NCBI RefSeq assembly: GCF_900605495.1 | Contig: NZ_LR027603.1 | Location: 1,427,997 to 1,491,996 of the forward strand | DNA length: 64,000 nt | Reading direction: 5' to 3' | From: Bacilliculturomica massiliensis | GTDB lineage: Bacteria; Bacillota; Clostridia; Peptostreptococcales; Anaerovoracaceae | In this document: piece after piece, positions 1 through 64,000 of the stretch | Layout of the letters: each line of letters opens with the position of its first letter | Position numbering within the stretch: position 1 is the first letter of the stretch | The notes under the pieces: generated by a model | Databases searched by the model: none | Told to the model about the DNA's origin: nothing | Seen by the model: only the letters and a program-made list of their open reading frames with translations | Translations under genes and position numbers: made by a program

Positions 1-1492
1 GTTCCAGATCGTAATTGCGTTCCGCCTCTTCCATCTCGTGGCGGATCTCTTCTATTTTCTGCTTCGTGGCCTTCTGGTCCGTGATGGCCATCTTCTCCTG
101 CTCCCACTGGGCCCGCATGCCGGCGTTCTGTTCCTTCAGCTCCGACAGCTCCTTTTCGATGTTGGCCAGCCGCGCTTTGGAAGCCCCGTCGCTCTCCTTG
201 CCCAGAGCCTGCTTCTCGATCTCCAGCTGCATGATCTTTCTGGCGCTCTCGTCCAGTTCCGCCGGCATGCTGTCGATCTCCGTCCGGATCATGGCCGCCG
301 CCTCGTCCATCAGGTCGATGGCCTTATCGGGAAGGAAGCGGTCGCTGATATAGCGGTCGGACAATGTGGCGCAGGCGATCAGCGCGTTGTCGGTGATCCG
401 CACGCCGTGGTGTATCTCAAAACGCTCCTTCAGCCCGCGGAGAATGGAAATCGTATCCTCCACCGTGGGCTGATCCACCAGTACCTTCTGGAACCGGCGC
501 TCCAGAGCGGCGTCCTTCTCGATATATTTTCTGTACTCGTCCAGGGTGGTGGCGCCGATACAGTGCAGCTCGCCTCTGGCCAGTTTCGGCTTCAGCAGAT
601 TGCCCGCATCCATGGACCCCTCCGTCTTTCCGGCCCCCACGATGTTGTGGATCTCGTCGATAAAGAGGATGATCCGGCCGTCGGACTTCTCGATCTCGTT
701 GAGCACCGCCTTTAACCGCTCCTCGAACTCGCCCCGGAATTTCGCCCCCGCTATCAGCGCGCCCATATCCAGCGCATAGATCGTCTTATCCTTAAGTCCT
801 TCAGGAACATCCCCGTTAAGGATCCGCTGAGCAAGACCTTCGACCACTGCAGTCTTGCCCACGCCCGGCTCTCCGATGAGCACCGGATTGTTCTTCGTTC
901 TTCTCGACAGGATCTGGATCGTATGGCGGATCTCCGCGTCTCTGCCGATGACCGGATCCAGCTTCCCCTTTCGGGCCAGATCTACCAGATCCCTTCCGTA
1001 TTTCTCCAGAGCCTCGTAGTTGTCCTCCGGGTTCTGACTGGTCACTCTCTGATTTCCTCTCACCTTTTCCAGAGCCTTTAAAAAGCCGTCCCTGGTCATG
1101 CCGTACTTTGCAAAGATCCGCGCGGAAGGCGTGTTCTTCTCGTCCAGCAGTGCCAGATAGAGATGCTCCACGCTGACGTACTCGTCCTTGAAATCCTCCG
1201 CGATCTTTTCCGCGTTCAGCAGCAGCTGATTCAGTCTCCTGGAGGAATACATGGAATCGCCGCCGCCCTGCACCTTCGGCAGCTTGTCCAGCGCCTCCTG
1301 CAGATCCCGTTCCACGTCCCCCACGCTGATCCCCATATATCCCAGGAGCTTCGGGATCAAGCCGTTCTGCTGCTGCAGCAGCGCCATATGAAGATGTTCG
1401 CCGTCCAGCTGCTGGTGGCCGTCCTGCACGCCGATATTCTGGCATTCCACCACAGCTCCCTGTGCTTTTTCCGTCCATTTTTCAAAATTCAT
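1..1492 (-). CDS. clpB: ATP-dependent disaggregase ClpB, N-terminal part (cut by window edge)
   Basis: ClpB is a cytoplasmic AAA+ hexamer that pulls proteins out of aggregates together with DnaK. About 497 residues are visible. They begin [12 protein letters not shown] and show the Clp N-domain, then the first AAA+ module with Walker A GEPGVGKT near residue 206 and Walker [10 protein letters not shown] near residue 272. The start of the coiled-coil middle domain ([21 protein letters not shown]) follows, which separates ClpB from ClpA and ClpC. AAAGGAG lies 8 bases before the ATG at 1492. The second AAA+ domain is outside the window. No CIRCE or CtsR-like operator was recognised upstream. Confidence 0.95.
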
Positions 1493-1901
1493 AGTGCTCA
1501 CTCCTTTACTGTTTTCTCTTTTCCAATACCTTTCTGACCGCGGACCATCCCGTTTTCCGCCTGTTCTGCCCGGCATGCCCTTTCCCGGCCGCCCGCCCGC
1601 AGAAAGAGCAGCGGCGCTCCAGCCCCTGGCGCCGGCGGATCGGTTCCACGCCGGCAGCCGGACAAAACTGTGTCCGAAATTGAAAACGACAAGCCGTTGT
1701 TTACACTTAAAACTGCTTGACGTTCGTCCTTCCATCATTTTACCCATTTGGGCATATCACCGCGTTCATACCTCTAATATACCCGAAAAGTCTTTTACTA
1801 AACATTGGAATGAAGCAACTATTCCGCATCGGCGGCGGATGAAACTTCCGTAACGCGAAAGCAGGCCCCCTCAAATGCGGAAGCCTGCTTCAATCTTTTC
1901 T
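1493..1901. other. Intergenic region between clpB and the M50 protease gene
   Basis: This 409-bp stretch holds no convincing gene. Short open frames in it lack ribosome sites and family resemblance. On the minus strand a TATATT hexamer near 1777-1782 could be a -10 element for clpB, but I see no good -35 partner. The far end carries the terminator hairpin of the M50 gene. Confidence 0.4.
1859..1890 (-). terminator. Hairpin downstream of the M50 protease gene
   Basis: AAGCAGGC at 1859-1866 pairs with GCCTGCTT at 1883-1890. It starts 12 bp after the M50 stop codon. The following T tract is short, so efficiency is uncertain. Confidence 0.5.
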
Positions 1902-2657
1902 TTACATCAGCCACATCCACTGCGGCACCCCGAACAGAACGTTCATGATCAGCTCGCAGATGAGGATCAGCGGACGAATCAGTATCTTGCCGGGAATGTT
2001 GAACACGACTACCACCATGAGGATCAGCATGCTGTGCTCATACAAGGTGTAGTAAATGCTTTTGTAGCGGAAGTTGAAGATCTGGGCCGCTACGTTGAAT
2101 CCATCCAGAGGCGGTATGGGCAGCAGATTGAAGAGCATGAGCATGACGTTCACCCAGACGATCTGCATCAGCATGTAGCCCACCCGGCCGCCGAATCCGC
2201 TTGCGAACAGAAATCCCGGCATCAGCACGGTGATGAGCTTGATGATACCGCCGAAGACCACCGCAAGGAAAAGATTCATGGTGACGCCGGCCAGACCCAC
2301 GATGATCTCGTCTCTTTTCGTATGTTTGAAGTTCCGCGGATTGATCTCCACCGGCCTCCCCCAGCCAAAGTGGATAAAGATCAGCGCCAGAAAACCCATG
2401 GGATCGATATGCGCCGCCGGATTGATGGTCACCCGGCCCTGCAGTCTGGGCGTATCGTCCCCGCACAGATCCGCGGCCTGGGCGTGGGCGTACTCGTGAA
2501 AAGAAAGCCCGATGATGATGGCCGGGAGAAACAGCAGTTCATCCATGAACCAGTTCATGAACGCCGCAGGTCCGCCGGTCAGAAGCGTCATGATGGGATC
2601 CACAGCCAAAATGACGAACAGTACGATGATAAACGGATTATTGAAAAACCTTCTCAA
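1902..2657 (-). CDS. Site-2 protease family (M50) integral membrane metalloprotease
   Basis: The 251-residue protein is almost entirely hydrophobic, with about six membrane segments. It carries the zinc motif HEYAH near residue 54, a downstream NPAAHIDPMG segment, and the third-ligand motif NLLPIPPLDG near residue 183. This is the compact M50B (SpoIVFB/YwhC-like) architecture without a PDZ domain. Such proteases cut substrates inside the membrane, but no substrate can be assigned here. The only good start is a TTG at 2657 preceded by AGAGGG at 8 bases; the next ATG is 22 codons in and would remove the first membrane segment. It is transcribed alone towards clpB. Confidence 0.88.
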   Translation of the reverse strand: MRRFFNNPFIIVLFVILAVDPIMTLLTGGPAAFMNWFMDELLFLPAIIIGLSFHEYAHAQAADLCGDDTPRLQGRVTINPAAHIDPMGFLALIFIHFGWGRPVEINPRNFKHTKRDEIIVGLAGVTMNLFLAVVFGGIIKLITVLMPGFLFASGFGGRVGYMLMQIVWVNVMLMLFNLLPIPPLDGFNVAAQIFNFRYKSIYYTLYEHSMLILMVVVVFNIPGKILIRPLILICELIMNVLFGVPQWMWLM

Positions 2658-2800
2658 ACCAATTTCCCTCTCTTCTTAATTTGTGTCTGTTTTGCCCCGG
2701 AGCAGTCCGGCGCTTTGCCACCGTCCGAAAACAAAAAAATAATTAATCTATTCTATCACAAAAACGGCCGCTTTCAAATAATATATAGCGATAAAGTCAT

Positions 2801-2837
2801 ACGTTTCGGAAACGCTATGCCCGTATGCCCGAAACGT
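2801..2837. repeat. Inverted repeat upstream of the LysM gene
   Basis: ACGTTTCGG at 2801-2809 is mirrored by CCGAAACGT at 2829-2837 with a 19-base loop. It overlaps a CATACGTT hexamer-like element at 2798-2805 that resembles mother-cell sigma (SigE/SigK) -10 boxes. It may be an operator or an mRNA leader hairpin. Confidence 0.4.
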
Positions 2838-2870
2838 CAGGCCAACATTAAGAATTGAGGTGATACCGTC

Positions 2871-3740
2871 ATGGCATATGATACTTACAAGTGTCCTGAC
2901 TTTCCGCAGAGCCCTTCGCTTCCCCCGAATTATTCGTGTGTGGAAGTTTACACCGTGAAAGCCGGAGACACCCTATACGCCATCTCTCAGGCTTACGGCG
3001 TACCTGTGGCCGTACTCATGCAGGTCAACCGTATCCTGAATCCGTACAATCTGAAGATCGGTCAGAAGATCTGCATCCCCGGCCGCGACAGCGCCGGCGG
3101 CGGAAACAGCGGAAACAACAACGGCAACAACAGCGGGAATAACAATGGCAGCGGAACGCCGGCTCCCGTGTGCGACGGAAAAATGCACACCATCGCCAAG
3201 GGCGACACGCTCTACATGATCGCGAAAAAGTACCAGGTCCCGCTGGCTGTCATCATGAGAGCCAATCCCAATATCGATCCGTACAATCTGAAGATCGGAC
3301 AGCAGCTGTGTATTCCCAACTTCCCGCCGGCCGACGCGCCTGTGGCTCCCCCGGCCACCCCGCCCGGAAACGGCAATCCCATCCTTCCCACGCCCTCTCT
3401 GCCCTCCTGCAAATACGGCAGACCCTACATGACCCAGAGAGGCGACACGCTGACGAGAATTCTGGACCGCTTCGACATTACTTACGGTCAGCTTTTAGCA
3501 GCCAATCCGGATATCGATTTTGAGGGTTCCCTGGAAACGCTGACGCTCTGCATTCCCTATAAGGACGGCGAGACCGAAGACGATGGGGAAATGTGCACTT
3601 ACACCATCCAGGCCGGCGACACGCTGGATTCCATCAGTCGGAAATACGGCATTGTGGCGGACACTCTGCTCATGGCCAATCCCGATATGACCACCGCCGA
3701 TTTCACAAGAGCGGGCACGATCATCTGTATACCCAGATAA
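2871..3740 (+). CDS. Four-LysM-domain protein, spore coat/cortex-associated type
   Basis: The 289-residue protein consists of four LysM modules at about residues 24-70, 104-148, 178-227 and 241-288. Each has the AGDTL/KGDTL/RGDTL entry and an ending such as IGQKICIP. An Asn/Gly-rich linker (about 73-98) and a Pro-rich linker (about 150-175) separate the first three. LysM binds N-acetylglucosamine glycans, most often peptidoglycan. No signal peptide or membrane segment is present, which fits a protein made in the mother cell and deposited on the forespore (SafA-like), although a cytosolic or non-classically exported role is possible. GAGGTGAT precedes the ATG. The nearby spoIVA supports a sporulation context. 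Confidence 0.8.
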   Translation: MAYDTYKCPDFPQSPSLPPNYSCVEVYTVKAGDTLYAISQAYGVPVAVLMQVNRILNPYNLKIGQKICIPGRDSAGGGNSGNNNGNNSGNNNGSGTPAPVCDGKMHTIAKGDTLYMIAKKYQVPLAVIMRANPNIDPYNLKIGQQLCIPNFPPADAPVAPPATPPGNGNPILPTPSLPSCKYGRPYMTQRGDTLTRILDRFDITYGQLLAANPDIDFEGSLETLTLCIPYKDGETEDDGEMCTYTIQAGDTLDSISRKYGIVADTLLMANPDMTTADFTRAGTIICIPR

Positions 3741-3778
3741 CAGCGCGCTGTATGAGCCTGACTTTTGACCGACCCGTT

Positions 3779-3812
3779 AAAAACCCCGCGGCCTGCCGTG
3801 ACCGCGGGGTTT
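3779..3812 (+). terminator. Rho-independent terminator after the LysM gene
   Basis: AACCCCGCGG at 3781-3790 pairs perfectly with CCGCGGGGTT at 3801-3810, flanked by A residues before and T residues after. It lies 40 bp past the stop codon. Confidence 0.85.
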
Positions 3813-4051
3813 TGTCGTCCCTTCAATTTCCATCTGCCGCCGCAGGACCGGCTTTTCGCATATTGCTTTTTATTGGATGAGTAACAGACCGCCGATCTCT
3901 TATCCATGATATCTCAGCACAAACAGGAAAGAAAATGTGCTGCCATGGGGCAATTTAACTGAATTTGTTGTATACTGTCTGTAAGGGAGAACGCAACTTC
4001 ATGGGGGGAAAATAGTTTTAATCCAATTTAATAAAACAGGGAGGGATCAAA
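3813..4051. other. Intergenic region upstream of the AT-rich orphan gene
   Basis: Together with the terminator this forms a 311-bp gap. It becomes AT-rich towards 4000. TATACT at about 3971-3976 may be a -10 element for the next gene, but no convincing -35 is present. I see nothing else in it. Confidence 0.3.
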
Positions 4052-4849
4052 ATGGTCAAGCGAAGGAGAATGGCAGCAATAAGTATTTTTTTAGTATGTG
4101 CTTTTCTATTTGCAATATTTGTCATAGTCAAATCATCTTCCAACGCTCCAGCCGTCCCAATATTAAATGAAAAAACATCGTTTGTGAAAAGCACCGGCGA
4201 TATTTTCATACCACCGGATACCAGATATATATTGAATTTTTATTTTAATACGGATTCCAGCAAAAAAAATATAGAAGAAGAAAATAATCGAAAAGGTCCG
4301 AAGATTTCATTCAACAATTCTGACGTAGAAATTATCGACCATCACATAACCCTGATCGACGCGAAAACAGGTTTGTGCGAATTGACCCTGTATTTAAATG
4401 TAAATAAAAATTTGGATCTCAAACTTGAAAAAATAGAAATTGATGAAAAACAGTATGACGTTGGACCGATCCGTATTCACTCTTCTGAGAATGAAGATTT
4501 CGACATAATCTCAAATTATGCGCTGGCAAAAGAATTTACAATGTATAATGCAACGATCAAAACCAACGCTGAAACGCCCATCTCCATCGCCTCCGTTTCC
4601 TGCGGAGAATTTCAGCGCGCTGTGAAATCCTGCCTTTGGACCATCAATGGCGTTCCTTACGACAGCGATGATGTAAAACAGATAAACCTGGAGACGAATG
4701 ATACCGTCGAACTCTCGATCGAATTGGACAAAGACGCCGTCTCTGATGAATATAAGGTCATCCTGCTGTCTCCAAAAATCGAATACTATGTGAACGGCGG
4801 GACAAATGAGTATGACCTTCCCTATTGCATTTATAACAGGATTACTTAA
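4052..4849 (+). CDS. Membrane-anchored protein of unknown function, AT-rich
   Basis: I do not recognise this family. The 265-residue product starts with a basic stretch (MVKRRR) and one hydrophobic segment (residues 8-27), then an extracytoplasmic domain rich in beta-type alternation, Asn, Asp and Ile. There is no lipobox. GGGAGGGAT precedes the ATG at good spacing. The first two thirds use many A- and T-ending codons and A-tracts, unlike the GC-rich neighbours, and the composition drifts back towards the local norm after about 4560. It stands alone between two terminators. The composition suggests recent acquisition or relaxed selection; that is inference. Confidence 0.7.
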   Translation: MVKRRRMAAISIFLVCAFLFAIFVIVKSSSNAPAVPILNEKTSFVKSTGDIFIPPDTRYILNFYFNTDSSKKNIEEENNRKGPKISFNNSDVEIIDHHITLIDAKTGLCELTLYLNVNKNLDLKLEKIEIDEKQYDVGPIRIHSSENEDFDIISNYALAKEFTMYNATIKTNAETPISIASVSCGEFQRAVKSCLWTINGVPYDSDDVKQINLETNDTVELSIELDKDAVSDEYKVILLSPKIEYYVNGGTNEYDLPYCIYNRIT

Positions 4850-4860
4850 ATAATCGGCAG

Positions 4861-4913
4861 CGCCCCCGGAACAGACTGCGAGATCTCCTTGCGCTGTCTG
4901 CCCGGGGGCGTTT
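4861..4913. terminator. Long hairpin terminator between the orphan gene and glyA
   Basis: CGCCCCCGG at 4861-4869 pairs with CCGGGGGCG at 4902-4910. Inner segments around CAGAC and GCG also pair with small bulges. T residues follow on the plus strand. The two flanking genes converge here, so it may serve both. Confidence 0.75.
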
Positions 4914-4978
4914 GATTCTGATCTTGTTTTTATCTGCTGCTCTGCGTCCTGCAAAATGCAGTTTCTTTCAGCGCCCTT

Positions 4979-6220
4979 CTACTTGTACAGCGGATGAGCG
5001 TCGCAGAGTTCTTTCACGATAGCCTTTGCCTTTGCTTCATATTCCTTGTCGCCGGGATGATCCAGCACCAGTGCGATGGCCTCCGCCACCTTGGCGAAAT
5101 CGGCTTCCTTGAAGCCTCTGGTGGTCATAGCCGGGCTGCCCAGACGGATGCCGCTCGTCACAAAGGGACCGGCGGGATCGTCGGGAATGCTGTTTTTGTT
5201 GGTGGTGATATTGGCCTCGTCCAGCAGGTGCTCCGCCTCTTTTCCGGTGATGTTCTTGTTGGTCAGTTTGACCAGCAGCAGATGATTGTCGGTGCCGCCG
5301 GATACCAGCTGGAAGTCTCTGGCCATCAGTTCGTCGGCCAGCGTCTTGGCGTTGGCCATGACCTGTTTCTGGTATTCAGCAAATTCCGGCGTTCCGGCTT
5401 CCTTCAGGCAGACAGCCTTTCCGGCGATGATGTGCATCAGCGGGCCGCCCTGCATGCCGGGGAAGATCGCCTTGTCGATGGCCTTGGCATACTGCTCTCT
5501 GCAGAGGATCATTCCGCCTCTGGGCCCCCGAAGCGTCTTGTGTGTGGTGGTGGTCACAACGTCTGCGTATTCCACCGGATTGGGATGGAGCCCCGCCGCC
5601 ACCAGTCCGGCAAAATGAGCCATATCCACCATCAGGATGGCGTTGACCTCGTCGGCGATCTCCCGGAATTTCTCAAAATCCAGCACTCTGGGATAAGCGC
5701 TGTATCCCGCGACGATGAGCTTGGGCTTGTGCTGAAGCGCCAGCTCTCTCACATTGTCGTAGTCGATGCGCTCTGTTTCAGGATCGATCTTATAGGAAAC
5801 GAAATGATAGCTCTTGCCGGACAGGTTTACCGGGGAGCCGTGAGTCAGATGCCCGCCGTTGGAGAGGTCCATGCCCAGGACCGTGTCGCCGTGCTCAAGC
5901 AGCGCTGTGTAAACGCCGATGTTGGCGCTGGAACCGCAGTGGGGCTGTACGTTTACGTGCTCCGCGCCGAAGATCTTCTTCGCTCTGGCGATGGCCAGGT
6001 TTTCCGCCTTGTCCACGCACTCGCAGCCGCCGTAGTACCGCTTGCCCGGATACCCTTCCGCATACTTGTTGGTCAGCGCGCTGCCGCAGGCTTCCATCAC
6101 CGCCGCGCTGGTAAAATTCTCAGACGCGATGAGCTCAAGCTTGTTCTCCTGCCGGTCCATCTCCTCCCTGATCACCTGTGACAGCTCAGGGTCAGCCGCA
6201 TCCAATCTGTTGAAATACAT
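4979..6220 (-). CDS. glyA: Serine hydroxymethyltransferase
   Basis: GlyA interconverts serine and glycine with tetrahydrofolate and supplies one-carbon units. The 413-residue length is normal. Visible family signatures are ELIASENF near the N-terminus, [23 protein letters not shown], and the pyridoxal-phosphate lysine in [11 protein letters not shown] at about residue 227. I chose the ATG at 6220 because AAAGGAGGCGG sits just before it; an ATG nine codons upstream has no ribosome site. It is a single-gene unit with its own promoter at 6372-6400. Confidence 0.97.
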
Positions 6221-6371
6221 GTTCCGCCTCCTTTGATTCTCTTTCATTGATTCTCTTCCATTTCAGCCCAACGCCGAAAGATCCCGGCGCCGGCTGCTCT
6301 TTTCATGATTCCGTCTGCCGCTTCTTTTCGCCATGAGGATAAACGCTTTCCCACGGCGATGCGATGTGATT

Positions 6372-6400
6372 ATTATACAAAATGTACGTTGAAAACACAA
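6372..6400 (-). promoter_or_regulatory. Sigma-A promoter for glyA
   Basis: Reading leftwards, TTGTGT (6400-6395) and TATAAT (6377-6372) are separated by exactly 17 bp. The leader to the glyA ATG would be about 145 nt. Confidence 0.7.
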
Positions 6401-6552
6401 TATTTATTTATATTTTTATAGATTTGTCTCATAACATTCGTTACGTATCGTATATAATTTTTATTTCTTTTTAAAATGTTCCGGTTTATTTCCGATCCGC
6501 ATGTCCAGCCAGACGAAAAACAGTAATTTTGAGGTTTTCCCTGACGGAATTG
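6401..6552. other. Intergenic region between the glyA and trxA promoters
   Basis: Together with the two promoters and leaders this gap spans 6221-6688. It is AT-rich around 6400-6480. I see no gene, riboswitch or strong hairpin in it. The 145-nt glyA leader (6221-6370) also shows no recognisable structured element. Confidence 0.4.
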
Positions 6553-6561
6553 TGGTATAAT
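6553..6561 (+). promoter_or_regulatory. Extended -10 promoter for trxA
   Basis: TGGTATAAT is a perfect extended -10 element about 128 bp before the trxA start. No -35 at 17 bp is convincing; TTGAGG at 6529-6534 would be 21 bp away, too far. Confidence 0.5.
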
Positions 6562-6688
6562 ATTCGAAGAGCGATATGATACCGATTCTGTGCGCGGCGG
6601 ACGCCATGGGCGGATCGTGCCATGACGGCCTGCAGCCGGTCAAGTATGATATTAGCTGAGATAAGAAACACACAGGAGGAATTATACA

Positions 6689-7012
6689 ATGTCAGATAAG
6701 ATCACTTACTTAACAAAAGAAAATTTTGAAGCGGAACTCACCGCCGGCCGTCCCATAGTCATCGACTTCTATGCGGACTGGTGCGGACCCTGTCAGATGC
6801 TGGCTCCCGTCTACGACGAGATCGCAGATAAATACGGCGACCAGGTGAATTTCTGCAAGCTCAACATCGACGAACAGAAGAAACTGGCCGTTTCCAATCA
6901 GGTACTCTCTATCCCCACTCTGCTGTTTATCAAAGACGGCCGTGAGATGGAACGCGTGACCGGCGCTGTCACCGCCGCAGCATTGGAAGAAAAGGTAAAA
7001 GCGCTTCTGTAA
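6689..7012 (+). CDS. trxA: Thioredoxin
   Basis: This 107-residue cytosolic thiol-disulfide reductant has the classic fold signature FYADWCGPCQMLAPV with the redox-active WCGPC at about residues 30-34. The cis-proline lies in SIPTLLFIKDG. AGGAGGA precedes the ATG. No thioredoxin reductase gene lies in the window. cls follows 39 bp downstream on the same strand, so the two may be co-transcribed. Confidence 0.96.
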   Translation: MSDKITYLTKENFEAELTAGRPIVIDFYADWCGPCQMLAPVYDEIADKYGDQVNFCKLNIDEQKKLAVSNQVLSIPTLLFIKDGREMERVTGAVTAAALEEKVKALL

Positions 7013-7051
7013 GTCCTGCAGTCGGATGTTTCGGATGATAAGGAGACTTTT

Positions 7052-8512
7052 ATGTGGCCTTCCCATATGTTTGATATGTCGTCATTTCTCACATTTATAT
7101 ATGTTCTGAACTTCCTGATCGCATTTACGGTACTTTTTCTGGAACGAAAAGAACCTTCGAAGACCCTGGCCTGGATCATGATACTCTTTCTGCTTCCAGG
7201 CGTGGGTATTCTTTTTTATGCGTTCTTTTCCCAGAACATCGCGCGTCAGAAAATTTTTCGTCTCTCAAAGTTCGAGGAGGCCAACATCAGTACCTCTCTC
7301 TATGAACAGATGACGGATATTCGGAACAACACCTTCCCTTTCGCAGGACCTGAATCGAAAAAATGGCAGGACATGATCCGCCTGAATCAGGTATACGGCA
7401 GCTCCTATTTCACCCAGGACAACCACATTACGATCCTAACGGACGGAAAGCACAAGTTTTCCAGTCTGATCGAAGATATCGAGCGGGCGGAGACCAGCAT
7501 CAATGTAATGTATTACATATTGAAGCCGGACAGCGTGGGCCGCGCGCTGCTTGACGCTCTGGTAAAAAAAGCGGCCGAAGGAGTGGAGGTCCGCGTCCTG
7601 GTGGACGCCATGGGCAGCCGCCGCCTCTCCCCCCGCCACTTTGAAAAGCTGACGGAAGCCGGCGGCCATTACGCCTTTTTCTTTCCTCCCAAGTTCAAGT
7701 ATATCAATATGAAGCTCAACTACAGAAACCACCGCAAGCTGGTGGTGATCGACGGTCGGATCGGCTATATGGGCGGTTTCAACGTGGGAAACGAGTATGT
7801 GGGGAAAGTGAAGAAGTTCGGCAACTGGCGCGACACGCACCTGCGCATTACCGGCGGCGCCGTACAGGATATGGACGCCCGGTTCATTCTGGACTGGCGT
7901 TTTGCTTCCGGAGAAAACCTGGTCATTTCCCACGCCTTTTATCCCGCGCCGCCGGAGACGGGACACACGGGCATTCAGATCGTTTCCTGCGGCCCGGACA
8001 CGCCTCAGACAGAAGTGAAGCTGGCTTATCTGAAAATGATCTCCTCCGCCAAGAAAAATATTTATATTCAAACGCCCTACTTCGTGCCTGACGACAGCAT
8101 TCTGGAGGCCCTGAAGATGGCGGCGCTGTCCGGCGTGGACGTTCGGCTCATGATCCCCTGCAAGCCGGATCACATTTTCGTATACTGGGCCACCTACTCT
8201 TACGTAGGCATTCTGCTGAACGCCGGCGCCAGGATCTATATCTACGAGGACGGCTTCCTCCACGCCAAGACCATCACGGTGGACGGCGAAGTGACCTCTG
8301 TGGGTTCGGCCAATTTCGATATCCGCAGCTTTTATCTGAACTTCGAAGCCAACGCCTTTATTTACGACAGCGCGGAAGCATATAAAATGGAAGCGATCTT
8401 TGAGATGGACATCGCCCGCTCGCATCAGCTCACCCGGCAGGAATACCGCAGCCGTTCTCTGCTGATCAAATTCAAGGAATCCATCGCCCGGCTGCTCTCG
8501 GATCTGCTTTAG
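7052..8512 (+). CDS. cls: Cardiolipin synthase (phospholipase D family)
   Basis: The enzyme condenses two phosphatidylglycerols into cardiolipin at the membrane. The 486-residue product has two N-terminal membrane segments (about residues 5-25 and 35-55). Two HKD catalytic motifs follow: HRKLVVIDGRIGYMGG near residue 226 and HAKTITVDGEVTSVGSANFD near residue 404. This is the normal Bacillota Cls arrangement and length. AAGGAGAC lies just before the ATG. Confidence 0.94.
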   Translation: MWPSHMFDMSSFLTFIYVLNFLIAFTVLFLERKEPSKTLAWIMILFLLPGVGILFYAFFSQNIARQKIFRLSKFEEANISTSLYEQMTDIRNNTFPFAGPESKKWQDMIRLNQVYGSSYFTQDNHITILTDGKHKFSSLIEDIERAETSINVMYYILKPDSVGRALLDALVKKAAEGVEVRVLVDAMGSRRLSPRHFEKLTEAGGHYAFFFPPKFKYINMKLNYRNHRKLVVIDGRIGYMGGFNVGNEYVGKVKKFGNWRDTHLRITGGAVQDMDARFILDWRFASGENLVISHAFYPAPPETGHTGIQIVSCGPDTPQTEVKLAYLKMISSAKKNIYIQTPYFVPDDSILEALKMAALSGVDVRLMIPCKPDHIFVYWATYSYVGILLNAGARIYIYEDGFLHAKTITVDGEVTSVGSANFDIRSFYLNFEANAFIYDSAEAYKMEAIFEMDIARSHQLTRQEYRSRSLLIKFKESIARLLSDLL

Positions 8513-8632
8513 GAAAGACAGCGATGACACAGGCACGGACACGGCAAAGGATACGCAAAGGACAGGTACGGCAAAATACGGCGGGCCGGTCGGAAGACAG
8601 GCGGGCTGTCGTACTGAAAGAAAGGATTTAGT

Positions 8633-9436
8633 ATGGATCGTGAAACGCGCAGTCAAAAAGTTTCGCCCGACAAGGTCAATGCCGAAAAGGAATCCCTTAC
8701 GAGCATCGACAAAGCGCTGATTATTCTGGAGACCCTCGGTTCCGACCCCTATGAATATAAAGTGCAGGCTCTGGCTCAGAAAACCGGTTTCAACCGGTCT
8801 ACTGTCTACCGGATGCTGCGGACTCTGGAAAGCCACCACCTGGTGGTCTATGAATCTGAGACAGACCGGTATAAGATCGGGCCCGGCATGTATCATATCG
8901 GGGCTACCTATCTCTACAATCACAATTACAGCAATAAGATCCAGGATATTCTTTCGGAGATCTCCGATATTACGAAAGAATCCGTGGGCATGGCCGTAAA
9001 GGACGGTGACAAGATCATTTCCATCTTCGAGATCGAAGTCCATCAGCCTATGAAGCTGAACGATGTGCCGGGCAGATACTTTACGGTCAATAAGGGAAAC
9101 TACGGAAAGTGCATCATGGCCTATCAGGACCCAGAGTACATCGATCGTTTTCTGGATACGCAGACTTTTGAAAAGACCTGTCCGCGCACCCTGACGGAGA
9201 AAGAGGAACTGCTGGAGGAATACAGCCGCATTCGGGCCCAGGGTTATTCCGAAAGCATTGATGAACTGGGGATCGATATTCTTGGAGCCGGCGTTCCCCT
9301 CTTTGACAAAAGGGGGAAGATAAAGGCCTGCGTCGCCGTGGCCTTTTTCCGCGACGACGGCTGGGAGGAAAAACTGGTGAACATACGCAATATCCTCCTG
9401 AGTTATAAAAAGGAATTGGAAAAGTACCTTCCATGA
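8633..9436 (+). CDS. IclR-family transcriptional regulator
   Basis: The 267-residue protein has an N-terminal winged helix (residues about 25-90, VQALAQKTGFNRSTVYRMLRTLE) and a C-terminal IclR effector domain with ISDITKESVGMAVKDGD and GIDILGAGVPLFDKRG. IclR proteins bind small acids or degradation intermediates and usually control an adjacent operon. The convergent YfcC-M20 operon is the most likely target, but that is inference. It ends at a shared terminator. Confidence 0.9.
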   Translation: MDRETRSQKVSPDKVNAEKESLTSIDKALIILETLGSDPYEYKVQALAQKTGFNRSTVYRMLRTLESHHLVVYESETDRYKIGPGMYHIGATYLYNHNYSNKIQDILSEISDITKESVGMAVKDGDKIISIFEIEVHQPMKLNDVPGRYFTVNKGNYGKCIMAYQDPEYIDRFLDTQTFEKTCPRTLTEKEELLEEYSRIRAQGYSESIDELGIDILGAGVPLFDKRGKIKACVAVAFFRDDGWEEKLVNIRNILLSYKKELEKYLP

Positions 9437-9506
9437 TCGCCGCCGCGCCGCCCCTGTGAGACGGCCGCTCCGGTACGGTCCACGTTCCGCCAAAAGGTAC
9501 GGAAAG

Positions 9507-9537
9507 CCCCGGCAGCGCAGCGCGCTGCCGGGGTCTT
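9507..9537. terminator. Bidirectional terminator between iclR and the YfcC gene
   Basis: CCCCGGCAGCGC at 9507-9518 pairs perfectly with GCGCTGCCGGGG at 9522-9533, followed by TCTTTTA on the plus strand. Both flanking genes end here. Confidence 0.85.
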
Positions 9538-9551
9538 TTATTCCGTGATCA

Positions 9552-10952
9552 TCAGAACGGTCCGTAGCCGATAGTGTTTGCAATGACTACGAAGATCGCG
9601 CCCATGAGATATTCCAGCAGGATCAACGGAAGGATCCATTTCGCCCACTTCTCCCACGGTATCTTGGCCAGGGCCAGACCGGCCATAAAGTATCCGGAAG
9701 TGGGAGTAAAAATGTTCGAAATGCCGTCTCCCAGCTGATACGCCAGCACTGCAGTCTGACGGGTCACGCCTACGATATCTGACAGCGGCGCCAGGATCGG
9801 CATGGAGACCGCGGCCTGACCGGAGCCGGAGGGCACCAGATAGTTGAGAAAACATTGGAAGATATAGATCCCCACAGCGGCCACATTGGAAGACAGACCT
9901 GCCACCAGATTGGATGTGTAAAACAGGATCGTGTCTATGATGCCTCCATCGGTCATCAGTACCAGTATGGCTCTGGCAAAGCCCACGATGATGGCTCCGC
10001 TGGCCAGAGTGGCCATTCCCTTCGTCAGATGTTCGGCAAAACCGTTCAGGCCAAGACCGCCTACCGCCGCGCTCAGGCCGGCCATGATCAGGAAAACGGC
10101 GGACAGTTCTTTGAAGTACCAGCCGAATTTCACCACGCCCACGGTAAACGTGATGATCGAGGCCGCTACGATAAGCAGGATGATCACGTGGGCCTTTGTC
10201 ATCTGCTTCAGGTTGGACAAGTCCAGCTTATCTTCTCTGGCCGCGTCGATCTCATACATGGAGCTTTTCAGTGGATTCTTCTTCACCTTTCCTGCGTAGA
10301 TATAGACAAATCCGATCATCAGCAGACACATGCAGAAAAACAGTACGATGCGAAGACCCATTCCGGAGGCCATGGGAAGGCCTGCGATCCCCTGGGCCAC
10401 TCCCACCGTAAACGGGCTGAGAAAAGCGCCTGCGAATCCCGCGCTGCATCCTACCAGGACCATGGCCGCTCCGGTCATGGAGTCGAATCCCAGAGAGATA
10501 GCCAGCGTCACCATGATCGGAATAAAAGGCAGGGCCTCCTCCGCCATACCGAAGGTAGCTCCTCCCACAGCGAAGGCGAACATGATGAACGGTATGACGA
10601 TCCGCTCTTTCCCGGCCATCAGCTGAGTGATCTTGCACAGGACGGCTTCGATCGCTCCCGTCCCTTCCACTACGGCAAAACATCCGCCTACGATAAACAG
10701 AAAGAAAATAATTCCCGCCATCTCCACCAGCCCCTGATGGAAGGACTGGAAATACTGAAACAGATTCTGGGGCGTCTGCGCGATGAAATGGAACGATCCC
10801 GGGTCCACCACCTCTCTGCCCGCCTCGTTGACCACCCGGTCGTACATACCTGCCGGTACCAGATAGGTCAGTATCATACAGATCAATGCGATACCCATGA
10901 TGATAATATACACGTGAGGAACCTGAAATTTCTTTTTATTCAACGTTTCCAT
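9552..10952 (-). CDS. YfcC-family membrane carrier (C4-dicarboxylate/basic amino acid type)
   Basis: The 466-residue protein has about twelve membrane segments. It starts KKKFQVPHVYIIIMGIALI and contains AGIIFFLFIVGGCFAVVEGTGA and FGMAEEALPFIPI, which are typical of the YfcC/DcuC-like ion transporter superfamily. Substrates in this family are poorly defined and include dicarboxylates, arginine and ornithine. It lies 24 bp downstream of an M20 peptidase on the same strand. This suggests uptake of an N-acyl or peptide-like compound that the peptidase then hydrolyses (inference). Confidence 0.85.
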   Translation of the reverse strand: METLNKKKFQVPHVYIIIMGIALICMILTYLVPAGMYDRVVNEAGREVVDPGSFHFIAQTPQNLFQYFQSFHQGLVEMAGIIFFLFIVGGCFAVVEGTGAIEAVLCKITQLMAGKERIVIPFIMFAFAVGGATFGMAEEALPFIPIMVTLAISLGFDSMTGAAMVLVGCSAGFAGAFLSPFTVGVAQGIAGLPMASGMGLRIVLFFCMCLLMIGFVYIYAGKVKKNPLKSSMYEIDAAREDKLDLSNLKQMTKAHVIILLIVAASIITFTVGVVKFGWYFKELSAVFLIMAGLSAAVGGLGLNGFAEHLTKGMATLASGAIIVGFARAILVLMTDGGIIDTILFYTSNLVAGLSSNVAAVGIYIFQCFLNYLVPSGSGQAAVSMPILAPLSDIVGVTRQTAVLAYQLGDGISNIFTPTSGYFMAGLALAKIPWEKWAKWILPLILLEYLMGAIFVVIANTIGYGPF

Positions 10953-10976
10953 CTGAACACCTCCTCATGTTCTCCG

Positions 10977-12197
10977 TCATTTTTCACCGTTTACACCGCA
11001 GAAGCTCACTGCCGCCAGCGCGTAAGAGAGGCAGCCGTCCTCCAGACTTTTTATTGAAATGTGTTCGTCGTTGGAATGACAACAGGCGATCTCTCCCGGA
11101 CCGATGACGACGGTAGGTATTCCGGCGTAGTTGCTCAGCAGGCCGCCGTCTGTCCACGCCGGAAAGAAGCTCATGACCGCATCCTGCTCTACGGCGCTTT
11201 TCACCGCCTGTCTCACAGCCTGTACCAGCGGGTGGTCCGCAGATATCTCCATCGCCTTGTGCACATACCCTTCTTTCATGGCGCTCTCTTCCGTAACGCT
11301 CATGATGCATTTGAAGTCCTTATCTTCTCGTTCCAGTCTGTGAAGGATCTCCCGGAATTCCCCTTCCACCTCCTCGTAATTCTCACCGGGCAGAAACCGC
11401 CGGTCCACATACAGATTGCATTCGCCCGCCACAGTGGACAGCTGCGTCCCGCCGTGTATCACCCCGTAGTTCAGCGTAGCTTCCTCCAGCAGCGGGTGCT
11501 TTCTCGCGTAAATTTTCGGAATCAGCTCTTCCTCCAGGGCGTTGATGAACCTCACCGCCTTGGCGATGGCGTTGATTCCCTCCTTCTGTCTGCCGCCGTG
11601 CACTGTTTTTCCGATGAACTGAAAACGGTACCATTCCAATCCTCTGTGGGCGGTGCAGACCTGCAGGCCTGTGGGCTCTCCCACGATGGCGCCGTCGGCC
11701 TTTATCCCCTTCTCGATCAGGTCGATGGTGCCGATGCTGTTGTGCTCCTCATCCAGCACGCCGGTAAAGATCACGTCTCCTTTCAGCTGGATCCCCGCGC
11801 GTTTCAGAGCCAGCATCGCTCCGATCATGGCGGCCAGCGGTCCTTTCATATCAGCCGCCCCACGGCCGTACAGATTTCCGTCTCTGATCTCCGGTTCAAA
11901 GGCTTTTTCCATTCCATTGGGCTCCACCGTATCCATGTGCCCGTTGAACAGCAGAGTCTTTCCGCCCCCTGTTCCGATCATTCTGGCCGTCACATTGCAC
12001 CGCCCGTCCTGGACTTCGTCCAGACGGCACTCAATGCCCTCCCGGTCAAAAATACTCTTTATGTAGCGCGCCACCTCCGTTTCCTGATTTTTGATCCCAG
12101 CATAAGACGGGATACGTACCAGATCACCGGTCATCTCCGCCAACTCTTCCCTGTCGATCAACGGTTTCAGCTTTTCCGAATAATCCTGACAAACCAT
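10977..12197 (-). CDS. M20-family metallopeptidase, ArgE/DapE type
   Basis: This 406-residue cytosolic zinc hydrolase has the metal motifs LLFNGHMDTVEP and GRGAADMKGPLAAMIGA, the catalytic glutamate in TGVLDEEHNSIGT, and a dimerisation domain with TVHGGRQKEGINAIAKA. The family cleaves N-acyl amino acids or small peptides. ArgE, DapE or carboxypeptidase G-like function cannot be told apart here. I chose the ATG at 12197, which has a GGGGGG ribosome-site-like run; an in-frame ATG ten codons earlier has none. It is the first gene of the operon with the YfcC carrier. Confidence 0.87.
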   Translation of the reverse strand: MVCQDYSEKLKPLIDREELAEMTGDLVRIPSYAGIKNQETEVARYIKSIFDREGIECRLDEVQDGRCNVTARMIGTGGGKTLLFNGHMDTVEPNGMEKAFEPEIRDGNLYGRGAADMKGPLAAMIGAMLALKRAGIQLKGDVIFTGVLDEEHNSIGTIDLIEKGIKADGAIVGEPTGLQVCTAHRGLEWYRFQFIGKTVHGGRQKEGINAIAKAVRFINALEEELIPKIYARKHPLLEEATLNYGVIHGGTQLSTVAGECNLYVDRRFLPGENYEEVEGEFREILHRLEREDKDFKCIMSVTEESAMKEGYVHKAMEISADHPLVQAVRQAVKSAVEQDAVMSFFPAWTDGGLLSNYAGIPTVVIGPGEIACCHSNDEHISIKSLEDGCLSYALAAVSFCGVNGEK

Positions 12198-12221
12198 TTC
12201 AACGCCCCCCTTTTCGTTTTT

Positions 12222-12246
12222 GTTCATATCTTGAACATTAAGTTCA
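12222..12246. promoter_or_regulatory. Candidate operator of the M20-YfcC operon
   Basis: GTTCATATCTTGAAC at 12222-12236 is an inverted repeat with 5-bp arms, followed by a third GTTCA half-site at 12242-12246. It lies between the promoter and the first gene, as expected for a repressor site. Binding by the nearby IclR protein is a guess. Confidence 0.4.
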
Positions 12247-12258
12247 TAATTTAAACGT

Positions 12259-12286
12259 ATTATATCACAGCCCCGATAGATTGCAA
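12259..12286 (-). promoter_or_regulatory. Promoter of the M20-YfcC operon
   Basis: Reading leftwards, TTGCAA (12286-12281), a 16-bp spacer and TATAAT (12264-12259) with an upstream TGA make an extended -10 promoter. Confidence 0.65.
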
Positions 12287-12343
12287 GTAAAAAATGAAGT
12301 TATGCTCCCCTGAAATTGACATCCGCCTATTTTCACAAAATCG

Positions 12344-12372
12344 TTGACAGACTTATGCAGCAGTGCTAATAT
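12344..12372 (+). promoter_or_regulatory. Strong promoter for the T-box leader and trpXYZ
   Basis: TTGACA at 12344-12349, a 17-bp spacer and TAATAT at 12367-12372 with an extended TGC form a near-consensus sigma-A promoter. It is placed just before the start of the T-box leader. Confidence 0.8.
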
Positions 12373-12389
12373 ATTTTCATATCAGGAAA

Positions 12390-12729
12390 CCGAAGACGGG
12401 GAAGTAAAACTGCAAAACGGTCTCACAGCGAATCCGGGGCGGTGCAAGCCGGACAGATGACGTTGCAGATAAATGGTCCTCCGAGGGCGAAGCGAACGGA
12501 CAGCAGGCCGTGTGCAGAAACGATCCGCAAGACAGGATCCACAGTTGAGAGTTTTTGCGCCCCATGTGAAGTTCAAGTAGCTGAGACGCTTGAGCCGGCG
12601 TTATCGGGCTGAGGGTGTGATGGCACTCTGCAGAGAGAATCTGTCTTCCGCTTTTGCCGCGAGATGGATTAAACAAGGTGGTACCGCAGGTCAACACTTG
12701 TCCTTGTATGAGGATCGGTGTTTTTTTTA
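12390..12729 (+). promoter_or_regulatory. T-box riboswitch, likely tryptophan-specific
   Basis: A T-box leader senses uncharged tRNA and allows read-through when the amino acid is scarce. The hallmark GGTGGTACCGC is at 12677-12687, directly before the terminator. Stem I can be drawn: GGGGA (12398-12402) pairs with TCCTC (12477-12481), and CTGCAA (12410-12415) pairs with TTGCAG (12463-12468). An AGTA bulge, an AGCGAA motif and a GGTG apical loop are visible. The specifier position holds TGG (12474-12476), the Trp codon, which fits the downstream TrpXYZ genes. The specifier register is inferred by hand folding. Confidence 0.88.
12693..12728 (+). terminator. T-box-controlled terminator
   Basis: AACAC at 12693-12697 pairs with GTGTT at 12718-12722, with inner TCCT/AGGA pairing, followed by a run of eight or more T. 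The 5' side overlaps the alternative antiterminator formed by the T-box sequence. Confidence 0.85.
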
Positions 12730-12938
12730 TTCAGCGGGAAATATCGGCGTGGGCAGATCTGACCTACGCAGATTCCGCAGCTGCCCTGCCGCTTTGCAGA
12801 GAAATTACCCTTTTCAACAACCCCACAGAGGTCCGCGCTGCGTTTCGGCGCATCCTTTCTCTTTTTCCCGCAGGATGGGGAGGGAAAGAGCAGCGAAAAC
12901 AGTTTGGGCCGAACAGAAAAGGAAAAGGAGAAAAGAAA
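12730..12938. other. Leader segment between the T-box terminator and trpX
   Basis: About 210 nt separate the terminator from the trpX start. An open frame runs through it in frame with trpX, but it has no ribosome site, while AAGGAG at 12925-12930 clearly serves the ATG at 12939. I see no other element. Confidence 0.4.
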
Positions 12939-14018
12939 ATGAAAATGAAAATGAGAATGACAAACAGAGACGCGGAGAGAAAGAACATGGGCAGAGGGCG
13001 CAGAAAACTTGCGCTGGCCCTCTGTGTGATGCTGCTGGCCCTGGCGGCCTTCACCGGCTGCGGCGGCGACGGAAACGGAGGCGGCTCCGGCAACGCAGAC
13101 CGGCCGCTCATCGGTATCGTACAGATCCAGGAGCATACTTCACTGGATATGATCCGCACCTCTATTTTGAAGCAGATGGCCGACGACGGCTTTATCGACG
13201 GTCAGACCTGCGATATTTATTACCAGAATGCCGGCGGTGAGCCCAGCAACCTGAAGACGATCTGTCAGCAGTTTACGGCCAAAGGCTGCGATCTGATCAT
13301 CGCCATCGCCACCCCCTCCGCTCAGGTGGCCCTGGGCGAGACCACGGAGATCCCCATTGTGTTCTCCGCGGTCACCGATCCTATCGAGGCCGGCGTCGTC
13401 ACTTCGCTGGAGCAGCCCGGAGGAAACATCACGGGGACTTCCGACTACGTCTCCGCCGCTCAGATCATGGATCTGGCGGCACAGATCACGCCGAATTTCA
13501 AGACCATCGGCGCCATCTACAATTCCGGTGAGACGAATTCCCTTTCCGTCATCGAAGATCTGAAAGCTTACGCCGTTGAAAACGGTCTGACTGTTGTGGA
13601 CGCTCCAGTCATGAACACCAGCGAGGTACAGCAGGCCGCCAGTTCTCTCATGGGAAAAGTCGACATCGTCTACGCTCCCATCGACAATACCATCGCGTCC
13701 AATATGCCGGTGATCTGTCAGGCGCTGGATGAGGCAAAGATCCCCTTCTACGTCAGCGCCGACTCCATGGTAATGGACGGCGGACTTGCTACCATTGGGA
13801 TCAACTACGAAGTTCTTGGCGCTGAGACCGGGAAAATGGTCACAAAGATCCTCAACGGGACCGATCCTGGGACCATCGACGTAATGACCATGAAGGATCT
13901 GAATATCTATGTGAACACCGACACCGCAAAGCGCATCGGCGTGACATTCCCCCAGGACGTTCTGGACAACGCCACCGTCTTCACCGACGCGGACGCGGCG
14001 ATCAACAAGACGGAGTAA
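12939..14018 (+). CDS. trpX: ABC transporter substrate-binding lipoprotein, TrpX family
   Basis: The 359-residue lipoprotein binds its substrate outside the membrane and hands it to TrpY. A basic N-terminus, a hydrophobic stretch and the lipobox LAAFTGC (Cys near residue 41) are followed by the ABC_sub_bind (DUF534-like) fold with PLIGIVQIQEHTSLD and IAIATPSAQVAL. The family is linked to tryptophan or tyrosine uptake in Bacillota, and the upstream T-box with a TGG specifier supports tryptophan. The start is chosen for AAGGAG at 8 bases; three further in-frame ATGs follow within 12 bases. First gene of a three-gene operon. Confidence 0.88.
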   Translation: MKMKMRMTNRDAERKNMGRGRRKLALALCVMLLALAAFTGCGGDGNGGGSGNADRPLIGIVQIQEHTSLDMIRTSILKQMADDGFIDGQTCDIYYQNAGGEPSNLKTICQQFTAKGCDLIIAIATPSAQVALGETTEIPIVFSAVTDPIEAGVVTSLEQPGGNITGTSDYVSAAQIMDLAAQITPNFKTIGAIYNSGETNSLSVIEDLKAYAVENGLTVVDAPVMNTSEVQQAASSLMGKVDIVYAPIDNTIASNMPVICQALDEAKIPFYVSADSMVMDGGLATIGINYEVLGAETGKMVTKILNGTDPGTIDVMTMKDLNIYVNTDTAKRIGVTFPQDVLDNATVFTDADAAINKTE

Positions 14019-14126
14019 TACCCGGCCGGCTGACGGGCTGATGAACGTCCCGCCGGTACGATGAGAAAAATAATCTGCAGATGGCACAGGCGTTCCTGTG
14101 TCATTTGCGGCGTAATGGAGGCAAAC

Positions 14127-15143
14127 ATGTTTATGTCATTTACCGCAGTGGTCGGCTCCGTGGAGCTCGGCCTTATATACGCCATACTGGCCCTGGGCGT
14201 ATTTCTCTCCTTCCGGACGCTGAACACGCCGGATCTGACCGTGGACGGAAGTATCGTCACCGGCTCAGCCGTGTCCGCCGTGGTGTGCAGCACGCTGGGA
14301 AGCCCTGTGCTGGGGCTTCTGCTCTCTTTTGTGGCCGGCGGACTGGCCGGCGCGGTAACGGCCCTGCTCAATACGAAGCTGAAGATCGAAGCGCTTCTGG
14401 CCGGTATCCTTGTCATGCTGGGCCTCTATTCCGTCAATCTGCGGATCCTGGGAGGGAGGGCCAACATTCCCCTGACCCAGAGTCCCACGATCTATAAGAA
14501 CGCCAGATCTGTTCTCAACACGCCTTACTCCGGCTGTCTGATCGGGATCGGCGTTCTGATCTTAGTTATCATACTGTTTTATCTGTTTCTGAACACTCGT
14601 CTGGGCTTCGCTCTGCGGGCCACGGGAGACAACGAATACATGGTGCGTTCCGCCGGCGTGGACAGCAGCGCCATGCGGCTTCTGGGCATCTCTCTCTCCA
14701 ACGCCTTCGTGGGACTGGCGGGCGGTATGCTCGCCCAGTATCAGTCCACCGCCGACATCAATATGGGAACCGGCATGGTGGTCATCGGCCTGGCCTCCGT
14801 CATCATCGGCGAGGCGGTCTTCGGCGTGATCTTCAGAAACATGCCCCTGCTCCTTCGTCTCTTCGCCGTGGCCGCGGGTGCGGTGCTCTACCGGCTGGTC
14901 CTTGCCGTCGCCCTGAACTCCGGCATGCCTTCCACCGACCTGAAGCTGACTTCCGCGGTCATCGTCACCATCGCCCTTGCCAGCGGCGCTGTCAGCGATA
15001 TGCTGCCCGGACGCAAAAAGAAAAAAACCATATTGGGCCAGGGCGACGTTTCTGTCCGCGGATCCTCCTCTGTCCCCTCCTCACGCAGGAACCCGGCGCG
15101 CTCGTCCTCTGCCGGGGAGAACAGCGGAAAGGACGGTGAATAA
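14127..15143 (+). CDS. trpY: ABC transporter permease, TrpY family
   Basis: The 338-residue permease has about nine membrane segments and the LivH/RbsC-like BPD_transp_2 pattern (LGVFLSFRTLNTPDLTVDGS, LGFALRATGDNEYMVRSAGV, LSNAFVGLAGGMLAQYQS). The last 35 residues are a basic and Ser-rich cytoplasmic tail. The ATG at 14127 has GGAGG at 6 bases; an earlier in-frame ATG at 14061 has no such site and would add a non-membrane extension. The stop is one base before the trpZ start, so the two are tightly coupled. Confidence 0.88.
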   Translation: MFMSFTAVVGSVELGLIYAILALGVFLSFRTLNTPDLTVDGSIVTGSAVSAVVCSTLGSPVLGLLLSFVAGGLAGAVTALLNTKLKIEALLAGILVMLGLYSVNLRILGGRANIPLTQSPTIYKNARSVLNTPYSGCLIGIGVLILVIILFYLFLNTRLGFALRATGDNEYMVRSAGVDSSAMRLLGISLSNAFVGLAGGMLAQYQSTADINMGTGMVVIGLASVIIGEAVFGVIFRNMPLLLRLFAVAAGAVLYRLVLAVALNSGMPSTDLKLTSAVIVTIALASGAVSDMLPGRKKKKTILGQGDVSVRGSSSVPSSRRNPARSSSAGENSGKDGE

Positions 15144-15144
15144 A

Positions 15145-15921
15145 ATGCTTAAAATCCAAAATCTGAGCAAACGATTCAACATCGGTACCGTGAATGAGAG
15201 GATCGCCTTAAACGATCTGAACCTCACGGTCAGAGAAGGCGAATTCATCACCATCATCGGGAGCAACGGCGCCGGAAAATCCACCCTCATGAACTGCATT
15301 TCCGGCGTGGAGCGGGCAGATTCCGGACGGATCTATCTGGATACCATGGACATCACCCGGCTTCCTGAGCACAGGCGTTCACGCTACATCGGACGCGTGT
15401 TTCAGGATCCCATGAAGGGAACCGCCTTCGATATGACCATCGAACAGAATCTGGCCATCGCGGCCTGCAAAAATAAAAGCCGGGGCTTTCAGAAAGGGAT
15501 CACGAAGAAAGACCGGGAAGAATTTAGACAGCGGCTGTCTCTTCTTGGCATGGGACTGGAAGACCGCATGACGCAAAAAGTGAAACTGCTGTCCGGCGGC
15601 CAGCGTCAGGCCCTCACCCTCTTCATGGCCGTGCTTTCCGGCCCCAAGCTTCTCCTTCTGGATGAGCACACGGCGGCGCTGGACCCGGGAACAGCAAAAA
15701 AGGTGCTGGATCTCACCGACCGCTTCGCCGATTCCAACAGTATGTGCACGCTGATGATCACCCACAACATGTCCGACGCCCTGGCCCACGGCAGCCGTAC
15801 CATCCTGATGGACAGCGGACGGATCATCATGGATCTGAAAGGACGCGACCGCGACAATATGACAGTGGAGATGCTGGTGGAACAGTTTGATATCGCCAAC
15901 GACCGCATGCTGCTGAAATAA
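15145..15921 (+). CDS. trpZ: ABC transporter ATP-binding protein, TrpZ family
   Basis: The 258-residue ATPase powers the TrpXYZ importer. Walker A GSNGAGKST lies near residue 39, the Q-loop in GRVFQDPMKGTA, the signature LSGGQRQAL near residue 150, and Walker B LLLLDEHTAAL near residue 170. The in-frame upstream extension (back to 14977) overlaps trpY and has no ribosome site, so the ATG at 15145 is preferred. Confidence 0.92.
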   Translation: MLKIQNLSKRFNIGTVNERIALNDLNLTVREGEFITIIGSNGAGKSTLMNCISGVERADSGRIYLDTMDITRLPEHRRSRYIGRVFQDPMKGTAFDMTIEQNLAIAACKNKSRGFQKGITKKDREEFRQRLSLLGMGLEDRMTQKVKLLSGGQRQALTLFMAVLSGPKLLLLDEHTAALDPGTAKKVLDLTDRFADSNSMCTLMITHNMSDALAHGSRTILMDSGRIIMDLKGRDRDNMTVEMLVEQFDIANDRMLLK

Positions 15922-15962
15922 TCTGCGCTAAAATATCAGCATTCGAAATTTAAGATGTAATA

Positions 15963-16006
15963 AAAAAACCACCTCAAGGAACACTATTCCTGAGGTGATT
16001 TTTTTT
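15963..16006 (+). terminator. Terminator after trpZ whose 3' arm is the ribosome site of the next gene
   Basis: CACCTCAAGGAA at 15970-15981 pairs with TTCCTGAGGTG at 15987-15997 (one bulged A), followed by eight T. The 3' arm supplies GAGGTG, 9 bases before the ATG at 16007. Confidence 0.85.
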
Positions 16007-16441
16007 ATGCTTGGAGTTATTATGAGTATTGTAGCCGGCGCGGCTATGAGTTTTCAGGGCGTGTTCAATACGCGCCTGTCAGAAAAGATCGGATTGTATG
16101 AATCGAACATGTTCGTTCAGGGCACGGCCTTTGTGCTGGCTCTGGCCGCCATGTTCATCCTGGGAAAAGGAGACATCATGCAGCTGACCCAGGCCAGCAA
16201 GGTATACTGGCTGGGCGGCGTTCTGGGACTGATCATCACGGTGACGGTGATGCTGGGGATCGGGAATCTCAGCCCCACTTACGCCATCTCGATCATACTG
16301 ATCTCACAGCTTCTGGTCGCTGCCATCATCGACGCCTTCGGGCTGTTCGGTTCAGAAAAGGTCAGCTTCGACTGGAATAAGTATGTGGGGATCGCAGTGA
16401 TGATCGCCGGCGTGCTGCTGTTTAAATGGCAGCGAAGTTAG
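16007..16441 (+). CDS. Small DMT-superfamily membrane protein (DUF606/YdcZ type)
   Basis: The 144-residue protein has about five membrane segments and the family's opening MSIVAGAAMSFQGVFNTRLSEKIG. These are putative small-molecule exporters or uptake proteins with unknown substrates. The ATG at 16007 has GAGGTG at 9 bases; an ATG at 16022 with GGAG at 5 bases is the alternative. Because GAGGTG is locked in the trpZ terminator hairpin, translation on read-through RNA should be inhibited. That suggests either a promoter inside the hairpin region or deliberate coupling to operon read-through. Confidence 0.82.
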   Translation: MLGVIMSIVAGAAMSFQGVFNTRLSEKIGLYESNMFVQGTAFVLALAAMFILGKGDIMQLTQASKVYWLGGVLGLIITVTVMLGIGNLSPTYAISIILISQLLVAAIIDAFGLFGSEKVSFDWNKYVGIAVMIAGVLLFKWQRS

Positions 16442-16447
16442 CCGGCG

Positions 16448-16477
16448 GGCGGGACGGCGGTGAATCGCCGTCCCGCC
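16448..16477. terminator. Perfect GC hairpin between the DMT gene and lplA
   Basis: GGCGGGACGGCG at 16448-16459 pairs with CGCCGTCCCGCC at 16466-16477. There is no T tract on either side. It sits between convergent genes, so it probably acts as a barrier or 3'-end stabiliser. Confidence 0.5.
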
Positions 16478-16535
16478 GTCCCATGACCGGCCGTACCTTC
16501 ACCTGCTCTCTCAGGGAAAACAGGCCGAAAGCCCG

Positions 16536-17519
16536 TCAGCCCAGCAGAAGCTCTGTCAGCTCTTCCGGCGTCATGCCGCCTATATAATCGCTCAGGCCGC
16601 TTCCTTCCAGCGTCTTCAGGATCGCCGCGCGCTCATAGGGCACGCCCCTCAGCTGGTCTTCCAGCTCTGAGATCTCCCGGACGCCGAAAAAATCCCCGTA
16701 AAACCGCAGTTCTTCCATCCGTCCCTCTCTCACAGTAAAACGCGCGTCCACGATCCCGAACTCATATTTTTTCGCGTTCCCCGCCGTAAAAGCCGGCGAT
16801 CTGCCGTAGTTCCATTCCCATGTCTCGTACTTATCCTTCGCCAACTCTGCGATAGCCCGCTGATCTTCCTCTGTGATCACGTATTCTTTCACATCCGGAC
16901 TGGTGTTCAGAAAATATTCATACAGACCGTTAAAGAAATCTTCCGCACTCATCTGTCTGTCCAGATGAGAAGCGATGTTGGTGATCCGGCTGCGCACAGA
17001 TTTGACGCTCTTGCTTTCGATCTTCAGCTTGCCGGGCGTCAGCACGCCGGAGAGATCAGCCACATCTGCCGCAAAGAGAATACACCCGTGATGCATGAAC
17101 TTTTCGCCCCTCTTTGTCTGAGCGTTGCCGCAGAATTTCATGCCGTCGATGAGCAGATCGTTTCTCCCCGACAGCTCCGCGTCGATTCCCAGCGTGCGGA
17201 TATAATCGCACACTGGTTTCGTAAAGTATTCGTAGTTGCTGAACAGTCCATCCCTGAACGTCTCGATGACCGTATAATTCACATTGCCCAGATCGTGAAA
17301 AACCGCTCCTCCTCCCGACAGGCGGCGCACCACGGCGATGCCGCTGCGTTCCGCGTAAGAAGCGTCCACTTCCTCCGCCGTGTTCTGATTCTTACCCACT
17401 ACCACGGTCTTGTCGTTTCGCCACAGCATGATCAGATCGCCGTCAAATCGATCAAGGAAATACTCCTCCGCCGCCATATTGAAATATGGATCAGTGCTCA
17501 GATTTTTTGTCAGATACAT
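16536..17519 (-). CDS. lplA: Lipoate--protein ligase A
   Basis: LplA activates free lipoate with ATP and attaches it to lipoyl domains such as glycine-cleavage H protein. The 327-residue product shows NMAAEEYFLD, the signature VVRRLSGGGAVFHDLGNVNYT, KFCGNAQTKRGEKFMHHGCILF, and a C-terminal accessory domain (from about residue 245) as in two-domain LplA. AAAGGAG precedes the ATG. It has its own promoter and is probably independent of the upstream feo genes. No lipoylated enzyme gene is present in the window. Confidence 0.93.
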   Translation of the reverse strand: MYLTKNLSTDPYFNMAAEEYFLDRFDGDLIMLWRNDKTVVVGKNQNTAEEVDASYAERSGIAVVRRLSGGGAVFHDLGNVNYTVIETFRDGLFSNYEYFTKPVCDYIRTLGIDAELSGRNDLLIDGMKFCGNAQTKRGEKFMHHGCILFAADVADLSGVLTPGKLKIESKSVKSVRSRITNIASHLDRQMSAEDFFNGLYEYFLNTSPDVKEYVITEEDQRAIAELAKDKYETWEWNYGRSPAFTAGNAKKYEFGIVDARFTVREGRMEELRFYGDFFGVREISELEDQLRGVPYERAAILKTLEGSGLSDYIGGMTPEELTELLLG

Positions 17520-17547
17520 ATCGGTGCTCCTTTATCATGTTTTTAAC

Positions 17548-17576
17548 AGCATATCACACATGATAATAATGTACAA
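17548..17576 (-). promoter_or_regulatory. Promoter for lplA
   Basis: Reading leftwards, TTGTAC (17576-17571), a 17-bp spacer and TATGCT (17553-17548) with an upstream TGA lie 29 bp before the lplA ATG. Confidence 0.6.
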
Positions 17577-17615
17577 TCCTTACGCTGTATCCGCACCTCT
17601 CTGGCTCCTGTCCCG

Positions 17616-17831
17616 TTATTTTTCGTCCCCATGGCAGCGGCATGGGCTTTGTTCGCTGTGGGCTCTCTGGGCCATAGGCGGCTTTTCCGGCGTTTTCTGC
17701 GGATGTTTGCAGTGGCATTCACATGCTGAACAGCCGATGCATCTGGCGCCGCTTTTCTTTGACTTGATGATGTATCTCAGCGCCGCTCCGATGAGAACAG
17801 CAAGAATGACGACAACGATAATATCTGTCAT
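17616..17831 (-). CDS. FeoB-associated Cys-rich membrane protein
   Basis: The 71-residue protein has one N-terminal membrane helix (residues 3-22) and a cytoplasmic tail with GARCIGCSACECHCKH plus a second CRCH near the C-terminus. This matches the small Cys-rich partners found after feoB in many Bacillota, which are proposed to handle ferrous iron at the pore exit. GGAGGAGG precedes its ATG, 12 bp after the feoB stop. Confidence 0.88.
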   Translation of the reverse strand: MTDIIVVVILAVLIGAALRYIIKSKKSGARCIGCSACECHCKHPQKTPEKPPMAQRAHSEQSPCRCHGDEK

Positions 17832-17843
17832 AAGACCTCCTCC

Positions 17844-19865
17844 TTACGCCGCACTTCTTGACGCAGAATTTGATTCCAGCTCGTATTCCGCAGCCAGACG
17901 GCGATTGGTTCTCCGGATCAGATAAATGATCACAGCCGCCATGGCGAGAACCGCCGTCAGTCCGGGAACAAATCCGCCTCCTACCGTGCCGGTGGCGGCC
18001 AGCGTACCGATCTGATAGACCAGAAAACCCGCAGCATATCCGACGCCAAGCTGCAGACCGATGCCGCCCCAGAGCCACTTGGCACTCTTCATTTCAGAAT
18101 TCATTGCGCCGATGGCGGCAAAGCAGGGAGGCGTGAACAGATTGAACATCAGGTAGGCCAGCGCGGCCGCTTTGGTCAGACCGAACACGGCGGCAACGCT
18201 GGAACCCGCCCCATCCATCAACGCCAGCTCATCCGTATTGATGAAGTTGGAGATACCATAGCAGACAGCCAGTGTGCCGACCACATTTTCTTTTGCGATA
18301 AACCCGGTCACCGCCGCGGCGGCCAGCTGCCACGCGTGGAAACCGACGATGGGGATCAGCAGATAGGCGAAGGGCCCTGCCACGGAGGCCAGAATGGAGG
18401 TGTTTTCCATCCCCTCTTCCACCACCTGAAGCTGCCAGTTGAAGCTCTGCATGATCTGGACCAGCGTATTGCAGACCAGAATGATCGTCCCCGCTTTGAC
18501 TATGTAGGCCCATCCCCGTCCACACATGGAGTAAAACGCGCGGATCAGACTGGGCGTCTTATATTCGGGCAGTTCAATAATAAAGTAAGACTTTCTCACC
18601 TTATAACCGGCCAGCGTATTGACGAGCAGCGCGCACGCCAGGATCAGGAATATACCCACGAAATACATCAGCGTGCCTACCCAGGAGGCGTCGGCGAAGA
18701 AGGCGCCTGCAAACAGCGCGATCACAGGAAGCTTAGCGCCGCAGGGCATGAAAGAGGTCAGCATGGCGGTGGCTCTGCGTTCACGCTCGTTGCGGATGGT
18801 CCGGCAGGCCATAACTCCGGGGATCGCACAGCCGGTGCCGATGATAAAGGGAATGACCGATTTGCCGGACAGACCTACCTTCTTGAAAATAGGATCGAGA
18901 ACCACAGTTGCCCGCGCCATGTATCCGCAGTCCTCCAGGAGCGCGATCAGGAAGTACATGACCATGACCAGCGGCAGGAAACCAATGACCGCTCCCACGC
19001 CGCCGATTATGCCGTCGACCACCAGCGACTGCAGGAAGGGAGAGGAGCTTTCCATCCATCCGCCCACCGCTTCTCCGAAGGCATCGATCCGGCCTGTCAG
19101 AAGGTCCGCAAACCAGGGACCGGCCCATGCCTGGGATATCTGAAATACCAGAAACATCACGCCGGCAAAGATGATCAGACCGATCACAGGGTTGGTCAAA
19201 ATATTGTCGATACGGTCCTGAACATTTCTTTCCTTCGTCAGCGTCCTGCGCGTCTCTACCTTGGGAACGATCCTGTTCACAAACTCAAAACGCCTGCGGT
19301 CCGCTTTTTCTACCTCATGTTTGTCGGTCAGATCCACGCCTGTCTGCACATAGGGCGCCTTCTGGCTCTTGCCTTTTAATGACACGGCTGCCTGGACCAC
19401 CTCCTCCAGTCCGCAAGCCGACGTGGAAACGGTATTTACCACAGGACAGCCCAACTGATCGGACAGCGCCACAGAATCGATACTGGTGCCCTTCTTCTCA
19501 TTGATATCGCTTTTATTCAGCGCGACGACCACCGGGACGCCCAGTTCCAGCAGCTGTGTGGTGAAAAACAGGCTGCGGCTCAGATTCGTAGCGTCTACGA
19601 TATTGATAATGACGTCCGGTCGTTCGTTTCTGACATAGCTGCTGGTGATGCTCTCCTCAGAAGTAAAGGGAGACATGGAATAAGCTCCGGGAAGATCGAC
19701 TGCCACCAGTTCCTCTCCTCCGGCGCAATAGTTTTTCTTAATGGCCGCTTCCTTCTTTTCCACGGTAACGCCCGCCCAGTTTCCCACTCGTTCGTTTCTT
19801 CCGGTAAGGGCGTTGTACATCGTCGTCTTACCGCTGTTAGGATTGCCTGCAAAAGCAATTCTCAT
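17844..19865 (-). CDS. feoB: Ferrous iron transporter FeoB
   Basis: FeoB is the inner-membrane ferrous iron permease with a cytosolic G domain. The 673-residue protein begins with G1 GNPNSGKTT (residues 7-15), then VGNWAGVTVEKKEA, G3 DLPGAYSM and G4 NKSD. The membrane part carries two Gate-type repeats with IPFIIGTGCAIPGVMACRTIRNERERR and FMPCGAKLPVIALFAG. GGAGGATC precedes the ATG. The 230-bp gap to feoA contains a third iron-box-like palindrome and a small terminator, so feoB may have its own regulated promoter. Confidence 0.96.
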   Translation of the reverse strand: MRIAFAGNPNSGKTTMYNALTGRNERVGNWAGVTVEKKEAAIKKNYCAGGEELVAVDLPGAYSMSPFTSEESITSSYVRNERPDVIINIVDATNLSRSLFFTTQLLELGVPVVVALNKSDINEKKGTSIDSVALSDQLGCPVVNTVSTSACGLEEVVQAAVSLKGKSQKAPYVQTGVDLTDKHEVEKADRRRFEFVNRIVPKVETRRTLTKERNVQDRIDNILTNPVIGLIIFAGVMFLVFQISQAWAGPWFADLLTGRIDAFGEAVGGWMESSSPFLQSLVVDGIIGGVGAVIGFLPLVMVMYFLIALLEDCGYMARATVVLDPIFKKVGLSGKSVIPFIIGTGCAIPGVMACRTIRNERERRATAMLTSFMPCGAKLPVIALFAGAFFADASWVGTLMYFVGIFLILACALLVNTLAGYKVRKSYFIIELPEYKTPSLIRAFYSMCGRGWAYIVKAGTIILVCNTLVQIMQSFNWQLQVVEEGMENTSILASVAGPFAYLLIPIVGFHAWQLAAAAVTGFIAKENVVGTLAVCYGISNFINTDELALMDGAGSSVAAVFGLTKAAALAYLMFNLFTPPCFAAIGAMNSEMKSAKWLWGGIGLQLGVGYAAGFLVYQIGTLAATGTVGGGFVPGLTAVLAMAAVIIYLIRRTNRRLAAEYELESNSASRSAA

Positions 19866-19936
19866 TGTTTGATCCTCCTCTCAAAATTACGTTACACTGA
19901 AATTTATCACATGTATCCCGCAGTCGCCGCACACGA

Positions 19937-19952
19937 GTTAGCATTCACTAAC
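19937..19952. promoter_or_regulatory. Iron-box-like palindrome upstream of feoB
   Basis: GTTAG-CATTCA-CTAAC has the same half-sites and 6-bp centre as the two palindromes upstream of feoA. It lies 72 bp before the feoB ATG. Confidence 0.6.
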
Positions 19953-20073
19953 CCAACGTTCATAAAAAAGTTCCCTTCGAAAACTGATTCGCCCTATGGG
20001 CTCACTTTCACAAGGCAACCTTTTTTGAAACATACGGAAATATCAACGAACAATATTTCCTATACGATAAAAA

Positions 20074-20086
20074 GCCGGACGCCGGC
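20074..20086 (-). terminator. Small hairpin just after feoA
   Basis: Reading leftwards, GCCGG (20086-20082) and CCGGC (20078-20074) flank a 3-base loop and are followed by TTTTT. The 5-bp stem is short, so partial termination between feoA and feoB is likely at most. Confidence 0.45.
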
Positions 20087-20096
20087 GGCCGATCAT

Positions 20097-20309
20097 TCAG
20101 ATCAAGATGGCCGATGCCAACTGGTGATCGATGTTATACCTGCCATCCTTGACAGAGATAACGCAGCCGTTCCTGGTTCGGGAAACCACGGTGACCGGCT
20201 CGCCGCTGTAACATCCCAGCGTAAATAGAAACGAATCTAATTCTTCATCATCCGTTGCGATCTCACGAATGATATATTCCTTTCCTTCCTGTGCATAAGT
20301 CAAATCCAT
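20097..20309 (-). CDS. feoA: Ferrous iron transport protein FeoA
   Basis: FeoA is a small SH3-like cytosolic protein that supports FeoB. The 70-residue product starts MDLTYAQEGKEYIIREI and contains FLFTLGCYSGEPVTVVSRTRNGCVISVKDG compressed into one domain, the usual FeoA pattern and size. I chose the ATG at 20309, which fits the family start and has AAAGGCGG at 9 bases. An open frame continues upstream to 20375 without family similarity. Confidence 0.85.
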   Translation of the reverse strand: MDLTYAQEGKEYIIREIATDDEELDSFLFTLGCYSGEPVTVVSRTRNGCVISVKDGRYNIDHQLASAILI

Positions 20310-20394
20310 ATTGTGTATCCGCCTTTCAAACACGTTGTTGACCATAACCATTCTTTTGTCCCCTGACATTTTCATGCCGCCCCTATTGACCGGG

Positions 20395-20471
20395 AAAAAG
20401 CCCGCGGCCGCCGTTTATCGGACTATCTGACCGGAAAAAAACGTTCAGTCAATAGTTGACGGACCGCGGGC
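20395..20471 (-). promoter_or_regulatory. Attenuator-like hairpin in the feoA leader
   Basis: Reading leftwards, GCCCGCGG (20471-20464) pairs with CCGCGGGC (20407-20400). Inner pairs form between CCGT/ACGG, ACTAT/ATAGT and CTGA/TCAG, and TTTTT follows directly. It has the form of an intrinsic terminator but lies upstream of feoA and downstream of its operators, so it looks like a leader attenuator. Confidence 0.6.
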
Positions 20472-20493
20472 ATGGTTAGAATATGCTAACCAT
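20472..20493. promoter_or_regulatory. Iron-box-like palindrome 1 upstream of feoA
   Basis: ATGGTTAG-AATATG-CTAACCAT is a palindrome with perfect 8-bp arms. The GGTTAG/CTAACC halves resemble DtxR/IdeR-type metal-repressor sites. It may be transcribed, as it lies downstream of the likely -10. Confidence 0.65.
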
Positions 20494-20505
20494 CGTGTTT
20501 TTTAT

Positions 20506-20529
20506 AAGGGTTAGTATAAGCTAACCCTT
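20506..20529. promoter_or_regulatory. Iron-box-like palindrome 2 overlapping the feoA promoter
   Basis: AAGGGTTAG-TATAAG-CTAACCCTT has perfect 9-bp arms. Reading leftwards, TGCAAA, a 17-bp spacer and TATACT place a likely promoter across this site, so a bound repressor would block RNA polymerase. Its centre is 35 bp from palindrome 1. Confidence 0.65.
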
Positions 20530-20613
20530 TCAACATTTGCAGTTTACCACTGCGGGCGGCATTCTGTCAATACCAAACGGCCATTTTTTCTGGAATTTTT
20601 TTCACCCGTGCCG

Positions 20614-20919
20614 CTACATCCACTTGGTATCGCCGGAAGCTCCATCATAGCCGGGGTGATTGTCGAAGCGCACCACGCCCACCGGGCACTTCCCTTCCAC
20701 GGCCTCCGTCACTCTGGCGTGTCCGATGGTTCCGAAACCTCCGCAGAGCTCGATGCATTTCGCACCCTCATCGGCCGCTTTCAGCGCCTCTTCACAGGCC
20801 ATAGCGTAGTTTCCCACTCCGATGATGATCATCTCACCGTTAGCGCCCACATCCATTACCGTGCGCTGCGCTTCCTTGATATCTCCATTCACGAACATAA
20901 ACACGATCTTTCTTTTCAT
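20614..20919 (-). CDS. Small conserved-looking protein of unknown function
   Basis: The 101-residue soluble protein starts KRKIVFMFVNGDIKEAQRT and has a Gly-rich centre (MIIIGVGNYAMACEEALKAA, IELCGGFGTIGHARV). It ends in VGVVRFDNHPGYDGASG. It reads like a compact alpha/beta domain and resembles what I recall as the DUF6506 family, but I cannot confirm this. GGGAGGGAAAT precedes the ATG. It is a single gene between feoA and spoIVA with no functional context. Confidence 0.7.
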   Translation of the reverse strand: MKRKIVFMFVNGDIKEAQRTVMDVGANGEMIIIGVGNYAMACEEALKAADEGAKCIELCGGFGTIGHARVTEAVEGKCPVGVVRFDNHPGYDGASGDTKWM

Positions 20920-21046
20920 ATTTCCCTCCCGGCGGTCTGAAACAAAGATGCCCTTCCGCCCTGTTCCGATGGCGATGTAACTTATCCTATCATTATAACA
21001 ACGATATCCCTTTCCCGCAATCCCGCAAAACAGGAATTACGTCAGA

Positions 21047-21075
21047 GGCCGGACGCCCTTCCCCGGCGTCCGGCC
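21047..21075. terminator. Hairpin downstream of spoIVA
   Basis: GGCCGGACGCC at 21047-21057 pairs perfectly with GGCGTCCGGCC at 21065-21075. No T tract follows, so it may be a 3'-end structure and not a true intrinsic terminator. Confidence 0.45.
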
Positions 21076-21150
21076 CCATTCCGCTCCGCTTCGTTCACTG
21101 CTCTGCCCGTCGCCGGGGTTCCCGGACTCTGTTCACCGCTGTGGGCGGGC

Positions 21151-22629
21151 TTAAAGCACGATGCAGATAAAATATTCCTTGCCTTCGTCGCTGATCTTCT
21201 GCAGCGAACGCTGTACCTTCGCCCGGATGTGGTCCGGTACATTGGACAGCTTGTTTTCCATCTGCTCGGTCACCATCTCGTACAGAGATTTCCCAAAGAT
21301 ATTCGTCTCCCAGATAGCGGAGGGATCGTTCTCAAATTCCGCCAGCAGATATTTGATCAGATCCTCGCTCTGCTTTTCGCTGCCCACCACGGGAGAGACC
21401 TCTGTGGTGATGTCCGTCTTGATGATATGTAAGGAGGGCGCTTTCGCCTTCAGCCTGACGCCGAATTTGCTGCCCTGTTTAAAGATCTCCGGTTCCTCCA
21501 GGACCATCTCGGACAGCTTCGGCTGGACGATGCCGTAGCCGGAATCCTCGACCTGCTCCATGGCGGCCTTCAGTTTGTCGTAGGACTTTTTCGCCTGAGA
21601 GAACTCCTTGATGAGCGTAAAGAATTTGTAGTCGTTCTCCACCTCGCATTCCATGATCTCGCCGATCACCTGATAGAACAGGCCCTTCACTTCTGTCATC
21701 TCCACGTCGATATTGCCGCTTCCAAGATCCATGTTCCTCACATCCACGCTCTGTATAACAGTGCCGTCTGCCAGAGATCCGATGGTGCTGCGGATATCGC
21801 GGATATTGTCAAAGGTCTTGCTCCATTCGCGGATGTTGTTGATCAGCGTAGCCTTGATCCAGTGATCGTTGCCCAGTCCTTCGATGAAACCCGGCAGCCG
21901 GAAACTGATCTGGGATGCGGGGAATTCGTAGAGGGTGTCGGCCAGGATCTCGTTCAGCGTATCCTGGCTCATTTTGCGGCAGTCCGCCGGAATGACAGGC
22001 ACCTGGTATTGAGACTCCAGCTTGCTGCGCAGATCTTTAGCGGCTCTGCCTTTCGGTTCCAGGGTGTTCAGCACGATGACGAATGGTTTTCCCAGCTCTT
22101 TGAGTTCCTTGACGACCCGTTCCTCCGCCGCCGTGTAGCTGTCCCTGTCAATGTCTCCGATGGAACCGTCTGTGGTCACCAGAATACCGATGGTGGAATG
22201 ATCGCGGATCACCTTCTCCGTCCCCATCTCCGCAGCCTGTGCAAAGGGCATCTGTTCTGTGGACCAGGGCGTGCTGACCATCCGGGGCGTGCCGTCCTCC
22301 ATGTGTCCCAGCGCGCTGGTCACCAGATAACCCACACAGTCTACCAGACGCACCCGGCAGTTCACATTGCCGGGAAGCTCCAGAGCCACGGCTTCCGCAG
22401 GCACAAATTTGGGCTCCGTCGTCATGATCGTGCGGCCGCTTCCGCTCTGCGGCAGTTCGTCCTGTATCCGCTGCTTCACGTACTGATTGGCCACGTTGGG
22501 CAGGACCATCAGATCCATAAACCGCTTGATAAACGTGGATTTACCCGTGCGCACAGGACCCACTACCCCCACGTAGATGTCGCCCTGTGAACGCTTCGCA
22601 ATGCTTTCATATATGTTCATATCACTCAA
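21151..22629 (-). CDS. spoIVA: Stage IV sporulation protein A, spore coat morphogenetic ATPase
   Basis: SpoIVA polymerises on the forespore outer membrane with ATP and forms the platform for coat assembly. The 492-residue length is normal. The N-terminal domain has Walker A GPVRTGKST (about residues 24-32), TIMTTEPKFVPAEAV and VRLVDCVGYLVTSALGH. The C-terminal tail ends DEGKEYFICIVL, as in the family. The ribosome site GGGGAGG points to a TTG start at 22629; the ATG three codons later would be about 16 bases away. Its presence marks the organism as an endospore former. Confidence 0.97.
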   Translation of the reverse strand: MSDMNIYESIAKRSQGDIYVGVVGPVRTGKSTFIKRFMDLMVLPNVANQYVKQRIQDELPQSGSGRTIMTTEPKFVPAEAVALELPGNVNCRVRLVDCVGYLVTSALGHMEDGTPRMVSTPWSTEQMPFAQAAEMGTEKVIRDHSTIGILVTTDGSIGDIDRDSYTAAEERVVKELKELGKPFVIVLNTLEPKGRAAKDLRSKLESQYQVPVIPADCRKMSQDTLNEILADTLYEFPASQISFRLPGFIEGLGNDHWIKATLINNIREWSKTFDNIRDIRSTIGSLADGTVIQSVDVRNMDLGSGNIDVEMTEVKGLFYQVIGEIMECEVENDYKFFTLIKEFSQAKKSYDKLKAAMEQVEDSGYGIVQPKLSEMVLEEPEIFKQGSKFGVRLKAKAPSLHIIKTDITTEVSPVVGSEKQSEDLIKYLLAEFENDPSAIWETNIFGKSLYEMVTEQMENKLSNVPDHIRAKVQRSLQKISDEGKEYFICIVL

Positions 22630-22704
22630 AATAAAACCTCCCCTTGCCGCCGGTTTTCTATCCTGTGCCGCACGCTGCGGGCGTTCGGGAAAATAAGCGG
22701 CCGC

Positions 22705-22749
22705 TATACTGTATTTGCCTGTCGTCCAACCAGTCTGTGTTACAGTATA
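22705..22749. repeat. Long-spaced inverted repeat between spoIVA and the reductase gene
   Basis: TATACTGTA at 22705-22713 and TACAGTATA at 22741-22749 are perfect 9-bp arms with a 27-base spacer. They may be paired operator sites or a weak hairpin; the arms also contain promoter-like TATACT hexamers. Confidence 0.4.
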
Positions 22750-22870
22750 CGGGGGAGGTTGTTTTATTATTCTTGTTTTTCTGCAGGTCTTTCAAATTTC
22801 AGACTGCCGGCCGTCCGACCCGGCTTCGGCATCCAGATCTGATGCACGAATGATCCGGCACTCGTACGGT

Positions 22871-23824
22871 CTAGCACGTAGCTCCGCCGGTCTCGTGAAG
22901 CTTGGCCGCCAGGATCTCGTCTTTTCTTCCCAGGATCTCGTCGCTCAGGAGCTGCTTCTGTACCTCGTCGAATCCGATACGCGCGATGGTCTGAGCGAAA
23001 CGCTCGCCGGTCTTTCCCTGCTCGCGGTAGAGGAGCAGTGTTTTTTCGATGACGGAAAGCGCTTCTTCTTCATCCATGAACACCTTATCCAGCGCTCTGC
23101 CGACAGCCACCTTCTTGCCCCAGCGGCCGCCGATGTAGATCTTGTAGCCTGTCTTGCCTCCGGGCAGCGCGTCGAAGTTGCACTTGCCCACGCAGCGGCC
23201 GCAGTTGTTGCAGGCCTCCGGGTCGATGGTGAGCATGCCGTCCTCAAGTTTCGCCGCGTCCATGGGGCAGACGGTCTCCACGGGACATTTCTTGCATCCC
23301 ATGCATTCATCCTCGTCATATTCGGGGATCAGCTGACCGATGATCCCCAGATCATTGAGATCCGGTTTCACACAGTTGTTGGGACATCCGCCCACCGCGA
23401 TCTTGAACTTGTGGGGAAGTTTGACCTGGGCGTACCCCTCGAAGAAACGATGATGGATCTCCTCAGACAGCGCAAACGTGTCGATGAGACCGTACTGGCA
23501 GGTCGTTCCCTTGCAGGATACTACAGGGCGAACCTTAGAGCCCGTTCCTCCGGTCACGAGACCTTCCTTCGCGATATATTCCTGGAATTCCCCGATCTTA
23601 TCAAAGGGAACGCCCTGGATCTCAAGGGTAAGACGGGTGGTAAAGAGAATGTTTCCATTTCCGTATTTTTCCGCCGCCTCGGCGATGCACTTCTGCTGTG
23701 CCGCCGTGATCTTGCCGTTGACGGTGATGATACGAGCGGAAAAGTTGTCGGTTCCCTTGTTGCTCAGAAAACCCTGAGCCTTCACTCTCTTTTCTTCTTC
23801 GGGGCTGATGGTTAATGTGGCCAT
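22871..23824 (-). CDS. Siroheme/4Fe-4S sulfite- or nitrite-reductase-like protein with ferredoxin domain
   Basis: The 317-residue protein has an N-terminal nitrite/sulfite reductase ferredoxin-like half-domain. The siroheme/4Fe-4S cysteines follow (SCKGTTC near residue 105 and GGCPNNC near residue 145), then two 4Fe-4S ferredoxin motifs (CMGCKKCPVETVCP and CNNCGRCVGKCNF). The layout is like the anaerobic sulfite reductase catalytic subunit AsrC, but no AsrA or AsrB genes are present. It may take electrons from a free ferredoxin. It is next to the CoA-disulfide reductase/rhodanese gene, which points to sulfur and not nitrogen metabolism (inference). Confidence 0.83.
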   Translation of the reverse strand: MATLTISPEEEKRVKAQGFLSNKGTDNFSARIITVNGKITAAQQKCIAEAAEKYGNGNILFTTRLTLEIQGVPFDKIGEFQEYIAKEGLVTGGTGSKVRPVVSCKGTTCQYGLIDTFALSEEIHHRFFEGYAQVKLPHKFKIAVGGCPNNCVKPDLNDLGIIGQLIPEYDEDECMGCKKCPVETVCPMDAAKLEDGMLTIDPEACNNCGRCVGKCNFDALPGGKTGYKIYIGGRWGKKVAVGRALDKVFMDEEEALSVIEKTLLLYREQGKTGERFAQTIARIGFDEVQKQLLSDEILGRKDEILAAKLHETGGATC

Positions 23825-23895
23825 TGGTGATTGGATCCTCCTTTAAAACTGTGCGATACGATGCGAATAATATATTTTTAAAATGACATGCAAAC

Positions 23896-23920
23896 CCGGC
23901 CGCCCTGTTCCGGCGGCCGG
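23896..23920. terminator. Hairpin between the CoA-disulfide reductase and sulfite reductase genes
   Basis: CCGGCCGCC at 23896-23904 pairs with GGCGGCCGG at 23912-23920. Reading leftwards, a weak T-rich stretch follows. It may limit read-through between the two genes. Confidence 0.4.
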
Positions 23921-24007
23921 CTGCATAGGGAGCCCGGACCTCTTCCGGCACGCTGCCGGCGCTCTGCCGGATCACAGGCCGGCTCTCACGATATCTTTCA
24001 TTATAAA

Positions 24008-25633
24008 CTAGATCTCTGTTCCGTTAAAGGTCGTTCCGCCTTCCAGCACCTTCGTATTCGTATACCCGAAGGCCTTCAGCCGGTTCTGCAGCAGGTACGC
24101 TCTCTTTCCCTTTGCACAGACCAGCAGCAGTCTGGCGTCGGCTGCATAACCTGGCAGAGGTCCGTTGACCTGGGTCAGGTCCACGTAGGGAGCTCCCTCG
24201 ACGGTGGGATTGATGGAAGCGTCGATGACCTGATAGCCTTTGGCCGCTCCCGCTCCAAACTCCGTGGGAGTAAAGGTATCAAAGGCGCCTTCCAGCTTGT
24301 TTTTCAAAATATACACGGCGTTTACGAAGGGATGGATCGCCGTAGAAAACGGCGGCGCGTAGGCCAGATCCATATCCGCCAGCTGATCCAGCGTGGCGTT
24401 CAGGTACAGACCCGTGACAGCCACGTCCACCACCTTATCCACTGCGTTCTTTCCCAGCGCCTGTACGCCCAGAAGTTTCCTGCTCTCTCTGTCCGCGATC
24501 AGCTTGATGATCATGTCGCCCGCTCCCGGGTAATAATGCGCTTTGTCGTCCACTACCACAGTGACGCTCTCCGGATCGTAGCCTGCTTCTCTTGCCTGAG
24601 CTTCTGTCAGTCCTGTGTGCCCGGCGTCCAGCCCCGGCAGGCGGCAGACTCCCGTACCCACTACGCCGCGGTACGATACGTCTTTGCCCGCCAGATGCAT
24701 AGCGGCGATCCGGCCCTCTATATTAGCCGACGAACCCATGGGCGACCACTGAGACGCTCCGGTGACGGCGTTCGTCACGCAGGCGCAGTCTCCCGCCGCG
24801 TAGATGTCCGGGTCGTTGGTCCGCATGTTTCCATCTGTTTTGATCGTGTGGTTGGGCATCATCTCAATGCCCGTACCCTCCAGGAACTCCGTATTGGCGC
24901 GGATTCCGATAGCCAGCACCACCGCGTCCGCTTTCATGGCTTTCCTGCTGGTCAGGACCTTCTCCACCTTCTCCGTTCCCTCAAGTCCCTCGAAGCGCGT
25001 TCCCGTAAAGCACATGATCCCCTGGTCTGCCAGATGATTCTCCACGTACTCCTGGACCTCCGGATCAAAGCCCGGCAGAATGTGATCCGCCATGTCGATG
25101 ACGCTGACCCTCACTCCTCTGGCAAAGAGGTTTTCCGCCACTTCAAGGCCGATGAAACCTCCGCCTACCACTACGGCCCGTTTCATCTCGCCGCTGTCCG
25201 CAGCGTCCCGCAGAGCGTAGGCGTCCTCCGGCGTTCTCATATAAAAGACGTTCTTCAGGCCGGTGCCCTCCACCGGCGGTACAAAGGGTCTGGCGCCGGA
25301 CGCGATCACCAGCTTGTCATATGCATAACTTTTCCGTTCTCCGGAATTCAGATCCACGGCGGTGACGGTCTTTGCCTGCCGGTCGATGGACACCACTTCG
25401 GTCTCCGTCTCCACAGCCGCCCCGGTCAGCGCCGTAAACTTCTGCGGCGTGTTGACGATCAATTCTTCCTTCTCCTCGATCACATGCCCTACATAATAAG
25501 GAAGTCCGCACCCGGCGTAAGAAATATCTCTGCTTTTCGTCAGAATCCGTACCTGGCAGCTGCTGTCTTCTCTTTTCAGCTTTGCTGCTATTTTCGTTCC
25601 CGCGGCGACACCGCCGATGATGATCACGTTCAT
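24008..25633 (-). CDS. FAD-dependent CoA-disulfide/persulfide reductase fused to rhodanese
   Basis: The 541-residue protein has an FAD dinucleotide-binding start (MNVIIIGGVAAGTKIAAKLK) and the single active cysteine in SYAGCGLPYYVG near residue 44. An NAD(P)H-binding core (VVVGGGFIGLEVAENL) and the family dimer domain (AYAPPFSTAIHPFVNAVYILKN compressed) come next. A rhodanese domain from about residue 450 carries a candidate catalytic cysteine in LLVCAKGKRAY. Such CoADR-RHD enzymes reduce CoA disulfide, CoA-persulfide or polysulfide. Pairing with the sulfite reductase suggests a small sulfur-reduction or persulfide-handling unit. Confidence 0.88.
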   Translation of the reverse strand: MNVIIIGGVAAGTKIAAKLKREDSSCQVRILTKSRDISYAGCGLPYYVGHVIEEKEELIVNTPQKFTALTGAAVETETEVVSIDRQAKTVTAVDLNSGERKSYAYDKLVIASGARPFVPPVEGTGLKNVFYMRTPEDAYALRDAADSGEMKRAVVVGGGFIGLEVAENLFARGVRVSVIDMADHILPGFDPEVQEYVENHLADQGIMCFTGTRFEGLEGTEKVEKVLTSRKAMKADAVVLAIGIRANTEFLEGTGIEMMPNHTIKTDGNMRTNDPDIYAAGDCACVTNAVTGASQWSPMGSSANIEGRIAAMHLAGKDVSYRGVVGTGVCRLPGLDAGHTGLTEAQAREAGYDPESVTVVVDDKAHYYPGAGDMIIKLIADRESRKLLGVQALGKNAVDKVVDVAVTGLYLNATLDQLADMDLAYAPPFSTAIHPFVNAVYILKNKLEGAFDTFTPTEFGAGAAKGYQVIDASINPTVEGAPYVDLTQVNGPLPGYAADARLLLVCAKGKRAYLLQNRLKAFGYTNTKVLEGGTTFNGTEI

Positions 25634-25733
25634 GACAATTCATCTCCTTCTGTCGGATTCGCTTCTCTGCGAAGCCTGATCTCTCCAATTATATGGCTTT
25701 AGTTTACTACTATTCTTTTTATAAGTATAGTGC

Positions 25734-25769
25734 TATAATTTTTATAGAAGCCATAGGAAAAACCTATGG
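25734..25769 (+). promoter_or_regulatory. lysR promoter and adjacent palindrome
   Basis: An extended -10 TGCTATAAT ends at 25739. Downstream, CCATAGG-AAAAA-CCTATGG at 25751-25769 is a perfect inverted repeat in the lysR leader. It could be the autoregulatory site of the LysR protein and, being in the divergent intergenic region, might also affect the reductase genes. Confidence 0.5.
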
Positions 25770-25795
25770 TCATTACCCGAAAGGAAATAGTAAAT

Positions 25796-26728
25796 ATGGC
25801 AGTTACCTTGTGGCATCTAAAGCTATTTACAGCAGTGGCCGAGTCCGGCAGCATGAGCGCGGCGGCGGCGCGGTACATGATCCGCCAGCCCTCTGTGAGC
25901 CAAAAGATCGGCGAGTTGGAGACCCATTACGGCGTCCTGCTCTTTGAGCGGTTCGGGAACCGGCTGCAGATCACGGAGTCGGGAAAGCGTCTTCTCCCCC
26001 TGGCCAGAGACCTGACCAGCCGGTTCGATTTTCTGGACGAATTTATGTCCGCCGAACGCGGACGGCGGCGTCTGCGCGTGGGCGGAACGATCACCGTGGG
26101 AAGCGCGGTCTTTCCCCGGCTGCTTCAGACGTATCGGGAAGAAAATCCGGATGTGGAACTCTTCGCCAGCGTCAGCAATACGTCCGCAGTCTGTGAAAAA
26201 CTGCTCAACAATGAACTGGACGCCGCTCTTGTAGAGGGCCGGGTGACCCATCCCGACCTGATCAGCACGCCGAAAATAAACGACTCTCTGGTCCTGGCCT
26301 GCGGGCGCGCCCATCCGTTTTACAGCAGCCCGGCGGTGAGGATCGGCCAGCTGGACCAGATGGAGTTCGTCATGCGCGAACCGGGAAGCGGCACCCGGGA
26401 GCTCTTCGAACAGTATGTGAACCGACACGGAGTCAAGATCCGCACTCTTCTGGAATACAATAACCCCGACGCCATGCGCAAGGCTCTCTTCGCAAACAGC
26501 TGTCTGGCGGTGATCTCCGTACTCCTGCTGGAAGAAGACGCCATGCGCGGCGACGTCCGGCTGTTCCAAAACAGCCGGCGGGAGTGGAACCGCACTCTGA
26601 ATCTGGTCCGCCACAAAAATAAGCATATCGGCCGGCCCCTGAGCCGATTCTTCGAACTGCTGGACCGGGATGCGAAAAGTTTTGAAACTCACGAATCGAT
26701 CCCTATGGGACTGCTGCTGGACGAATGA
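25796..26728 (+). CDS. LysR-family transcriptional regulator
   Basis: The 310-residue protein has the LysR helix-turn-helix (LKLFTAVAESGSMSAAAARYMIRQPSVSQ split across residues 7-35) and a periplasmic-binding-type effector domain (TITVGSAVFPRLLQTYREENP; FVMREPGSGTRELFEQYV, typical of CysB/YeiE-like branches). It is divergent from the reductase pair and probably controls it, perhaps sensing a sulfur compound. I chose the ATG at 25796, which gives the usual LysR N-terminus; an ATG at 25766 would add ten residues and lies in the palindrome. Confidence 0.88.
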   Translation: MAVTLWHLKLFTAVAESGSMSAAAARYMIRQPSVSQKIGELETHYGVLLFERFGNRLQITESGKRLLPLARDLTSRFDFLDEFMSAERGRRRLRVGGTITVGSAVFPRLLQTYREENPDVELFASVSNTSAVCEKLLNNELDAALVEGRVTHPDLISTPKINDSLVLACGRAHPFYSSPAVRIGQLDQMEFVMREPGSGTRELFEQYVNRHGVKIRTLLEYNNPDAMRKALFANSCLAVISVLLLEEDAMRGDVRLFQNSRREWNRTLNLVRHKNKHIGRPLSRFFELLDRDAKSFETHESIPMGLLLDE

Positions 26729-26785
26729 CCCCTTTCCTCCCAGAGACCGGATCCCCCGCAGGGGAAATGATATCCGCAGAGTTAA

Positions 26786-26830
26786 AAAAAGAGAGCGTCT
26801 GCCTGCTTTGCAGGCAGACGCTCTCTTTTT
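26786..26830. terminator. Strong bidirectional terminator
   Basis: GAGAGCGTCTGCCTGC at 26791-26806 pairs perfectly with the mirror arm at 26810-26825. An A run precedes it and TTTTT follows. It separates the converging lysR and VOC genes. Confidence 0.95.
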
Positions 26831-27151
26831 CTATTTCTCTTCATACAGTTCCAGGATGGCATCGTCCTTGATAACGAAAGCCAGTCTGGCCGTCTCAGAA
26901 GCCGCGGCAGGTCCAAAGATCACCTGATCCGCATCTTCCATGTACTTTTCCAGATCGTCCACCCTGTACGCCACGTGGGGATTCTTGTGGAGTATCTCCG
27001 GGAAAGGAGTGCCTTCCTCAAATTTCAGATACTCGATCTTATAATCGTAATCGTCCGGATCGCTCATCCACAGCTTCATGTCCTCGTTGTAGACCATCCC
27101 CGGCTTCTTGGTGGTGATTGGAATACCGATATGCATATATTGAGCCGCCAT
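26831..27151 (-). CDS. VOC/glyoxalase-like small protein
   Basis: The 106-residue protein begins AQYMHIGIPITTKKPGMVY and has the beta-alpha-beta pattern of one vicinal-oxygen-chelate half (HVAYRVDDLEKYMEDADQVIFGP compressed, ending in AFVIKDDAILELYEE). Candidate metal ligands are His7 and the late Glu residues. Members are lyases, isomerases or binding proteins, often on sugar-derived ketoaldehydes. It is the last gene of the LsrF-DhaK-DhaL operon, which suggests a role on that pathway's intermediate. AAAGGACGG precedes the ATG. Confidence 0.72.
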   Translation of the reverse strand: MAAQYMHIGIPITTKKPGMVYNEDMKLWMSDPDDYDYKIEYLKFEEGTPFPEILHKNPHVAYRVDDLEKYMEDADQVIFGPAAASETARLAFVIKDDAILELYEEK

Positions 27152-27214
27152 TATGTACCGTCCTTTCTATTACGCCCCAAAGCCCGCCCTCGGAGGGCGC
27201 GGCGGGCCCCGGAG

Positions 27215-28090
27215 CTATTTCATATCACAGTAGAATTCATAGGCCTGCCGGTCGGTAAATCCCTCGTGGACCACCTTTCCTACAGCCCGGGCCATCATCT
27301 TCGGATTTTCCGCCTGGAAGATGTTTCTGCCCATGTCCACGCCCCTGGCTCCCTCGCTGACAGCGCGGTAAGCCATGTTCAGCGCCTCGTCCTCCGGTAC
27401 CTTCTTGCCTCCGGCGATGACGATGGGGACGGGGCAGGCCGCCGCTACCTTTTCAAAGTCCTCGCAGTAATAGCTCTTTACCACGTGAGCGCCCATCTCC
27501 GCCAAAATGCGGGTGGCCAGAAGGAAAAACTTCGTGTCTCTTGCCATCTGTTTGCCCACGGCCACAACACCCAGGGTGGGGATACCGAACCGGGTGCCCG
27601 CGTCGATGGTACGGCACAGATTTTCCAGCGAGGCCGACTCTCCCTCAGAACCGATGAATGTCTGTACCGCCATACAGCAGGCGTTCATCATCACCGCGTT
27701 CTGGACGTCGGCGGACAGGCCGCTGCCCACCGTCATGTCCTCCTTTGCCACGGAGGCGTCGTACGTCACGCGCATGCAGACCGCCTTGTCCATCTGGGGC
27801 GGAATGCAGCTGCGCAGCGCCCCCCGCATGGCCATGAGGACGTCCACCTCCTCGATCAGCGGCGGGATGGCCAGATCCAGCCGTTCCAGCCCGGCCGTGG
27901 AACCCATGATATATCCGTGATCAAAGGCCAGCATCACAGTATTTCCCGATCTGGGACTGAACATCCGCGATAACCGGTTCTTCATGCCCCAGTCGCAGTG
28001 ATCCAGTCCTTTTACATAAAATCCTTCCTGCTTCGGCAGGACGTCAAGGTGATAATCCTTGGAGGCCTTGAATCCTTCGTTGTCCGCCAT
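27215..28090 (-). CDS. LsrF-like class I aldolase/thiolase
   Basis: The 291-residue protein matches what I know of LsrF over its whole length: LDHCDWGMKNRLSRMFSPRS, NTVMLAFDHGYIMGSTAGLER, CPVPIVIAGGKKVPE and GVDMGRNIFQAENP. The Schiff-base lysine sits in VVKSYYCEDFEKV near residue 201. LsrF transfers an acetyl group from 3-hydroxy-2,4-pentanedione-5-phosphate to CoA in autoinducer-2 breakdown, giving DHAP and acetyl-CoA. Related enzymes are fructose-bisphosphate or other ketose aldolases. The lack of lsrACDB, lsrK and lsrG leaves the true substrate open. Confidence 0.85.
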   Translation of the reverse strand: MADNEGFKASKDYHLDVLPKQEGFYVKGLDHCDWGMKNRLSRMFSPRSGNTVMLAFDHGYIMGSTAGLERLDLAIPPLIEEVDVLMAMRGALRSCIPPQMDKAVCMRVTYDASVAKEDMTVGSGLSADVQNAVMMNACCMAVQTFIGSEGESASLENLCRTIDAGTRFGIPTLGVVAVGKQMARDTKFFLLATRILAEMGAHVVKSYYCEDFEKVAAACPVPIVIAGGKKVPEDEALNMAYRAVSEGARGVDMGRNIFQAENPKMMARAVGKVVHEGFTDRQAYEFYCDMK

Positions 28091-28133
28091 CTGTCTTTCT
28101 CCTTCCGATTCTGTATTTTGCGGTGGTCCGCTC

Positions 28134-29132
28134 TTATTTCTTCATGTAAGGCGTTCTGCAGGGCGCGTTGTAATATCCCAGCAGCTCGTCGTCCATTCTG
28201 GCCAGGAACATCTGGAACCCGGCCTGTTCCTGAACGGTCAGAAGTTCGCCCACCTCGTTGGCCACGATCTCGATCTTTTTCTCAGCCAGATGTTTTACGC
28301 ACTTTCTGTAGATGATCAGCAGCTCCATGAGGGTGGTGGCGCCGCTGCCGTTGAGGATCAACATGACCCTCTCCCCTTCCCTGATGCCGATGTCGGCCAG
28401 CAGCGCGTCCAGCATCAATACCGCAGTGTCGTCGGCGCTGGCCAGAGGCCGGGCTCCGCCGCCGCCCTCTCCATGCTGGCCCATGCCTACCTCCATGTCG
28501 TTCTCGCCCACCTCGGAAAGGGCTCCGCCCGTGGCGGGATGGGTAGCGCCCCGAACAGCCACCGCCAGCGTGGCCATATTTTCTGCAAAGCGGCTGGCTA
28601 TCTCATAGACTTCGTCCAGATTTTTTCCGGCTCTGGCCGCGGCTGCCGCTATCTTATATGTAGGAATACATCCCACCAGACCCCTTCTGTCGTCCGAGTT
28701 TTCCCTGGGCGCGTTGGATACGTCCTCCTGTGTGACCAGCTTTTTCACATTCATTCCCAGCTTTTTCACCTGCTTCATGGTCAGGTTGGCCGTCAGCATA
28801 TCTCCGGCATGGTTCAGCACTACGAAGAGCACGCCGTGGCCCTTGTCCGCCATCTTCAGCGCTTCCACGCAGGCCTGAGGACCGGGAGCGGCAAATACGT
28901 CGCCTACCACGGAAATATCCACCATGCCTTCTCCCACAAAACCGCTGATGGCCGGTTCGTGTCCGCTTCCGCCCAGAGTCACGATGGTAACGCGGTCCGC
29001 GTCCGCCAGCGCCTTGCTGACTACCAGATTATTCTCCCTGAGTTCGATCAGATCGCTGTTGGCCAGCGCCAGGCCTTCCAGAAGTTCTGACGTGAGATCT
29101 GCCGGATCGTTGATAAACTTCTTCATTTTCAT
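28134..29132 (-). CDS. dhaK: Dihydroxyacetone kinase subunit DhaK-like protein
   Basis: The 332-residue protein carries the DhaK substrate-binding signature LGGSGHEPAISGFVGEGMVD and GDVFAAPGPQACVEAL near the N-terminus, and MGQHGEGGGG around residue 225 where DhaK has its active-site histidine. The C-terminal strand has LNGSGATTLMELLI. DhaK binds the ketose substrate by a hemiaminal to histidine. The glycine-rich GEGGGG segment differs from the usual GEPG motif, which hints at a different ketose or a DhaK paralogue. DhaL follows in the operon, but no PTS subunit DhaM is present. Confidence 0.86.
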   Translation of the reverse strand: MKMKKFINDPADLTSELLEGLALANSDLIELRENNLVVSKALADADRVTIVTLGGSGHEPAISGFVGEGMVDISVVGDVFAAPGPQACVEALKMADKGHGVLFVVLNHAGDMLTANLTMKQVKKLGMNVKKLVTQEDVSNAPRENSDDRRGLVGCIPTYKIAAAAARAGKNLDEVYEIASRFAENMATLAVAVRGATHPATGGALSEVGENDMEVGMGQHGEGGGGARPLASADDTAVLMLDALLADIGIREGERVMLILNGSGATTLMELLIIYRKCVKHLAEKKIEIVANEVGELLTVQEQAGFQMFLARMDDELLGYYNAPCRTPYMKK

Positions 29133-29206
29133 GACAAATTCCTCTCTTTCTGCTGCACGCTTCCCCTGTGAACAGGAAATAATCTTACGCTCGTTTTCTT
29201 TTGGTC

Positions 29207-29821
29207 CTAAACTTCTGAGAGTCCCAGGAAGAAATACTTCATAGAGACCGCTCCCGCGTCCGGAGTCCCGATGGTCTTTTCCTTATAGCTTTTCGCTCTT
29301 CCAAACTTGGATACAAAAGCCTCGCTGGCCTTCGCACCCTGTTCCGCCGCCTCAGCCGCCGCCGCGAACAGCTCGCTTTCGCTTCCCTCTGTCCGCTGCA
29401 TGGCCTCCACCGCCGGGATCAACGTGTCCATCATAGTCTTGTCTCCCACCCGGGCAGTAGAAATATCGTACATCTCCTCAAGGGCTGCCGCAAACATCTT
29501 TTTAACGTCGTCCGCTCCCAGTTCCGCCGTCTCCTCCTCGATGCCCAGAGCCAGACCGCCGATAAAGGTGCCCCACAGCGGGCCCGCCGATCCGCCGTTC
29601 ACGCCCATGATGGCCGCGCCCAGATCGTCCAGCAGCGCGTAGAGATCGTCGCCTTCCTCGTACTCTTCCAGGCTCCCCTTTATCTCTCCGGCAATTTTTC
29701 CGATGGTGATGCCGTGGTCGCCGTCGCCGAACAGGGAATCGATCTCAGTCAGCTCGTCCTTCGCCTCTTCCATCCTCTCCGCAGCCGACAGCAGTCTCTC
29801 TTTGAATTCGCTACCAGTCAT
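29207..29821 (-). CDS. dhaL: Dihydroxyacetone kinase ADP/ATP-binding subunit DhaL
   Basis: The 204-residue all-helical subunit shows the Mg-nucleotide aspartates in SLFGDGDHGITIGK near residue 32, GGSAGPLWGTFIGG near residue 78, GDKTMMDTLIPAVEA near residue 125 and the C-terminal GTPDAGAVSMKYF. It phosphorylates the sugar bound to DhaK. In PTS-type systems ADP stays bound and DhaM recharges it. Without DhaM here, either a distant DhaM or direct ATP use must be assumed. GGAGGCGAT precedes its ATG. First gene of the operon. Confidence 0.92.
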   Translation of the reverse strand: MTGSEFKERLLSAAERMEEAKDELTEIDSLFGDGDHGITIGKIAGEIKGSLEEYEEGDDLYALLDDLGAAIMGVNGGSAGPLWGTFIGGLALGIEEETAELGADDVKKMFAAALEEMYDISTARVGDKTMMDTLIPAVEAMQRTEGSESELFAAAAEAAEQGAKASEAFVSKFGRAKSYKEKTIGTPDAGAVSMKYFFLGLSEV

Positions 29822-29893
29822 AATTATCGCCTCCGCCCGTATGATTCGCAGCCTCTGCCCGCCATGGGCATTCCCGCTGCGTTTTTCAAGTAG

Positions 29894-29922
29894 ATAGTAA
29901 CATCTGTAATTAACGCAGTCAA
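29894..29922 (-). promoter_or_regulatory. Promoter of the dhaL-dhaK-lsrF-VOC operon
   Basis: Reading leftwards, TTGACT (29922-29917), a 17-bp spacer and TACTAT (29899-29894) lie about 73 bp before the dhaL ATG. A SorC-family site would be expected nearby but I cannot assign one. Confidence 0.7.
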
Positions 29923-30040
29923 TATTTTTCCGAATATTTCTTATTTATTTTTTGAGATCCATTGCTGCGCCCTGCCGTTTCTTGCTTAATTTCAAGCCAT
30001 TCAGAGATATTCAGGTATTAATTCTTATTTCAGACATAAA

Positions 30041-30078
30041 AAAATCGCCGAATACGGCATATATCATTCGGCGATTTT
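30041..30078. terminator. Terminator between the SorC gene and the dha operon
   Basis: AAAATCGCCGAAT at 30041-30053 pairs with ATTCGGCGATTTT at 30066-30078, with T runs on both strands. It insulates the dha operon from its regulator gene. Confidence 0.88.
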
Positions 30079-30128
30079 AGTTACATATGTAACTTTTCAT
30101 CTATTCTATTTACCTCTATGCCGCCCTG

Positions 30129-31257
30129 TCAGCGCTGCGGGAATTCCTCCTTCAGCAGCTCGGCGGCCAGCGTCTCGTTCAATATCAGATCGGTGATCAG
30201 GCCTGTAGCCAGCGCCCCTGCCGCAGCCACGGCTTTGACGCCGCCGGCGCAGAGCGCCGTCACGCTTACCCCGGTCCCCTCCACGAGCTTGTTCCGGTCT
30301 TGCGTGCCAGGAGTCCGGTAGGGAAGAAGGCCCCTGATCCTTATCCAGAGAGGGATGTGTATAAGTGACGGACGCTGCCGCAGCCACGGCTTTGACGCCG
30401 CCGGCGCAGAGCGCCGTCACGCTGCCCGCCGACGCCAGGTCTTCCCTGGAAATACGAAGGATCCGGTCGCTGTCTTCCGGGATAAAGCGCCCTTCCCGAT
30501 CATAAAAGTAAGACAGCATGTGTCCGGCGGCCTTCCGCTCCGACAGCCTGGAACCAAAACGCAGCGCCGTGGCCATATCAGGCGACGAAGGATAGTTGGA
30601 TATATTGATCAGGGCCACGTCCAGACGCCGCCACAGCTGCCTGATCTGGCAGTAGGAATCCGTGTTCTCGTAGATCTTCTTCTCCGCCTCCGACTCCGCG
30701 ATGGCCGGGCCGTAGATGTAGACGGGAGAGAGACCGGTCCTGCCTGAGAGGATGCGGACCAGCTCGTTTGGATGATAGCTGCGGTACGAAGCCGCCGCGT
30801 TGCCGATCAGAGGGCAGATCACACCGGAGAGACCTCTCTCCCCGCCGCTCTCACTCTGCTGCTCCCTGCCTTCCAGATGATCCGCGACGCGTCCGATCAG
30901 CGATCCCCATCCGATCCCCAGACAGCCCGAACCGTTCATTTTCTCCTCCACCAGCTTCCAGGCGGCGGCCACCACGCTCTTGTCCGTCCTGTCCTCGTCG
31001 CTTTCCATGGGAACCACCCGCGCGCACCGCAGACCGTACTTTTCTCTCAGCTGTTCTTCCATGATCTGATGAAAGCTGGTTGCTTCCGTAATGCGGATCG
31101 TGACGATCCCCAGCTCTCTGGCCTCTGCCAGAAGTTTGCTCACCATGGGACGGGAAATGGCAAAATACTTTGCAATATCCGCCTGGGTCTTATTCTCTTC
31201 ATAATACATCCGGCTCGCCCGTACGAGCCTCTTCAACTTTTCTTCGTTACGCCACAT
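30129..31257 (-). pseudogene. SorC-family sugar-binding regulator, reading frame broken by a 157-bp insert
   Basis: The protein starts with a SorC/DeoR helix-turn-helix (KTQADIAKYFAISRPMVSKLL) and continues into the sugar-phosphate-binding domain (GCLGIGWGSLIGRV; RILRISREDLASAG). This is the family of LsrR. Near the C-terminus the frame breaks. A 49-bp segment at 30375-30423 recurs at 30218-30266 with 108 unrelated bases between. Past the insert, the original frame resumes as ALATGLITDLILNETLAAELL and stops at 30129, a normal SorC end. The insert is probably an assembly artefact, so the real gene is likely intact. The ATG at 31257 gives the canonical N-terminus (MWRNEEKLKRL); earlier in-frame ATGs back to 31356 exist. 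Confidence 0.82.
30218..30423. repeat. 49-bp direct repeat flanking an adapter-like 108-bp insert
   Basis: Identical copies lie at 30218-30266 and 30375-30423. The spacer contains, at 30353-30371, a 19-bp stretch that matches the Tn5 mosaic end (as I recall it) at 16 of 19 positions. The rest of the spacer translates as TLTPVPSTSLFRS, a string I associate with library-adapter artefacts in metagenomic proteins. Confidence 0.8.
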
Positions 31258-31419
31258 ACTCTCACGACCGCCGTTATTGCAACTGGCCTTCCTCTCCATG
31301 TCTATATCTACGTCTGTCCGTACTTCAGCCCGCAGCTTCATACGGTTGAATTTCATCTGCTTATACTCATTATTAGTTTAACAATTACGACGCAAAATAG
31401 CAAAGTTTTTTTACATATA

Positions 31420-31442
31420 TGGCAGGGCGAAAGGCCCTGCCA
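31420..31442. terminator. Hairpin downstream of the B3/B4 gene
   Basis: TGGCAGGGC at 31420-31428 pairs with GCCCTGCCA at 31434-31442 around a GAAAG loop. Reading leftwards no T run follows, so it may act as a 3'-end structure. Confidence 0.45.
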
Positions 31443-31475
31443 TGTGTCAAAGGTCAGATTAAAAAGAGCCTGGGG

Positions 31476-32195
31476 TTAAAGCTCCGTCTCCGGATTTTCT
31501 CTGTTCAGTCGGCGCAGTTCCAGCCTTCCGCCCAGCCAGCGCTCTGTCTTGCGGGCCAGTTCCTCCAGCGCCGCCTGCACGTCGGCGGAACGGGTTGGAT
31601 CCACGGATTCGATGATCAGAAACGCATTGCGCGTATCTTCCGTCAGCATGGTGCGCTGACCGTCCCGCCAGTTCCAGCAGCGGCAGACGGCCCCCTCCTC
31701 ATCCAGATAGCAGATCTCGCCGGGCAGCGTGTTGTCGTTTTCCTCATCTCCCAGCGCCAGAAACAGATCGCCGCCCTTTTCGGTCCGCGTCAGTCTCAGA
31801 TCGCCCCGGAAGGCGTCCAGATCTTCCCCGCCGCAGGGCAGGCCGAATTGAAGGGAGACTCCGTTATAAATGTCCACCAGGGGGTTGATCCTTCCCACCG
31901 GGTTTCCTTTTTCCGCCCGCTTTAAGAGGGCCTCGATGGAACAGCGCACGCCCTTCTTCGTCTTAAACTTACGGTAAGCGTCCCGCCAGACGGCCACTGC
32001 CCGGTTTTCGCTGAATACTTCTTCCGTCAGAAATCTCTTCGCTAAAAGGTTGCTCTCCGCCAGATACCGGTCGATCTCCGGCCGCACAGAAGCGGCGGCT
32101 TCCTCTCTGTTGTCGACGCCTTTTGCCAAGACCACCGCGATCTCCGCATCCGGAAAAAGTTCCCAGAATGGCTCCTCAATTATAAATTTACTCAT
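31476..32195 (-). CDS. B3/B4 tRNA-binding domain protein
   Basis: The 239-residue protein has the B3/B4 fold found in the phenylalanyl-tRNA synthetase beta subunit: VWRDAYRKFKTKKGVRCSIEAL, GNPVGRINPLVDIYNGVSL, and CRCWNWRDGQRTMLTEDTRN. Stand-alone versions may edit mischarged tRNA or bind tRNA or amino acids; function is not established. Its ATG overlaps the end of miaB by 8 bp, so the two are translated together, both touching tRNA biology. Confidence 0.86.
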   Translation of the reverse strand: MSKFIIEEPFWELFPDAEIAVVLAKGVDNREEAAASVRPEIDRYLAESNLLAKRFLTEEVFSENRAVAVWRDAYRKFKTKKGVRCSIEALLKRAEKGNPVGRINPLVDIYNGVSLQFGLPCGGEDLDAFRGDLRLTRTEKGGDLFLALGDEENDNTLPGEICYLDEEGAVCRCWNWRDGQRTMLTEDTRNAFLIIESVDPTRSADVQAALEELARKTERWLGGRLELRRLNRENPETEL

Positions 32196-33618
32196 GCTCG
32201 CCCTCCTTACCCGGCGCCGGACCGCTCTTGCTCCCTTTCTGCGGACAGGGGGACGGACGCCCTGCCACCTCGCCCCACAGGCTGAATGTTTTGCCCTCCG
32301 TGATCCTGACGTCCACGATCTGTCCGGTCAGTTCCCGGGGGCCGCTGAAGTTCACCGTCTTGTTCGCATCGTTTCTGCCGCCCAGGGTCCTGGGATCCGT
32401 CTTGCTGGGACCCTCCACCAGCACCTTTTCGATCCTGCCCTCGCACGCCTTATTCTTCACGGCCTGAATGCCGTGGATCACATCTACCAGCCGATTGAAC
32501 CGCTGGTGTTTGACTTCCTCCGGCACCTGATCGCCGTACTTTTCCGCGGGGGTCCCTTTGCGCACGGAATAGAGGAATGTAAAGGCGGAATCATACTCCA
32601 CTTTTCTGGCCAGATCCAGCGTGTCTTCAAACTGCGCCTCCGTCTCTCCCGGAAAGCCGACGATGATGTCCGTGGTAAGCGCGATGTCCGGCACGGCGTC
32701 TTTCAGCCTGCTCACCAGCTCCAGATACTGTTCTCTGGTATATCTGCGGTTCATTCTCCGCAGCACTTCGGTGCTTCCCGACTGTACGGGCAGATGGATG
32801 TGACGGCACAGCTTTTCGCAGTCTGCAAAGGCCCCGATGAGCCTGTCCGACAGATCCTTGGGGTGCGACGTCATAAAGCGGATCCTCTCAATGCCCTCGA
32901 TCTCGTTGAGCAGATAGAGCAGCCCCGCAAAATCCGGTCCCTTCTCATCCGCGGCGCAGTAGCCGCCCTCATAGCGGCTGACGCCGTAAGAATTCACATT
33001 CTGGCCCAGCAGCGTGATCTCTTTCACCCCGGACCGGGCCAGCCTTTTTGCCTCTTCTACGATCTCCTCCGGTCTGCGGCTCCGCTCTCTGCCCCGGGTG
33101 TAGGGCACGATGCAGTAGGTGCAGAAGTTGTTGCAGCCGTACATGATATTGACAAATGCTTTGAAGTCGTACAGATGTTTGGCCGGCAGCCCTTCGACGA
33201 TGGCCCCTCCATCCTCCCAGATCTCCACGATCTTGCGCCGCTCCTGTACTACGTTCTGAAACAGCTGGGGGAACTGATGGATATTGTGCGTCCCAAAGAC
33301 CAGATCCACCCATGGATACTTGGCCTTCAGCGTGTCGATGACGTGCTGCTGCTGCATCATGCAGCCGCATACCGCCACCACCATATCCGACCTCTCTTCC
33401 CTGTATTTCTTCAGCTGTCCCAGGATCCCGAAAAAGCGCTTGTCGGCGTTCTCCCGAACGCTGCAGGTGTTGAGGATGACTACGTCCGCCTCCGCCTTGT
33501 CCCCGCAGGGGCCATATCCAAGATCCGTGAGCATTCCCGCCAGCGTTTCCGAATCCCGTTCGTTCATCTGACAGCCGAATGTCTGTATATAAAATTTACC
33601 CTGTGTCGTCGATTCCAT
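32188..33618 (-). CDS. miaB: tRNA-2-methylthio-N6-dimethylallyladenosine synthase
   Basis: MiaB is a radical-SAM enzyme that methylthiolates i6A37 in tRNAs reading UNN codons. The 476-residue product has the UPF0004 domain with three cluster cysteines (TFGCQMNERDSE, NTCSVRENADKR, VAVCGCMMQQ), the radical-SAM motif GCNNFCTYC near residue 163 followed by VPYTRGRERSR, and a C-terminal TRAM domain (TVNFSGPRELTGQIVDVRI). Length and order are standard. It is the first gene of a two-gene unit with the B3/B4 protein. Confidence 0.95.
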   Translation of the reverse strand: MESTTQGKFYIQTFGCQMNERDSETLAGMLTDLGYGPCGDKAEADVVILNTCSVRENADKRFFGILGQLKKYREERSDMVVAVCGCMMQQQHVIDTLKAKYPWVDLVFGTHNIHQFPQLFQNVVQERRKIVEIWEDGGAIVEGLPAKHLYDFKAFVNIMYGCNNFCTYCIVPYTRGRERSRRPEEIVEEAKRLARSGVKEITLLGQNVNSYGVSRYEGGYCAADEKGPDFAGLLYLLNEIEGIERIRFMTSHPKDLSDRLIGAFADCEKLCRHIHLPVQSGSTEVLRRMNRRYTREQYLELVSRLKDAVPDIALTTDIIVGFPGETEAQFEDTLDLARKVEYDSAFTFLYSVRKGTPAEKYGDQVPEEVKHQRFNRLVDVIHGIQAVKNKACEGRIEKVLVEGPSKTDPRTLGGRNDANKTVNFSGPRELTGQIVDVRITEGKTFSLWGEVAGRPSPCPQKGSKSGPAPGKEGEHE

Positions 33619-33743
33619 ATTCGTTTCCTACTCCTTATCCAGTCTTCACGATCCCTATCAGAATATCATTAACGGCAGTTTTTTTCAACAGGAAACCGCC
33701 CGCGCCGGCAGGTGCGGAGACGAAACGCTCCTTTTTCTCAAAC

Positions 33744-33795
33744 AAAAAGTCTGCCCGCAGAGACGGCTCCCCGCCGTCTTCTGCTAAAGCAGACT
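33744..33795 (-). terminator. Two-tier terminator downstream of gpsA
   Basis: Reading leftwards, AGTCTGC (33795-33789) pairs with GCAGACT (33754-33748). Inside it GCAG/CTGC and AGACGGC/GCCGTCT also pair, and TTTTTG follows. The rest of the 290-bp gap 33619-33908 shows no gene. Confidence 0.75.
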
Positions 33796-33908
33796 CTTTC
33801 CATATCCTTTCGTCGTTTCCGTGATCCGCTGCGGCAGTCTCTGCTGTTTCAGAGTCCCTGGGACATCTTCGGGACGGCAGATCTGCCGCCGGCCGGAAGG
33901 CGCCGGGA

Positions 33909-34919
33909 TCAGATAAAGCTGTCCTCGATCTCGTGCTTTCTGGTTCTGGTCATCAGAGCCGGAACGGCTTCCCGGGCGTCGATCTTCTCGTTTATCACAT
34001 TGTAGATCGCTTCTGTGATCGGCATTTCCACGCCGTTTTTTTTGGCAAGCTCATAGGCGGCCTCCGTGGTGAACATTCCTTCTACCACCATGCCCACGCG
34101 CTTGGTCGCCTCCGACGGAGCCACGCCTTCGCCGATCATAATGCCGCAGCGGCGGTTTCTGCTGTGCATGCTGGTGCAGGTCACGATCAGATCGCCCATG
34201 CCGGACAGCCCTCCGAAGGTGGAGAGCTGAGCCCCCAGCTTTACGCCCAGACGGGACATTTCCACCATCCCTCTGGTCATCATCGCCGCTTTGGCGTTGT
34301 CTCCGAAGCCCATGCCGTCGGATATGCCCGCGCCCAATGCGATGATGTTTTTCAATGCGCCGCCCAGCTCTACTCCGGCCACGTCGGAGTTGGTGTAGAC
34401 GCGCAGACTCTCGCTCATAAACACGTCCTGTATATATTCCGCCAGTTCACGGTCCTCTGAGGCGGAGACCACAGTGGTAGGCATTCCTCTGCCTACCTCC
34501 TCGGCGTGGGACGGGCCGGAGAGCACCACATATCTGGCGCCGGGCAGTTTTTCTTCCGCGATCTGAGACATGCGCAGAAGGGTCTTCTGCTCGATCCCCT
34601 TCGCCACGTTCACCAGCACCATCTCCGGTTTCAGGTAAGGGACCGCCGATTCCAGCGCGCTTCTGAAATGCTGTGCAGGCGCAGAAAACAGAACCACATC
34701 CGCCCCCTGGATGGCCTCCTGGGGATCGCCCACCGGCTTCAGCTGTTCGCTGAACATGACGCCGGGCAGATACCGCCGGTTCTCCCGGTTTTCCTTCAGC
34801 TCCTTCACATGCTCCGGATTAATGTCCCACATGCATACCTCGTGCCCTTTTCCGCTGAGACTGACAGCCAGAGCCGTACCCCAGCTTCCGGCGCCTAAAA
34901 CAGCAATTTTCTTTTCCAT
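33909..34919 (-). CDS. gpsA: NAD(P)-dependent glycerol-3-phosphate dehydrogenase
   Basis: GpsA reduces DHAP to sn-glycerol-3-phosphate for phospholipid synthesis. The 336-residue protein starts IAVLGAGSWGTALAVSLSGKGH (split at the Rossmann turn) and has NVAKGIEQKT, VLSGPSHAEEVGRG, the catalytic-lysine region ALKNIIALGAGISDGMG and GLSGMGDLIVTCTS. It lies downstream of plsY and der in the same direction, a common cluster that hands G3P to PlsY. Confidence 0.97.
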   Translation of the reverse strand: MEKKIAVLGAGSWGTALAVSLSGKGHEVCMWDINPEHVKELKENRENRRYLPGVMFSEQLKPVGDPQEAIQGADVVLFSAPAQHFRSALESAVPYLKPEMVLVNVAKGIEQKTLLRMSQIAEEKLPGARYVVLSGPSHAEEVGRGMPTTVVSASEDRELAEYIQDVFMSESLRVYTNSDVAGVELGGALKNIIALGAGISDGMGFGDNAKAAMMTRGMVEMSRLGVKLGAQLSTFGGLSGMGDLIVTCTSMHSRNRRCGIMIGEGVAPSEATKRVGMVVEGMFTTEAAYELAKKNGVEMPITEAIYNVINEKIDAREAVPALMTRTRKHEIEDSFI

Positions 34920-35001
34920 GATCCGTCCTTTCTCCGGCAGCCGTCCGCCGGCCGCGTTCTTATGAAAATACAGGGCATACCTCCCTGTCTGCCTTTCCCG
35001 T

Positions 35002-35643
35002 CTATTTTTTGAAGCTGATCTTCGGCTCCTGTCCTTTGCAGATACGGACGATGTTCGACCGATGCTTCCACAGTACGATGAGAGCCAGCAGACTCAGGGG
35101 CAGGATATAATCCGGGGCGAAAAACCAGGCCAGGACCGGCAGCGACAGAGCCGCCAGAACAGAGCCTACCGATACCCTCCGGGACAGGACGATGCCTGTC
35201 ACCGCGATGAGAAGCAGGCCCAGACCGATCTGCCACTGAAACGTGACCAGCGCCCCGAATCCGGTGGCGATGCCCTTGCCTCCCCGGAACCCGAAGAACA
35301 CCGGCCAGATATGCCCAAGCAGAACGGCCGCGCAGCAGATCATGGCCAGCAGATCCGCTTCCGGCAGGAAGTATGTACCCGCCAGCCGCCCCAGCCAAAC
35401 GGCCAGGACGCCCTTGAAAATATCCACCAGCAGCGTTTCCGCGGCGGCCTTCTTTCCCAGCACCCTCAGCACGTTGGTGGTGCCGGCGTTTCCGCTGCCT
35501 TCCTTTTTAATATCTATGCCGTGCAGTCTTCCGATCAGGATCGCCGGCGAAATATTTCCGATGAAATAAGCTGCCAGGGCTGCGATCAGGCAGACCGCCG
35601 CGCCTTCCCAGCTCATCTGCGATATGACGATCACGCTATACAT
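35002..35643 (-). CDS. plsY: Glycerol-3-phosphate acyltransferase PlsY
   Basis: PlsY moves an acyl group from acyl-phosphate to glycerol-3-phosphate, the first step of phosphatidic acid synthesis. The 213-residue multi-pass protein has the three conserved loops: SGNAGTTNVLRVLG, HIWPVFFGFRGGKGIATG and the late VLWKHRSNIVRI. The ATG at 35643 overlaps the der stop by 8 bp and has an AAAGGTG site upstream; an extension to 35709 would lie wholly inside der. Confidence 0.95.
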   Translation of the reverse strand: MYSVIVISQMSWEGAAVCLIAALAAYFIGNISPAILIGRLHGIDIKKEGSGNAGTTNVLRVLGKKAAAETLLVDIFKGVLAVWLGRLAGTYFLPEADLLAMICCAAVLLGHIWPVFFGFRGGKGIATGFGALVTFQWQIGLGLLLIAVTGIVLSRRVSVGSVLAALSLPVLAWFFAPDYILPLSLLALIVLWKHRSNIVRICKGQEPKISFKK

Positions 35644-36964
35644 CTTCCTTTTCACCTTTCTCCCTGAAAACAAATTTGATAGAAGTTCCTTCAAATCCGA
35701 AGCCTTCACGGATCTTATTCTCCAGGTATCTGGCGTAGGAAAAGTGCATCAGCTCCCTGCTGTTGATCTTGAACGTAAACAGCGGCGGCTTCACACCCAC
35801 CTGGGATACATAGTAGATCTTCAGACGTCTTCCTTTATCCGAAGGCGGATTGTTCATCAGCGTGGCGTCGGCGATGAGACTGTTCAGCTGACCGGTGGAC
35901 ACCCGCATGGCCCTGCTCTCCGCCACGTGTTTGGCCATAGCCATCACCGCCGGCAGTCTCTGATTTTTCAATACGGAGATGAACAGCACCGGGGCGTAGG
36001 GCATGAAGGAAAGCTCGCTGCGCACGGTCTTTTCGTAATCCCTCATGGTGTTGGTCTCTTTCGTCAGCAGATCCCACTTATTTACCACCACGACGATGCC
36101 CTTGCCGGCTTCATGGGCGACGCCTGCGATCTTTTTATCCTGCTCCGTCACGCCTTCCACAGCGTCCAGCACCAGCAGACACACGTCGCAGCGCTCGATG
36201 GCGGATATGGCGCGGATAACGCTGTACTTCTCGATATCTCCCGTCACCTTGCTCTTTCTGCGGATCCCCGCGGTGTCGATGAGCAGGTAATCTTCCCCGT
36301 CATAGGTGAACGGCGTGTCGATGGAATCTCTGGTGGTACCGGCGATATCGCTGACGATCACGCGGTTCTCTCCCAGAAACGCGTTGATCAGCGAGGATTT
36401 CCCCACATTCGGCTTTCCGATGACAGCGATCTTGATCTCGTCTTCATTTTCCGGCTCAAAAGCCTCCGGCGGAAATTTCTCCATCATCAGGTCCAGCAGT
36501 TCGCCCAGTCCCAGCTGGTTTGCCGCCGAGATCGCCACGGGATCTCCCAGTCCCAGTTCGTAGAGATCATAGAAGTCCTCGGGCAGATTCCTGGTGTCGA
36601 TCTTATTGGCCACCAGTATAACGTCCTTGCCCTTTCTTCGGAGCATGGACGCCACTTCCCGGTCCGCCGCCGTCACGCCGGCCCGCCCGTCCACGAGAAA
36701 AAGTATGACCGATGCCGTCTCCATGGCGATCTCCGCCTGGGCCCGCATCTGAGAGAGGATGATATCGTCGCTGTCGGGCTCGATCCCCCCTGTGTCGATC
36801 ATGATAAAAGGGACGCTCCTCCACTCTGCTTCCGCGTAGATCCTGTCCCGCGTCACACCGGGCGTATCCTCCACGATGGACACTCTGCGCCCTACGATCT
36901 TATTAAAAAATGTAGATTTTCCTACGTTGGGCCGTCCCACGACGGCAACGATGGGTTTACTCAT
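35636..36964 (-). CDS. der: Ribosome-assembly GTPase Der (EngA)
   Basis: Der has two tandem GTPase domains and a KH-like C-terminal domain and is needed for 50S assembly. The 442-residue product shows G1 GRPNVGKS (residues about 9-16) and GKPNVGKS (about 182-189), with DTGG and DTAG G3 loops and both NKID and NKWD G4 motifs. The start at 36964 has GGGAGG at 9 bases; an upstream open frame to 37009 lacks support. It is the first gene of der-plsY-gpsA. Confidence 0.97.
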   Translation of the reverse strand: MSKPIVAVVGRPNVGKSTFFNKIVGRRVSIVEDTPGVTRDRIYAEAEWRSVPFIMIDTGGIEPDSDDIILSQMRAQAEIAMETASVILFLVDGRAGVTAADREVASMLRRKGKDVILVANKIDTRNLPEDFYDLYELGLGDPVAISAANQLGLGELLDLMMEKFPPEAFEPENEDEIKIAVIGKPNVGKSSLINAFLGENRVIVSDIAGTTRDSIDTPFTYDGEDYLLIDTAGIRRKSKVTGDIEKYSVIRAISAIERCDVCLLVLDAVEGVTEQDKKIAGVAHEAGKGIVVVVNKWDLLTKETNTMRDYEKTVRSELSFMPYAPVLFISVLKNQRLPAVMAMAKHVAESRAMRVSTGQLNSLIADATLMNNPPSDKGRRLKIYYVSQVGVKPPLFTFKINSRELMHFSYARYLENKIREGFGFEGTSIKFVFREKGEKEDV

Positions 36965-37072
36965 CTGTATTTTCCTCCCTTTCGGTCTCTTAGATCGGCC
37001 GCCGGCCATATCCGAACCGCCGTACCGCCGCGTTGTCCCCGGACCGTGGCTATTTTACCACGTTTCCCGGGC

Positions 37073-37669
37073 TCACACAAGCAGATCCAGGTACTCCTGA
37101 TTGTTTGCCCTGACGTATTTCATGGTAGCCGGATCCCCGTGTCCCGGGTAGATGGTCATGTCGTTTCCCCATTTTGCGCAGATCTCATTGATGGTGCGGG
37201 CCATATCGGTCTCCGATCCCCCCTCCAGATCCGTGCGTCCCAGGTCCACATTGAAGATCGTATCGCCTGTAAAGACTGCCTTGCTCCGGTCGCTCTCCGA
37301 ATAAAAGCAGACGCCGCCGGCCGTATGGCCCGGCGTGTGCAGGACCAGCAGACTCTCGTCGCCGATGAAAAACCGTTCTCCGCCTGACAGCATGACGTCC
37401 ACCGGCTTTTTGTACAGATCGCAGTCGTCTCTGTGGAGATACACAGGAATATCCCACTCCTTTTTCAGCTTATCCACCGCTCCCACGTGATCGTAGTGAC
37501 AGTGAGTCAGCAGGATGCCCCGAACCTTCAGCCTGAGCTTTTCGCACTCTGCGATAAACGCCTCGCCCCGGTACCCCGGATCGATGATGTAACACTCCCC
37601 GCCTTCCTGATCGTAAACGATATACCCGTTGCTTTCCAGATTTCCGCCTATCAGCCTTTTTATTTTCAT
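37073..37669 (-). CDS. MBL-fold metallo-hydrolase, glyoxalase II-like
   Basis: The 198-residue protein carries the binuclear zinc motif THCHYDHVG near residue 55, the third histidine in HTPGHTAGG near residue 111, and FTGDTIFN and YPGHGDPATM further on. This is the short YcbL/GloB-like branch that cleaves thioesters or acts as a general hydrolase; the exact substrate is not shown. GGAAGAGAT precedes the ATG. It stands alone upstream of der. Confidence 0.88.
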   Translation of the reverse strand: MKIKRLIGGNLESNGYIVYDQEGGECYIIDPGYRGEAFIAECEKLRLKVRGILLTHCHYDHVGAVDKLKKEWDIPVYLHRDDCDLYKKPVDVMLSGGERFFIGDESLLVLHTPGHTAGGVCFYSESDRSKAVFTGDTIFNVDLGRTDLEGGSETDMARTINEICAKWGNDMTIYPGHGDPATMKYVRANNQEYLDLLV

Positions 37670-37836
37670 GTGATCTCTTCCTCTCGGTCCTCTCTACAGT
37701 ATGCCCATTCCCGGCCTGATTATCTCCTGACATCATACCACAGAGAACGGGCGGCCGTCAACGAGCGGCGCCGTCCGGTTTCCGCCCGGACGCGGCTCCG
37801 CTCTCTTTCGTCCTTCCGTCAAAAATGAAAAGCAGG

Positions 37837-37864
37837 TTGCTTTCACAGGAAAAAATGGTACAAT
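37837..37864 (+). promoter_or_regulatory. Promoter of the trkA-trkH operon
   Basis: TTGCTT at 37837-37842, a 16-bp spacer and TACAAT at 37859-37864 with an extended TGG lie 43 bp before the trkA ATG. Confidence 0.6.
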
Positions 37865-37906
37865 GATAAGATGAATAAAGAACTTTAAAAATTCTGGAGG
37901 AAAAAC

Positions 37907-39271
37907 ATGAAAGTCGCAATCATCGGAGCCGGGAAACTTGGCATCACTATCACGGAAGCCCTTCTCGGCGGCGATAACGAAGTCACTCTGGTGGACAAAA
38001 ACGCTGATCTGCTGCAGAAAGTCGGCAATCAGCTGGACCTGCTCACCCTGACCGCCAACGCCAAGCAGATCGACGTCATGAAGGAACTTAAGATCTGGAC
38101 CTATGACTACCTGGTGGCTGTGACGGATAATGATGAAAAAAATATCGTCATCTGCTCCTTTGCCAAGCATCTGGGATGCCCCAAGGTAATCGCCCGCATC
38201 CGGGACCCGGAGCACTTCCGTCAGCTGGACTTTATAAAGGAAGCCATGGGCATCGACTATATCGTCAATCCGGATCTGTCTATCTCCAACGAAATATATA
38301 AGTATCTGGTAGAAAAATACAGTCTGTCCGGCGGCAGCTACGCCAGCGGCAAGATCGCCGTGGTGGAGTTCTCCACGGACAAGCTGCCTGTGCTCATCGA
38401 CAAGCCCATTCACAGCGTTTCAAAGATCCTGGGGGACATGCTGGTGACGGCCATCTCAAGAAACGGCAAGGTCATCATCCCAAAAGGCGATACCGTTCTT
38501 CTGGCCGGAGACCGGCTCTATGTGCTGGGGCTGGACGAGCCCATCCGCAAATTGAACGACATCGTCCACGACAAAGATCAGTATACCGACCTGCAGCGGG
38601 TCATGATCGCCGGCGGCGGAAAAGTCGGCTTTTACCTGGCCCAGAAGCTCTCCAAATTCGGCGTGGCGGTCAAGCTCATCGAGATCGACCGGGCCCGCTG
38701 CGAATACCTGTCGGAGCATCTGGACAACGTGATGGTGCTCCACGGCGACGCCACCGATCCCAACCTGCTGGCGGAAGAAAACATCGACGAGATGGACGCC
38801 TTCGTCACAGTCACCGGCTACGACGAGGAGAATCTTCTCCTGGCGCTCATGGCAAATCAGCACAATATCGAGGACGTGGTGGCCAAGGTCAGCCGCAAAA
38901 GCTACGCCCAACTCATCGAGAAGATGGGGATCAGCATGGCTCTCAACCCGCTGGATATGACCGCCACCAATATACTCCGGTTCATACAGGGGTCCACCCA
39001 CATCATCTTCTCCCAGCTCATACAGGGGCAGGCGGAGTTCATCGAGATCGCCGCGGACCACCACATGCGCATGATGAATATCCCTCTCTCCAAGCTGGAT
39101 CTGCCCGAGGGCGTCATCATCGCCGCCATACACCGGGGAGACGAGGCCATTATTCCCACGGGCAGCACGGAGATCAAGGAAGGCGACCGGGTCATCATCC
39201 TCTGCCTGCTCTCCAACATCACCAAACTGGAAAAGCTGTTCCATTCCAAACGCTCGAAATTCTTCCAATAA
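37907..39271 (+). CDS. trkA: Trk potassium transporter peripheral NAD-binding subunit TrkA
   Basis: TrkA gates the TrkH channel in response to nucleotides. The 454-residue protein has two RCK modules: IIGAGKLGITITEAL at the N-terminus and IAGGGKVGFYLAQKL near residue 233. Each is followed by a TrkA-C ligand domain (about 140-220 and 370-450). GGAGG sits before the ATG. trkH follows 18 bp downstream. Confidence 0.95.
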   Translation: MKVAIIGAGKLGITITEALLGGDNEVTLVDKNADLLQKVGNQLDLLTLTANAKQIDVMKELKIWTYDYLVAVTDNDEKNIVICSFAKHLGCPKVIARIRDPEHFRQLDFIKEAMGIDYIVNPDLSISNEIYKYLVEKYSLSGGSYASGKIAVVEFSTDKLPVLIDKPIHSVSKILGDMLVTAISRNGKVIIPKGDTVLLAGDRLYVLGLDEPIRKLNDIVHDKDQYTDLQRVMIAGGGKVGFYLAQKLSKFGVAVKLIEIDRARCEYLSEHLDNVMVLHGDATDPNLLAEENIDEMDAFVTVTGYDEENLLLALMANQHNIEDVVAKVSRKSYAQLIEKMGISMALNPLDMTATNILRFIQGSTHIIFSQLIQGQAEFIEIAADHHMRMMNIPLSKLDLPEGVIIAAIHRGDEAIIPTGSTEIKEGDRVIILCLLSNITKLEKLFHSKRSKFFQ

Positions 39272-39289
39272 CAGAAAGGCTTTTCACCC

Positions 39290-40756
39290 ATGGTTTTGAA
39301 TTATCGGCTGATTGCCAAGATTATGTCTGCCATTCTGGTCCTCATCGGCGCGTCGATGATCCCCTCCATGGCCGTATCGCTCCTGTACGGCGACACCGTG
39401 TCGGCAGCTGCGTTTCTCAAATGCATGGTTCCAATGATCCTCGTGGGCGCCGTGCTCATGAAAAAGATCCGGCCCTGGTCCAGGACGCTGCGTATGCGGG
39501 ACGGCTTCCTCACCGTGGCGCTCTGCTGGTTGCTGGCCTCCCTTTTGGGCGGCCTTCCTTTTGTTCTGTCCGGGGCCATCCCCTCTTTCGTGGACGCCTT
39601 CTTTGAGACAGCCTCCGGTTTTACCACCACCGGTTCCTCGATCCTCACGGACATCGAGGTGCTGCCCAGGGGCATCCTGTTCTGGCGTTCCTTCACCCAC
39701 TGGCTGGGCGGCATGGGGATCCTGGTTTTCTTCATCGCCCTGCTCCCGTCCCTGGGCATCGGCGGCCAGAACATCGTCAACGCGGAGACCACCGGTCCCA
39801 TCAAAGACAAACTGACGGCGAAGATCTCCGATTCCGCCAAGCTGCTCTATACCATCTACATCGGCATGACTGTCATCGAGGTGGTCCTGCTGTGTCTGGG
39901 AGGCATGAGTCTGTATGACTCTCTGGTCCACACCTTCGGCACTGTGGGCACCGGCGGTCTTTCCGTATACAACAGCAGCATCGGCCATTACGGCAGCGCC
40001 TACATCCATGTGGTCATCGCCGTCTTCATGATGCTGGCCGGAATCAACTTCAACTTGTACTACCATCTGATCTCCGGCAATCCCCGGGAATTCTTTTCCG
40101 ATTACGAGCTGCGGGGCTACATCGCCATACTGGGCATCGCCACGGGACTGATCGCGATCGATCTGGTGCGCAGCGGAATATACGACGGAGCCGGCGAAGC
40201 GCTGCGCTATTCCTTCTTCCAGAGCTCGTCCATCATCACCACCACCGGGTATTCCACCACTAACTTCGACCTCTGGCCCACCTTCAGCAAGATGGTCCTG
40301 TTCATCCTCATGTTCGTGGGCGGCTGCTCTTCTTCTACCGGAGGCGGCGTTAAAGTGATCCGCGTGCTCCTGCTGTTTAAACTGGTGCGCAGAGGCCTGT
40401 ACCGCAGGCTCCATCCCCGGGCGGTAGTGCCCCTGAAGCTGGGCGGAAGGGCTCTGCCCTCCGAGGTGATGTCCGGCGTCTCCAGCTTCATCTTCCTCTA
40501 TATCGGGCTGCTCTTTGCGGGGACGCTGCTCCTGTCCTTCGAGGGCTTTGATCTGGTGTCCACCTTCACCGCGGTGCTTGCCTCCATCGGCAATATCGGG
40601 CCCGGTTTTGAGCTGGTTGGTCCGTCCATGAACTACAGCATCTTCTCCGCACCGGCGAAGATCCTGCTGTCCATCTATATGATCATCGGACGGCTGGAAC
40701 TGTTCACCATCATCCTGCTGGCCACTCCCACCTTCTGGAATCCCGACCGGCGCTGA
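39290..40756 (+). CDS. trkH: Trk potassium transporter membrane subunit TrkH, first copy
   Basis: The 488-residue membrane protein has the repeated membrane-pore-membrane pattern of TrkH/KtrB with selectivity segments such as ASGFTTTGSSIL (about residue 107), TFGTVGTGGLSVYNSS and TTTGYSTTNFD, ending in GRLELFTIILL. It imports potassium with TrkA. A second closely related copy follows directly. Confidence 0.95.
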   Translation: MVLNYRLIAKIMSAILVLIGASMIPSMAVSLLYGDTVSAAAFLKCMVPMILVGAVLMKKIRPWSRTLRMRDGFLTVALCWLLASLLGGLPFVLSGAIPSFVDAFFETASGFTTTGSSILTDIEVLPRGILFWRSFTHWLGGMGILVFFIALLPSLGIGGQNIVNAETTGPIKDKLTAKISDSAKLLYTIYIGMTVIEVVLLCLGGMSLYDSLVHTFGTVGTGGLSVYNSSIGHYGSAYIHVVIAVFMMLAGINFNLYYHLISGNPREFFSDYELRGYIAILGIATGLIAIDLVRSGIYDGAGEALRYSFFQSSSIITTTGYSTTNFDLWPTFSKMVLFILMFVGGCSSSTGGGVKVIRVLLLFKLVRRGLYRRLHPRAVVPLKLGGRALPSEVMSGVSSFIFLYIGLLFAGTLLLSFEGFDLVSTFTAVLASIGNIGPGFELVGPSMNYSIFSAPAKILLSIYMIIGRLELFTIILLATPTFWNPDRR

Positions 40757-40774
40757 TCGAAGGTGCCGGCGGAT

Positions 40775-40802
40775 CCTTTGCAACATCACCTTTGCAACAT
40801 CA
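40775..40802 (+). repeat. 14-bp tandem duplication before the second trkH
   Basis: CCTTTGCAACATCA occurs twice in direct succession at 40775-40788 and 40789-40802, just before the ribosome site of the second trkH. It looks like a recent slip duplication. Confidence 0.85.
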
Positions 40803-40821
40803 CATCAGGAGGTTTATCCAC

Positions 40822-42291
40822 ATGTCTCTGAATTATCCCGTCATAGGAAAAATAGTGGGAACGACGCTGATCATTCTTGGCTGCGCCATGATGCCCTCTC
40901 TGCTGGTCTCCGCCGTTCTCGGCGAGACGCAGACCATCGCAGCGTTTCTGGCGGCCATCATTCCCCTGCTGGCGGCGGGCTGGTTTCTCATATACAGGAT
41001 CCAGCCTGTATCCAACGTTCTGAAGCTGAGAGACGGCTTTCTCACAGTGGCTCTCTGCTGGATCGCCGCATCTCTGGCGGGCGCCGTACCTTATCTCGCA
41101 TCCGGTTCCGTCTCCAGTCTGGCGGACGCGATCTTTGAGTCCACCTCCGGCTTTACCACCACCGGTGCCACGATCTTTAACGACGTGGAGATCCTCCCCC
41201 GGGGTCTGCTGCTGTGGCGTTCCTTCTCACAGTGGCTGGGCGGCATGGGGATCCTGGTCTTCGCCATCTCCCTGCTGCCTGCTCTGGGCATCAGTGGTCA
41301 GATCATCGCCAGAGCGGAGACCCCCGGCCCTACCCTTGAGAAGATGACGCCGAAAATGCACGACTCCGCCAAGATGCTGTATTCCATATACATCGGTCTC
41401 ACCCTCCTGCAGATCGTTCTGCTTCTCTTCGGCGGCATGAGTCTCTTTGATTCCTGTATCTTTACCTTCGGCAGCGTGGCTTCCGGCGGTCTCACCAACT
41501 ATAACGACGGCACCGCTCATTTTGACAGCCCGTACATCGAACTGGTGATCAGCTTTTTCACCGTGTTCGCCTGCGTCAATTTCAGTCTCTACTACACCCT
41601 GGGCAAAGGCCGGGTGCGGGAATTCTTCAAAGATACCGAGCTTCGCGTCTTTCTCATCCTGCTCTTCGTCTCCACCCTGCTGATCAGCGGCGATCTGCTG
41701 GCCGCCGGGACCTACGGAAGCGCCGGCGAGACGCTGCGCTACGGCTTTTTCCACGCGACCTCGTTCATTACCACCACCGGACATGTGACCTCAGATCTGA
41801 TGGTCTGGCCTACCTTTTCCAAATTCCTGCTGCTGACCCTCAGCTTCATCGGCGGCTGCTCCTCTTCCACCGGAGGGGCCATCAAGGTCATACGGGTCAT
41901 CGTGCTCTTTAAACTGATCCACAGAGGGATCTACCGCAGGCTCCATCCCCGGGCGGTAGTGCCCGTAAAAATACGGGGGAAAAACATCCCCTCAGACACG
42001 GTGTCCAACATCACGGCCTTTGTGGTACTGTATTTTCTGGTTTTCCTGTTCGGCGCGCTGATCCTGTCTCTGGAACCCTTCGATTTTCTCACGGCGATCA
42101 GCGCTTCGGCGGCGACCCTGGGCAATATCGGCAGCGGCTTCGGCGCCATGGGCCTGGGCGGAAATTACGCCGCCTTCTCCCATTGGGCCAAGCTGTTCAT
42201 GTCTCTGCTGATGCTGGTGGGACGGCTGGAGCTGTTCACGATCCTGCTGCTGTTTACACCCACCTTCTGGAATCCAGATAAGCAGTATTGA
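40822..42291 (+). CDS. Trk potassium transporter membrane subunit TrkH, second copy
   Basis: This 489-residue protein parallels the first TrkH throughout: SLNYPVIGKIVGTTLIILG, TSGFTTTGATIFNDVEILPRG compressed, FTFGSVASGGLTNYND and HRGIYRRLHPRAVVPVKI. The filter segments differ slightly (GSVASGG in place of GTVGTGG), so ion preference or affinity may differ. AGGAGG at 8 bases supports the ATG at 40822. Both copies presumably share the single TrkA. Confidence 0.93.
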   Translation: MSLNYPVIGKIVGTTLIILGCAMMPSLLVSAVLGETQTIAAFLAAIIPLLAAGWFLIYRIQPVSNVLKLRDGFLTVALCWIAASLAGAVPYLASGSVSSLADAIFESTSGFTTTGATIFNDVEILPRGLLLWRSFSQWLGGMGILVFAISLLPALGISGQIIARAETPGPTLEKMTPKMHDSAKMLYSIYIGLTLLQIVLLLFGGMSLFDSCIFTFGSVASGGLTNYNDGTAHFDSPYIELVISFFTVFACVNFSLYYTLGKGRVREFFKDTELRVFLILLFVSTLLISGDLLAAGTYGSAGETLRYGFFHATSFITTTGHVTSDLMVWPTFSKFLLLTLSFIGGCSSSTGGAIKVIRVIVLFKLIHRGIYRRLHPRAVVPVKIRGKNIPSDTVSNITAFVVLYFLVFLFGALILSLEPFDFLTAISASAATLGNIGSGFGAMGLGGNYAAFSHWAKLFMSLLMLVGRLELFTILLLFTPTFWNPDKQY

Positions 42292-42406
42292 CGCCGTTCT
42301 TCTGTTCAGCAGAGTCCATGGCCGCATAAAAAGCTGTCTCCGAAGCATACTAAAGAAAACGGCGTCCCCAGGGCGCCGTCGAAAGGTACTTGAATGGAGG
42401 CAGCAA

Positions 42407-42829
42407 ATGAAAGTAAGAGATCTGATGACCACCGCCGTCACCTGGGCCAGGCCCAACACATCCATCAGACAGATCGCTAAGCTCATGCGTCAGGAAAACA
42501 TCGGCGCGGTCCCTGTGTGCAGCGACCGGGGCGAGCTTCTGGGCATTGTCACCGACCGGGATATCGTGATCCGCAGTCTCTCCGGAGAGGAAGACAAAGC
42601 GGAAGCGCAGGATATAATGACAAAACATCCGGTGAGCGTTCACCCTGATATGAACACCCATCAGGCGGCGCTTCTGTTCGCCCGCTATCAAGTCCGCCGC
42701 CTGCCTGTGGTGGAGAGCGGCAAGCTCACCGGCATGCTGACGCTGGCGGATCTGGCCAGAAAAACACTGTATATCGACGAAGCCGGAGACGCGCTGTCTG
42801 CGATCTCCCGGCCCAGCACGCTGAACTGA
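42407..42829 (+). CDS. CBS-pair domain protein
   Basis: The 140-residue protein is one Bateman module: two CBS motifs at about residues 8-60 (VRDLMTTAVTWARPNTSIRQ) and 68-125 (AQDIMTKHPVSVHPDMNTHQ), joined by the usual ELLGIVTDRDIVIR. Such proteins bind adenine nucleotides or NAD. GGAGGCAGC precedes the ATG, about 115 bp after the second trkH, so it may report energy state to the potassium system (inference). Confidence 0.9.
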   Translation: MKVRDLMTTAVTWARPNTSIRQIAKLMRQENIGAVPVCSDRGELLGIVTDRDIVIRSLSGEEDKAEAQDIMTKHPVSVHPDMNTHQAALLFARYQVRRLPVVESGKLTGMLTLADLARKTLYIDEAGDALSAISRPSTLN

Positions 42830-42894
42830 CAGGCCCGGCGCCGTGCGCCCCAGCCTGCGGGATGCGCTGGTAAATAAGAAAAAACGTTCTGACA

Positions 42895-42934
42895 GCAAAG
42901 GAGGCTTCATTCGGACGAATGGAGCCTCCTTTGC
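42895..42934. terminator. Long hairpin terminator between the CBS and PaaK-like genes
   Basis: GCAAAGGAGGCT at 42895-42906 pairs with AGCCTCCTTTGC at 42923-42934, with CATTCG/CGAATG pairing inside. It lies between converging genes; reading leftwards a T run appears about 10 bases later. Confidence 0.7.
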
Positions 42935-43006
42935 ACAGATCCAGCAGGATTTTCGAAAAGGATCTTCCGGTCTCCCGGTGCACTAAAGTCGAACTATAGT
43001 CAGCCC

Positions 43007-44368
43007 TTACAGTTCAAACTTGCGGATCGCGTAGCGATACTTTCCGGAAGCGGTCACCGGTATATCCTCTACATACTTTACGCTGATCTCCGTTCCCGGC
43101 AGCAGCGCGCGGATATCTTCCATGATCCCGGCAAAACCCTCCGGCTCTCCGCCCTCCCCCGTTACCAGAGAAAGCTCCGCACGATCCGGCGCGAACTGCA
43201 CGATCTGGAATTTCGTCACGCCCAGAGAACGTTTTATGATGTTGTTGAAGGCCACGCCGTGGACAAAACCGCCCTCGGTGGTCACGAAGGTATCGTCCTC
43301 CCTGCCCTCCACGGAATTCATCACGGGAAGTTCCATGCCGCAGGGACAGGTCTCGTCGGACAGCGTCACCGTGTCTCCCAGCGCATAGCGCAGTCTGGGC
43401 ATGGAATAGTTGTTCAGGTCCGTGACCAGGATCAGCCCCGGCTGCCCCGCCGGCGCCGGTTCCAAGGTCTTCTGATCCACCACTTCTACCAGCGCGTTTT
43501 CGCAGGTGATGTGCAGTCGGCCGCAGGGGCATTCATAGGCCAGTATACCGCCGTCTCTGGCTCCGTACTCGTTGATGACGGCGCAGCCGAAAGCCTTCCC
43601 GATCAGCTCGCGCTGAAACGGAAACAGGGATTCCGAGGTAGAGACCACCGCCTTCGGCGTAAAGGACAGCCTTCGGCCCTGCTCCAGCATGAGCCGCGCG
43701 AAAACTGCCAGAGCGCTGGCGTAGCCGTAAAAATATTCCGGCCGGTAGTCTTCGATGGTTTTGATGTACTCGGCCATGGCCTGAGGCTTCAGGCCGTAAG
43801 CCGGTATCATGATGCGGTTTTTCAGGTATTTCTCCTTGCGGTAATAGCTCTTTTCCTCTGCCTTGGAGAGCTCGAAAGGATTTCCCCAGATCATTACGCT
43901 GCGGCTTCCCGGCGTGATGCCGGACCAGGAAAGTCCGCGCCAGCGCGCCGCCTCGAAATGCTCCACCGTCACCCGGTCGATGTAGAAATGGGTGGGTTCC
44001 CCCGAAGAACCGCCGGTGGTGTTGGGGATCAGACTGGCCCGGTCGGCGCCGTCGGCCAGGTAACGGTCCGGATCAGCCTTGAACACCTGCTTGGGCAGTA
44101 CGGGAAAGCGAAGCAGCGCCGCCCGGGGATCTCTGCGTATCAGTTCCTCCAGCGCGCCGTCCCCTGACAGGCCTTTATAAGCCTCCACGTTATGTATGGA
44201 AAACAGAAGGAGACTGCCCAGCTTTTCCTCCTGCTCTCTCATCAGCTCTTCCCGGCTCCGCGACTGCGACTGCTTCAGCTCTTCCAGATACGTTCGGATG
44301 CGGTTTCCCTTCTTTTTTTCCATGGCCGGATACAATATATGTTCAATAAACGGCTTGATCAGATCCAT
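43007..44368 (-). CDS. Phenylacetate-CoA ligase/CapK-like adenylate-forming enzyme
   Basis: The 453-residue protein has the adenylate-forming P-loop NTTGGSSGEPTHFYID near residue 118, the core STSESLFPFQRELIGKAFGC, VINEYGARDGGILAYEC (the usual YGxTE replaced by YGARDG), and a small C-terminal domain ending VTASGKYRYAIRKFEL with the late lysine. It resembles CapK/coenzyme-F390-synthetase-like members of the PaaK family more than true PaaK. The substrate carboxylate is unknown. Two CxC-type pairs (ECPCG, TCPCG) suggest a bound metal, as in some relatives. It is a single gene. Confidence 0.82.
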   Translation of the reverse strand: MDLIKPFIEHILYPAMEKKKGNRIRTYLEELKQSQSRSREELMREQEEKLGSLLLFSIHNVEAYKGLSGDGALEELIRRDPRAALLRFPVLPKQVFKADPDRYLADGADRASLIPNTTGGSSGEPTHFYIDRVTVEHFEAARWRGLSWSGITPGSRSVMIWGNPFELSKAEEKSYYRKEKYLKNRIMIPAYGLKPQAMAEYIKTIEDYRPEYFYGYASALAVFARLMLEQGRRLSFTPKAVVSTSESLFPFQRELIGKAFGCAVINEYGARDGGILAYECPCGRLHITCENALVEVVDQKTLEPAPAGQPGLILVTDLNNYSMPRLRYALGDTVTLSDETCPCGMELPVMNSVEGREDDTFVTTEGGFVHGVAFNNIIKRSLGVTKFQIVQFAPDRAELSLVTGEGGEPEGFAGIMEDIRALLPGTEISVKYVEDIPVTASGKYRYAIRKFEL

Positions 44369-44482
44369 TCTCTTTCCTCTCTCCTCAAGTACTCTTGGCG
44401 GCGGCAGCCGCCCTGCTCTCTCCCCCCGGCCGGCCGCTGACCGCGGCCGCCGGCCTTATTTTCATCTGTGCCCGCCGGGCTT

Positions 44483-46738
44483 TCAGGATATCACTTCAAA
44501 GTTGATCTCCCGGTTCGTCACGTCCACGGAATCCACGCGGATCGTCACCCGCTGGCCCAGGCTGTAGATCCGGTGCCTGCGCCGGCCGATGAGCCGGTAT
44601 TTTTCCGGTTCATAGTCGTAATAGTCATCCCTGAGATCCGCCGCACGCACCATTCCCTCAATGGTATTTTCCAGTTCGACGAAAAAGCCGAAATTGGCCA
44701 CGCCGCTGATGATCCCGTCGTGGACCTCTCCAATGTGATACGACATATACTCCGCCATTTTCAGTTTTTCCACATCCCGTTCCAGCTCCTGGGCCGCCCG
44801 CTCCGTGGCCGAGGACTGCGCCGCAGCTTCCTCCGTTTTTCTGCGAAGCTCCGCCGTCCGCCTCTCCGCGGGCGCCTTTCCTTCCCTCTCTCCGCTGAGG
44901 ATCTCCTTGATGACCCGGTGGATCATCAGATCGGGATATCTGCGGATAGGCGAGGTAAAGTGGCAGTAATATTTCACGCCCAGTCCGAAATGTCCTTCGC
45001 ACTCCGTGCCGTAGAACGCTTTCTTCATCGAGCGCAGCATAACTGTGTTCACCACGTGTTCTTCCGGTTTTCCCTCCACTGCGGATATGATCTCGTTCAG
45101 CGCTCTGGGATGGATGTTTTCCGGATTGCCTTTCAGATGGATGCCGAAACTGTGGAGAAACTTCTGCAGTTCTTCCATCTTTTCCGGAGAAGGTTTTTCG
45201 TGGATCCGGTAGACAAAAGGCACGTCCATCCAGAAAAAGTGTTCCGCCACCGTCTCGTTGGCCGCCAGCATGAATTCCTCGATCAGGCGGTTGGCCACTC
45301 TGCGCTCCGCCGTCTCCACCGACGTGGGGATCCCCTCGTCGTTCAGCGTAATATATGCCTCGTCGAAGTCAAAATCCAGGCTGCCCCTCCGTTCCCGTGC
45401 GGTTCTCAGTATTTTCGCCAGTTCGTCCATCAGCAGCAGATCCTCCCAGATCGCCGCGTAGCGTTCCCTCAGTTCCTTTACGCGGCCGTCCTTTCGCCGG
45501 GCTTTCTGCTCCCGGGACGTTTCCTGCACGTCCGTCTCCGGCAGGCTCCGCGCCTCCAGCATGTCCGATACATCGGTGTAGACCATCCGCTCTTTCGAGT
45601 GGATCACGCTCTCGTAGATCTCGTGGCCCACCACCTGGCCCCGGCCGTCGATCTCCATGTCGCAGGACAGCGTGAGTCTGTCCTCGTGGGGATTCAGACT
45701 GCAGATGCCGTTGGACAGCGCCTTCGGCAGCATGGGGATGACCTGATCGATCAGGTAAACGCTGTTTCCGCGCTTCAGCGCTTCCAGATCCAGGGCGCTT
45801 CCCTCCCGCACGTAATGGGTCACGTCGGCGATATGCACACCCAGCAGATAATTCCCATTCTCCAGGCGCTCCACAGAAACCGCGTCGTCAAAGTCCTTGG
45901 AATCCGCCCCGTCAATGGTGATGATCGTCTTCTGTCTCAGATCCCTTCTTCCCACAAGAGCCCCATCCTCCACCTGCCGGGGGACCGCCTCTGCCTCCGC
46001 CGTCACAGACTGAGGAAATTCGGGCGTCAGCTGCCGGCTGCGGATGAGCGCGAGAATATCCCCGCCGGTGTCGCCGCTGCGGCTGATGATCTCTGTGATC
46101 ACCCCCTCCGCGCTGTTGTCCTTTTCCGGCCAGACCGTGATCTTGGCCACCACCTTATCTCCGCTTCTGGCGCCGTTGATATTGCGCTCCGCGATAAATA
46201 CATCGTCTCTCTGCTTGGGGTCGTCGGACACCACAAAGCCGTACCTGCGCTGAAGTTGGAAGGTTCCCACGATCTCGGAAGACGCCCTCCGGATGATCCG
46301 GGCCACCGCGCCCTCTCTCCGCCTGCCCGACTCCTCGGCGGTCAGAAGCTTTACCGCCACCAGATCGCCGTTCATGGCGTATTTCATATTGTCCGGAGCG
46401 ATGAAAACGTCCTCTTCCTCTTTATTCACAGGCAGCACGAATCCAAAGCCTTTACGGTGCTTGGACAGAATGCCCGTGGTCATGTTCATGGCCCGCGGCA
46501 GCAGATATTTGCCCTTTTTCGTCCTGAAGATCTGTCCTTTGAGATAGAGCTCGTCCAGCTGATTTAAAAGGGCCGCCGCGTCCCGGCCCCAGACCTGAAA
46601 CTTGCTCACCATTTCTTCATCGGACAGGGGCTGGTACGTCTTTTCCTCCAGCATCTCCAGTATTTCTTCCCTGAAATCTCTGTCCTTTTCGTTCTTATCG
46701 TCCCGATCCTTATTGTTTTCATCCATATATAATTCCAT
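44483..46738 (-). CDS. rnr: Ribonuclease R
   Basis: RNase R is a processive 3'-5' exoribonuclease that degrades structured RNA. The 751-residue protein has an N-terminal winged helix (about 22-75), cold-shock/OB domains (about 85-220), the RNB catalytic domain with the metal aspartates in DGADSKDFDDAVSVERL near residue 275, and a C-terminal S1 domain (HDGIISGVANFGFFVELENT) from about 660. A Lys/Asp-rich N-terminal tip precedes the helix domain. GGAGG supports the ATG at 46738. secG and smpB, usual neighbours, are not adjacent, though a secG fragment lies at the right edge. Confidence 0.95.
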   Translation of the reverse strand: MELYMDENNKDRDDKNEKDRDFREEILEMLEEKTYQPLSDEEMVSKFQVWGRDAAALLNQLDELYLKGQIFRTKKGKYLLPRAMNMTTGILSKHRKGFGFVLPVNKEEEDVFIAPDNMKYAMNGDLVAVKLLTAEESGRRREGAVARIIRRASSEIVGTFQLQRRYGFVVSDDPKQRDDVFIAERNINGARSGDKVVAKITVWPEKDNSAEGVITEIISRSGDTGGDILALIRSRQLTPEFPQSVTAEAEAVPRQVEDGALVGRRDLRQKTIITIDGADSKDFDDAVSVERLENGNYLLGVHIADVTHYVREGSALDLEALKRGNSVYLIDQVIPMLPKALSNGICSLNPHEDRLTLSCDMEIDGRGQVVGHEIYESVIHSKERMVYTDVSDMLEARSLPETDVQETSREQKARRKDGRVKELRERYAAIWEDLLLMDELAKILRTARERRGSLDFDFDEAYITLNDEGIPTSVETAERRVANRLIEEFMLAANETVAEHFFWMDVPFVYRIHEKPSPEKMEELQKFLHSFGIHLKGNPENIHPRALNEIISAVEGKPEEHVVNTVMLRSMKKAFYGTECEGHFGLGVKYYCHFTSPIRRYPDLMIHRVIKEILSGEREGKAPAERRTAELRRKTEEAAAQSSATERAAQELERDVEKLKMAEYMSYHIGEVHDGIISGVANFGFFVELENTIEGMVRAADLRDDYYDYEPEKYRLIGRRRHRIYSLGQRVTIRVDSVDVTNREINFEVIS

Positions 46739-46882
46739 AAACCCTCCAAATCAGCGGTATTCTTTTACATGTATCCTTTTTGTCCTCTTGAAGTAGTATA
46801 CCATAAAAAGAAAAGAAACCCACATTCACCGCCGATTTCACACAAAAATATATACAAAATACCACAAAGCATCTGAAAAGAG

Positions 46883-46912
46883 AAAAGCACCCGGCCATGG
46901 CCGGATGCTTTT
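46883..46912. terminator. Bidirectional terminator after the small lipoprotein gene
   Basis: AAAAGCACCCGGCC at 46883-46896 pairs with GGCCGGATGCTTTT at 46899-46912, with T runs on both sides. Confidence 0.85.
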
Positions 46913-46934
46913 CCCTCTTGGCTGACACAAATGT

Positions 46935-47198
46935 CTATTTCATCGTGTCGTTTCCGTTGTTGTTGATTCCGCTGCCCGTGGCGGTGTTGTTGTCCAAACC
47001 GTTGTTCAGATCGTTCACACCGTCTCTCACTCCGTTTTCAACGTCGTTGATGCCGTTGTCAACAGGGTTGTTGGTCGTTCCGTTGGTCGTGCCATTGTCA
47101 GCCGGTCCCACGTCGGAACCGTTGTCATTGGCGCATCCGGTGAACGCCAGCAGAGTTACAATCATCAAAGATGCCATAATAAATCTCGTCTTCTTCAT
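46935..47198 (-). CDS. Small Asn/Asp/Gly-repeat lipoprotein of unknown function
   Basis: The 87-residue product has a lipoprotein signal (MKKTRFIMASLMIVTLLAFTGC, lipobox LAFTGC with Cys at 22). The mature part is almost entirely Asn, Asp, Gly and Thr. It contains TTNGTTNN and a seven-residue-like pattern (NGINDVE, NGVRDGV, NDLNNGL). It is expected to be an anchored, flexible surface peptide. I recognise no family. It is a single gene with its own terminator. Confidence 0.78.
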   Translation of the reverse strand: MKKTRFIMASLMIVTLLAFTGCANDNGSDVGPADNGTTNGTTNNPVDNGINDVENGVRDGVNDLNNGLDNNTATGSGINNNGNDTMK

Positions 47199-47347
47199 AT
47201 CTTCAACTCCTCTCTGTTCAGCTTTAGTATAAACAGAAGCAGTTTTTTTTAATCATGGAAATACCGGAAATCCAATTAAAGAAGTTTGTTCCATTTTTTT
47301 ATTTTCTGAAAATACTGTTTTTCCTTTTTTCTTTACGGCGCGCCCTG

Positions 47348-47398
47348 CGCCAGACCCTGGCGCGCTGCAAAGGAAAACGCCCGGCAAACAGCCGGGCG
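47348..47398 (-). terminator. Terminator of the liv-acuB operon (two adjacent hairpins)
   Basis: Reading leftwards, CGCCCGGC (47398-47391) pairs with GCCGGGCG (47386-47379) and is followed by TTTTCC. A second GC hairpin (CGCCAG/CTGGCG, 47348-47363) comes next. The rest of the 231-bp gap up to the lipoprotein gene shows nothing. Confidence 0.75.
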
Positions 47399-47429
47399 CC
47401 TTCCTTCACACATATTATCTTATTCTTCC

Positions 47430-48077
47430 TTATCCGCGTTTTTTAATGACGCTGGTGATCTTGTAACCCTTGGATTCCAGTCTCTGGATAATGGGTTCCG
47501 CATCCAGCGTGTCCAGACGGAGGATCAGATCCGCCGCCTTCTTGTCGTCGTACTTGATGACAGCCATATGGTTGATGTTGCCGCCCATCTTCGCCACTTC
47601 GGAGCACACATCCGCCAGGATCCCCGGCTTATCCTCCGTGTAGATGACGAATCGGGTGCCCACCACTCTGGCTCCCAGCATATCGATCAGAGCGTCCATC
47701 AGATCGCTTTCCGTCACAATGCCCACCAGCTGCCCATTCTCTACCACAGGCAGAGCGCTGATGCGGTTGGCTCTCATCTCGATAGCCGCTTCTTCTATGA
47801 GATCGTCCGGCGTGATGGTAAAGACCTTTTTGCTCATGGCGTCTTTCACCGTCATTTTGGACAGAAGATAGTTGATTTCAAAAACACTGAGCGTAGTAGC
47901 CTTGGTAGGCGATACTTTCTCCACGTCGCCGTCGGTGACGATGCCCACCACCTTTTCCCCGTCCAGAACAGGGATCCGCTTCAGGCCTTTGTCCCGGATC
48001 AGTCCGATGAGCTCGTTGATCGGAGCGTCGGCCTGAATGGAAACAGGGTCCTTTGTCATTCGATCCTTTACATACAT
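47430..48077 (-). CDS. AcuB-like protein with CBS pair and ACT domain
   Basis: The 215-residue protein has two CBS motifs (VKDRMTKDPVSIQADAPINE at about 3-55 and VKDAMSKKVFTITPDDLIEE at about 76-130) and a C-terminal ACT domain (FVIYTEDKPGILADVCSEV, about 142-210). This is the AcuB arrangement; CBS binds adenosyl ligands and ACT often binds amino acids. Its ATG is one base after the livF stop, so it is the last gene of the branched-chain amino acid transport operon. That placement suggests it senses branched-chain amino acids or energy charge (inference). Confidence 0.88.
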   Translation of the reverse strand: MYVKDRMTKDPVSIQADAPINELIGLIRDKGLKRIPVLDGEKVVGIVTDGDVEKVSPTKATTLSVFEINYLLSKMTVKDAMSKKVFTITPDDLIEEAAIEMRANRISALPVVENGQLVGIVTESDLMDALIDMLGARVVGTRFVIYTEDKPGILADVCSEVAKMGGNINHMAVIKYDDKKAADLILRLDTLDAEPIIQRLESKGYKITSVIKKRG

Positions 48078-48078
48078 C

Positions 48079-48786
48079 TTATTCCCCTCCTAGGTAGGCC
48101 TTCTGGACCTCGCTGCTCTTCGCCAGCTCTTCGCCTGTGCCGCTGAGCACGATGGATCCGGTTTCTATAACGTAGCCCCGGTCCGCGATGGAAAGGGCCA
48201 TGCTTGCGTTCTGTTCCACCAGCAGCACAGTGGTGCCGCCTTCATTGATCGATTTAATAATATCAAAAATTTCGCGAACAAGCAAGGGTGCAAGACCCAT
48301 TGAAGGCTCATCCATCAGCAAAATTTTCGGGCGGGACATCAGCGCCCTGCCCATGGCAAGCATCTGCTGCTCTCCTCCGGACAGCGTCCCCGCCATCTGT
48401 TTTTTTCTGTCGCCCAGGATGGGGAAACGATCGTAGACCATCTCCATGTCCCTGCGGATCTCGCTTTTATCCGTGCGGAGAAACGCGCCCATCTCCAGAT
48501 TTTCGAACACGCTCATCTCCGGAAAAATTCTCCGTCCCTCCGGTACCTGCGACAGGCCCATTGAGACTCTCTGGGGAGCAGACAGATGCTCTATCTGCTT
48601 CCCATCAAGTATGATTTCGCCGCTCGTGACCTTTTTGAGGCCCGAAATGGTGCGGAGGGTGGTGGTTTTTCCCGCGCCATTGGCGCCTATCAGCGTTACG
48701 ATCTCGCCGTCGTTAACGGTGAGTGAAATATCTTTCAGGGCGTGGATGACGCCGTAGTGAACATTTAAATTTCTGATCTCCAGCAT
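48079..48786 (-). CDS. livF: Branched-chain amino acid ABC transporter ATPase LivF
   Basis: The 235-residue ATPase has Walker A GANGAGKTT near residue 37, the Q-loop in LSQVPEGRRIFPEMS (LivF hallmark), signature LSGGEQQMLAMGRALM, Walker B LLMDEPSMGLAP and the switch histidine replaced in VLLVEQNASMAL. It pairs with LivG. The start codon overlaps the livG stop by one base (TAATG). Confidence 0.95.
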   Translation of the reverse strand: MLEIRNLNVHYGVIHALKDISLTVNDGEIVTLIGANGAGKTTTLRTISGLKKVTSGEIILDGKQIEHLSAPQRVSMGLSQVPEGRRIFPEMSVFENLEMGAFLRTDKSEIRRDMEMVYDRFPILGDRKKQMAGTLSGGEQQMLAMGRALMSRPKILLMDEPSMGLAPLLVREIFDIIKSINEGGTTVLLVEQNASMALSIADRGYVIETGSIVLSGTGEELAKSSEVQKAYLGGE

Positions 48787-49574
48787 TAGTTAACATCCTC
48801 CCCCAGATAAGCTTCGATTACCCTCTTGTTCTTTCTGATCTCCTCGGGCGTGCCGTTGGCGATCATCATGCCGTAGTCCAGCACGTAGATGCGCTCGCAG
48901 ATCTTCATGACCAGCGACATATCGTGTTCGATCAGCAGAATGGTCAGGCCGAACTTTTCCCTGATCCAGGCGATGGTCTTTGTGAGCTCCGCCGTCTCGT
49001 TGGGGTTCATGCCCGCCGCCGGTTCGTCCAGAAGCAGCAGTTCCGGCCTGGTAGCCAGCGCTCTGGCGATCTCCAGGTGACGCTGTTCTCCGTAGGGGAG
49101 ATTTTTGGCCAGTTCCTGCTTCTTGTCCGTCAGATTGAAAATGTTCAGAAGCTCCTCCGCCTCTCTGACCAGCCGTTCCTCCTCGCTGTGATACTTGATC
49201 CCGTGAAGAAACGCGGAGGGCATCATGTATTTGATATTCTGATGCATGGCGATCCGCACGTTGTCCATGACGGTCAGATCCTTGAACAGACGGATATTCT
49301 GGAACGTACGGGCCAGCCCTTCTTTCGTAATGTCGTAGGGCTTTTTGCCCTGGATCTTTCTGGATCTGCCCTCCGTCTCCAGGATAATATCCCCCGTGGT
49401 CGGCTCGTACACGCCGGTGAGCAGGTTGAACAGCGTGGTCTTTCCCGCGCCGTTGGGGCCGATGAGACCCACCAGTTCACCTTTTTCGATCTGCAGATTC
49501 ACGTTGGAGACCGCAGTGAGGCCGCCGAAAGACTTGGTCAGTTTATTTACAGTCAAAATTGGCATATTCGGCAC
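48786..49574 (-). CDS. livG: Branched-chain amino acid ABC transporter ATPase LivG
   Basis: The 262-residue ATPase has Walker A GPNGAGKTT near residue 39, GLARTFQNIRLFKDLTVMDNV (the LivG-specific insert), signature LPYGEQRHLEIARAL, Walker B LLLLDEPAAGMNP and the switch region LLIEHDMSLVM. The LPYGEQ variant of the signature is normal for LivG. Confidence 0.95.
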   Translation of the reverse strand: MPNMPILTVNKLTKSFGGLTAVSNVNLQIEKGELVGLIGPNGAGKTTLFNLLTGVYEPTTGDIILETEGRSRKIQGKKPYDITKEGLARTFQNIRLFKDLTVMDNVRIAMHQNIKYMMPSAFLHGIKYHSEEERLVREAEELLNIFNLTDKKQELAKNLPYGEQRHLEIARALATRPELLLLDEPAAGMNPNETAELTKTIAWIREKFGLTILLIEHDMSLVMKICERIYVLDYGMMIANGTPEEIRKNKRVIEAYLGEDVN

Positions 49575-49577
49575 CCC

Positions 49578-50534
49578 CTACTCTTGTTTATTGCTCTGAG
49601 GCTTTTTCTGGAGAAGTTTGAAGGTGATCTCCTTCGATCCCATGAGCCCCTGCGGACGGAAGATCATTACGACTACCAGCAGCGCCGCGTAAATGATCAT
49701 GCGCACGGCGGTGAACTCGGCCAGCACCGTATTCACCACAGCCAGGAAGATCCCGGCGACCACTGAACCGGTAATGCTCCCCATTCCGCCCAGCACTACG
49801 ATGACCAGATAGTCGATGGACTTCAGGAAACCGAAGGTGGCCGGCTTGAGGAAAAAGAACGTGGAAGCGTACAGCGCGCCGCCGATCCCGGCGAAAAAGG
49901 CGCCCACGGCAAAGGCCATGACCTTATATTTCGTCGTATTGATACCCATGGCTTCCGCCGCGATCTCATCCTCCCGGATGGCGATGCAGGCGCGGCCGTG
50001 GGAAGAATGGATAAAATTGTTGACCAGAATAATGGTAAGTACCGTGAAGAACCAGAACCAGGGCCAGTTGGTAAACTTGGGCACGCCGTTTAGGCCCGCC
50101 GCTCCCCCGGTGATATCCAGCGTCTGCACGATGATGCGGATGATCTCCGCAAAACCCAGCGTGGCGATGGCCAGATAGTCCCCCTTCAGTCTCAGCGTGG
50201 GGATCCCGATGATGATGCCGGCCAGAGCCGCCAGCACCGCTCCCATGACGATACCTGTCAGGAAGCCGCCTACAGTGGGATTTGCCACGGTGATAATGCC
50301 GCAGGTGTAGGCCCCGATGGACATAAAACCCGCGTGTCCCAGAGAAAATTGACCCGTAAAGCCCGTCACCAGATTCAGGCTGACGGCCATGATAATGTTG
50401 ATACAGATAGTGGCCAGCGTGATCTGGTAGTAGGCTGTGATGATATTCGCCTGAATGAGGACCTCCACCACGACGAAGGATACCGCCATGAGGATCAGTG
50501 TAATCAATGCGTTTCTCGTAAACAGTTTCTTCAT
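49578..50534 (-). CDS. livM: Branched-chain amino acid ABC transporter permease LivM
   Basis: The 318-residue permease has about nine membrane segments and the LivM motifs NLVTGFTGQFSLGHAGFMSIGAY (compressed), RLKGDYLAIATLGFAEIIR, and GRACIAIREDEIAAEAMGIN, which contains the EAA-like coupling helix. It forms the channel with LivH. Confidence 0.94.
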   Translation of the reverse strand: MKKLFTRNALITLILMAVSFVVVEVLIQANIITAYYQITLATICINIIMAVSLNLVTGFTGQFSLGHAGFMSIGAYTCGIITVANPTVGGFLTGIVMGAVLAALAGIIIGIPTLRLKGDYLAIATLGFAEIIRIIVQTLDITGGAAGLNGVPKFTNWPWFWFFTVLTIILVNNFIHSSHGRACIAIREDEIAAEAMGINTTKYKVMAFAVGAFFAGIGGALYASTFFFLKPATFGFLKSIDYLVIVVLGGMGSITGSVVAGIFLAVVNTVLAEFTAVRMIIYAALLVVVMIFRPQGLMGSKEITFKLLQKKPQSNKQE

Positions 50535-50537
50535 CTC

Positions 50538-51425
50538 TTACACCTTCTCTCTCGTATTCTTCCCCAGGATACCGGAAGGTTTCACAAGCAGCACGATGAT
50601 CAGGATCGCAAATACCACGGCGTCCTTGATCAGCGACCCGCCGTAGCCGGATACCATGTTCTCGATGACGCCGATGGACATACCGCCGATCATGGCTCCC
50701 GGAATACTGCCGATCCCGCCCAGTACGGCGGCGACGAAAGCCTTCAGTCCGGGCATGATGCCCATCAGCGGATTGATGGAATTATAATAAATACCCACAA
50801 GAACGCCCGCGGCCCCGGCCAGAGCCGAGCCGATGGCAAAGGTGTAGGATATGGTCTGGTCTACCTTAATGCCCATAAGCTCCGCCGCGTCGCGGTCGAT
50901 GGATACGGCCCGCATGGCCTTTCCAACCTTGGTCCTATGGACGATATACTGCAGAAAAACCATCAGCAGTACGGTGGTGATAAGTATGTAGATCTGCTGC
51001 ATCTTTATAATAACGCCGCCGATCTCAAATGAAGCGTTTGACAGCACGTCCGGATAAGACCGGACATCGGCGGTGACAAAAAACATCATAACGTATTCCA
51101 TTAACAGCGACACTCCGATGGCAGTGATCAGCACCGCGATCCTGGACGCGCTTCTCAATGGCTTGTAGGCCACTTTTTCCGTGACCACGCCCAGCGCCGA
51201 ACAGGCGATCATGGCTATGATCAGGGCCGGAAAAAAGCCCAGATTTGTGTAAGTCACCACGGCAAATCCCGTGTAAGCGCCTATCATATAGATATCGCCG
51301 TGAGCAAAGTTTATCAGTTTGATGATACCGTATACCATCGTATACCCGAGAGCAATGAGCGCGTAGATACTACCCAGTGAGATTCCGTTTACGATCTGCT
51401 GCATCAATTGTTCCAAGGCATCCAC
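50538..51425 (-). CDS. livH: Branched-chain amino acid ABC transporter permease LivH
   Basis: The 295-residue permease has about eight membrane segments and starts QLMQQIVNGISLGSIYALIAL, the LivH opening. It also has KLINFAHGDIYMIGAY, GKAMRAVSIDRDAAELMGI and AFVAAVLGGIGSIPGAMIGG. A terminator-like hairpin separates it from livJ. Confidence 0.94.
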   Translation of the reverse strand: MDALEQLMQQIVNGISLGSIYALIALGYTMVYGIIKLINFAHGDIYMIGAYTGFAVVTYTNLGFFPALIIAMIACSALGVVTEKVAYKPLRSASRIAVLITAIGVSLLMEYVMMFFVTADVRSYPDVLSNASFEIGGVIIKMQQIYILITTVLLMVFLQYIVHRTKVGKAMRAVSIDRDAAELMGIKVDQTISYTFAIGSALAGAAGVLVGIYYNSINPLMGIMPGLKAFVAAVLGGIGSIPGAMIGGMSIGVIENMVSGYGGSLIKDAVVFAILIIVLLVKPSGILGKNTREKV

Positions 51426-51442
51426 CCCCCATCTATCAGATA

Positions 51443-51472
51443 AAACAGGCCGGAACCGAGTCCGGCCTGTTT
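51443..51472 (-). terminator. Intercistronic hairpin between livJ and livH
   Basis: AAACAGGCCGGA at 51443-51454 pairs perfectly with TCCGGCCTGTTT at 51461-51472. Partial termination here would give more binding protein than permease, and the hairpin may also protect the livJ mRNA 3' end. Confidence 0.75.
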
Positions 51473-51498
51473 CACTGTCTGCAATTTTTCAGTATCGA

Positions 51499-52716
51499 TT
51501 ACATGCTGACACGTTCGGAGGAAGCCTGAGCTCCGTTCTCCAGCTTGATCACCACAACGGCCTTCACAGGGTTGTGATTTTCGTCCATGTCGAAGGAGCC
51601 TGTTACTCCGGAGAATCCGGTAGTGGAAGCCAGGGCGTCCTTGATCTTTTCACCGTTCGCTTCGCCCGCTCTCTCGATGGCGTCGGCGATCAGGTAAGCG
51701 CAGTCGTAACCCAGAGCGTTGAACGCGTCCGGATCCTTTCCGTACTTGGTCTTGAACGCTTCGATGAACGCCGCTACGGATTCGTCCTTATCCAGCGCGG
51801 AGTAGTGATTGGAATAGTAAACGTCGTTCAGAGCGTCCGCTCCCGCCAGTTCGACCAGCTTGGGAGAGTCAAAACCGTCGGCTCCCAGGATAGGAGCGGT
51901 AATGCCCAGATCCCGCGCCTGCTTGATGATGAGGCCGGCTTCCTGATAATATCCGGGAAGGAAGATCACATCGAAATCCTTGCCCTTGATCTTTGTCAGG
52001 ATCCCGCTGAAATCCGTGTCTTTCGCAGTGTAGGCCTGCTCGTCCACGATGGTTCCGCCGCCCGCCTCGAAGGTGGATCTGAAGTTCTTGGCAAGTCCCG
52101 CGGCGTAGTCGCTGGAATTATCCTTGATGATGACGGCCTTTGTCGCGCTCAGATTGTTGGCCGAATACTTGGCCATAGCCGTTCCCTGGAAGGAATCGCT
52201 GAAGCACAGACGGAAGGTGTAGTCCTTCACCGCCTTGACGTTTCCGTCTTTATCGAAGTCCACGGTCACGTCGTCAGCCGTGGCAGAGCCCGACAGGATC
52301 GGGATCTTGTACTGATCGGCCAGAGGTACCTGAGCCTTAAAGTCTCCCGACGTAGCAGGTCCCAGAACCGCGCATACGCCTGATTCGGACATGAGCTTGG
52401 TAGCCTGCAGAACGACCTCGGATACGTCGGACTTGTTGTCCACCTTCACCAGCTCCACCTGTTTGCCCAGCACGCCGCCGTTGGCGTTGATCTCTTCAAA
52501 AGCCAGCTCGATGCCGTCCACAGAGCTCTGTCCATACGTTGCCACATCTCCGGAAAGCTCGTAGTTGACTCCTACCTTGATGGTATCGCCGGAAGCTCCG
52601 CCGTTATCGGCACCGCCTGCATCGCCGCCGCTGCCGCTGTCTCCTCCGCAGCCTGTCAGCGCGCCTACCGCCATCAGAGACGCCAGAGCGACTGCCATCC
52701 ACTTTGTCTTTTTCAT
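51499..52716 (-). CDS. livJ: Branched-chain amino acid ABC transporter binding lipoprotein
   Basis: The 405-residue lipoprotein has a signal with lipobox GALTGC (Cys near residue 23), a Gly/Asp-rich linker, and a type I periplasmic binding fold of the Leu/Ile/Val family (IKVGVNYELSGDVATYGQSS, AVLGPATSGDFKAQVPLADQ compressed, ILSGSATADDVTVD, GADGFDSPKLVELAG). It captures the amino acid outside the cell for LivHMGF. It is the first gene of the operon. Confidence 0.93.
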   Translation of the reverse strand: MKKTKWMAVALASLMAVGALTGCGGDSGSGGDAGGADNGGASGDTIKVGVNYELSGDVATYGQSSVDGIELAFEEINANGGVLGKQVELVKVDNKSDVSEVVLQATKLMSESGVCAVLGPATSGDFKAQVPLADQYKIPILSGSATADDVTVDFDKDGNVKAVKDYTFRLCFSDSFQGTAMAKYSANNLSATKAVIIKDNSSDYAAGLAKNFRSTFEAGGGTIVDEQAYTAKDTDFSGILTKIKGKDFDVIFLPGYYQEAGLIIKQARDLGITAPILGADGFDSPKLVELAGADALNDVYYSNHYSALDKDESVAAFIEAFKTKYGKDPDAFNALGYDCAYLIADAIERAGEANGEKIKDALASTTGFSGVTGSFDMDENHNPVKAVVVIKLENGAQASSERVSM

Positions 52717-52761
52717 TTCAATGCACCACCTTTTCTTTTTGCAATATAAAGCATTGATAAT

Positions 52762-52790
52762 ATCTTAATCCAGCCGACTGTTTATGTCAA
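52762..52790 (-). promoter_or_regulatory. Promoter of the liv operon
   Basis: Reading leftwards, TTGACA (52790-52785), a 17-bp spacer and TAAGAT (52767-52762) lie 46 bp before the livJ ATG. Confidence 0.75.
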
Positions 52791-52929
52791 CATATTTTCC
52801 CATATTTTTTTGTTGCCAAGATACAATATACATTATTCTCCCTATTTTCATGTTTTCTCTATCTTTTCCGAGTAAACGGAACGTCGCGGACGGGTCGGAC
52901 AGCGGCGGGATCCAGCCGCTTTTCCGCGC

Positions 52930-52972
52930 AAAAAAACGCCGGAGCGCAGCTTTCTTTCAAGCCCGCTCCGGC
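52930..52972 (-). terminator. Terminator of the acid-sugar catabolic operon
   Basis: Reading leftwards, GCCGGAGCG (52972-52964) pairs with CGCTCCGGC (52946-52938) and a run of T residues follows. It lies 28 bp after the aminotransferase stop. Confidence 0.85.
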
Positions 52973-52999
52973 CCAAGCCGTTGTGGTATTTTTTCCTGT

Positions 53000-54283
53000 C
53001 TATCTCAGAGACTCCGCGATCTCTTTCGTGATCTTCAGGTATTCGTCAATATCCTCCGCTCCGTGACAGTGGAGCGGCGATACTCTCAGCGCGCCGTCCA
53101 TGCCGAAAGATCCCAGGATGCGGTCAAAGAACATGCTGGACATGGGCGTCTCTCTCAGAATGACGCCCCGCCGCTCGTATTCTTTCACGATCTCCCCGTG
53201 ATCCGCACCCTCGAAGACCACCGGCACGATCAGATCGCGGTTCGTCAGGTCCCTGCAGTCCGGGCACACCTTCACGCCGGAGATATGACGAAGTCCGGGA
53301 ACGCTCTCCGTGCCGTCCAGCATCCGCTCCAGCAGTCCTTTCTCGTGAAGGCCGATCCGCTTCATCCCCTCCTCAAAAAGCTCCCGCCGTCCCTGGGACT
53401 GCGTAAACCGGCTCCCCAGCCAGCAGACGTAATTGACGATCTCCGTGATCGAGGCCATCTGCATGGGGACCGGGCTGCCCAGCCGCCACTCGTTTTGCGG
53501 CTTGCGGATCACCTTGTGGTGCGGCAGATTGGCCAGCCGGTCGGAGAGATACCCCACGCCGATGCCGCGGCATCCGAAAAATTTGTAGGGGCCGAAGTTC
53601 ATGCCGTCCACCGGAGCTTTTTCCACGTCGAAGATCCCGTGGGCCGCGTGCTGGACGCCGTCCACCACAATGTACAGATCCGGTTTGATATCCCGTGCCA
53701 TCCGGACGATCTTTTCGATATTCATAGCCGCGCCGCTGAAATTGGAGGCGTGCATGACGCTGAGCAGCACCGTGTCCCTGTCGATGAGCTTCACGATGTC
53801 CTCCGCCTCCACGCCGCCGGTCTCATTGCTGGTGTCCGCCACCCGCAGTTCCTTGCCGTACTTGTCGGCGTAGTAGTTCACCGCGTCGAAGGCGGAGGGG
53901 TGCTCCAGAGCCGTGGTGACCATGTTGGTCCCCTCCACGTTCTGAACGATGGTGCGGACCATGTTGAACATCACCTGAGTGGCTGTCAGATCCGTGGCGA
54001 TGACGCCGCTCTTCGCGTTGAAGATCACGCGGATATCCTCCATGCCCCTGTTCAGGATATCGTTGAGCCACCTGGCCGAATGGTGATCCCGGTCGGGACA
54101 GTCGGGGTACGCGTCTTTGTCCGATCCCGCCTCCACCGCGGCCTTCAGGCGGTAGGAGCCGCCGGCGTTTTCAAAAAACAGCCGCTTCGCTCCGATGTGC
54201 GGATCGCAGTCTACATAATAGAAGCGATCTTTTATCTCCTTCTGCAGTTCTGCAGAAAACAATTCTTTTTCATACATATTCAT
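53000..54283 (-). CDS. Class V aminotransferase family PLP enzyme (cysteine desulfurase/kynureninase-like)
   Basis: The 427-residue protein has FFENAGGSYRLKAAV at the N-terminus, DLTATQVMFNMV, TTALEHPSAFDAVNYYADKYG compressed, the PLP aspartate in VVDGVQHAAHG, and the Schiff-base lysine in FGPYKFFGCRGIGVGYL near residue 232. This is the fold-type I, class V group that includes desulfurases, kynureninase and isopenicillin-N-epimerase-like enzymes. The reaction is not assignable. It is the last gene of an operon for four-carbon acid-sugar-like breakdown, where a PLP enzyme is unexpected; it may act on an amino-containing substrate or product. Confidence 0.83.
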   Translation of the reverse strand: MNMYEKELFSAELQKEIKDRFYYVDCDPHIGAKRLFFENAGGSYRLKAAVEAGSDKDAYPDCPDRDHHSARWLNDILNRGMEDIRVIFNAKSGVIATDLTATQVMFNMVRTIVQNVEGTNMVTTALEHPSAFDAVNYYADKYGKELRVADTSNETGGVEAEDIVKLIDRDTVLLSVMHASNFSGAAMNIEKIVRMARDIKPDLYIVVDGVQHAAHGIFDVEKAPVDGMNFGPYKFFGCRGIGVGYLSDRLANLPHHKVIRKPQNEWRLGSPVPMQMASITEIVNYVCWLGSRFTQSQGRRELFEEGMKRIGLHEKGLLERMLDGTESVPGLRHISGVKVCPDCRDLTNRDLIVPVVFEGADHGEIVKEYERRGVILRETPMSSMFFDRILGSFGMDGALRVSPLHCHGAEDIDEYLKITKEIAESLR

Positions 54284-54294
54284 TCATCCTTCCG

Positions 54295-55596
54295 TTAGTC
54301 ATCCAGAGCCTTCATCGCCATGGGATCCACATCGCTGTAGCAGACGTCGTAATCCAGCTCTTTCTCGGTCTTGGCGATGACGATGCTACAGACGGAGTCG
54401 CCCATGACATTCAGCACGGTCTTAAACATATCCGTGAAGCGGTCGATGCCCACGATCAGCGCGATAGCCTCCAGCGGGAATCCAACAGACTGAAGAACCA
54501 CCACCAGAGTGACCATGACCACCCCCGGCATACCCGGAGAACCGATGACGGCCAGAGTGGCCGTGATGCAGATGGTCAGCAGCATGGGGAAGGTCAGGTC
54601 GATATTGTAGAGCTGAGCCACGAAGACCGCGGTCATGCCCTGCATGATGGAACTGCCGTCCATGTTGATGGTGCAGCCCAGCGGGATGGTAAAGCCTGCG
54701 ATCTTGTTGGACACGCCCATGCTGCGCAGGAACCCGATGGAATACGGGATCGTGGCGTTGGAAGAGGACGTGGAGAACGGGATGATGGCGATCTTTGAAT
54801 ACTTCTTCAGGAAGGCCGAGGGCTTCACGCCGGCTCCGAAGTAGAGCAGCGGCAGATAGATCACAGCGGCGAAGAATACGAACAGGCCGATCTCGCAGAC
54901 TGCGTACTTGGCCAGAGCAAAGATGACCTCATAACCCAGGTTGACCACGGTCTTGGCCATCAGGCAGAACACGCCGTAGGGCGTCACTTCCATGACGATG
55001 TCCACGATGCGCAGCATCACGTGACCCAGGGAATCGATAAAGTTTCTCATGGGCTCCGCCTTCTTTCCCACAAGGCTGATGGCGATGCCGAAGAAAGTGG
55101 CGAAGATGACGATATGGATCATGCTGCCGTTTGCCATGGACTGCACGATGTTGGAGGGGATCATGGAGAGCAGCGTGTCGGCAACGGAAACGTCCGTAGC
55201 CTCAGCCACGCTCTCCAGTTCCATGGAACCCACGTCAAATCCCACGCCCGGTTTGAGGACCATTCCTCCCACGATGCCGATGATAGTCGCAAATACAGAA
55301 GTACATAAATAAATTCCGATTGATTTGGATCCGATCCTTCCCACCTGCTTCACATCCGAAGCGGAAGAAATACCCATGACCAGGGTGGCGAACACGAAGG
55401 GAACGATGGTCATTTTGATCAGTGTGAGATAACCGTCTCCCACAAAGTGAAACAGGCCGCCCACCAGCACGTCGTCACGGAAGCCTCCTTCCGGAACCAG
55501 CATCAGGATCACTAATCCGGCGATCAGTCCCAGCAGTACGCCTAAGATCGATTTTGCGCCCAGGGACATCTTTTTGTTGTTTTCCAGCGTTGTCAT
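54295..55596 (-). CDS. Dicarboxylate/amino acid:cation symporter (DAACS, GltP-like)
   Basis: The 433-residue protein has about eight membrane helices, two reentrant hairpins and the family signatures FSTSSSNATIPYS near residue 275, GCTINMDGSSIMQG near residue 310 and VGIDRFTDMFKTVLNVMGDS near residue 380. These form the Na+/H+-coupled acidic substrate site. It is likely the uptake route for the operon's substrate, a C4 acid or acidic amino acid. AAAGGAG precedes the ATG. It lies between pdxA2 and the aminotransferase gene. Confidence 0.92.
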   Translation of the reverse strand: MTTLENNKKMSLGAKSILGVLLGLIAGLVILMLVPEGGFRDDVLVGGLFHFVGDGYLTLIKMTIVPFVFATLVMGISSASDVKQVGRIGSKSIGIYLCTSVFATIIGIVGGMVLKPGVGFDVGSMELESVAEATDVSVADTLLSMIPSNIVQSMANGSMIHIVIFATFFGIAISLVGKKAEPMRNFIDSLGHVMLRIVDIVMEVTPYGVFCLMAKTVVNLGYEVIFALAKYAVCEIGLFVFFAAVIYLPLLYFGAGVKPSAFLKKYSKIAIIPFSTSSSNATIPYSIGFLRSMGVSNKIAGFTIPLGCTINMDGSSIMQGMTAVFVAQLYNIDLTFPMLLTICITATLAVIGSPGMPGVVMVTLVVVLQSVGFPLEAIALIVGIDRFTDMFKTVLNVMGDSVCSIVIAKTEKELDYDVCYSDVDPMAMKALDD

Positions 55597-55614
55597 TTCA
55601 GATCTCCTTTCATT

Positions 55615-56649
55615 TTACTTCCCTTGATTTTCAGCGAGTGTTATCGCGTAGTCTATTGCGTTTACCAGGCTGATCTCGTTCTGCACTCCCTGTCCGGCGT
55701 GGCCGAAGGCCGTGCCGTGGTCCACGGAGCTTCTGATGATGGGCAGTCCCAGCGTGATGTTCACGCCGCTCACCGCCCCCCACTTTCCTTTTTCTTTATC
55801 GTATACAAAGCCCAGCACCTTCAGCGGAATGTGCCCCTGATCGTGGTACATGGCCACCACGATATCGTACCAGCCGCCCCGGGCTTTGGAAAACAGAGAA
55901 TCAGGAGGGATCGGTCCCTCCGCTGCAATACCCTCGGCCCTGACCTGCTCCAGAGCGGGTATGATCTCCTCGATCTCCTCTCTGCCGAAGAGACCGTTCT
56001 CCCCTGCGTGGGGATTCAGACCGGCCACCCCGATCCGCGGCGACTGAATGCCCAGACGCAGGCAGGCGTCCCGGGCGATGCGGATCACGTCGCAGACCCG
56101 GTCCTTCTTCACTCTGTCGCAGGCTTCCCGCAGAGAAACGTGGGTGGAGACGTGGACCACCCGAAGATCTTCGTGGGCCAGCATCATGGTGTATTTGTCC
56201 GTCTTCGTAAGATCCGCATAGATCTCCGTGTGCCCCGAATAATGATGGCCAGCCAGGTTGATGGCTTCCTTGTTCAGCGCGTTCGTCACCGTGGCGTCGA
56301 TCCTGCCGTCCATGGCCAGTCCGATGACGGTCTTCACACACTGAAAGGCCGCTTCCCCGCACATGGCGGAGACCCTGCCGTATTCAAATCTGCTCATGTC
56401 CACCAGATCCAGGTGATAGACGTCGATGGTACCCCACCGGTACGCTCCCTCTTCCGGATCGCTCACCCGGTTGACCTTCAGCTCCTGGGCGCCGAGGATG
56501 CGGATCGAGTCCTCGATCATCTTCGCGTCGCCTACCACCAGCGGCCTGCAGCGCCGGTACAGCTCCGGATCTCTCAGAGCCTTCACCGTGATCTCCGGCC
56601 CGCAGCCTGCTGGATCTCCCATGGTGATTCCAATTAACGGCCGTTTCAT
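55615..56649 (-). CDS. pdxA2: PdxA2-type 4-phospho-threonate/erythronate dehydrogenase
   Basis: The 344-residue protein begins RPLIGITMGDPAGCGPEI and has GHYSGHTEIYADLT near residue 138, AGLNPHAGENGLFGREE near residue 207 and MYHDQGHIPLKVLGF near residue 270, whose histidines bind the metal. PdxA oxidises 4-phosphohydroxythreonine in vitamin B6 synthesis. The PdxA2 branch next to a DUF1537 kinase is known to oxidise and decarboxylate 4-phospho-threonate or -erythronate to DHAP. Context favours PdxA2, but 4-hydroxythreonine-type substrates remain possible. GGAGGAAGG precedes the ATG. Confidence 0.86.
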   Translation of the reverse strand: MKRPLIGITMGDPAGCGPEITVKALRDPELYRRCRPLVVGDAKMIEDSIRILGAQELKVNRVSDPEEGAYRWGTIDVYHLDLVDMSRFEYGRVSAMCGEAAFQCVKTVIGLAMDGRIDATVTNALNKEAINLAGHHYSGHTEIYADLTKTDKYTMMLAHEDLRVVHVSTHVSLREACDRVKKDRVCDVIRIARDACLRLGIQSPRIGVAGLNPHAGENGLFGREEIEEIIPALEQVRAEGIAAEGPIPPDSLFSKARGGWYDIVVAMYHDQGHIPLKVLGFVYDKEKGKWGAVSGVNITLGLPIIRSSVDHGTAFGHAGQGVQNEISLVNAIDYAITLAENQGK

Positions 56650-56667
56650 CGCCTTCCTCCTCTCTGT

Positions 56668-57831
56668 CTATATGACCTTTTCATAGATAGCCCTGATATC
56701 TTCCGCAGAGAGCTCTTTGCAGTTGTTCACCAGCAGTCTCTGCTGCTGTCCCGCCGCTTCCACCAGAAAATCCAGATCCCCGGGCGTAATGCCGAACTCC
56801 TGCAGACTTACAGGAATATTGGTGCCGCTGACGATCTCCGCGATCCGGTCGATCATACGCTGCGCTTTCTCTTCCACCGCTTTCTGTGAGAGTTCAGGTT
56901 CCACCGCGTCGCACAGCGCCGCCAGCCGATCCGCGCAGCCGTCCTTGTTGAACGCCATCACGTGAGCGAAAAGAATGGCGTTGGACACGCCGTGGGCGAT
57001 GTGATACTTCCCTCCCAGCGGATAAGACAGCGCGTGAACCGCCGTAGTGCCGGAACCGGTGATGGCTGCTCCGCCGTAAAAGGCCCCCAGAAGCATGGCG
57101 TTTTTCGCCTCCATGTCGTCGGGATCCGAGTATGCCTTCTGAATGTTATTCATGATCAGCGCGGCGGAAGCCAGCGCGTAGGTATCGCTGAAGGGCGTGG
57201 CTTTCTTCGAGGTGTAGCACTCCACCGCGTGAGCCAGCGCGTCCACGCCGGTGGCCGCCACGATGGCTTTCGGAAGCCTGGCGATCATATCGCCGTCCAG
57301 GATGACGTAGTCGGGGATCATCTGCGCAGATACGATGCCTTTTTTCGTGTCCTCCTCGGGGATGGCCACGATAGCGTTGCAGGTAGCCTCCGATCCCGTT
57401 CCGCAGGTGGTGGGGATCATGACGGTCTTTCTCTGCTTTTTTGCCAGCTCCGGCGATTCCAGCAGATCCTTTACATCATATCCGGCCCCCAGAATGACGC
57501 TGCACAGCTTCGCCGCGTCCATGACGCTTCCGCCGCCCACAGCCAGTATCAGGCGCTGTCCCGCCCCCTCCGCCGTCCGGGCCTCATCTGCCACCCGCTG
57601 CACATCCGCTGCGGCGGGCTCGGCGGTGAGATCGTCGATGACGGCGCAGTCCGCCCCTTCTTCCCGTATCATGTCCAGGACGCCGTCGCACAATCCTGCT
57701 CCGCGCACGCCCCTGTCGGTAAACAGGAGGACGCCCTCCCGCCCGTGGGAGCGGACGAGCTCCCTGACTTTGGAAATACTTCCGCACCCGCCGTAGACCG
57801 CGGAGGGGATCTTTATCTCATACGTGCTCAT
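56668..57831 (-). CDS. Iron-dependent alcohol dehydrogenase family protein
   Basis: The 387-residue group III dehydrogenase has the NAD site VGGGSVMDAAKLCSVILGAG near residue 90 and the conserved TTCGTGSEATCNAIV near residue 135. The metal region contains ATGVDALAHAVECYTSKKA near residue 190 and the late histidine in GGKYHIAHGVSNAI near residue 265. I chose the ATG at 57831 with AGGAG at 8 bases; it overlaps the kinase gene end by 14 bp. In this operon it may oxidise a hydroxy acid or reduce a semialdehyde of the C4 pathway. Confidence 0.89.
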   Translation of the reverse strand: MSTYEIKIPSAVYGGCGSISKVRELVRSHGREGVLLFTDRGVRGAGLCDGVLDMIREEGADCAVIDDLTAEPAAADVQRVADEARTAEGAGQRLILAVGGGSVMDAAKLCSVILGAGYDVKDLLESPELAKKQRKTVMIPTTCGTGSEATCNAIVAIPEEDTKKGIVSAQMIPDYVILDGDMIARLPKAIVAATGVDALAHAVECYTSKKATPFSDTYALASAALIMNNIQKAYSDPDDMEAKNAMLLGAFYGGAAITGSGTTAVHALSYPLGGKYHIAHGVSNAILFAHVMAFNKDGCADRLAALCDAVEPELSQKAVEEKAQRMIDRIAEIVSGTNIPVSLQEFGITPGDLDFLVEAAGQQQRLLVNNCKELSAEDIRAIYEKVI

Positions 57832-59080
57832 TTTCCTTCTCCTTTTTCTGTCCTTCAATGTGATCCAATATTTCAAGCAGCGTCTCTTCGCCGCCGAAGC
57901 CGCCCGACTTCGTAATGATGCAGATGCCGGCTCCCTGACCGCCGATCAGTCTGCCTGCGGGCACCCCCGGCATGATCTCGTACAGGATCTCGATCCCCGC
58001 CGCGCCCACCGCCTGGCATATCTGCTGGGAGGTATCGCCGCCTACGGAGATGATCACATCGGCCCGGCGCCGGGAAAAGACCTTTCTGATCACATTTCCC
58101 AGACTGTCCGCGATCTGTTTCGCCCTGCCGTATTCCTGCTCCTTTTCCTTGAGCACGAATCCGCTCTCTCCAAAGAGACTGTCTACGGCAGTGATCACGG
58201 CGCAGCTTCCCTCCTGCCATTTGCGCAGGATCTGCTCCGCGCACCGGTCTTCTGCCTCCCGGGCTCCTCCCTGCAGGATCTCCTGCGTATCCAGCAGCAC
58301 CAGAGGAAGCCCCTTTTCCACGGCTCTTCTTACCTGGGCCGCAGTCTCCTGACACCTGGACCCCACCACCGCCAGAACATCCGTTCCTGAGGGAATATCA
58401 GCCGCCGCCCGGTCCCGCTGGCGCGGCCGCAGCTGCTTGGCCAGTCCCGCGGAACCGCACATCACACAGCGCTCCCCCGCCGCCTCCGCCTCTTCCGCTG
58501 CCTCCGCCACGATCCTCAGATCCTCGTCTGTCTCAGAATCCAGCACGAATACCTGAACCCCGCTCTGCCTGCGGGCCTTTATGTAATCGTAAAGGCTTTC
58601 CGCACCGCTCCTCACCCGGCCGATGCTCACAGCTTCCACCTTTCGCTTCATCGTGGCGGAAAATAGCTCCGGTACGGAAAATTCACGATCCCCTACCCGC
58701 AGGATCCCATCTACGATCTTTCTGCCGGTCTCCGGAAAACTGGGAGCCGCCAGAGCTACGTCGAATCCCGCCGCGTCCATGACCGCCTCCAGCTCCGGCC
58801 CCGGGTTTCCCCGGAGCACCGAGTCCATTTTCTTATATATCTCAACTCCGGGCCGATACAGTTCCTTCGTGATCCGATAGACTTTGTCGTATGCCGATGG
58901 GCCGCACAGCGGCCGCGTGTCTGAATTCACCGATACTACGTCGTATTCCTCAGGCATGTGCTCATCGGCAGCGGGAACTGCTCCGGGACAGGAGACACAC
59001 ACCATAGCAGAATATCCGTTCTTTCTGTACTGCACCGCGGTGTCGCTGGCCCCCGTCAAATCATCCGCTATGATTAACAA
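57818..59080 (-). CDS. Four-carbon acid sugar kinase family protein (DUF1537)
   Basis: The 420-residue protein has the DUF1537 N-domain opening LLIIADDLTGASDTAVQYRK and the early KMDSVLRGNPGPELEAVM, and the C-domain nucleotide loop SVGGDTSQQICQAVG near residue 355. Family members phosphorylate D-threonate, D-erythronate, L-threonate or related C4 acids before PdxA2 or OtnC-type enzymes. The likely start is a TTG at 59080 with AAAGGAGGT at 6 bases; a TTG six codons earlier lies inside that ribosome site. It is the first gene of the sigma-54-driven operon. Confidence 0.88.
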   Translation of the reverse strand: MLIIADDLTGASDTAVQYRKNGYSAMVCVSCPGAVPAADEHMPEEYDVVSVNSDTRPLCGPSAYDKVYRITKELYRPGVEIYKKMDSVLRGNPGPELEAVMDAAGFDVALAAPSFPETGRKIVDGILRVGDREFSVPELFSATMKRKVEAVSIGRVRSGAESLYDYIKARRQSGVQVFVLDSETDEDLRIVAEAAEEAEAAGERCVMCGSAGLAKQLRPRQRDRAAADIPSGTDVLAVVGSRCQETAAQVRRAVEKGLPLVLLDTQEILQGGAREAEDRCAEQILRKWQEGSCAVITAVDSLFGESGFVLKEKEQEYGRAKQIADSLGNVIRKVFSRRRADVIISVGGDTSQQICQAVGAAGIEILYEIMPGVPAGRLIGGQGAGICIITKSGGFGGEETLLEILDHIEGQKKEKENEHV

Positions 59081-59117
59081 TACGATACCTCCTTTCAACC
59101 AAACTGATTGTTACTAA

Positions 59118-59132
59118 CGCAAGAATCGCGCC
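59118..59132 (-). promoter_or_regulatory. Sigma-54 (-24/-12) promoter of the C4 acid-sugar operon
   Basis: Reading leftwards, TGGCGCG-ATTC-TTGC matches the sigma-54 consensus TGGCACG-N4-TTGC at all but one base, with the required 10 bases between GG and GC. The predicted RNA start is about 26 nt before the kinase start codon. Confidence 0.85.
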
Positions 59133-59210
59133 AACTCTGCGCTCTTCGACATTATTTCGGGCAGTTTATGAATATACGGATATTTTGGCTGCGTCCCGCT
59201 TTTAGCGCAG

Positions 59211-59266
59211 AAAAAAAACAGGTGCTTTTCCTATTACACTTACAAAAGCTGATCACACCTGTTTTT
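59211..59266 (-). terminator. Terminator of the PrpR-type activator gene
   Basis: Reading leftwards, AAACAGGT (59264-59257) pairs with ACCTGTTT (59223-59216), GCTTTT/AAAAGC pair inside, and a run of eight T follows. It separates the activator from the sigma-54 promoter. Confidence 0.85.
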
Positions 59267-59295
59267 CTCCGGCCAACACGTTTTATTTCATTATA

Positions 59296-59332
59296 GTTTC
59301 AAAAAGAAACTTTTGATGTATTACTTTGAAAC
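59296..59332. promoter_or_regulatory. Candidate upstream activator site for the sigma-54 promoter
   Basis: GTTTCAAA at 59296-59303 and TTTGAAAC at 59325-59332 are perfect 8-bp inverted arms; AGTTTC/GAAACT at 59295-59311 adds a second pairing. They lie about 165-200 bp upstream of the -24 element, a usual enhancer distance. The right arm overlaps the last codons of the activator gene. Confidence 0.4.
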
Positions 59333-61393
59333 ATCAGTTTGATCCGTTCCAGTTTGCAACATATCAGATCTGTGCTCCGTCTCTTCGCTGCCTTCCTGCT
59401 CCCCCGCTCCGGCGGCGCCGCGGTACTTTCTCAGTTTCCTCCATAATGTGGATCGATTGATCTTCAATATGGCGCAAGTCTCTCCCGTGGATCCGCCGGT
59501 GGCTTCATACACTTTTAATATATAGCGGCTTTCCACCTCTTCCAGACTGGAAAGTCCGGATCTGCAGACTGCGCCGTTCTCTCCGCCGTCCCCGCCGGTC
59601 TCCCCCCGCTCAAGATCCCCGCCCCCTGCGGGTCCCGCCCCGGCCGGATCTCCGTCTTTTCTCCCCCGTCCCTGCGCGTCTGATTCCGCGCCTTCTCCTT
59701 TCCGGCTGATCTCCGCCAGCCGGATGGTCCTGTCGTCGCAGAGGATCACCGCCCGCTCGATCATTCCCTTCAGTTCCCGCGCGTTCCCCTCGTAATCATA
59801 GGAAGAGAGATAGGTCATGGCTTTTTCGCTGAATCCCTCGATCTGTTTGGAATAGCGCCGGCAGAAGATCCTCAGAAAATGAAATGCCAGGACCTCAATG
59901 TCCTCCCTGCGCTCATTCAGCGGCGGCACATAGAAAGACAGTGGATTGATCCGGTAAAGCAGATCCCGTCGGAACGTTCCCTCACGCACCATCTCCGTCA
60001 GTTCCCGGTTGGTGGCGCAGACGATGCGCACATCCAGAGGAATGATCTTGTCGTCCCCCAGCCTCATGATCTCCCGTTCCTGAATGACGCGGAGCAGCCG
60101 CCCCTGCAGCGTTGTAGGCAGCTCGCTGATCTCGTCCAGAAATATGGTGCCGCCGTGGGCCAGTTCAAACACGCCGGCCTTTCCGCCGGGCCGGCTTCCC
60201 GTAAACGCGCCCTCCACATAGCCGAACAGTTCGCTTTCTATGATGGTCTCAGGCAGGGCCGCACAGTTGATCGCCACAAAAGGCCCCGTTCGGCGGCGGC
60301 TTTCGTTGTGGATGCTCTGGGCAAAGAGCTCCTTTCCCACCCCGGACTGGCCCTGGATGAGAATGTCGGAGTCGTAACGGCTGAATTTCTTCGCCATGGC
60401 GATACAGCGCCCCACCTGTTCGCTGCGGTAGATGATCGAATCGAAGGTGTATTTTGCCACAAAGCCCTTTTCCATCAGCTTTGCGCGGACTTTCTTCTCC
60501 ATGCTCTGCAGGGATGCCACTTCCTGAAAAACCGCCACCGTCCCCCTGTCTTCGTTGTTGACGGAGACGGGAACCAGACTCACCGTCGTCTGCCTGTTGT
60601 TCAGCTGCCGCAGCTCGTCGATCTGCGTCTGTTTCTCACGCAGCTTCGGAAACAGCGGCTTCAGCACTTCGATCTCATCCGCCCGGCGGTCGATGATCTC
60701 TTCCTTTTTTACCCCCAGTATCTTTTCGGCCACGGAATTGCAGACCAGGATCCGATTGCTCTCATCCGTGGATACCACGCCGTCGTGCACGTAGTCGATG
60801 ACCGCCATGTTGCGCTTCGCCCGCTCCTGCTCCAGATTGGAGGCCATGAGAATACGCTGGGCTTCCTCGATGGCGTTGCGGATCACCTCTTCCCCGCTCT
60901 CAAGCAGATAACACGGATAGCCGGATCTTTCACAGATCCGTTCGACCACCGCGTCGCCCACAAAGGTACGGATCCCTTTGTCGACGCATTCCTGTATCCT
61001 GACCCGGGGATCCTCCCCCTGTTCCAGATTGACCTGCGTCACGTTCTTTCTGACGGCTTCGATCATCTTATATCCAAATATGACATTGTTATAGCCGATA
61101 ATGGCCACAGGTTCGTCTCGCCCGATGATATTCTTCATATTGTCCAGAATATCGTAGGCGCTGATCTTTATCTCCACAGCCGGGGCTTTGACCGCGCTGC
61201 TGATCTCCGTGAAGGTCCCGCCCCGGGAGATCAGTACCCTCGCGCCTTCCTCCACCGCCTGGACGGCCAGCTGCACCCCTTCCTGCAGATCTCCCCGCAC
61301 CACCTGGACATTCTCGTATTTTTCTTTCCCGATGATCTCGTTTGCCAGCAGCACCATAGCCTTATACGGCGCGATGAGAACGATATCTTTCAT
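59321..61393 (-). CDS. PrpR-type sigma-54-dependent transcriptional activator
   Basis: The 690-residue protein has an N-terminal PrpR sensor domain (about 1-190, ISRGGTFTEISSAV and PVAIIGYNNVIFGYKM), a PAS domain (about 200-300) and the AAA+ domain with Walker A GQSGVGKE near residue 349. The sigma-54-contact loop reads EGAFTGSRPGG (GAFTGS, the PrpR-type variant), and Walker B is GGTIFLDEISEL. A Gly/Glu-rich linker of roughly 50 residues precedes a Fis-type helix-turn-helix (CAILKINRSTLWRKLRK) near residue 645. It almost certainly drives the adjacent sigma-54 promoter; the PrpR domain would sense a pathway acid. Confidence 0.93.
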   Translation of the reverse strand: MKDIVLIAPYKAMVLLANEIIGKEKYENVQVVRGDLQEGVQLAVQAVEEGARVLISRGGTFTEISSAVKAPAVEIKISAYDILDNMKNIIGRDEPVAIIGYNNVIFGYKMIEAVRKNVTQVNLEQGEDPRVRIQECVDKGIRTFVGDAVVERICERSGYPCYLLESGEEVIRNAIEEAQRILMASNLEQERAKRNMAVIDYVHDGVVSTDESNRILVCNSVAEKILGVKKEEIIDRRADEIEVLKPLFPKLREKQTQIDELRQLNNRQTTVSLVPVSVNNEDRGTVAVFQEVASLQSMEKKVRAKLMEKGFVAKYTFDSIIYRSEQVGRCIAMAKKFSRYDSDILIQGQSGVGKELFAQSIHNESRRRTGPFVAINCAALPETIIESELFGYVEGAFTGSRPGGKAGVFELAHGGTIFLDEISELPTTLQGRLLRVIQEREIMRLGDDKIIPLDVRIVCATNRELTEMVREGTFRRDLLYRINPLSFYVPPLNERREDIEVLAFHFLRIFCRRYSKQIEGFSEKAMTYLSSYDYEGNARELKGMIERAVILCDDRTIRLAEISRKGEGAESDAQGRGRKDGDPAGAGPAGGGDLERGETGGDGGENGAVCRSGLSSLEEVESRYILKVYEATGGSTGETCAILKINRSTLWRKLRKYRGAAGAGEQEGSEETEHRSDMLQTGTDQTDVSK

Positions 61394-61589
61394 TTGAATT
61401 ATCCTCTTATCTATTTTATTTCCTTACGTTCTGCAGACAGACTCCTATATCCTGTACGGCTGTGATCTCAGGGACGCCCGTGAACGCCTGTGAACGCCCC
61501 GCCGCGGATCCTGTTCTTTCATTTTACATCTCCGGGGCGCAGGCATCAAACAGTTTTCTCAAAATTTCAGCGCCCGCGCTCTTTTCCGC

Positions 61590-61634
61590 AGGAACCGCGA
61601 TCAGAGGAACCGCGATTAGAGGAACCGCGTTGAA
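61590..61634. repeat. Three tandem 15-bp repeats
   Basis: AGGAACCGCGATCAG, AGGAACCGCGATTAG and AGGAACCGCGTTGAA follow one another directly. They lie between the hppA terminator and the activator gene. Function unknown. Confidence 0.85.
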
Positions 61635-61641
61635 AATGCAA

Positions 61642-61668
61642 AGAGAGCGGGCTTGACGCCCGCTCTCT
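61642..61668. terminator. Terminator downstream of hppA
   Basis: AGAGAGCGGGC at 61642-61652 pairs perfectly with GCCCGCTCTCT at 61658-61668. Reading leftwards, TTTGCATTTTC follows. Confidence 0.75.
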
Positions 61669-61735
61669 CAGATCTGTTTATACTGTTTTAACATAGCCTG
61701 ACGGCCAGCCCTGATCCTCCGCGTCCCGCAGTGGA

Positions 61736-63763
61736 TTACAGCAGTCCTCCGAACTGTACGAACAGAGGTGCGAATACCACGGCAACGATGGTCATGAGCT
61801 TGATCAGGATGTTGATGGAGGGACCGGAGGTATCCTTGAAGGGATCGCCCACCGTATCGCCTACAACGGCCGCCTTATGGGTCTCGCTGCCCTTGCCGCC
61901 GTACACGCCGCTCTCAACATACTTTTTCGCGTTGTCCCAGGCGCCGCCTGCGTTGGCCATCATGATAGCCAGCAGTACGCCGGAAGCCAGCGCTCCGGCC
62001 AGCATACCGCCCAGAGCTGCGGTTCCCATGATGAAACCGACGGCCAGCGGAGCGATAACGGCCAGGAGACCGGGAGCGACCATCTCGCGAAGAGCCGCGC
62101 CGGTGGAGATATCTACGCATCTGGCATAATCAGGCTTGGATGTACCAGCCATGATGCCTTTGTCTTCTCTGAACTGTCTTCTTACTTCTTCGATCATCTG
62201 GTTTGCCGCCTTGCCCACGGAGTTCATGGTCATCGCGGAGAACGCGAAGGGCAGCATGGCACCGATGAAGATACCCGCGATAACGGCCGGGTTCAGCAGA
62301 TCGATGTTGGTCAGGTTCGCTACCTGGGAATAGGATGCGAACAGCGCCAGGGCCGTCAGAGCGGCGGAACCGATGGCAAATCCTTTTCCGATAGCAGCCG
62401 TGGTGTTTCCTACGGAGTCCAGCGTATCGGTGATGTTTCTCACTTCGTGGGGCAGCTCCGCCATCTCGGCGATGCCGCCGGCGTTGTCGGAGACCGGACC
62501 GTAAGCGTCCACGGCAACGGTCATACCGGCTGTGGAAAGCATACCCACCGCAGCCAGAGCGATCCCGTACAGACCCGCGGAAGCGTTAGCGATCAGAATA
62601 CCCACTGCGATGATCAGGATCGGCCATACGGTGGAAAGCATGCCCACGCCCAGGCCGCTGATGATGGTGGTAGCGGCGCCGGTCTGAGACTGCTCCGCGA
62701 TCCCTTTTACATATTTGTAATCGGCGGAAGTATAGATCTCCGTGATCTTTCCGATGGCAGTACCTACGATCAGACCGGAGATGACAGCCACCGCACAGTT
62801 AAAGTTCTTGAAGAACACGTTGCTCAGCACCAGAGATACCACGATGACCAGCGCTGCGCTCAGATAAGTTCCCATATTCAGCGCTTTCGCAGGGTTTGAT
62901 TTCTCGTCGCCCTTGACGAACATGATCCCCACGATAGAAGCCAGAATGCCTACGGCGGAGAGAACCAGCGGGAATACGGAACCCTCCAGCGGGGGAAGCT
63001 CGAAAGCGTCTCCGAACATCGGCGTGATGTTGGGGATGATGACCGCCAGCGTGATGGCGGAGATGATGGAACCTACGTAGGACTCGAACAGGTCGGACCC
63101 CATGCCGGCGACGTCGCCTACATTGTCGCCCACGTTATCCGCGATAACGGCCGGATTTCTCGGGTCGTCCTCGGGGATCCCCGCTTCGACTTTACCAACC
63201 AGGTCTGCGCCCACATCGGCCGCCTTGGTATAGATACCGCCGCCCACACGGCCAAACAGCGCCATGGAGGAAGCTCCCAGTCCAAAACCGGTGATGTATT
63301 CCGCAGTCATTTCAACGCCCAGGAATGCAAACGCCGCGCCGACGCCCAACAGTCCCAGACCAACCACGCACAGACCCATAACGGCGCCGCTTCTGAAAGC
63401 AACTTTCAGCGCCTTGTTCATGCCGCCTTCTCTGGCTGCGTTGGCTGTTCTGACGTTGCCCTTTGTGGCAACTCTCATGCCGCAGTAGCCCGCCAGCACG
63501 GAGAACAGAGCTCCGACCAGATACAGAGCCGCGGTGATGGGATGGATCCCGATCGCCAGAATTACGACCAATACTACGATAACGATGATCATCGTCTTGT
63601 ACTCTCTTCTCAGGAAGGCCATTGCACCTTCACGGATGTACCCGGAAATTTCTTTCATGCGATCATTTCCTTCGTCAACCTTCGTGATCCAGGACGAGAG
63701 TGCATAGGCGACGATCAGAGCAATTATGCCGACTACAGGTGCGACAAATGCCATACTTTCCAT
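61736..63763 (-). CDS. hppA: Membrane-bound ion-translocating pyrophosphatase
   Basis: This pump hydrolyses pyrophosphate and moves H+ or Na+ across the membrane. The 675-residue protein has about 16 membrane helices and the catalytic loop [20 protein letters not shown] near residue 184. [20 protein letters not shown] follows, and the late repeat [17 protein letters not shown] lies near residue 430. [10 protein letters not shown] near residue 453 has Ala where K+-independent forms have Lys, which predicts a K+-dependent enzyme. I chose the ATG at 63763, although GGAGG is 12 bases away; a further in-frame TTG at 63796 is less likely. Confidence 0.94.
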
Positions 63764-63802
63764 AATAGTTTTCGTCCTCCTTCGCATTTCCACCAATCAA
63801 AT

Positions 63803-63833
63803 ATTAAGAGGCGTATCCACAACACCTCTTAAT
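63803..63833. terminator. Hairpin between secG and hppA
   Basis: ATTAAGAGG at 63803-63811 pairs with CCTCTTAAT at 63825-63833, with GT/AC pairing inside. Reading leftwards a weak T-containing tail follows. It probably ends the secG transcript. Confidence 0.6.
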
Positions 63834-63894
63834 CAATTAACCGGTTTTCAATTAATAAATGTATAAATCAGTTCATTGAGCATGGCGCGCCGCA

Positions 63895-64000
63895 TTACTC
63901 AATAGCAACCAAAATCAGGGAGCAGATAATAAACACGATCGCTCCGCCGGCTGTGATCTTGCTCAGGATCGCCTCGTAACCCTGGCTCTTTTTCTTTCCG
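63895..64000 (-). CDS. secG: Preprotein translocase subunit SecG, C-terminal end (cut by window edge)
   Basis: Thirty-four residues and a TAA stop are visible at the right edge: GKKKSQGYEAILSKITAGG followed by the hydrophobic AIVFIICSLILVAIE. This matches the second membrane helix and C-terminus of SecG, including the basic loop before it. SecG supports SecYE protein export. Too short to have its own entry in an automatic call; the start lies outside the window. Confidence 0.78.
   Translation of the reverse strand, partial: GKKKSQGYEAILSKITAGGAIVFIICSLILVAIE

Follow-up and report, generated by a model that had tools for sequence, protein, structure and literature searches.

Intrinsic (Rho-independent) terminators of leaders and attenuators carry a GC-rich base stem at a U-tract and lie between a promoter and the first gene, and the hairpin found in the feoA leader analyzed here resembles them in these traits. 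It differs from them in being long (72 nt) and bulged, in having a U-tract of five residues followed by CCC, and in that no antiterminator was found for it. Metal-responsive riboswitches, e.g., NiCo/czcD and yybP-ykoY, provide a second comparison, as the focal hairpin also belongs to the 5' leader of a gene for metal transport, but it is a single hairpin with no junction, and no relevant Rfam match and no relatives were found for it. A third kind of system is related to a module placed further downstream, between feoA and feoB. In the excerpts available of PMC10310618 and PMC4132739, the repressors CodY, CcpA, LacI, PurR and GalR are described as transcriptional roadblocks, with the stalled polymerase being cleared by Mfd or Rho. 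The intergenic module likewise has a putative repressor operator in the path of the elongating polymerase, whereas, compared with the roadblocks of these excerpts (PMC10310618, PMC4132739), its operator lies at a fixed spacing behind a T-tract that is often accompanied by a hairpin; in the same excerpts removal is by Mfd or Rho and not by a built-in terminator. A literature search that included parts of PMC8547445, PMC10310618, PMC4324032 and PMC4132739 found no description of the leader hairpin or of the operator-T-tract module, which is not proof of absence.

The window (the whole 64-kb stretch of DNA that was analyzed) carries the feo locus on its minus strand, with the following features in the direction of transcription:

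20614-20919, minus strand: DUF6506 gene, upstream of and co-directional with feo
20541-20570, minus strand: predicted feo promoter of the sigmaA type, TTGACA-18-TAAACT with TG ahead of the -10, 10/12 consensus matches
20509-20526, minus strand: predicted operator 1, GGTTAG-N6-CTAACC, near the expected transcription start
20474-20491, minus strand: predicted operator 2, GGTTAG-N6-CTAACC, 35 nt 3' of operator 1
20310-20472, minus strand: expanded leader stretch with the hairpin, operator-feoA distance 166 against a median of 32 nt
20400-20471, minus strand: the focal hairpin, with bulges; in its base stem 20464-20471 pairs with 20400-20407
20422-20452, minus strand: TTGACT-19-GATAGT, a weak promoter-like pair within the hairpin, 9/12, an unsupported candidate
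20395-20399, minus strand: TTTTT tract directly 3' of the base stem, then CCC
20097-20309, minus strand: feoA, FeoA domain PF04023 (E 1.6e-10), conserved start MDLTY
20069-20090, minus strand: short GC hairpin plus T5 immediately 3' of the feoA stop, terminator-like
19964-19985, minus strand: weak 7-bp hairpin (-2.6 kcal/mol) plus T6, forming the upstream half of the intergenic module shared with relatives
19937-19952, minus strand: predicted intergenic operator GTTAG-N6-CTAAC, its TTAG beginning 12 nt past the T6
17844-19865, minus strand: feoB, PF02421 (E 3.2e-56), PF07670 and PF07664

A FeoB-associated Cys-rich protein (PF12669) is encoded 3' of feoB. The start of feoA was placed at the ATG at 20309, 85 nt past the TTTTT tract (20399-20395), because the proteins of the relatives align from the M of MDLTY and their leaders end at that ATG. 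An in-frame ATG at 20375, with AGGGG nearby, would give FeoA an N-terminal extension of 22 residues (20375-20310) that the relatives lack. The terminator scan listed no terminator between the DUF6506 gene and the feo promoter.

The inverted repeat TTAG-N6-CTAA, which we take to be an operator of the DtxR family (iron/manganese), lies here at iron genes, and the genome also encodes a regulator of this family, with a single match to PF02742 (DtxR/MntR C-terminal; E 1.4e-14); on these grounds the repeats are predicted operators, and iron control of feo would be exerted at them by a DtxR-family protein. The protein with this match is a 133-aa DtxR/MntR-like frame located directly 3' of a transporter-like gene (L123, 1312-1713). 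The pattern GTTAG-N6-CTAAC was found at only six places in the 4.5-Mb genome, the reversed control pattern at none. The focal leader has two of these sites and the feoA-feoB gap a third; a second feoAB pair is preceded by one, and a gene that we presume to be DUF2325-like by the other two, which suggests a very small iron regulon. The sites outside the focal locus lie at L120 1022-3518 and L121 2428-2869, with the second feoAB pair and the DUF2325-like gene. This second pair has a leader of around 220 nt past its operator (L120, 1020-1262), with a modest fold (z -1.69), in which Rfam gave no relevant match.

The earlier note on this DNA had pointed to an 8-bp GC base stem and a TTTTT tract between the operators and feoA, and these were confirmed at 20471-20395 of the minus strand: the base stem has 8 bp, all of them GC, in which GCCCGCGG (20471-20464) is perfectly paired with CCGCGGGC (20407-20400), and above it the pairing goes on with bulges. 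Its claim that the pairing was too extended for chance also held, as the minus-strand fold of the 111 nt around the hairpin reached -41.9 kcal/mol (z -4.03), a value equalled by 0 of 200 shuffles, and an 8-bp stem abutting a T-run appeared in only 17 of 20,000 shuffled feoA leaders. The entire 226-nt leader gave a z of -3.83. The plus strand has a near-equal fold at this place (z -3.96) but no T-run 3' of the stem, and therefore only the feo direction is terminator-like. Perfect 8-bp stems abutting T5 or longer were found at six places in the window, both strands included, against a mean of 0.2 in shuffled windows (n = 30), and several of the other five resemble gene-end terminators (e.g., 26790/26826 and 30044). 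The focal hairpin thus has, beyond chance, the GC-rich stem directly at a U-tract by which intrinsic terminators are recognized.

Several features count against termination at the hairpin or would limit it. Terminators are usually shorter than its span of 72 nt, it contains a weak promoter-like pair, and its d-score, calculated with a formula attributed to d'Aubenton Carafa et al., is a marginal -4.2, just under the usual cut-off (d-score >0); the same formula gave -2.1 for the hairpin that follows feoA. With this d-score and a U-tract as short as T5 followed by CCC, the hairpin may terminate poorly.

The presence of the hairpin in related genomes was also studied. Only one of 349 family genomes was matched by the hairpin DNA, and only one of 346 by a covariance model built from it, in both cases the window's own, and the genus is represented by a single genome. 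For comparison, 109 feo loci of relatives were fetched (L004-L112). After dropping 17 without a FeoA or FeoB N-terminal match and one (L073) with a truncated feoA, 91 remained, no two of which have the same intergenic sequence. An exact leader operator was present in 70 of the 91, the last one at a median of 32 nt and a maximum of 140 nt before feoA, while in the window this distance is 166 nt. Terminator-like leader hairpins (T-run of at least 4 and -8 kcal/mol or better) were detected in 4 of the 91 (L018, L036, L085 and L087), the best at -12.2 against -34.6 here, in such a way that no hairpin comparable to the focal one was found in the 91 related feoA leaders. Because it has no match in the family, and because the operator-feoA distance is far above that of the relatives, the hairpin is, as judged from the sequences compared, part of a leader expansion of around 130 nt private to this lineage.

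Several origins and look-alikes of the hairpin were rejected. A repeat or mobile element was discarded, as the search of its own genome found it in a single place with no second copy, plasmids and phages gave no match at E up to 1, and no exact match to a 21-base piece of the hairpin was present in viral contigs. A duplicated or inverted copy of the promoter was also discarded, given that the short matches that the insert shares with the promoter region scored no better than shuffled sequence, which did as well in 136 of 300 trials in direct and 71 of 300 in inverted orientation. Two look-alikes of the covariance model (window 3775-3810 and L121 4182-4225) were short GC hairpins resembling ordinary terminators.

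We are about evenly inclined to believe and to doubt that the focal hairpin is a real terminator of the intrinsic type, modest, constitutive and leaky, which lowers feo output and was acquired by the lineage with the leader expansion of around 130 nt; as to its class, it is probably to be filed as a private, leaky, intrinsic-type leader terminator. From the feo promoter, RNA polymerase would cross the two iron-type operators and then the hairpin with its T5, where some transcripts would stop near 20395 as a leader RNA of around 140 nt, and the remainder would continue into feoA and feoB. The hairpin could also intercept read-through from the co-directional DUF6506 gene. It would act as a fixed, constitutive brake below the presumed iron-controlled promoter. 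Such a lineage-private terminator would reduce the output of the iron transporter, with little import beyond this organism.

The short U-tract and the d-score of -4.2 would also suit a stable structure of the 5' UTR that does not terminate appreciably, and that either protects or spaces the mRNA or arose neutrally as the leader expanded, and so would the restriction of the hairpin to one genome and the feo genes that are still intact behind it. We consider this rather unlikely, given that an 8-bp GC stem at a T-run is as rare by chance as the shuffled leaders indicate and that the T-run is on the feo side only. How far termination would affect the operon depends on the promoters located 3' of the hairpin. 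A consensus scan of the feo strand from the hairpin to feoB gave nothing good, the best candidates being poor ones at 9/12: the pair already mentioned in the hairpin, a second within feoA (TGCACA-15-TATCAT) and a third at the end of feoA (TTGGCA-17-AATGAT). Hence, termination at the hairpin would lower feoA and probably feoB, in line with the earlier claim of a terminator-like element in the path of feo transcription, able to lower the whole operon. Were the pair inside the hairpin (20452-20422) a second promoter, the terminator would affect only transcripts from upstream; its 9/12 matches and 19-nt spacer speak for this, but the spacer is too long, no TG extension is present, the match is one among several such in the region and in 75 of 87 feo loci the promoter is linked to the operator, making a second promoter very unlikely.

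That the terminator would be constitutive was weighed against the proposal, also made in the earlier note, of an attenuator sensing a metal or a protein. The base stem has a pairing probability of 0.998-1.000 across four transcript lengths, and a single good alternative helix was found, of 8 bp, between CUAUUGAC (20455-20448) and GUCAAUAG (20390-20383), which is around 9 kcal/mol worse, has a probability near zero and lies 3' of the T-run, so that it cannot serve as a classical antiterminator. No complement to the 5' arm was seen when the upstream transcript was inspected by eye. A switch between two exclusive folds of comparable energy was ruled out on energy and position. A riboswitch found no support either, as Rfam gave no family in the 64-kb window at the gathering threshold and only two weak, irrelevant matches at a relaxed one, and no homologue was found in the 348 other family genomes; the attenuator proposal was therefore left unsupported. 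In its wider form, in which the choice between termination and read-through would fall to a metal, to a protein or to translation of the leader, it would fit the location in an iron-uptake leader, the presence of an alternative helix and a 16-codon frame (ATG 20473 to TAG 20423) that crosses the 5' arm; but no Shine-Dalgarno was found ahead of this frame, and with the position and energy of the helix and the lack of Rfam matches and relatives we regard it as improbable. A small regulatory RNA of around 140 nt, transcribed from the feo promoter under iron scarcity and ended by the hairpin, agrees with the suitable spacing of promoter, operators and terminator-like hairpin. No sign of a function for such an RNA was seen in the sequence data, and its absence from those 348 genomes and the lack of a comparable hairpin in the 91 related leaders make it the least probable of these readings.

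In addition to the focal hairpin, which we continue to treat as a leaky terminator, the region between feoA and feoB was analyzed in the relatives. The module found there is more widely shared and is a better lead than the hairpin. An operator TTAG-N6-CTAA with at most one mismatch is present between both genes in 86 of the 91 relatives (64 exact), against 0.6 in shuffles. Between -19 and -8 of this operator, a run of at least T4 was found in 76 of 87 loci, the window included, against 17 of 87 at leader operators by the same criterion, with 7-9 in shuffles. Among 77 loci with a T-tract within 40 nt of the intergenic operator, 72 have its end 9-14 nt before the operator, and 38 at exactly 9 nt. 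A hairpin abuts this T-tract at -5 kcal/mol or better in 48 of 70 loci, where shuffles give 21%, and at -10 kcal/mol or better in 22 of 70, where shuffles give 4%. Consensus promoters (at least 9/12) precede the intergenic operator in just 2 of 87 loci, against 75 of 87 for the leader operator, the window included in the latter; this search was aimed at a feoB promoter by which silencing of the operon could be bypassed.

The T-tract ahead of an intergenic operator that lacks a consensus promoter suggests, at the level of sequence, a repressor roadblock coupled to termination. As a tentative proposal, which we hold as possible and less than likely, the iron-loaded repressor at the feo operators of this group of Clostridia would halt the polymerase in the U-tract, in such a way that a weak terminator becomes iron-gated. 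At an EcoRI roadblock the polymerase halts around 14 nt short of the site, and a repressor halting it at a similar distance from the operator would leave the RNA end within the U-tract. Iron-gated termination would act between feoA and feoB and between operators 1 and 2 of two-operator leaders, with the focal hairpin as a local variation on leader termination in this genome. If true, an operator stalling polymerase in a U-tract would be a compact coupling of metal sensing and termination inside an operon, one that would also fix the ratio of FeoA to FeoB and release polymerase held at a roadblock with no need of Mfd or Rho. Against it, the intergenic hairpin of the window is weak (-2.6), and terminators often precede promoters in compact genomes. 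A weak intergenic promoter whose spacer would hold the operator is a possible alternative to a roadblock: a weak TTG(A/C)C trend was detected by the T-tract, with at least 4 matches to TTGACA at offset -11 in 23 of 86 loci. When the promoter search was widened into feoA, 33 of 86 loci had a match (16.8 in shuffles), scattered and with a cluster inside the feoA end.

The T-tract was also examined at other operators. In two-operator leaders, a T-tract at similar spacing precedes the second operator in 13 of 16 cases (23% in shuffles), and an A-tract in 0 of 16; with a looser definition of the second operator the T-tract is present in 14 of 26 (17% in shuffles). The window is omitted from the two-operator count because the leader sequence used for it is one base short in the -35; between its leader operators it has A6 and no T-tract, and so counts against the pattern. 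Operators in the path of the polymerase tend to carry a T-tract just upstream, and the promoter operator does not. Across 297 genomes of the order, TTTTT was found 8-11 nt before an operator in 90 genomes and AAAAA in 38, and among 30 loci drawn from the order-wide T-tract matches, several lie before what we take, by eye, to be feoB, and others before presumed DUF2325-like genes and transporters.

Follow-up and report, generated by a model that had tools for sequence, protein, structure and literature searches.

In the preparation of Nextera mate-pair libraries, circularisation takes place between tagmentation and the TruSeq ligation. The published chemistry of the kit comprises tagmentation with junction adapters and a later ligation of TruSeq adapters, with a nominal library of 5 kb (PMC6298255), and the same kit has been used on many cultured gut isolates (e.g. 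PMC9584879). Here we analysed a 64-kb stretch of the Bacilliculturomica massiliensis genome (hereafter, the window), in which a gene of a SorC-type sugar-binding transcriptional regulator contains a 157-bp unit. This unit is almost certainly an assembly artefact that originated from a Nextera mate-pair library read together with its adapters.

The original prediction described two identical 49-bp copies around 108 bp of foreign-looking sequence, and their coordinates were confirmed: the copies are identical and are bounded by mismatches on either side, they lie 157 bp apart from start to start, and they enclose a 108-bp spacer at 30267-30374 (Table 1). An exact direct repeat of 49 bp at a spacing of 157 bp is far beyond chance. 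The repeated part comprises just 49 of the 157 bp, the remaining 108 bp not being duplicated, and the spacer as a whole has no second occurrence anywhere in the genome. The fold of the 49-bp repeat showed nothing unusual (z -0.11), and the Rfam search over the whole window gave no match.

Table 1. Features of the 157-bp unit and of the gene containing it (positions in the window).
Feature	Position	Strand	Remarks
SorC-type sugar-binding transcriptional regulator ORF, as recorded	30106..31356	-	416 aa; C-terminus frameshifted by the 157-bp unit
49-bp direct repeat, copy 1	30218..30266	.	in frame with the true SorC C-terminus (minus strand)
Noisy TruSeq universal (P5) adapter, nt 25-58	30267..30300	+	23/34 identical; source of TLTPVPSTSLFRS
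Unplaced 33 nt, predicted to come from the opposite end of the mate-pair fragment	30301..30333	+	
Noisy Nextera mate-pair junction adapter (mosaic end reverse complement + mosaic end)	30334..30371	+	27/38
ACG, linking the junction adapter to copy 2	30372..30374	+	
49-bp direct repeat, copy 2	30375..30423	.	in frame with the upstream SorC ORF body

The domain search assigned the Sugar-bind domain PF04198 to the SorC-type ORF (E 1.2e-25, 90.6 bits). When compared with its homologs, the ORF departs from the homologous frame at the insert: the frame matched by two of them, L018 and L019, changes from -2 ahead of the insert to -3 behind it, with identities of 43% and 37% in the C-terminal segments. 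The last ~35 residues of the gene lie beyond the insert in a frame separate from that of the gene body. The homologs from other genomes are intact and comprise 312-317 aa. Since the homologs match the body and the last ~35 residues in differing frames, the insert disrupts a gene that is continuous elsewhere, which agrees with the frame shift initially attributed to the 157-bp unit. The genes adjoining the regulator on the minus strand (28134-29821) encode Dak1 and Dak2 domains and likely constitute a dihydroxyacetone or related polyol kinase operon.

The spacer was parsed using the generally known adapter sequences as references, the matches themselves being computed. The 16-of-19 match to the Tn5 mosaic end noticed earlier was found at 30353-30371 (GGATGTGTATAAGTGACGG), and it turned out to be the right half of a 38-bp junction adapter, of which the left half matches at 11 of 19 positions. 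The complete junction match is likewise far beyond chance: none of 1000 shuffles scored as high, and the second-best position within the window reached 21/38. The original prediction recognised one adapter; a second one begins directly at the end of copy 1 and matches the last 34 nt of the TruSeq universal adapter. Its score was reached by only one of the 127,934 34-mers in the window (both strands), that is, by the spacer segment itself. Under free local alignment this match was weaker, as 9 of 1000 shuffles were equally good. The match is supported by a clearer P5 copy elsewhere in the genome (L045): this copy has the same error as the spacer, CCCTCCACG for CCCTACACG, and none of 2000 shuffles matched the L045 adapter as well as the P5 part of the spacer did; set against the P5-like stretches of L041 and L037, this part showed weak similarity. 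With an identity of 68%, the P5 part of the window site is a weaker point of the mate-pair reading. The peptide TLTPVPSTSLFRS, suspected at the outset to be adapter-derived, is read on the plus strand across the end of the repeat and the spacer (ORF 30118-30321). In the frame that yields TLTPVPSTSLFRS, the clean P5 adapter translates to TLFPYTTLFRS, which explains the string pointed out in the original prediction.

The other adapters of the panel (MGI, PacBio, Ion, 454, ONT and TruSeq index) gave nothing above shuffles when compared with the spacer. Comparison of the spacer with phages and plasmids yielded only chance matches of 20-26 bases, and no exact 25-mer from the P5-like part occurred in viral contigs. 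At C21:572440 (L002), 29 nt of the genome match the spacer; they lie in ordinary sequence that lacks adapter features, and the match was rejected as chance.

A library artefact would be expected to come up repeatedly within one assembly and to be missing from others. Similar scars do recur across the assembly (4.5 Mb, 21 contigs), sites being sampled both through searches and in individual stretches. The genome contains 24 mosaic-end matches at ≤3 mismatches compared with 2 for the reversed pattern, and 60 related genomes contain 0-4 each. Together with one full-length TruSeq adapter followed by poly-A, the 24 matches yield 19 distinct sites, the window included; a few of these, single and weak ones, could be chance matches. 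A composite query of P5 and junction adapter revealed the head-to-head junction at many of the mosaic-end sites and also detected further sites. TruSeq copies clearer than that of the window are present at C19:352452 and C21:424356.

Several of these sites have features of their own. At C19:352452-352513 (L045:1500-1580), a full-length noisy TruSeq P5 adapter (84%) followed by poly-A lies within a PcrA/UvrD-type helicase gene, where it is in frame and adds a spurious peptide (...DRERGVEGKRGDLGGRRVIKKKKK...). A P5 adapter followed by poly-A would be expected from a read that extends past the end of the library molecule. At C21:424306-424431 (L037:1007-1132), two mosaic ends in the same orientation have a poly-T run between them, together with a noisy P5 adapter. 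Runs of N are located near two adapter sites (130 bases at L029:825-954 and more than 900 bases at L039:1163-2101) and may be scaffold gaps.

In a circularised fragment, the far end lies directly to the left of the junction and the start of the fragment directly to its right. Therefore, pieces on the left-hand side should recur a few kb downstream, and those on the right-hand side upstream, on the same strand. Of the 18 sites outside the window, 10 have such a duplicate directly at the junction (36-127 bp, 80-100% identical to DNA located 3.1-5.6 kb away), and all ten copies are on the same strand and on the predicted side, left pieces downstream and right pieces upstream. For comparison, a same-strand match at 2.5-8 kb, with no condition on direction, was obtained for 10 of 200 random pieces. 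Two sites share the anatomy of the window scar: C19:178082 (L041) has a 35-bp flanking direct repeat at 147 bp spacing, and C20:436487 (L035) a 21-bp one at 162 bp spacing, each with the junction adapter and mate sequence, from 3.5 kb and 4.3 kb away, respectively. The 33-nt piece of the window is short and noisy (probably about one third of its bases are wrong), and its best in-range match of 19/33 was equalled by 96 of 500 shuffles. No placement was obtained for this piece in the predicted zone 3-6 kb downstream, and the mate-pair geometry proposed for the window is one seen at ten of the sister sites.

From these results, the following course of events may be proposed. Fragments of a few kb would have been tagged with mosaic-end adapters and circularised, giving a 38-bp head-to-head junction; shearing and the ligation of TruSeq adapters would have followed. 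A minus-strand read would start in genuine SorC DNA and cross the 49 bp; next would come the junction adapter, then a short far-end stretch and finally, at the low-quality 3' end of the read, the TruSeq adapter. At the window site, the junction half nearest to copy 2 has errors at 3/19 positions, the far half at 8/19 and the P5 part at 11/34; such a rise from the right fits one minus-strand read that enters from the right and decays toward its 3' end. We infer that the adapters were too error-laden for trimming, so that the read was kept, and that it then joined or filled the assembly at a stretch of 76% G+C; bridging of this stretch by the read would explain why the 49 bp are found on both sides. 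Noisy adapter copies presumably remain since the cleaner ones were trimmed or screened out.

The chimera of library origin suggested in the original prediction is thereby specified, as two adapters are arranged in the order of mate-pair read-through (TruSeq P5, 33 nt, mosaic-end junction) and ~18 further scars accompany them. The mosaic end is, as is generally known, common to all Tn5-based kits, which speaks for an adapter artefact from a different kind of library (ordinary Nextera tagmentation, for example, or a linked-read kit). Such an origin is nevertheless very unlikely, given the 38-bp head-to-head junctions at many sites, the outer adapters that are TruSeq rather than Nextera, and the copies displaced by 3.1-5.6 kb, which have the orientation of mate pairs.

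The earlier alternatives of a transposon scar or a segmental duplication did not hold. A Tn5/IS50-like element that inserted and left behind an end and a target duplication is suggested by the mosaic-end-like 19-mer adjoining a direct repeat. However, 23 of the 24 genome sites are nearer to the engineered mosaic end than to the natural IS50 outside and inside ends (in their generally known sequences), the window site having 3 mismatches to the former versus 6 and 7 to the latter. Moreover, target duplications of IS50 are 9 bp and not 49 bp, the Tn5-type transposase DNA-binding domain (PF14706) is absent from the genome, with E. coli serving as a positive control, and the spacer also holds a TruSeq adapter; we therefore regard this origin as scarcely conceivable. 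Equally implausible is a genuine tandem segmental duplication of the 157-bp unit, or a phase-variable repeat switching the SorC C-terminus: identical copies do shift the frame, but nothing beyond the 49 bp is repeated, the rest being adapter-like, the same structure occurs with different repeats at other genome sites, and two library adapters and their recurrence would be left unexplained. Nothing supports the reading that the insert is physically present in the DNA of the strain and switches the C-terminus of the regulator, and we consider its likelihood negligible. The 157-bp unit is not a biological feature, and the type of library it came from is now identified.

The importance of the mate-pair artefact is limited to data quality. 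This species-representative genome carries ~19 adapter scars, and at least two protein-coding genes (the SorC regulator and the PcrA/UvrD-type helicase) contain one; frameshifts, short tandem duplications and apparently broken genes in this assembly should be distrusted until checked against reads. Peptides that stem from adapters can pass into protein databases and comparative analyses, as can spurious frameshifts and tandem duplications. Screening for exact matches is insufficient because the adapter copies are too degraded, and a screen for noisy head-to-head mosaic ends with displaced copies 3-6 kb away would detect such scars.

Compared with the described systems, the regulator resembles other members of the SorC family (PF04198) in its Sugar-bind domain, in the size of its intact homologs and in its position beside Dak1/Dak2, and differs in a C-terminal frame that is broken in this record solely by the artefact. 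The peptide TLTPVPSTSLFRS is akin to the adapter-derived peptides of the TLFPYTTLFRS type in metagenomic proteins, as it represents an error-containing version of the same adapter in the same frame; the literature search gave no paper that names TLFPYTTLFRS, and the likeness rests on the translated adapter sequence. The adapter copies depart from those of the Nextera mate-pair kit by 16-42% substitutions, depending on the segment. Nevertheless, the window shows the 38-bp head-to-head mosaic ends and the TruSeq P5 outer adapter of Nextera mate-pair read-through, and the sister sites show the few-kb mate distance and the same-strand mate orientation of such a library.
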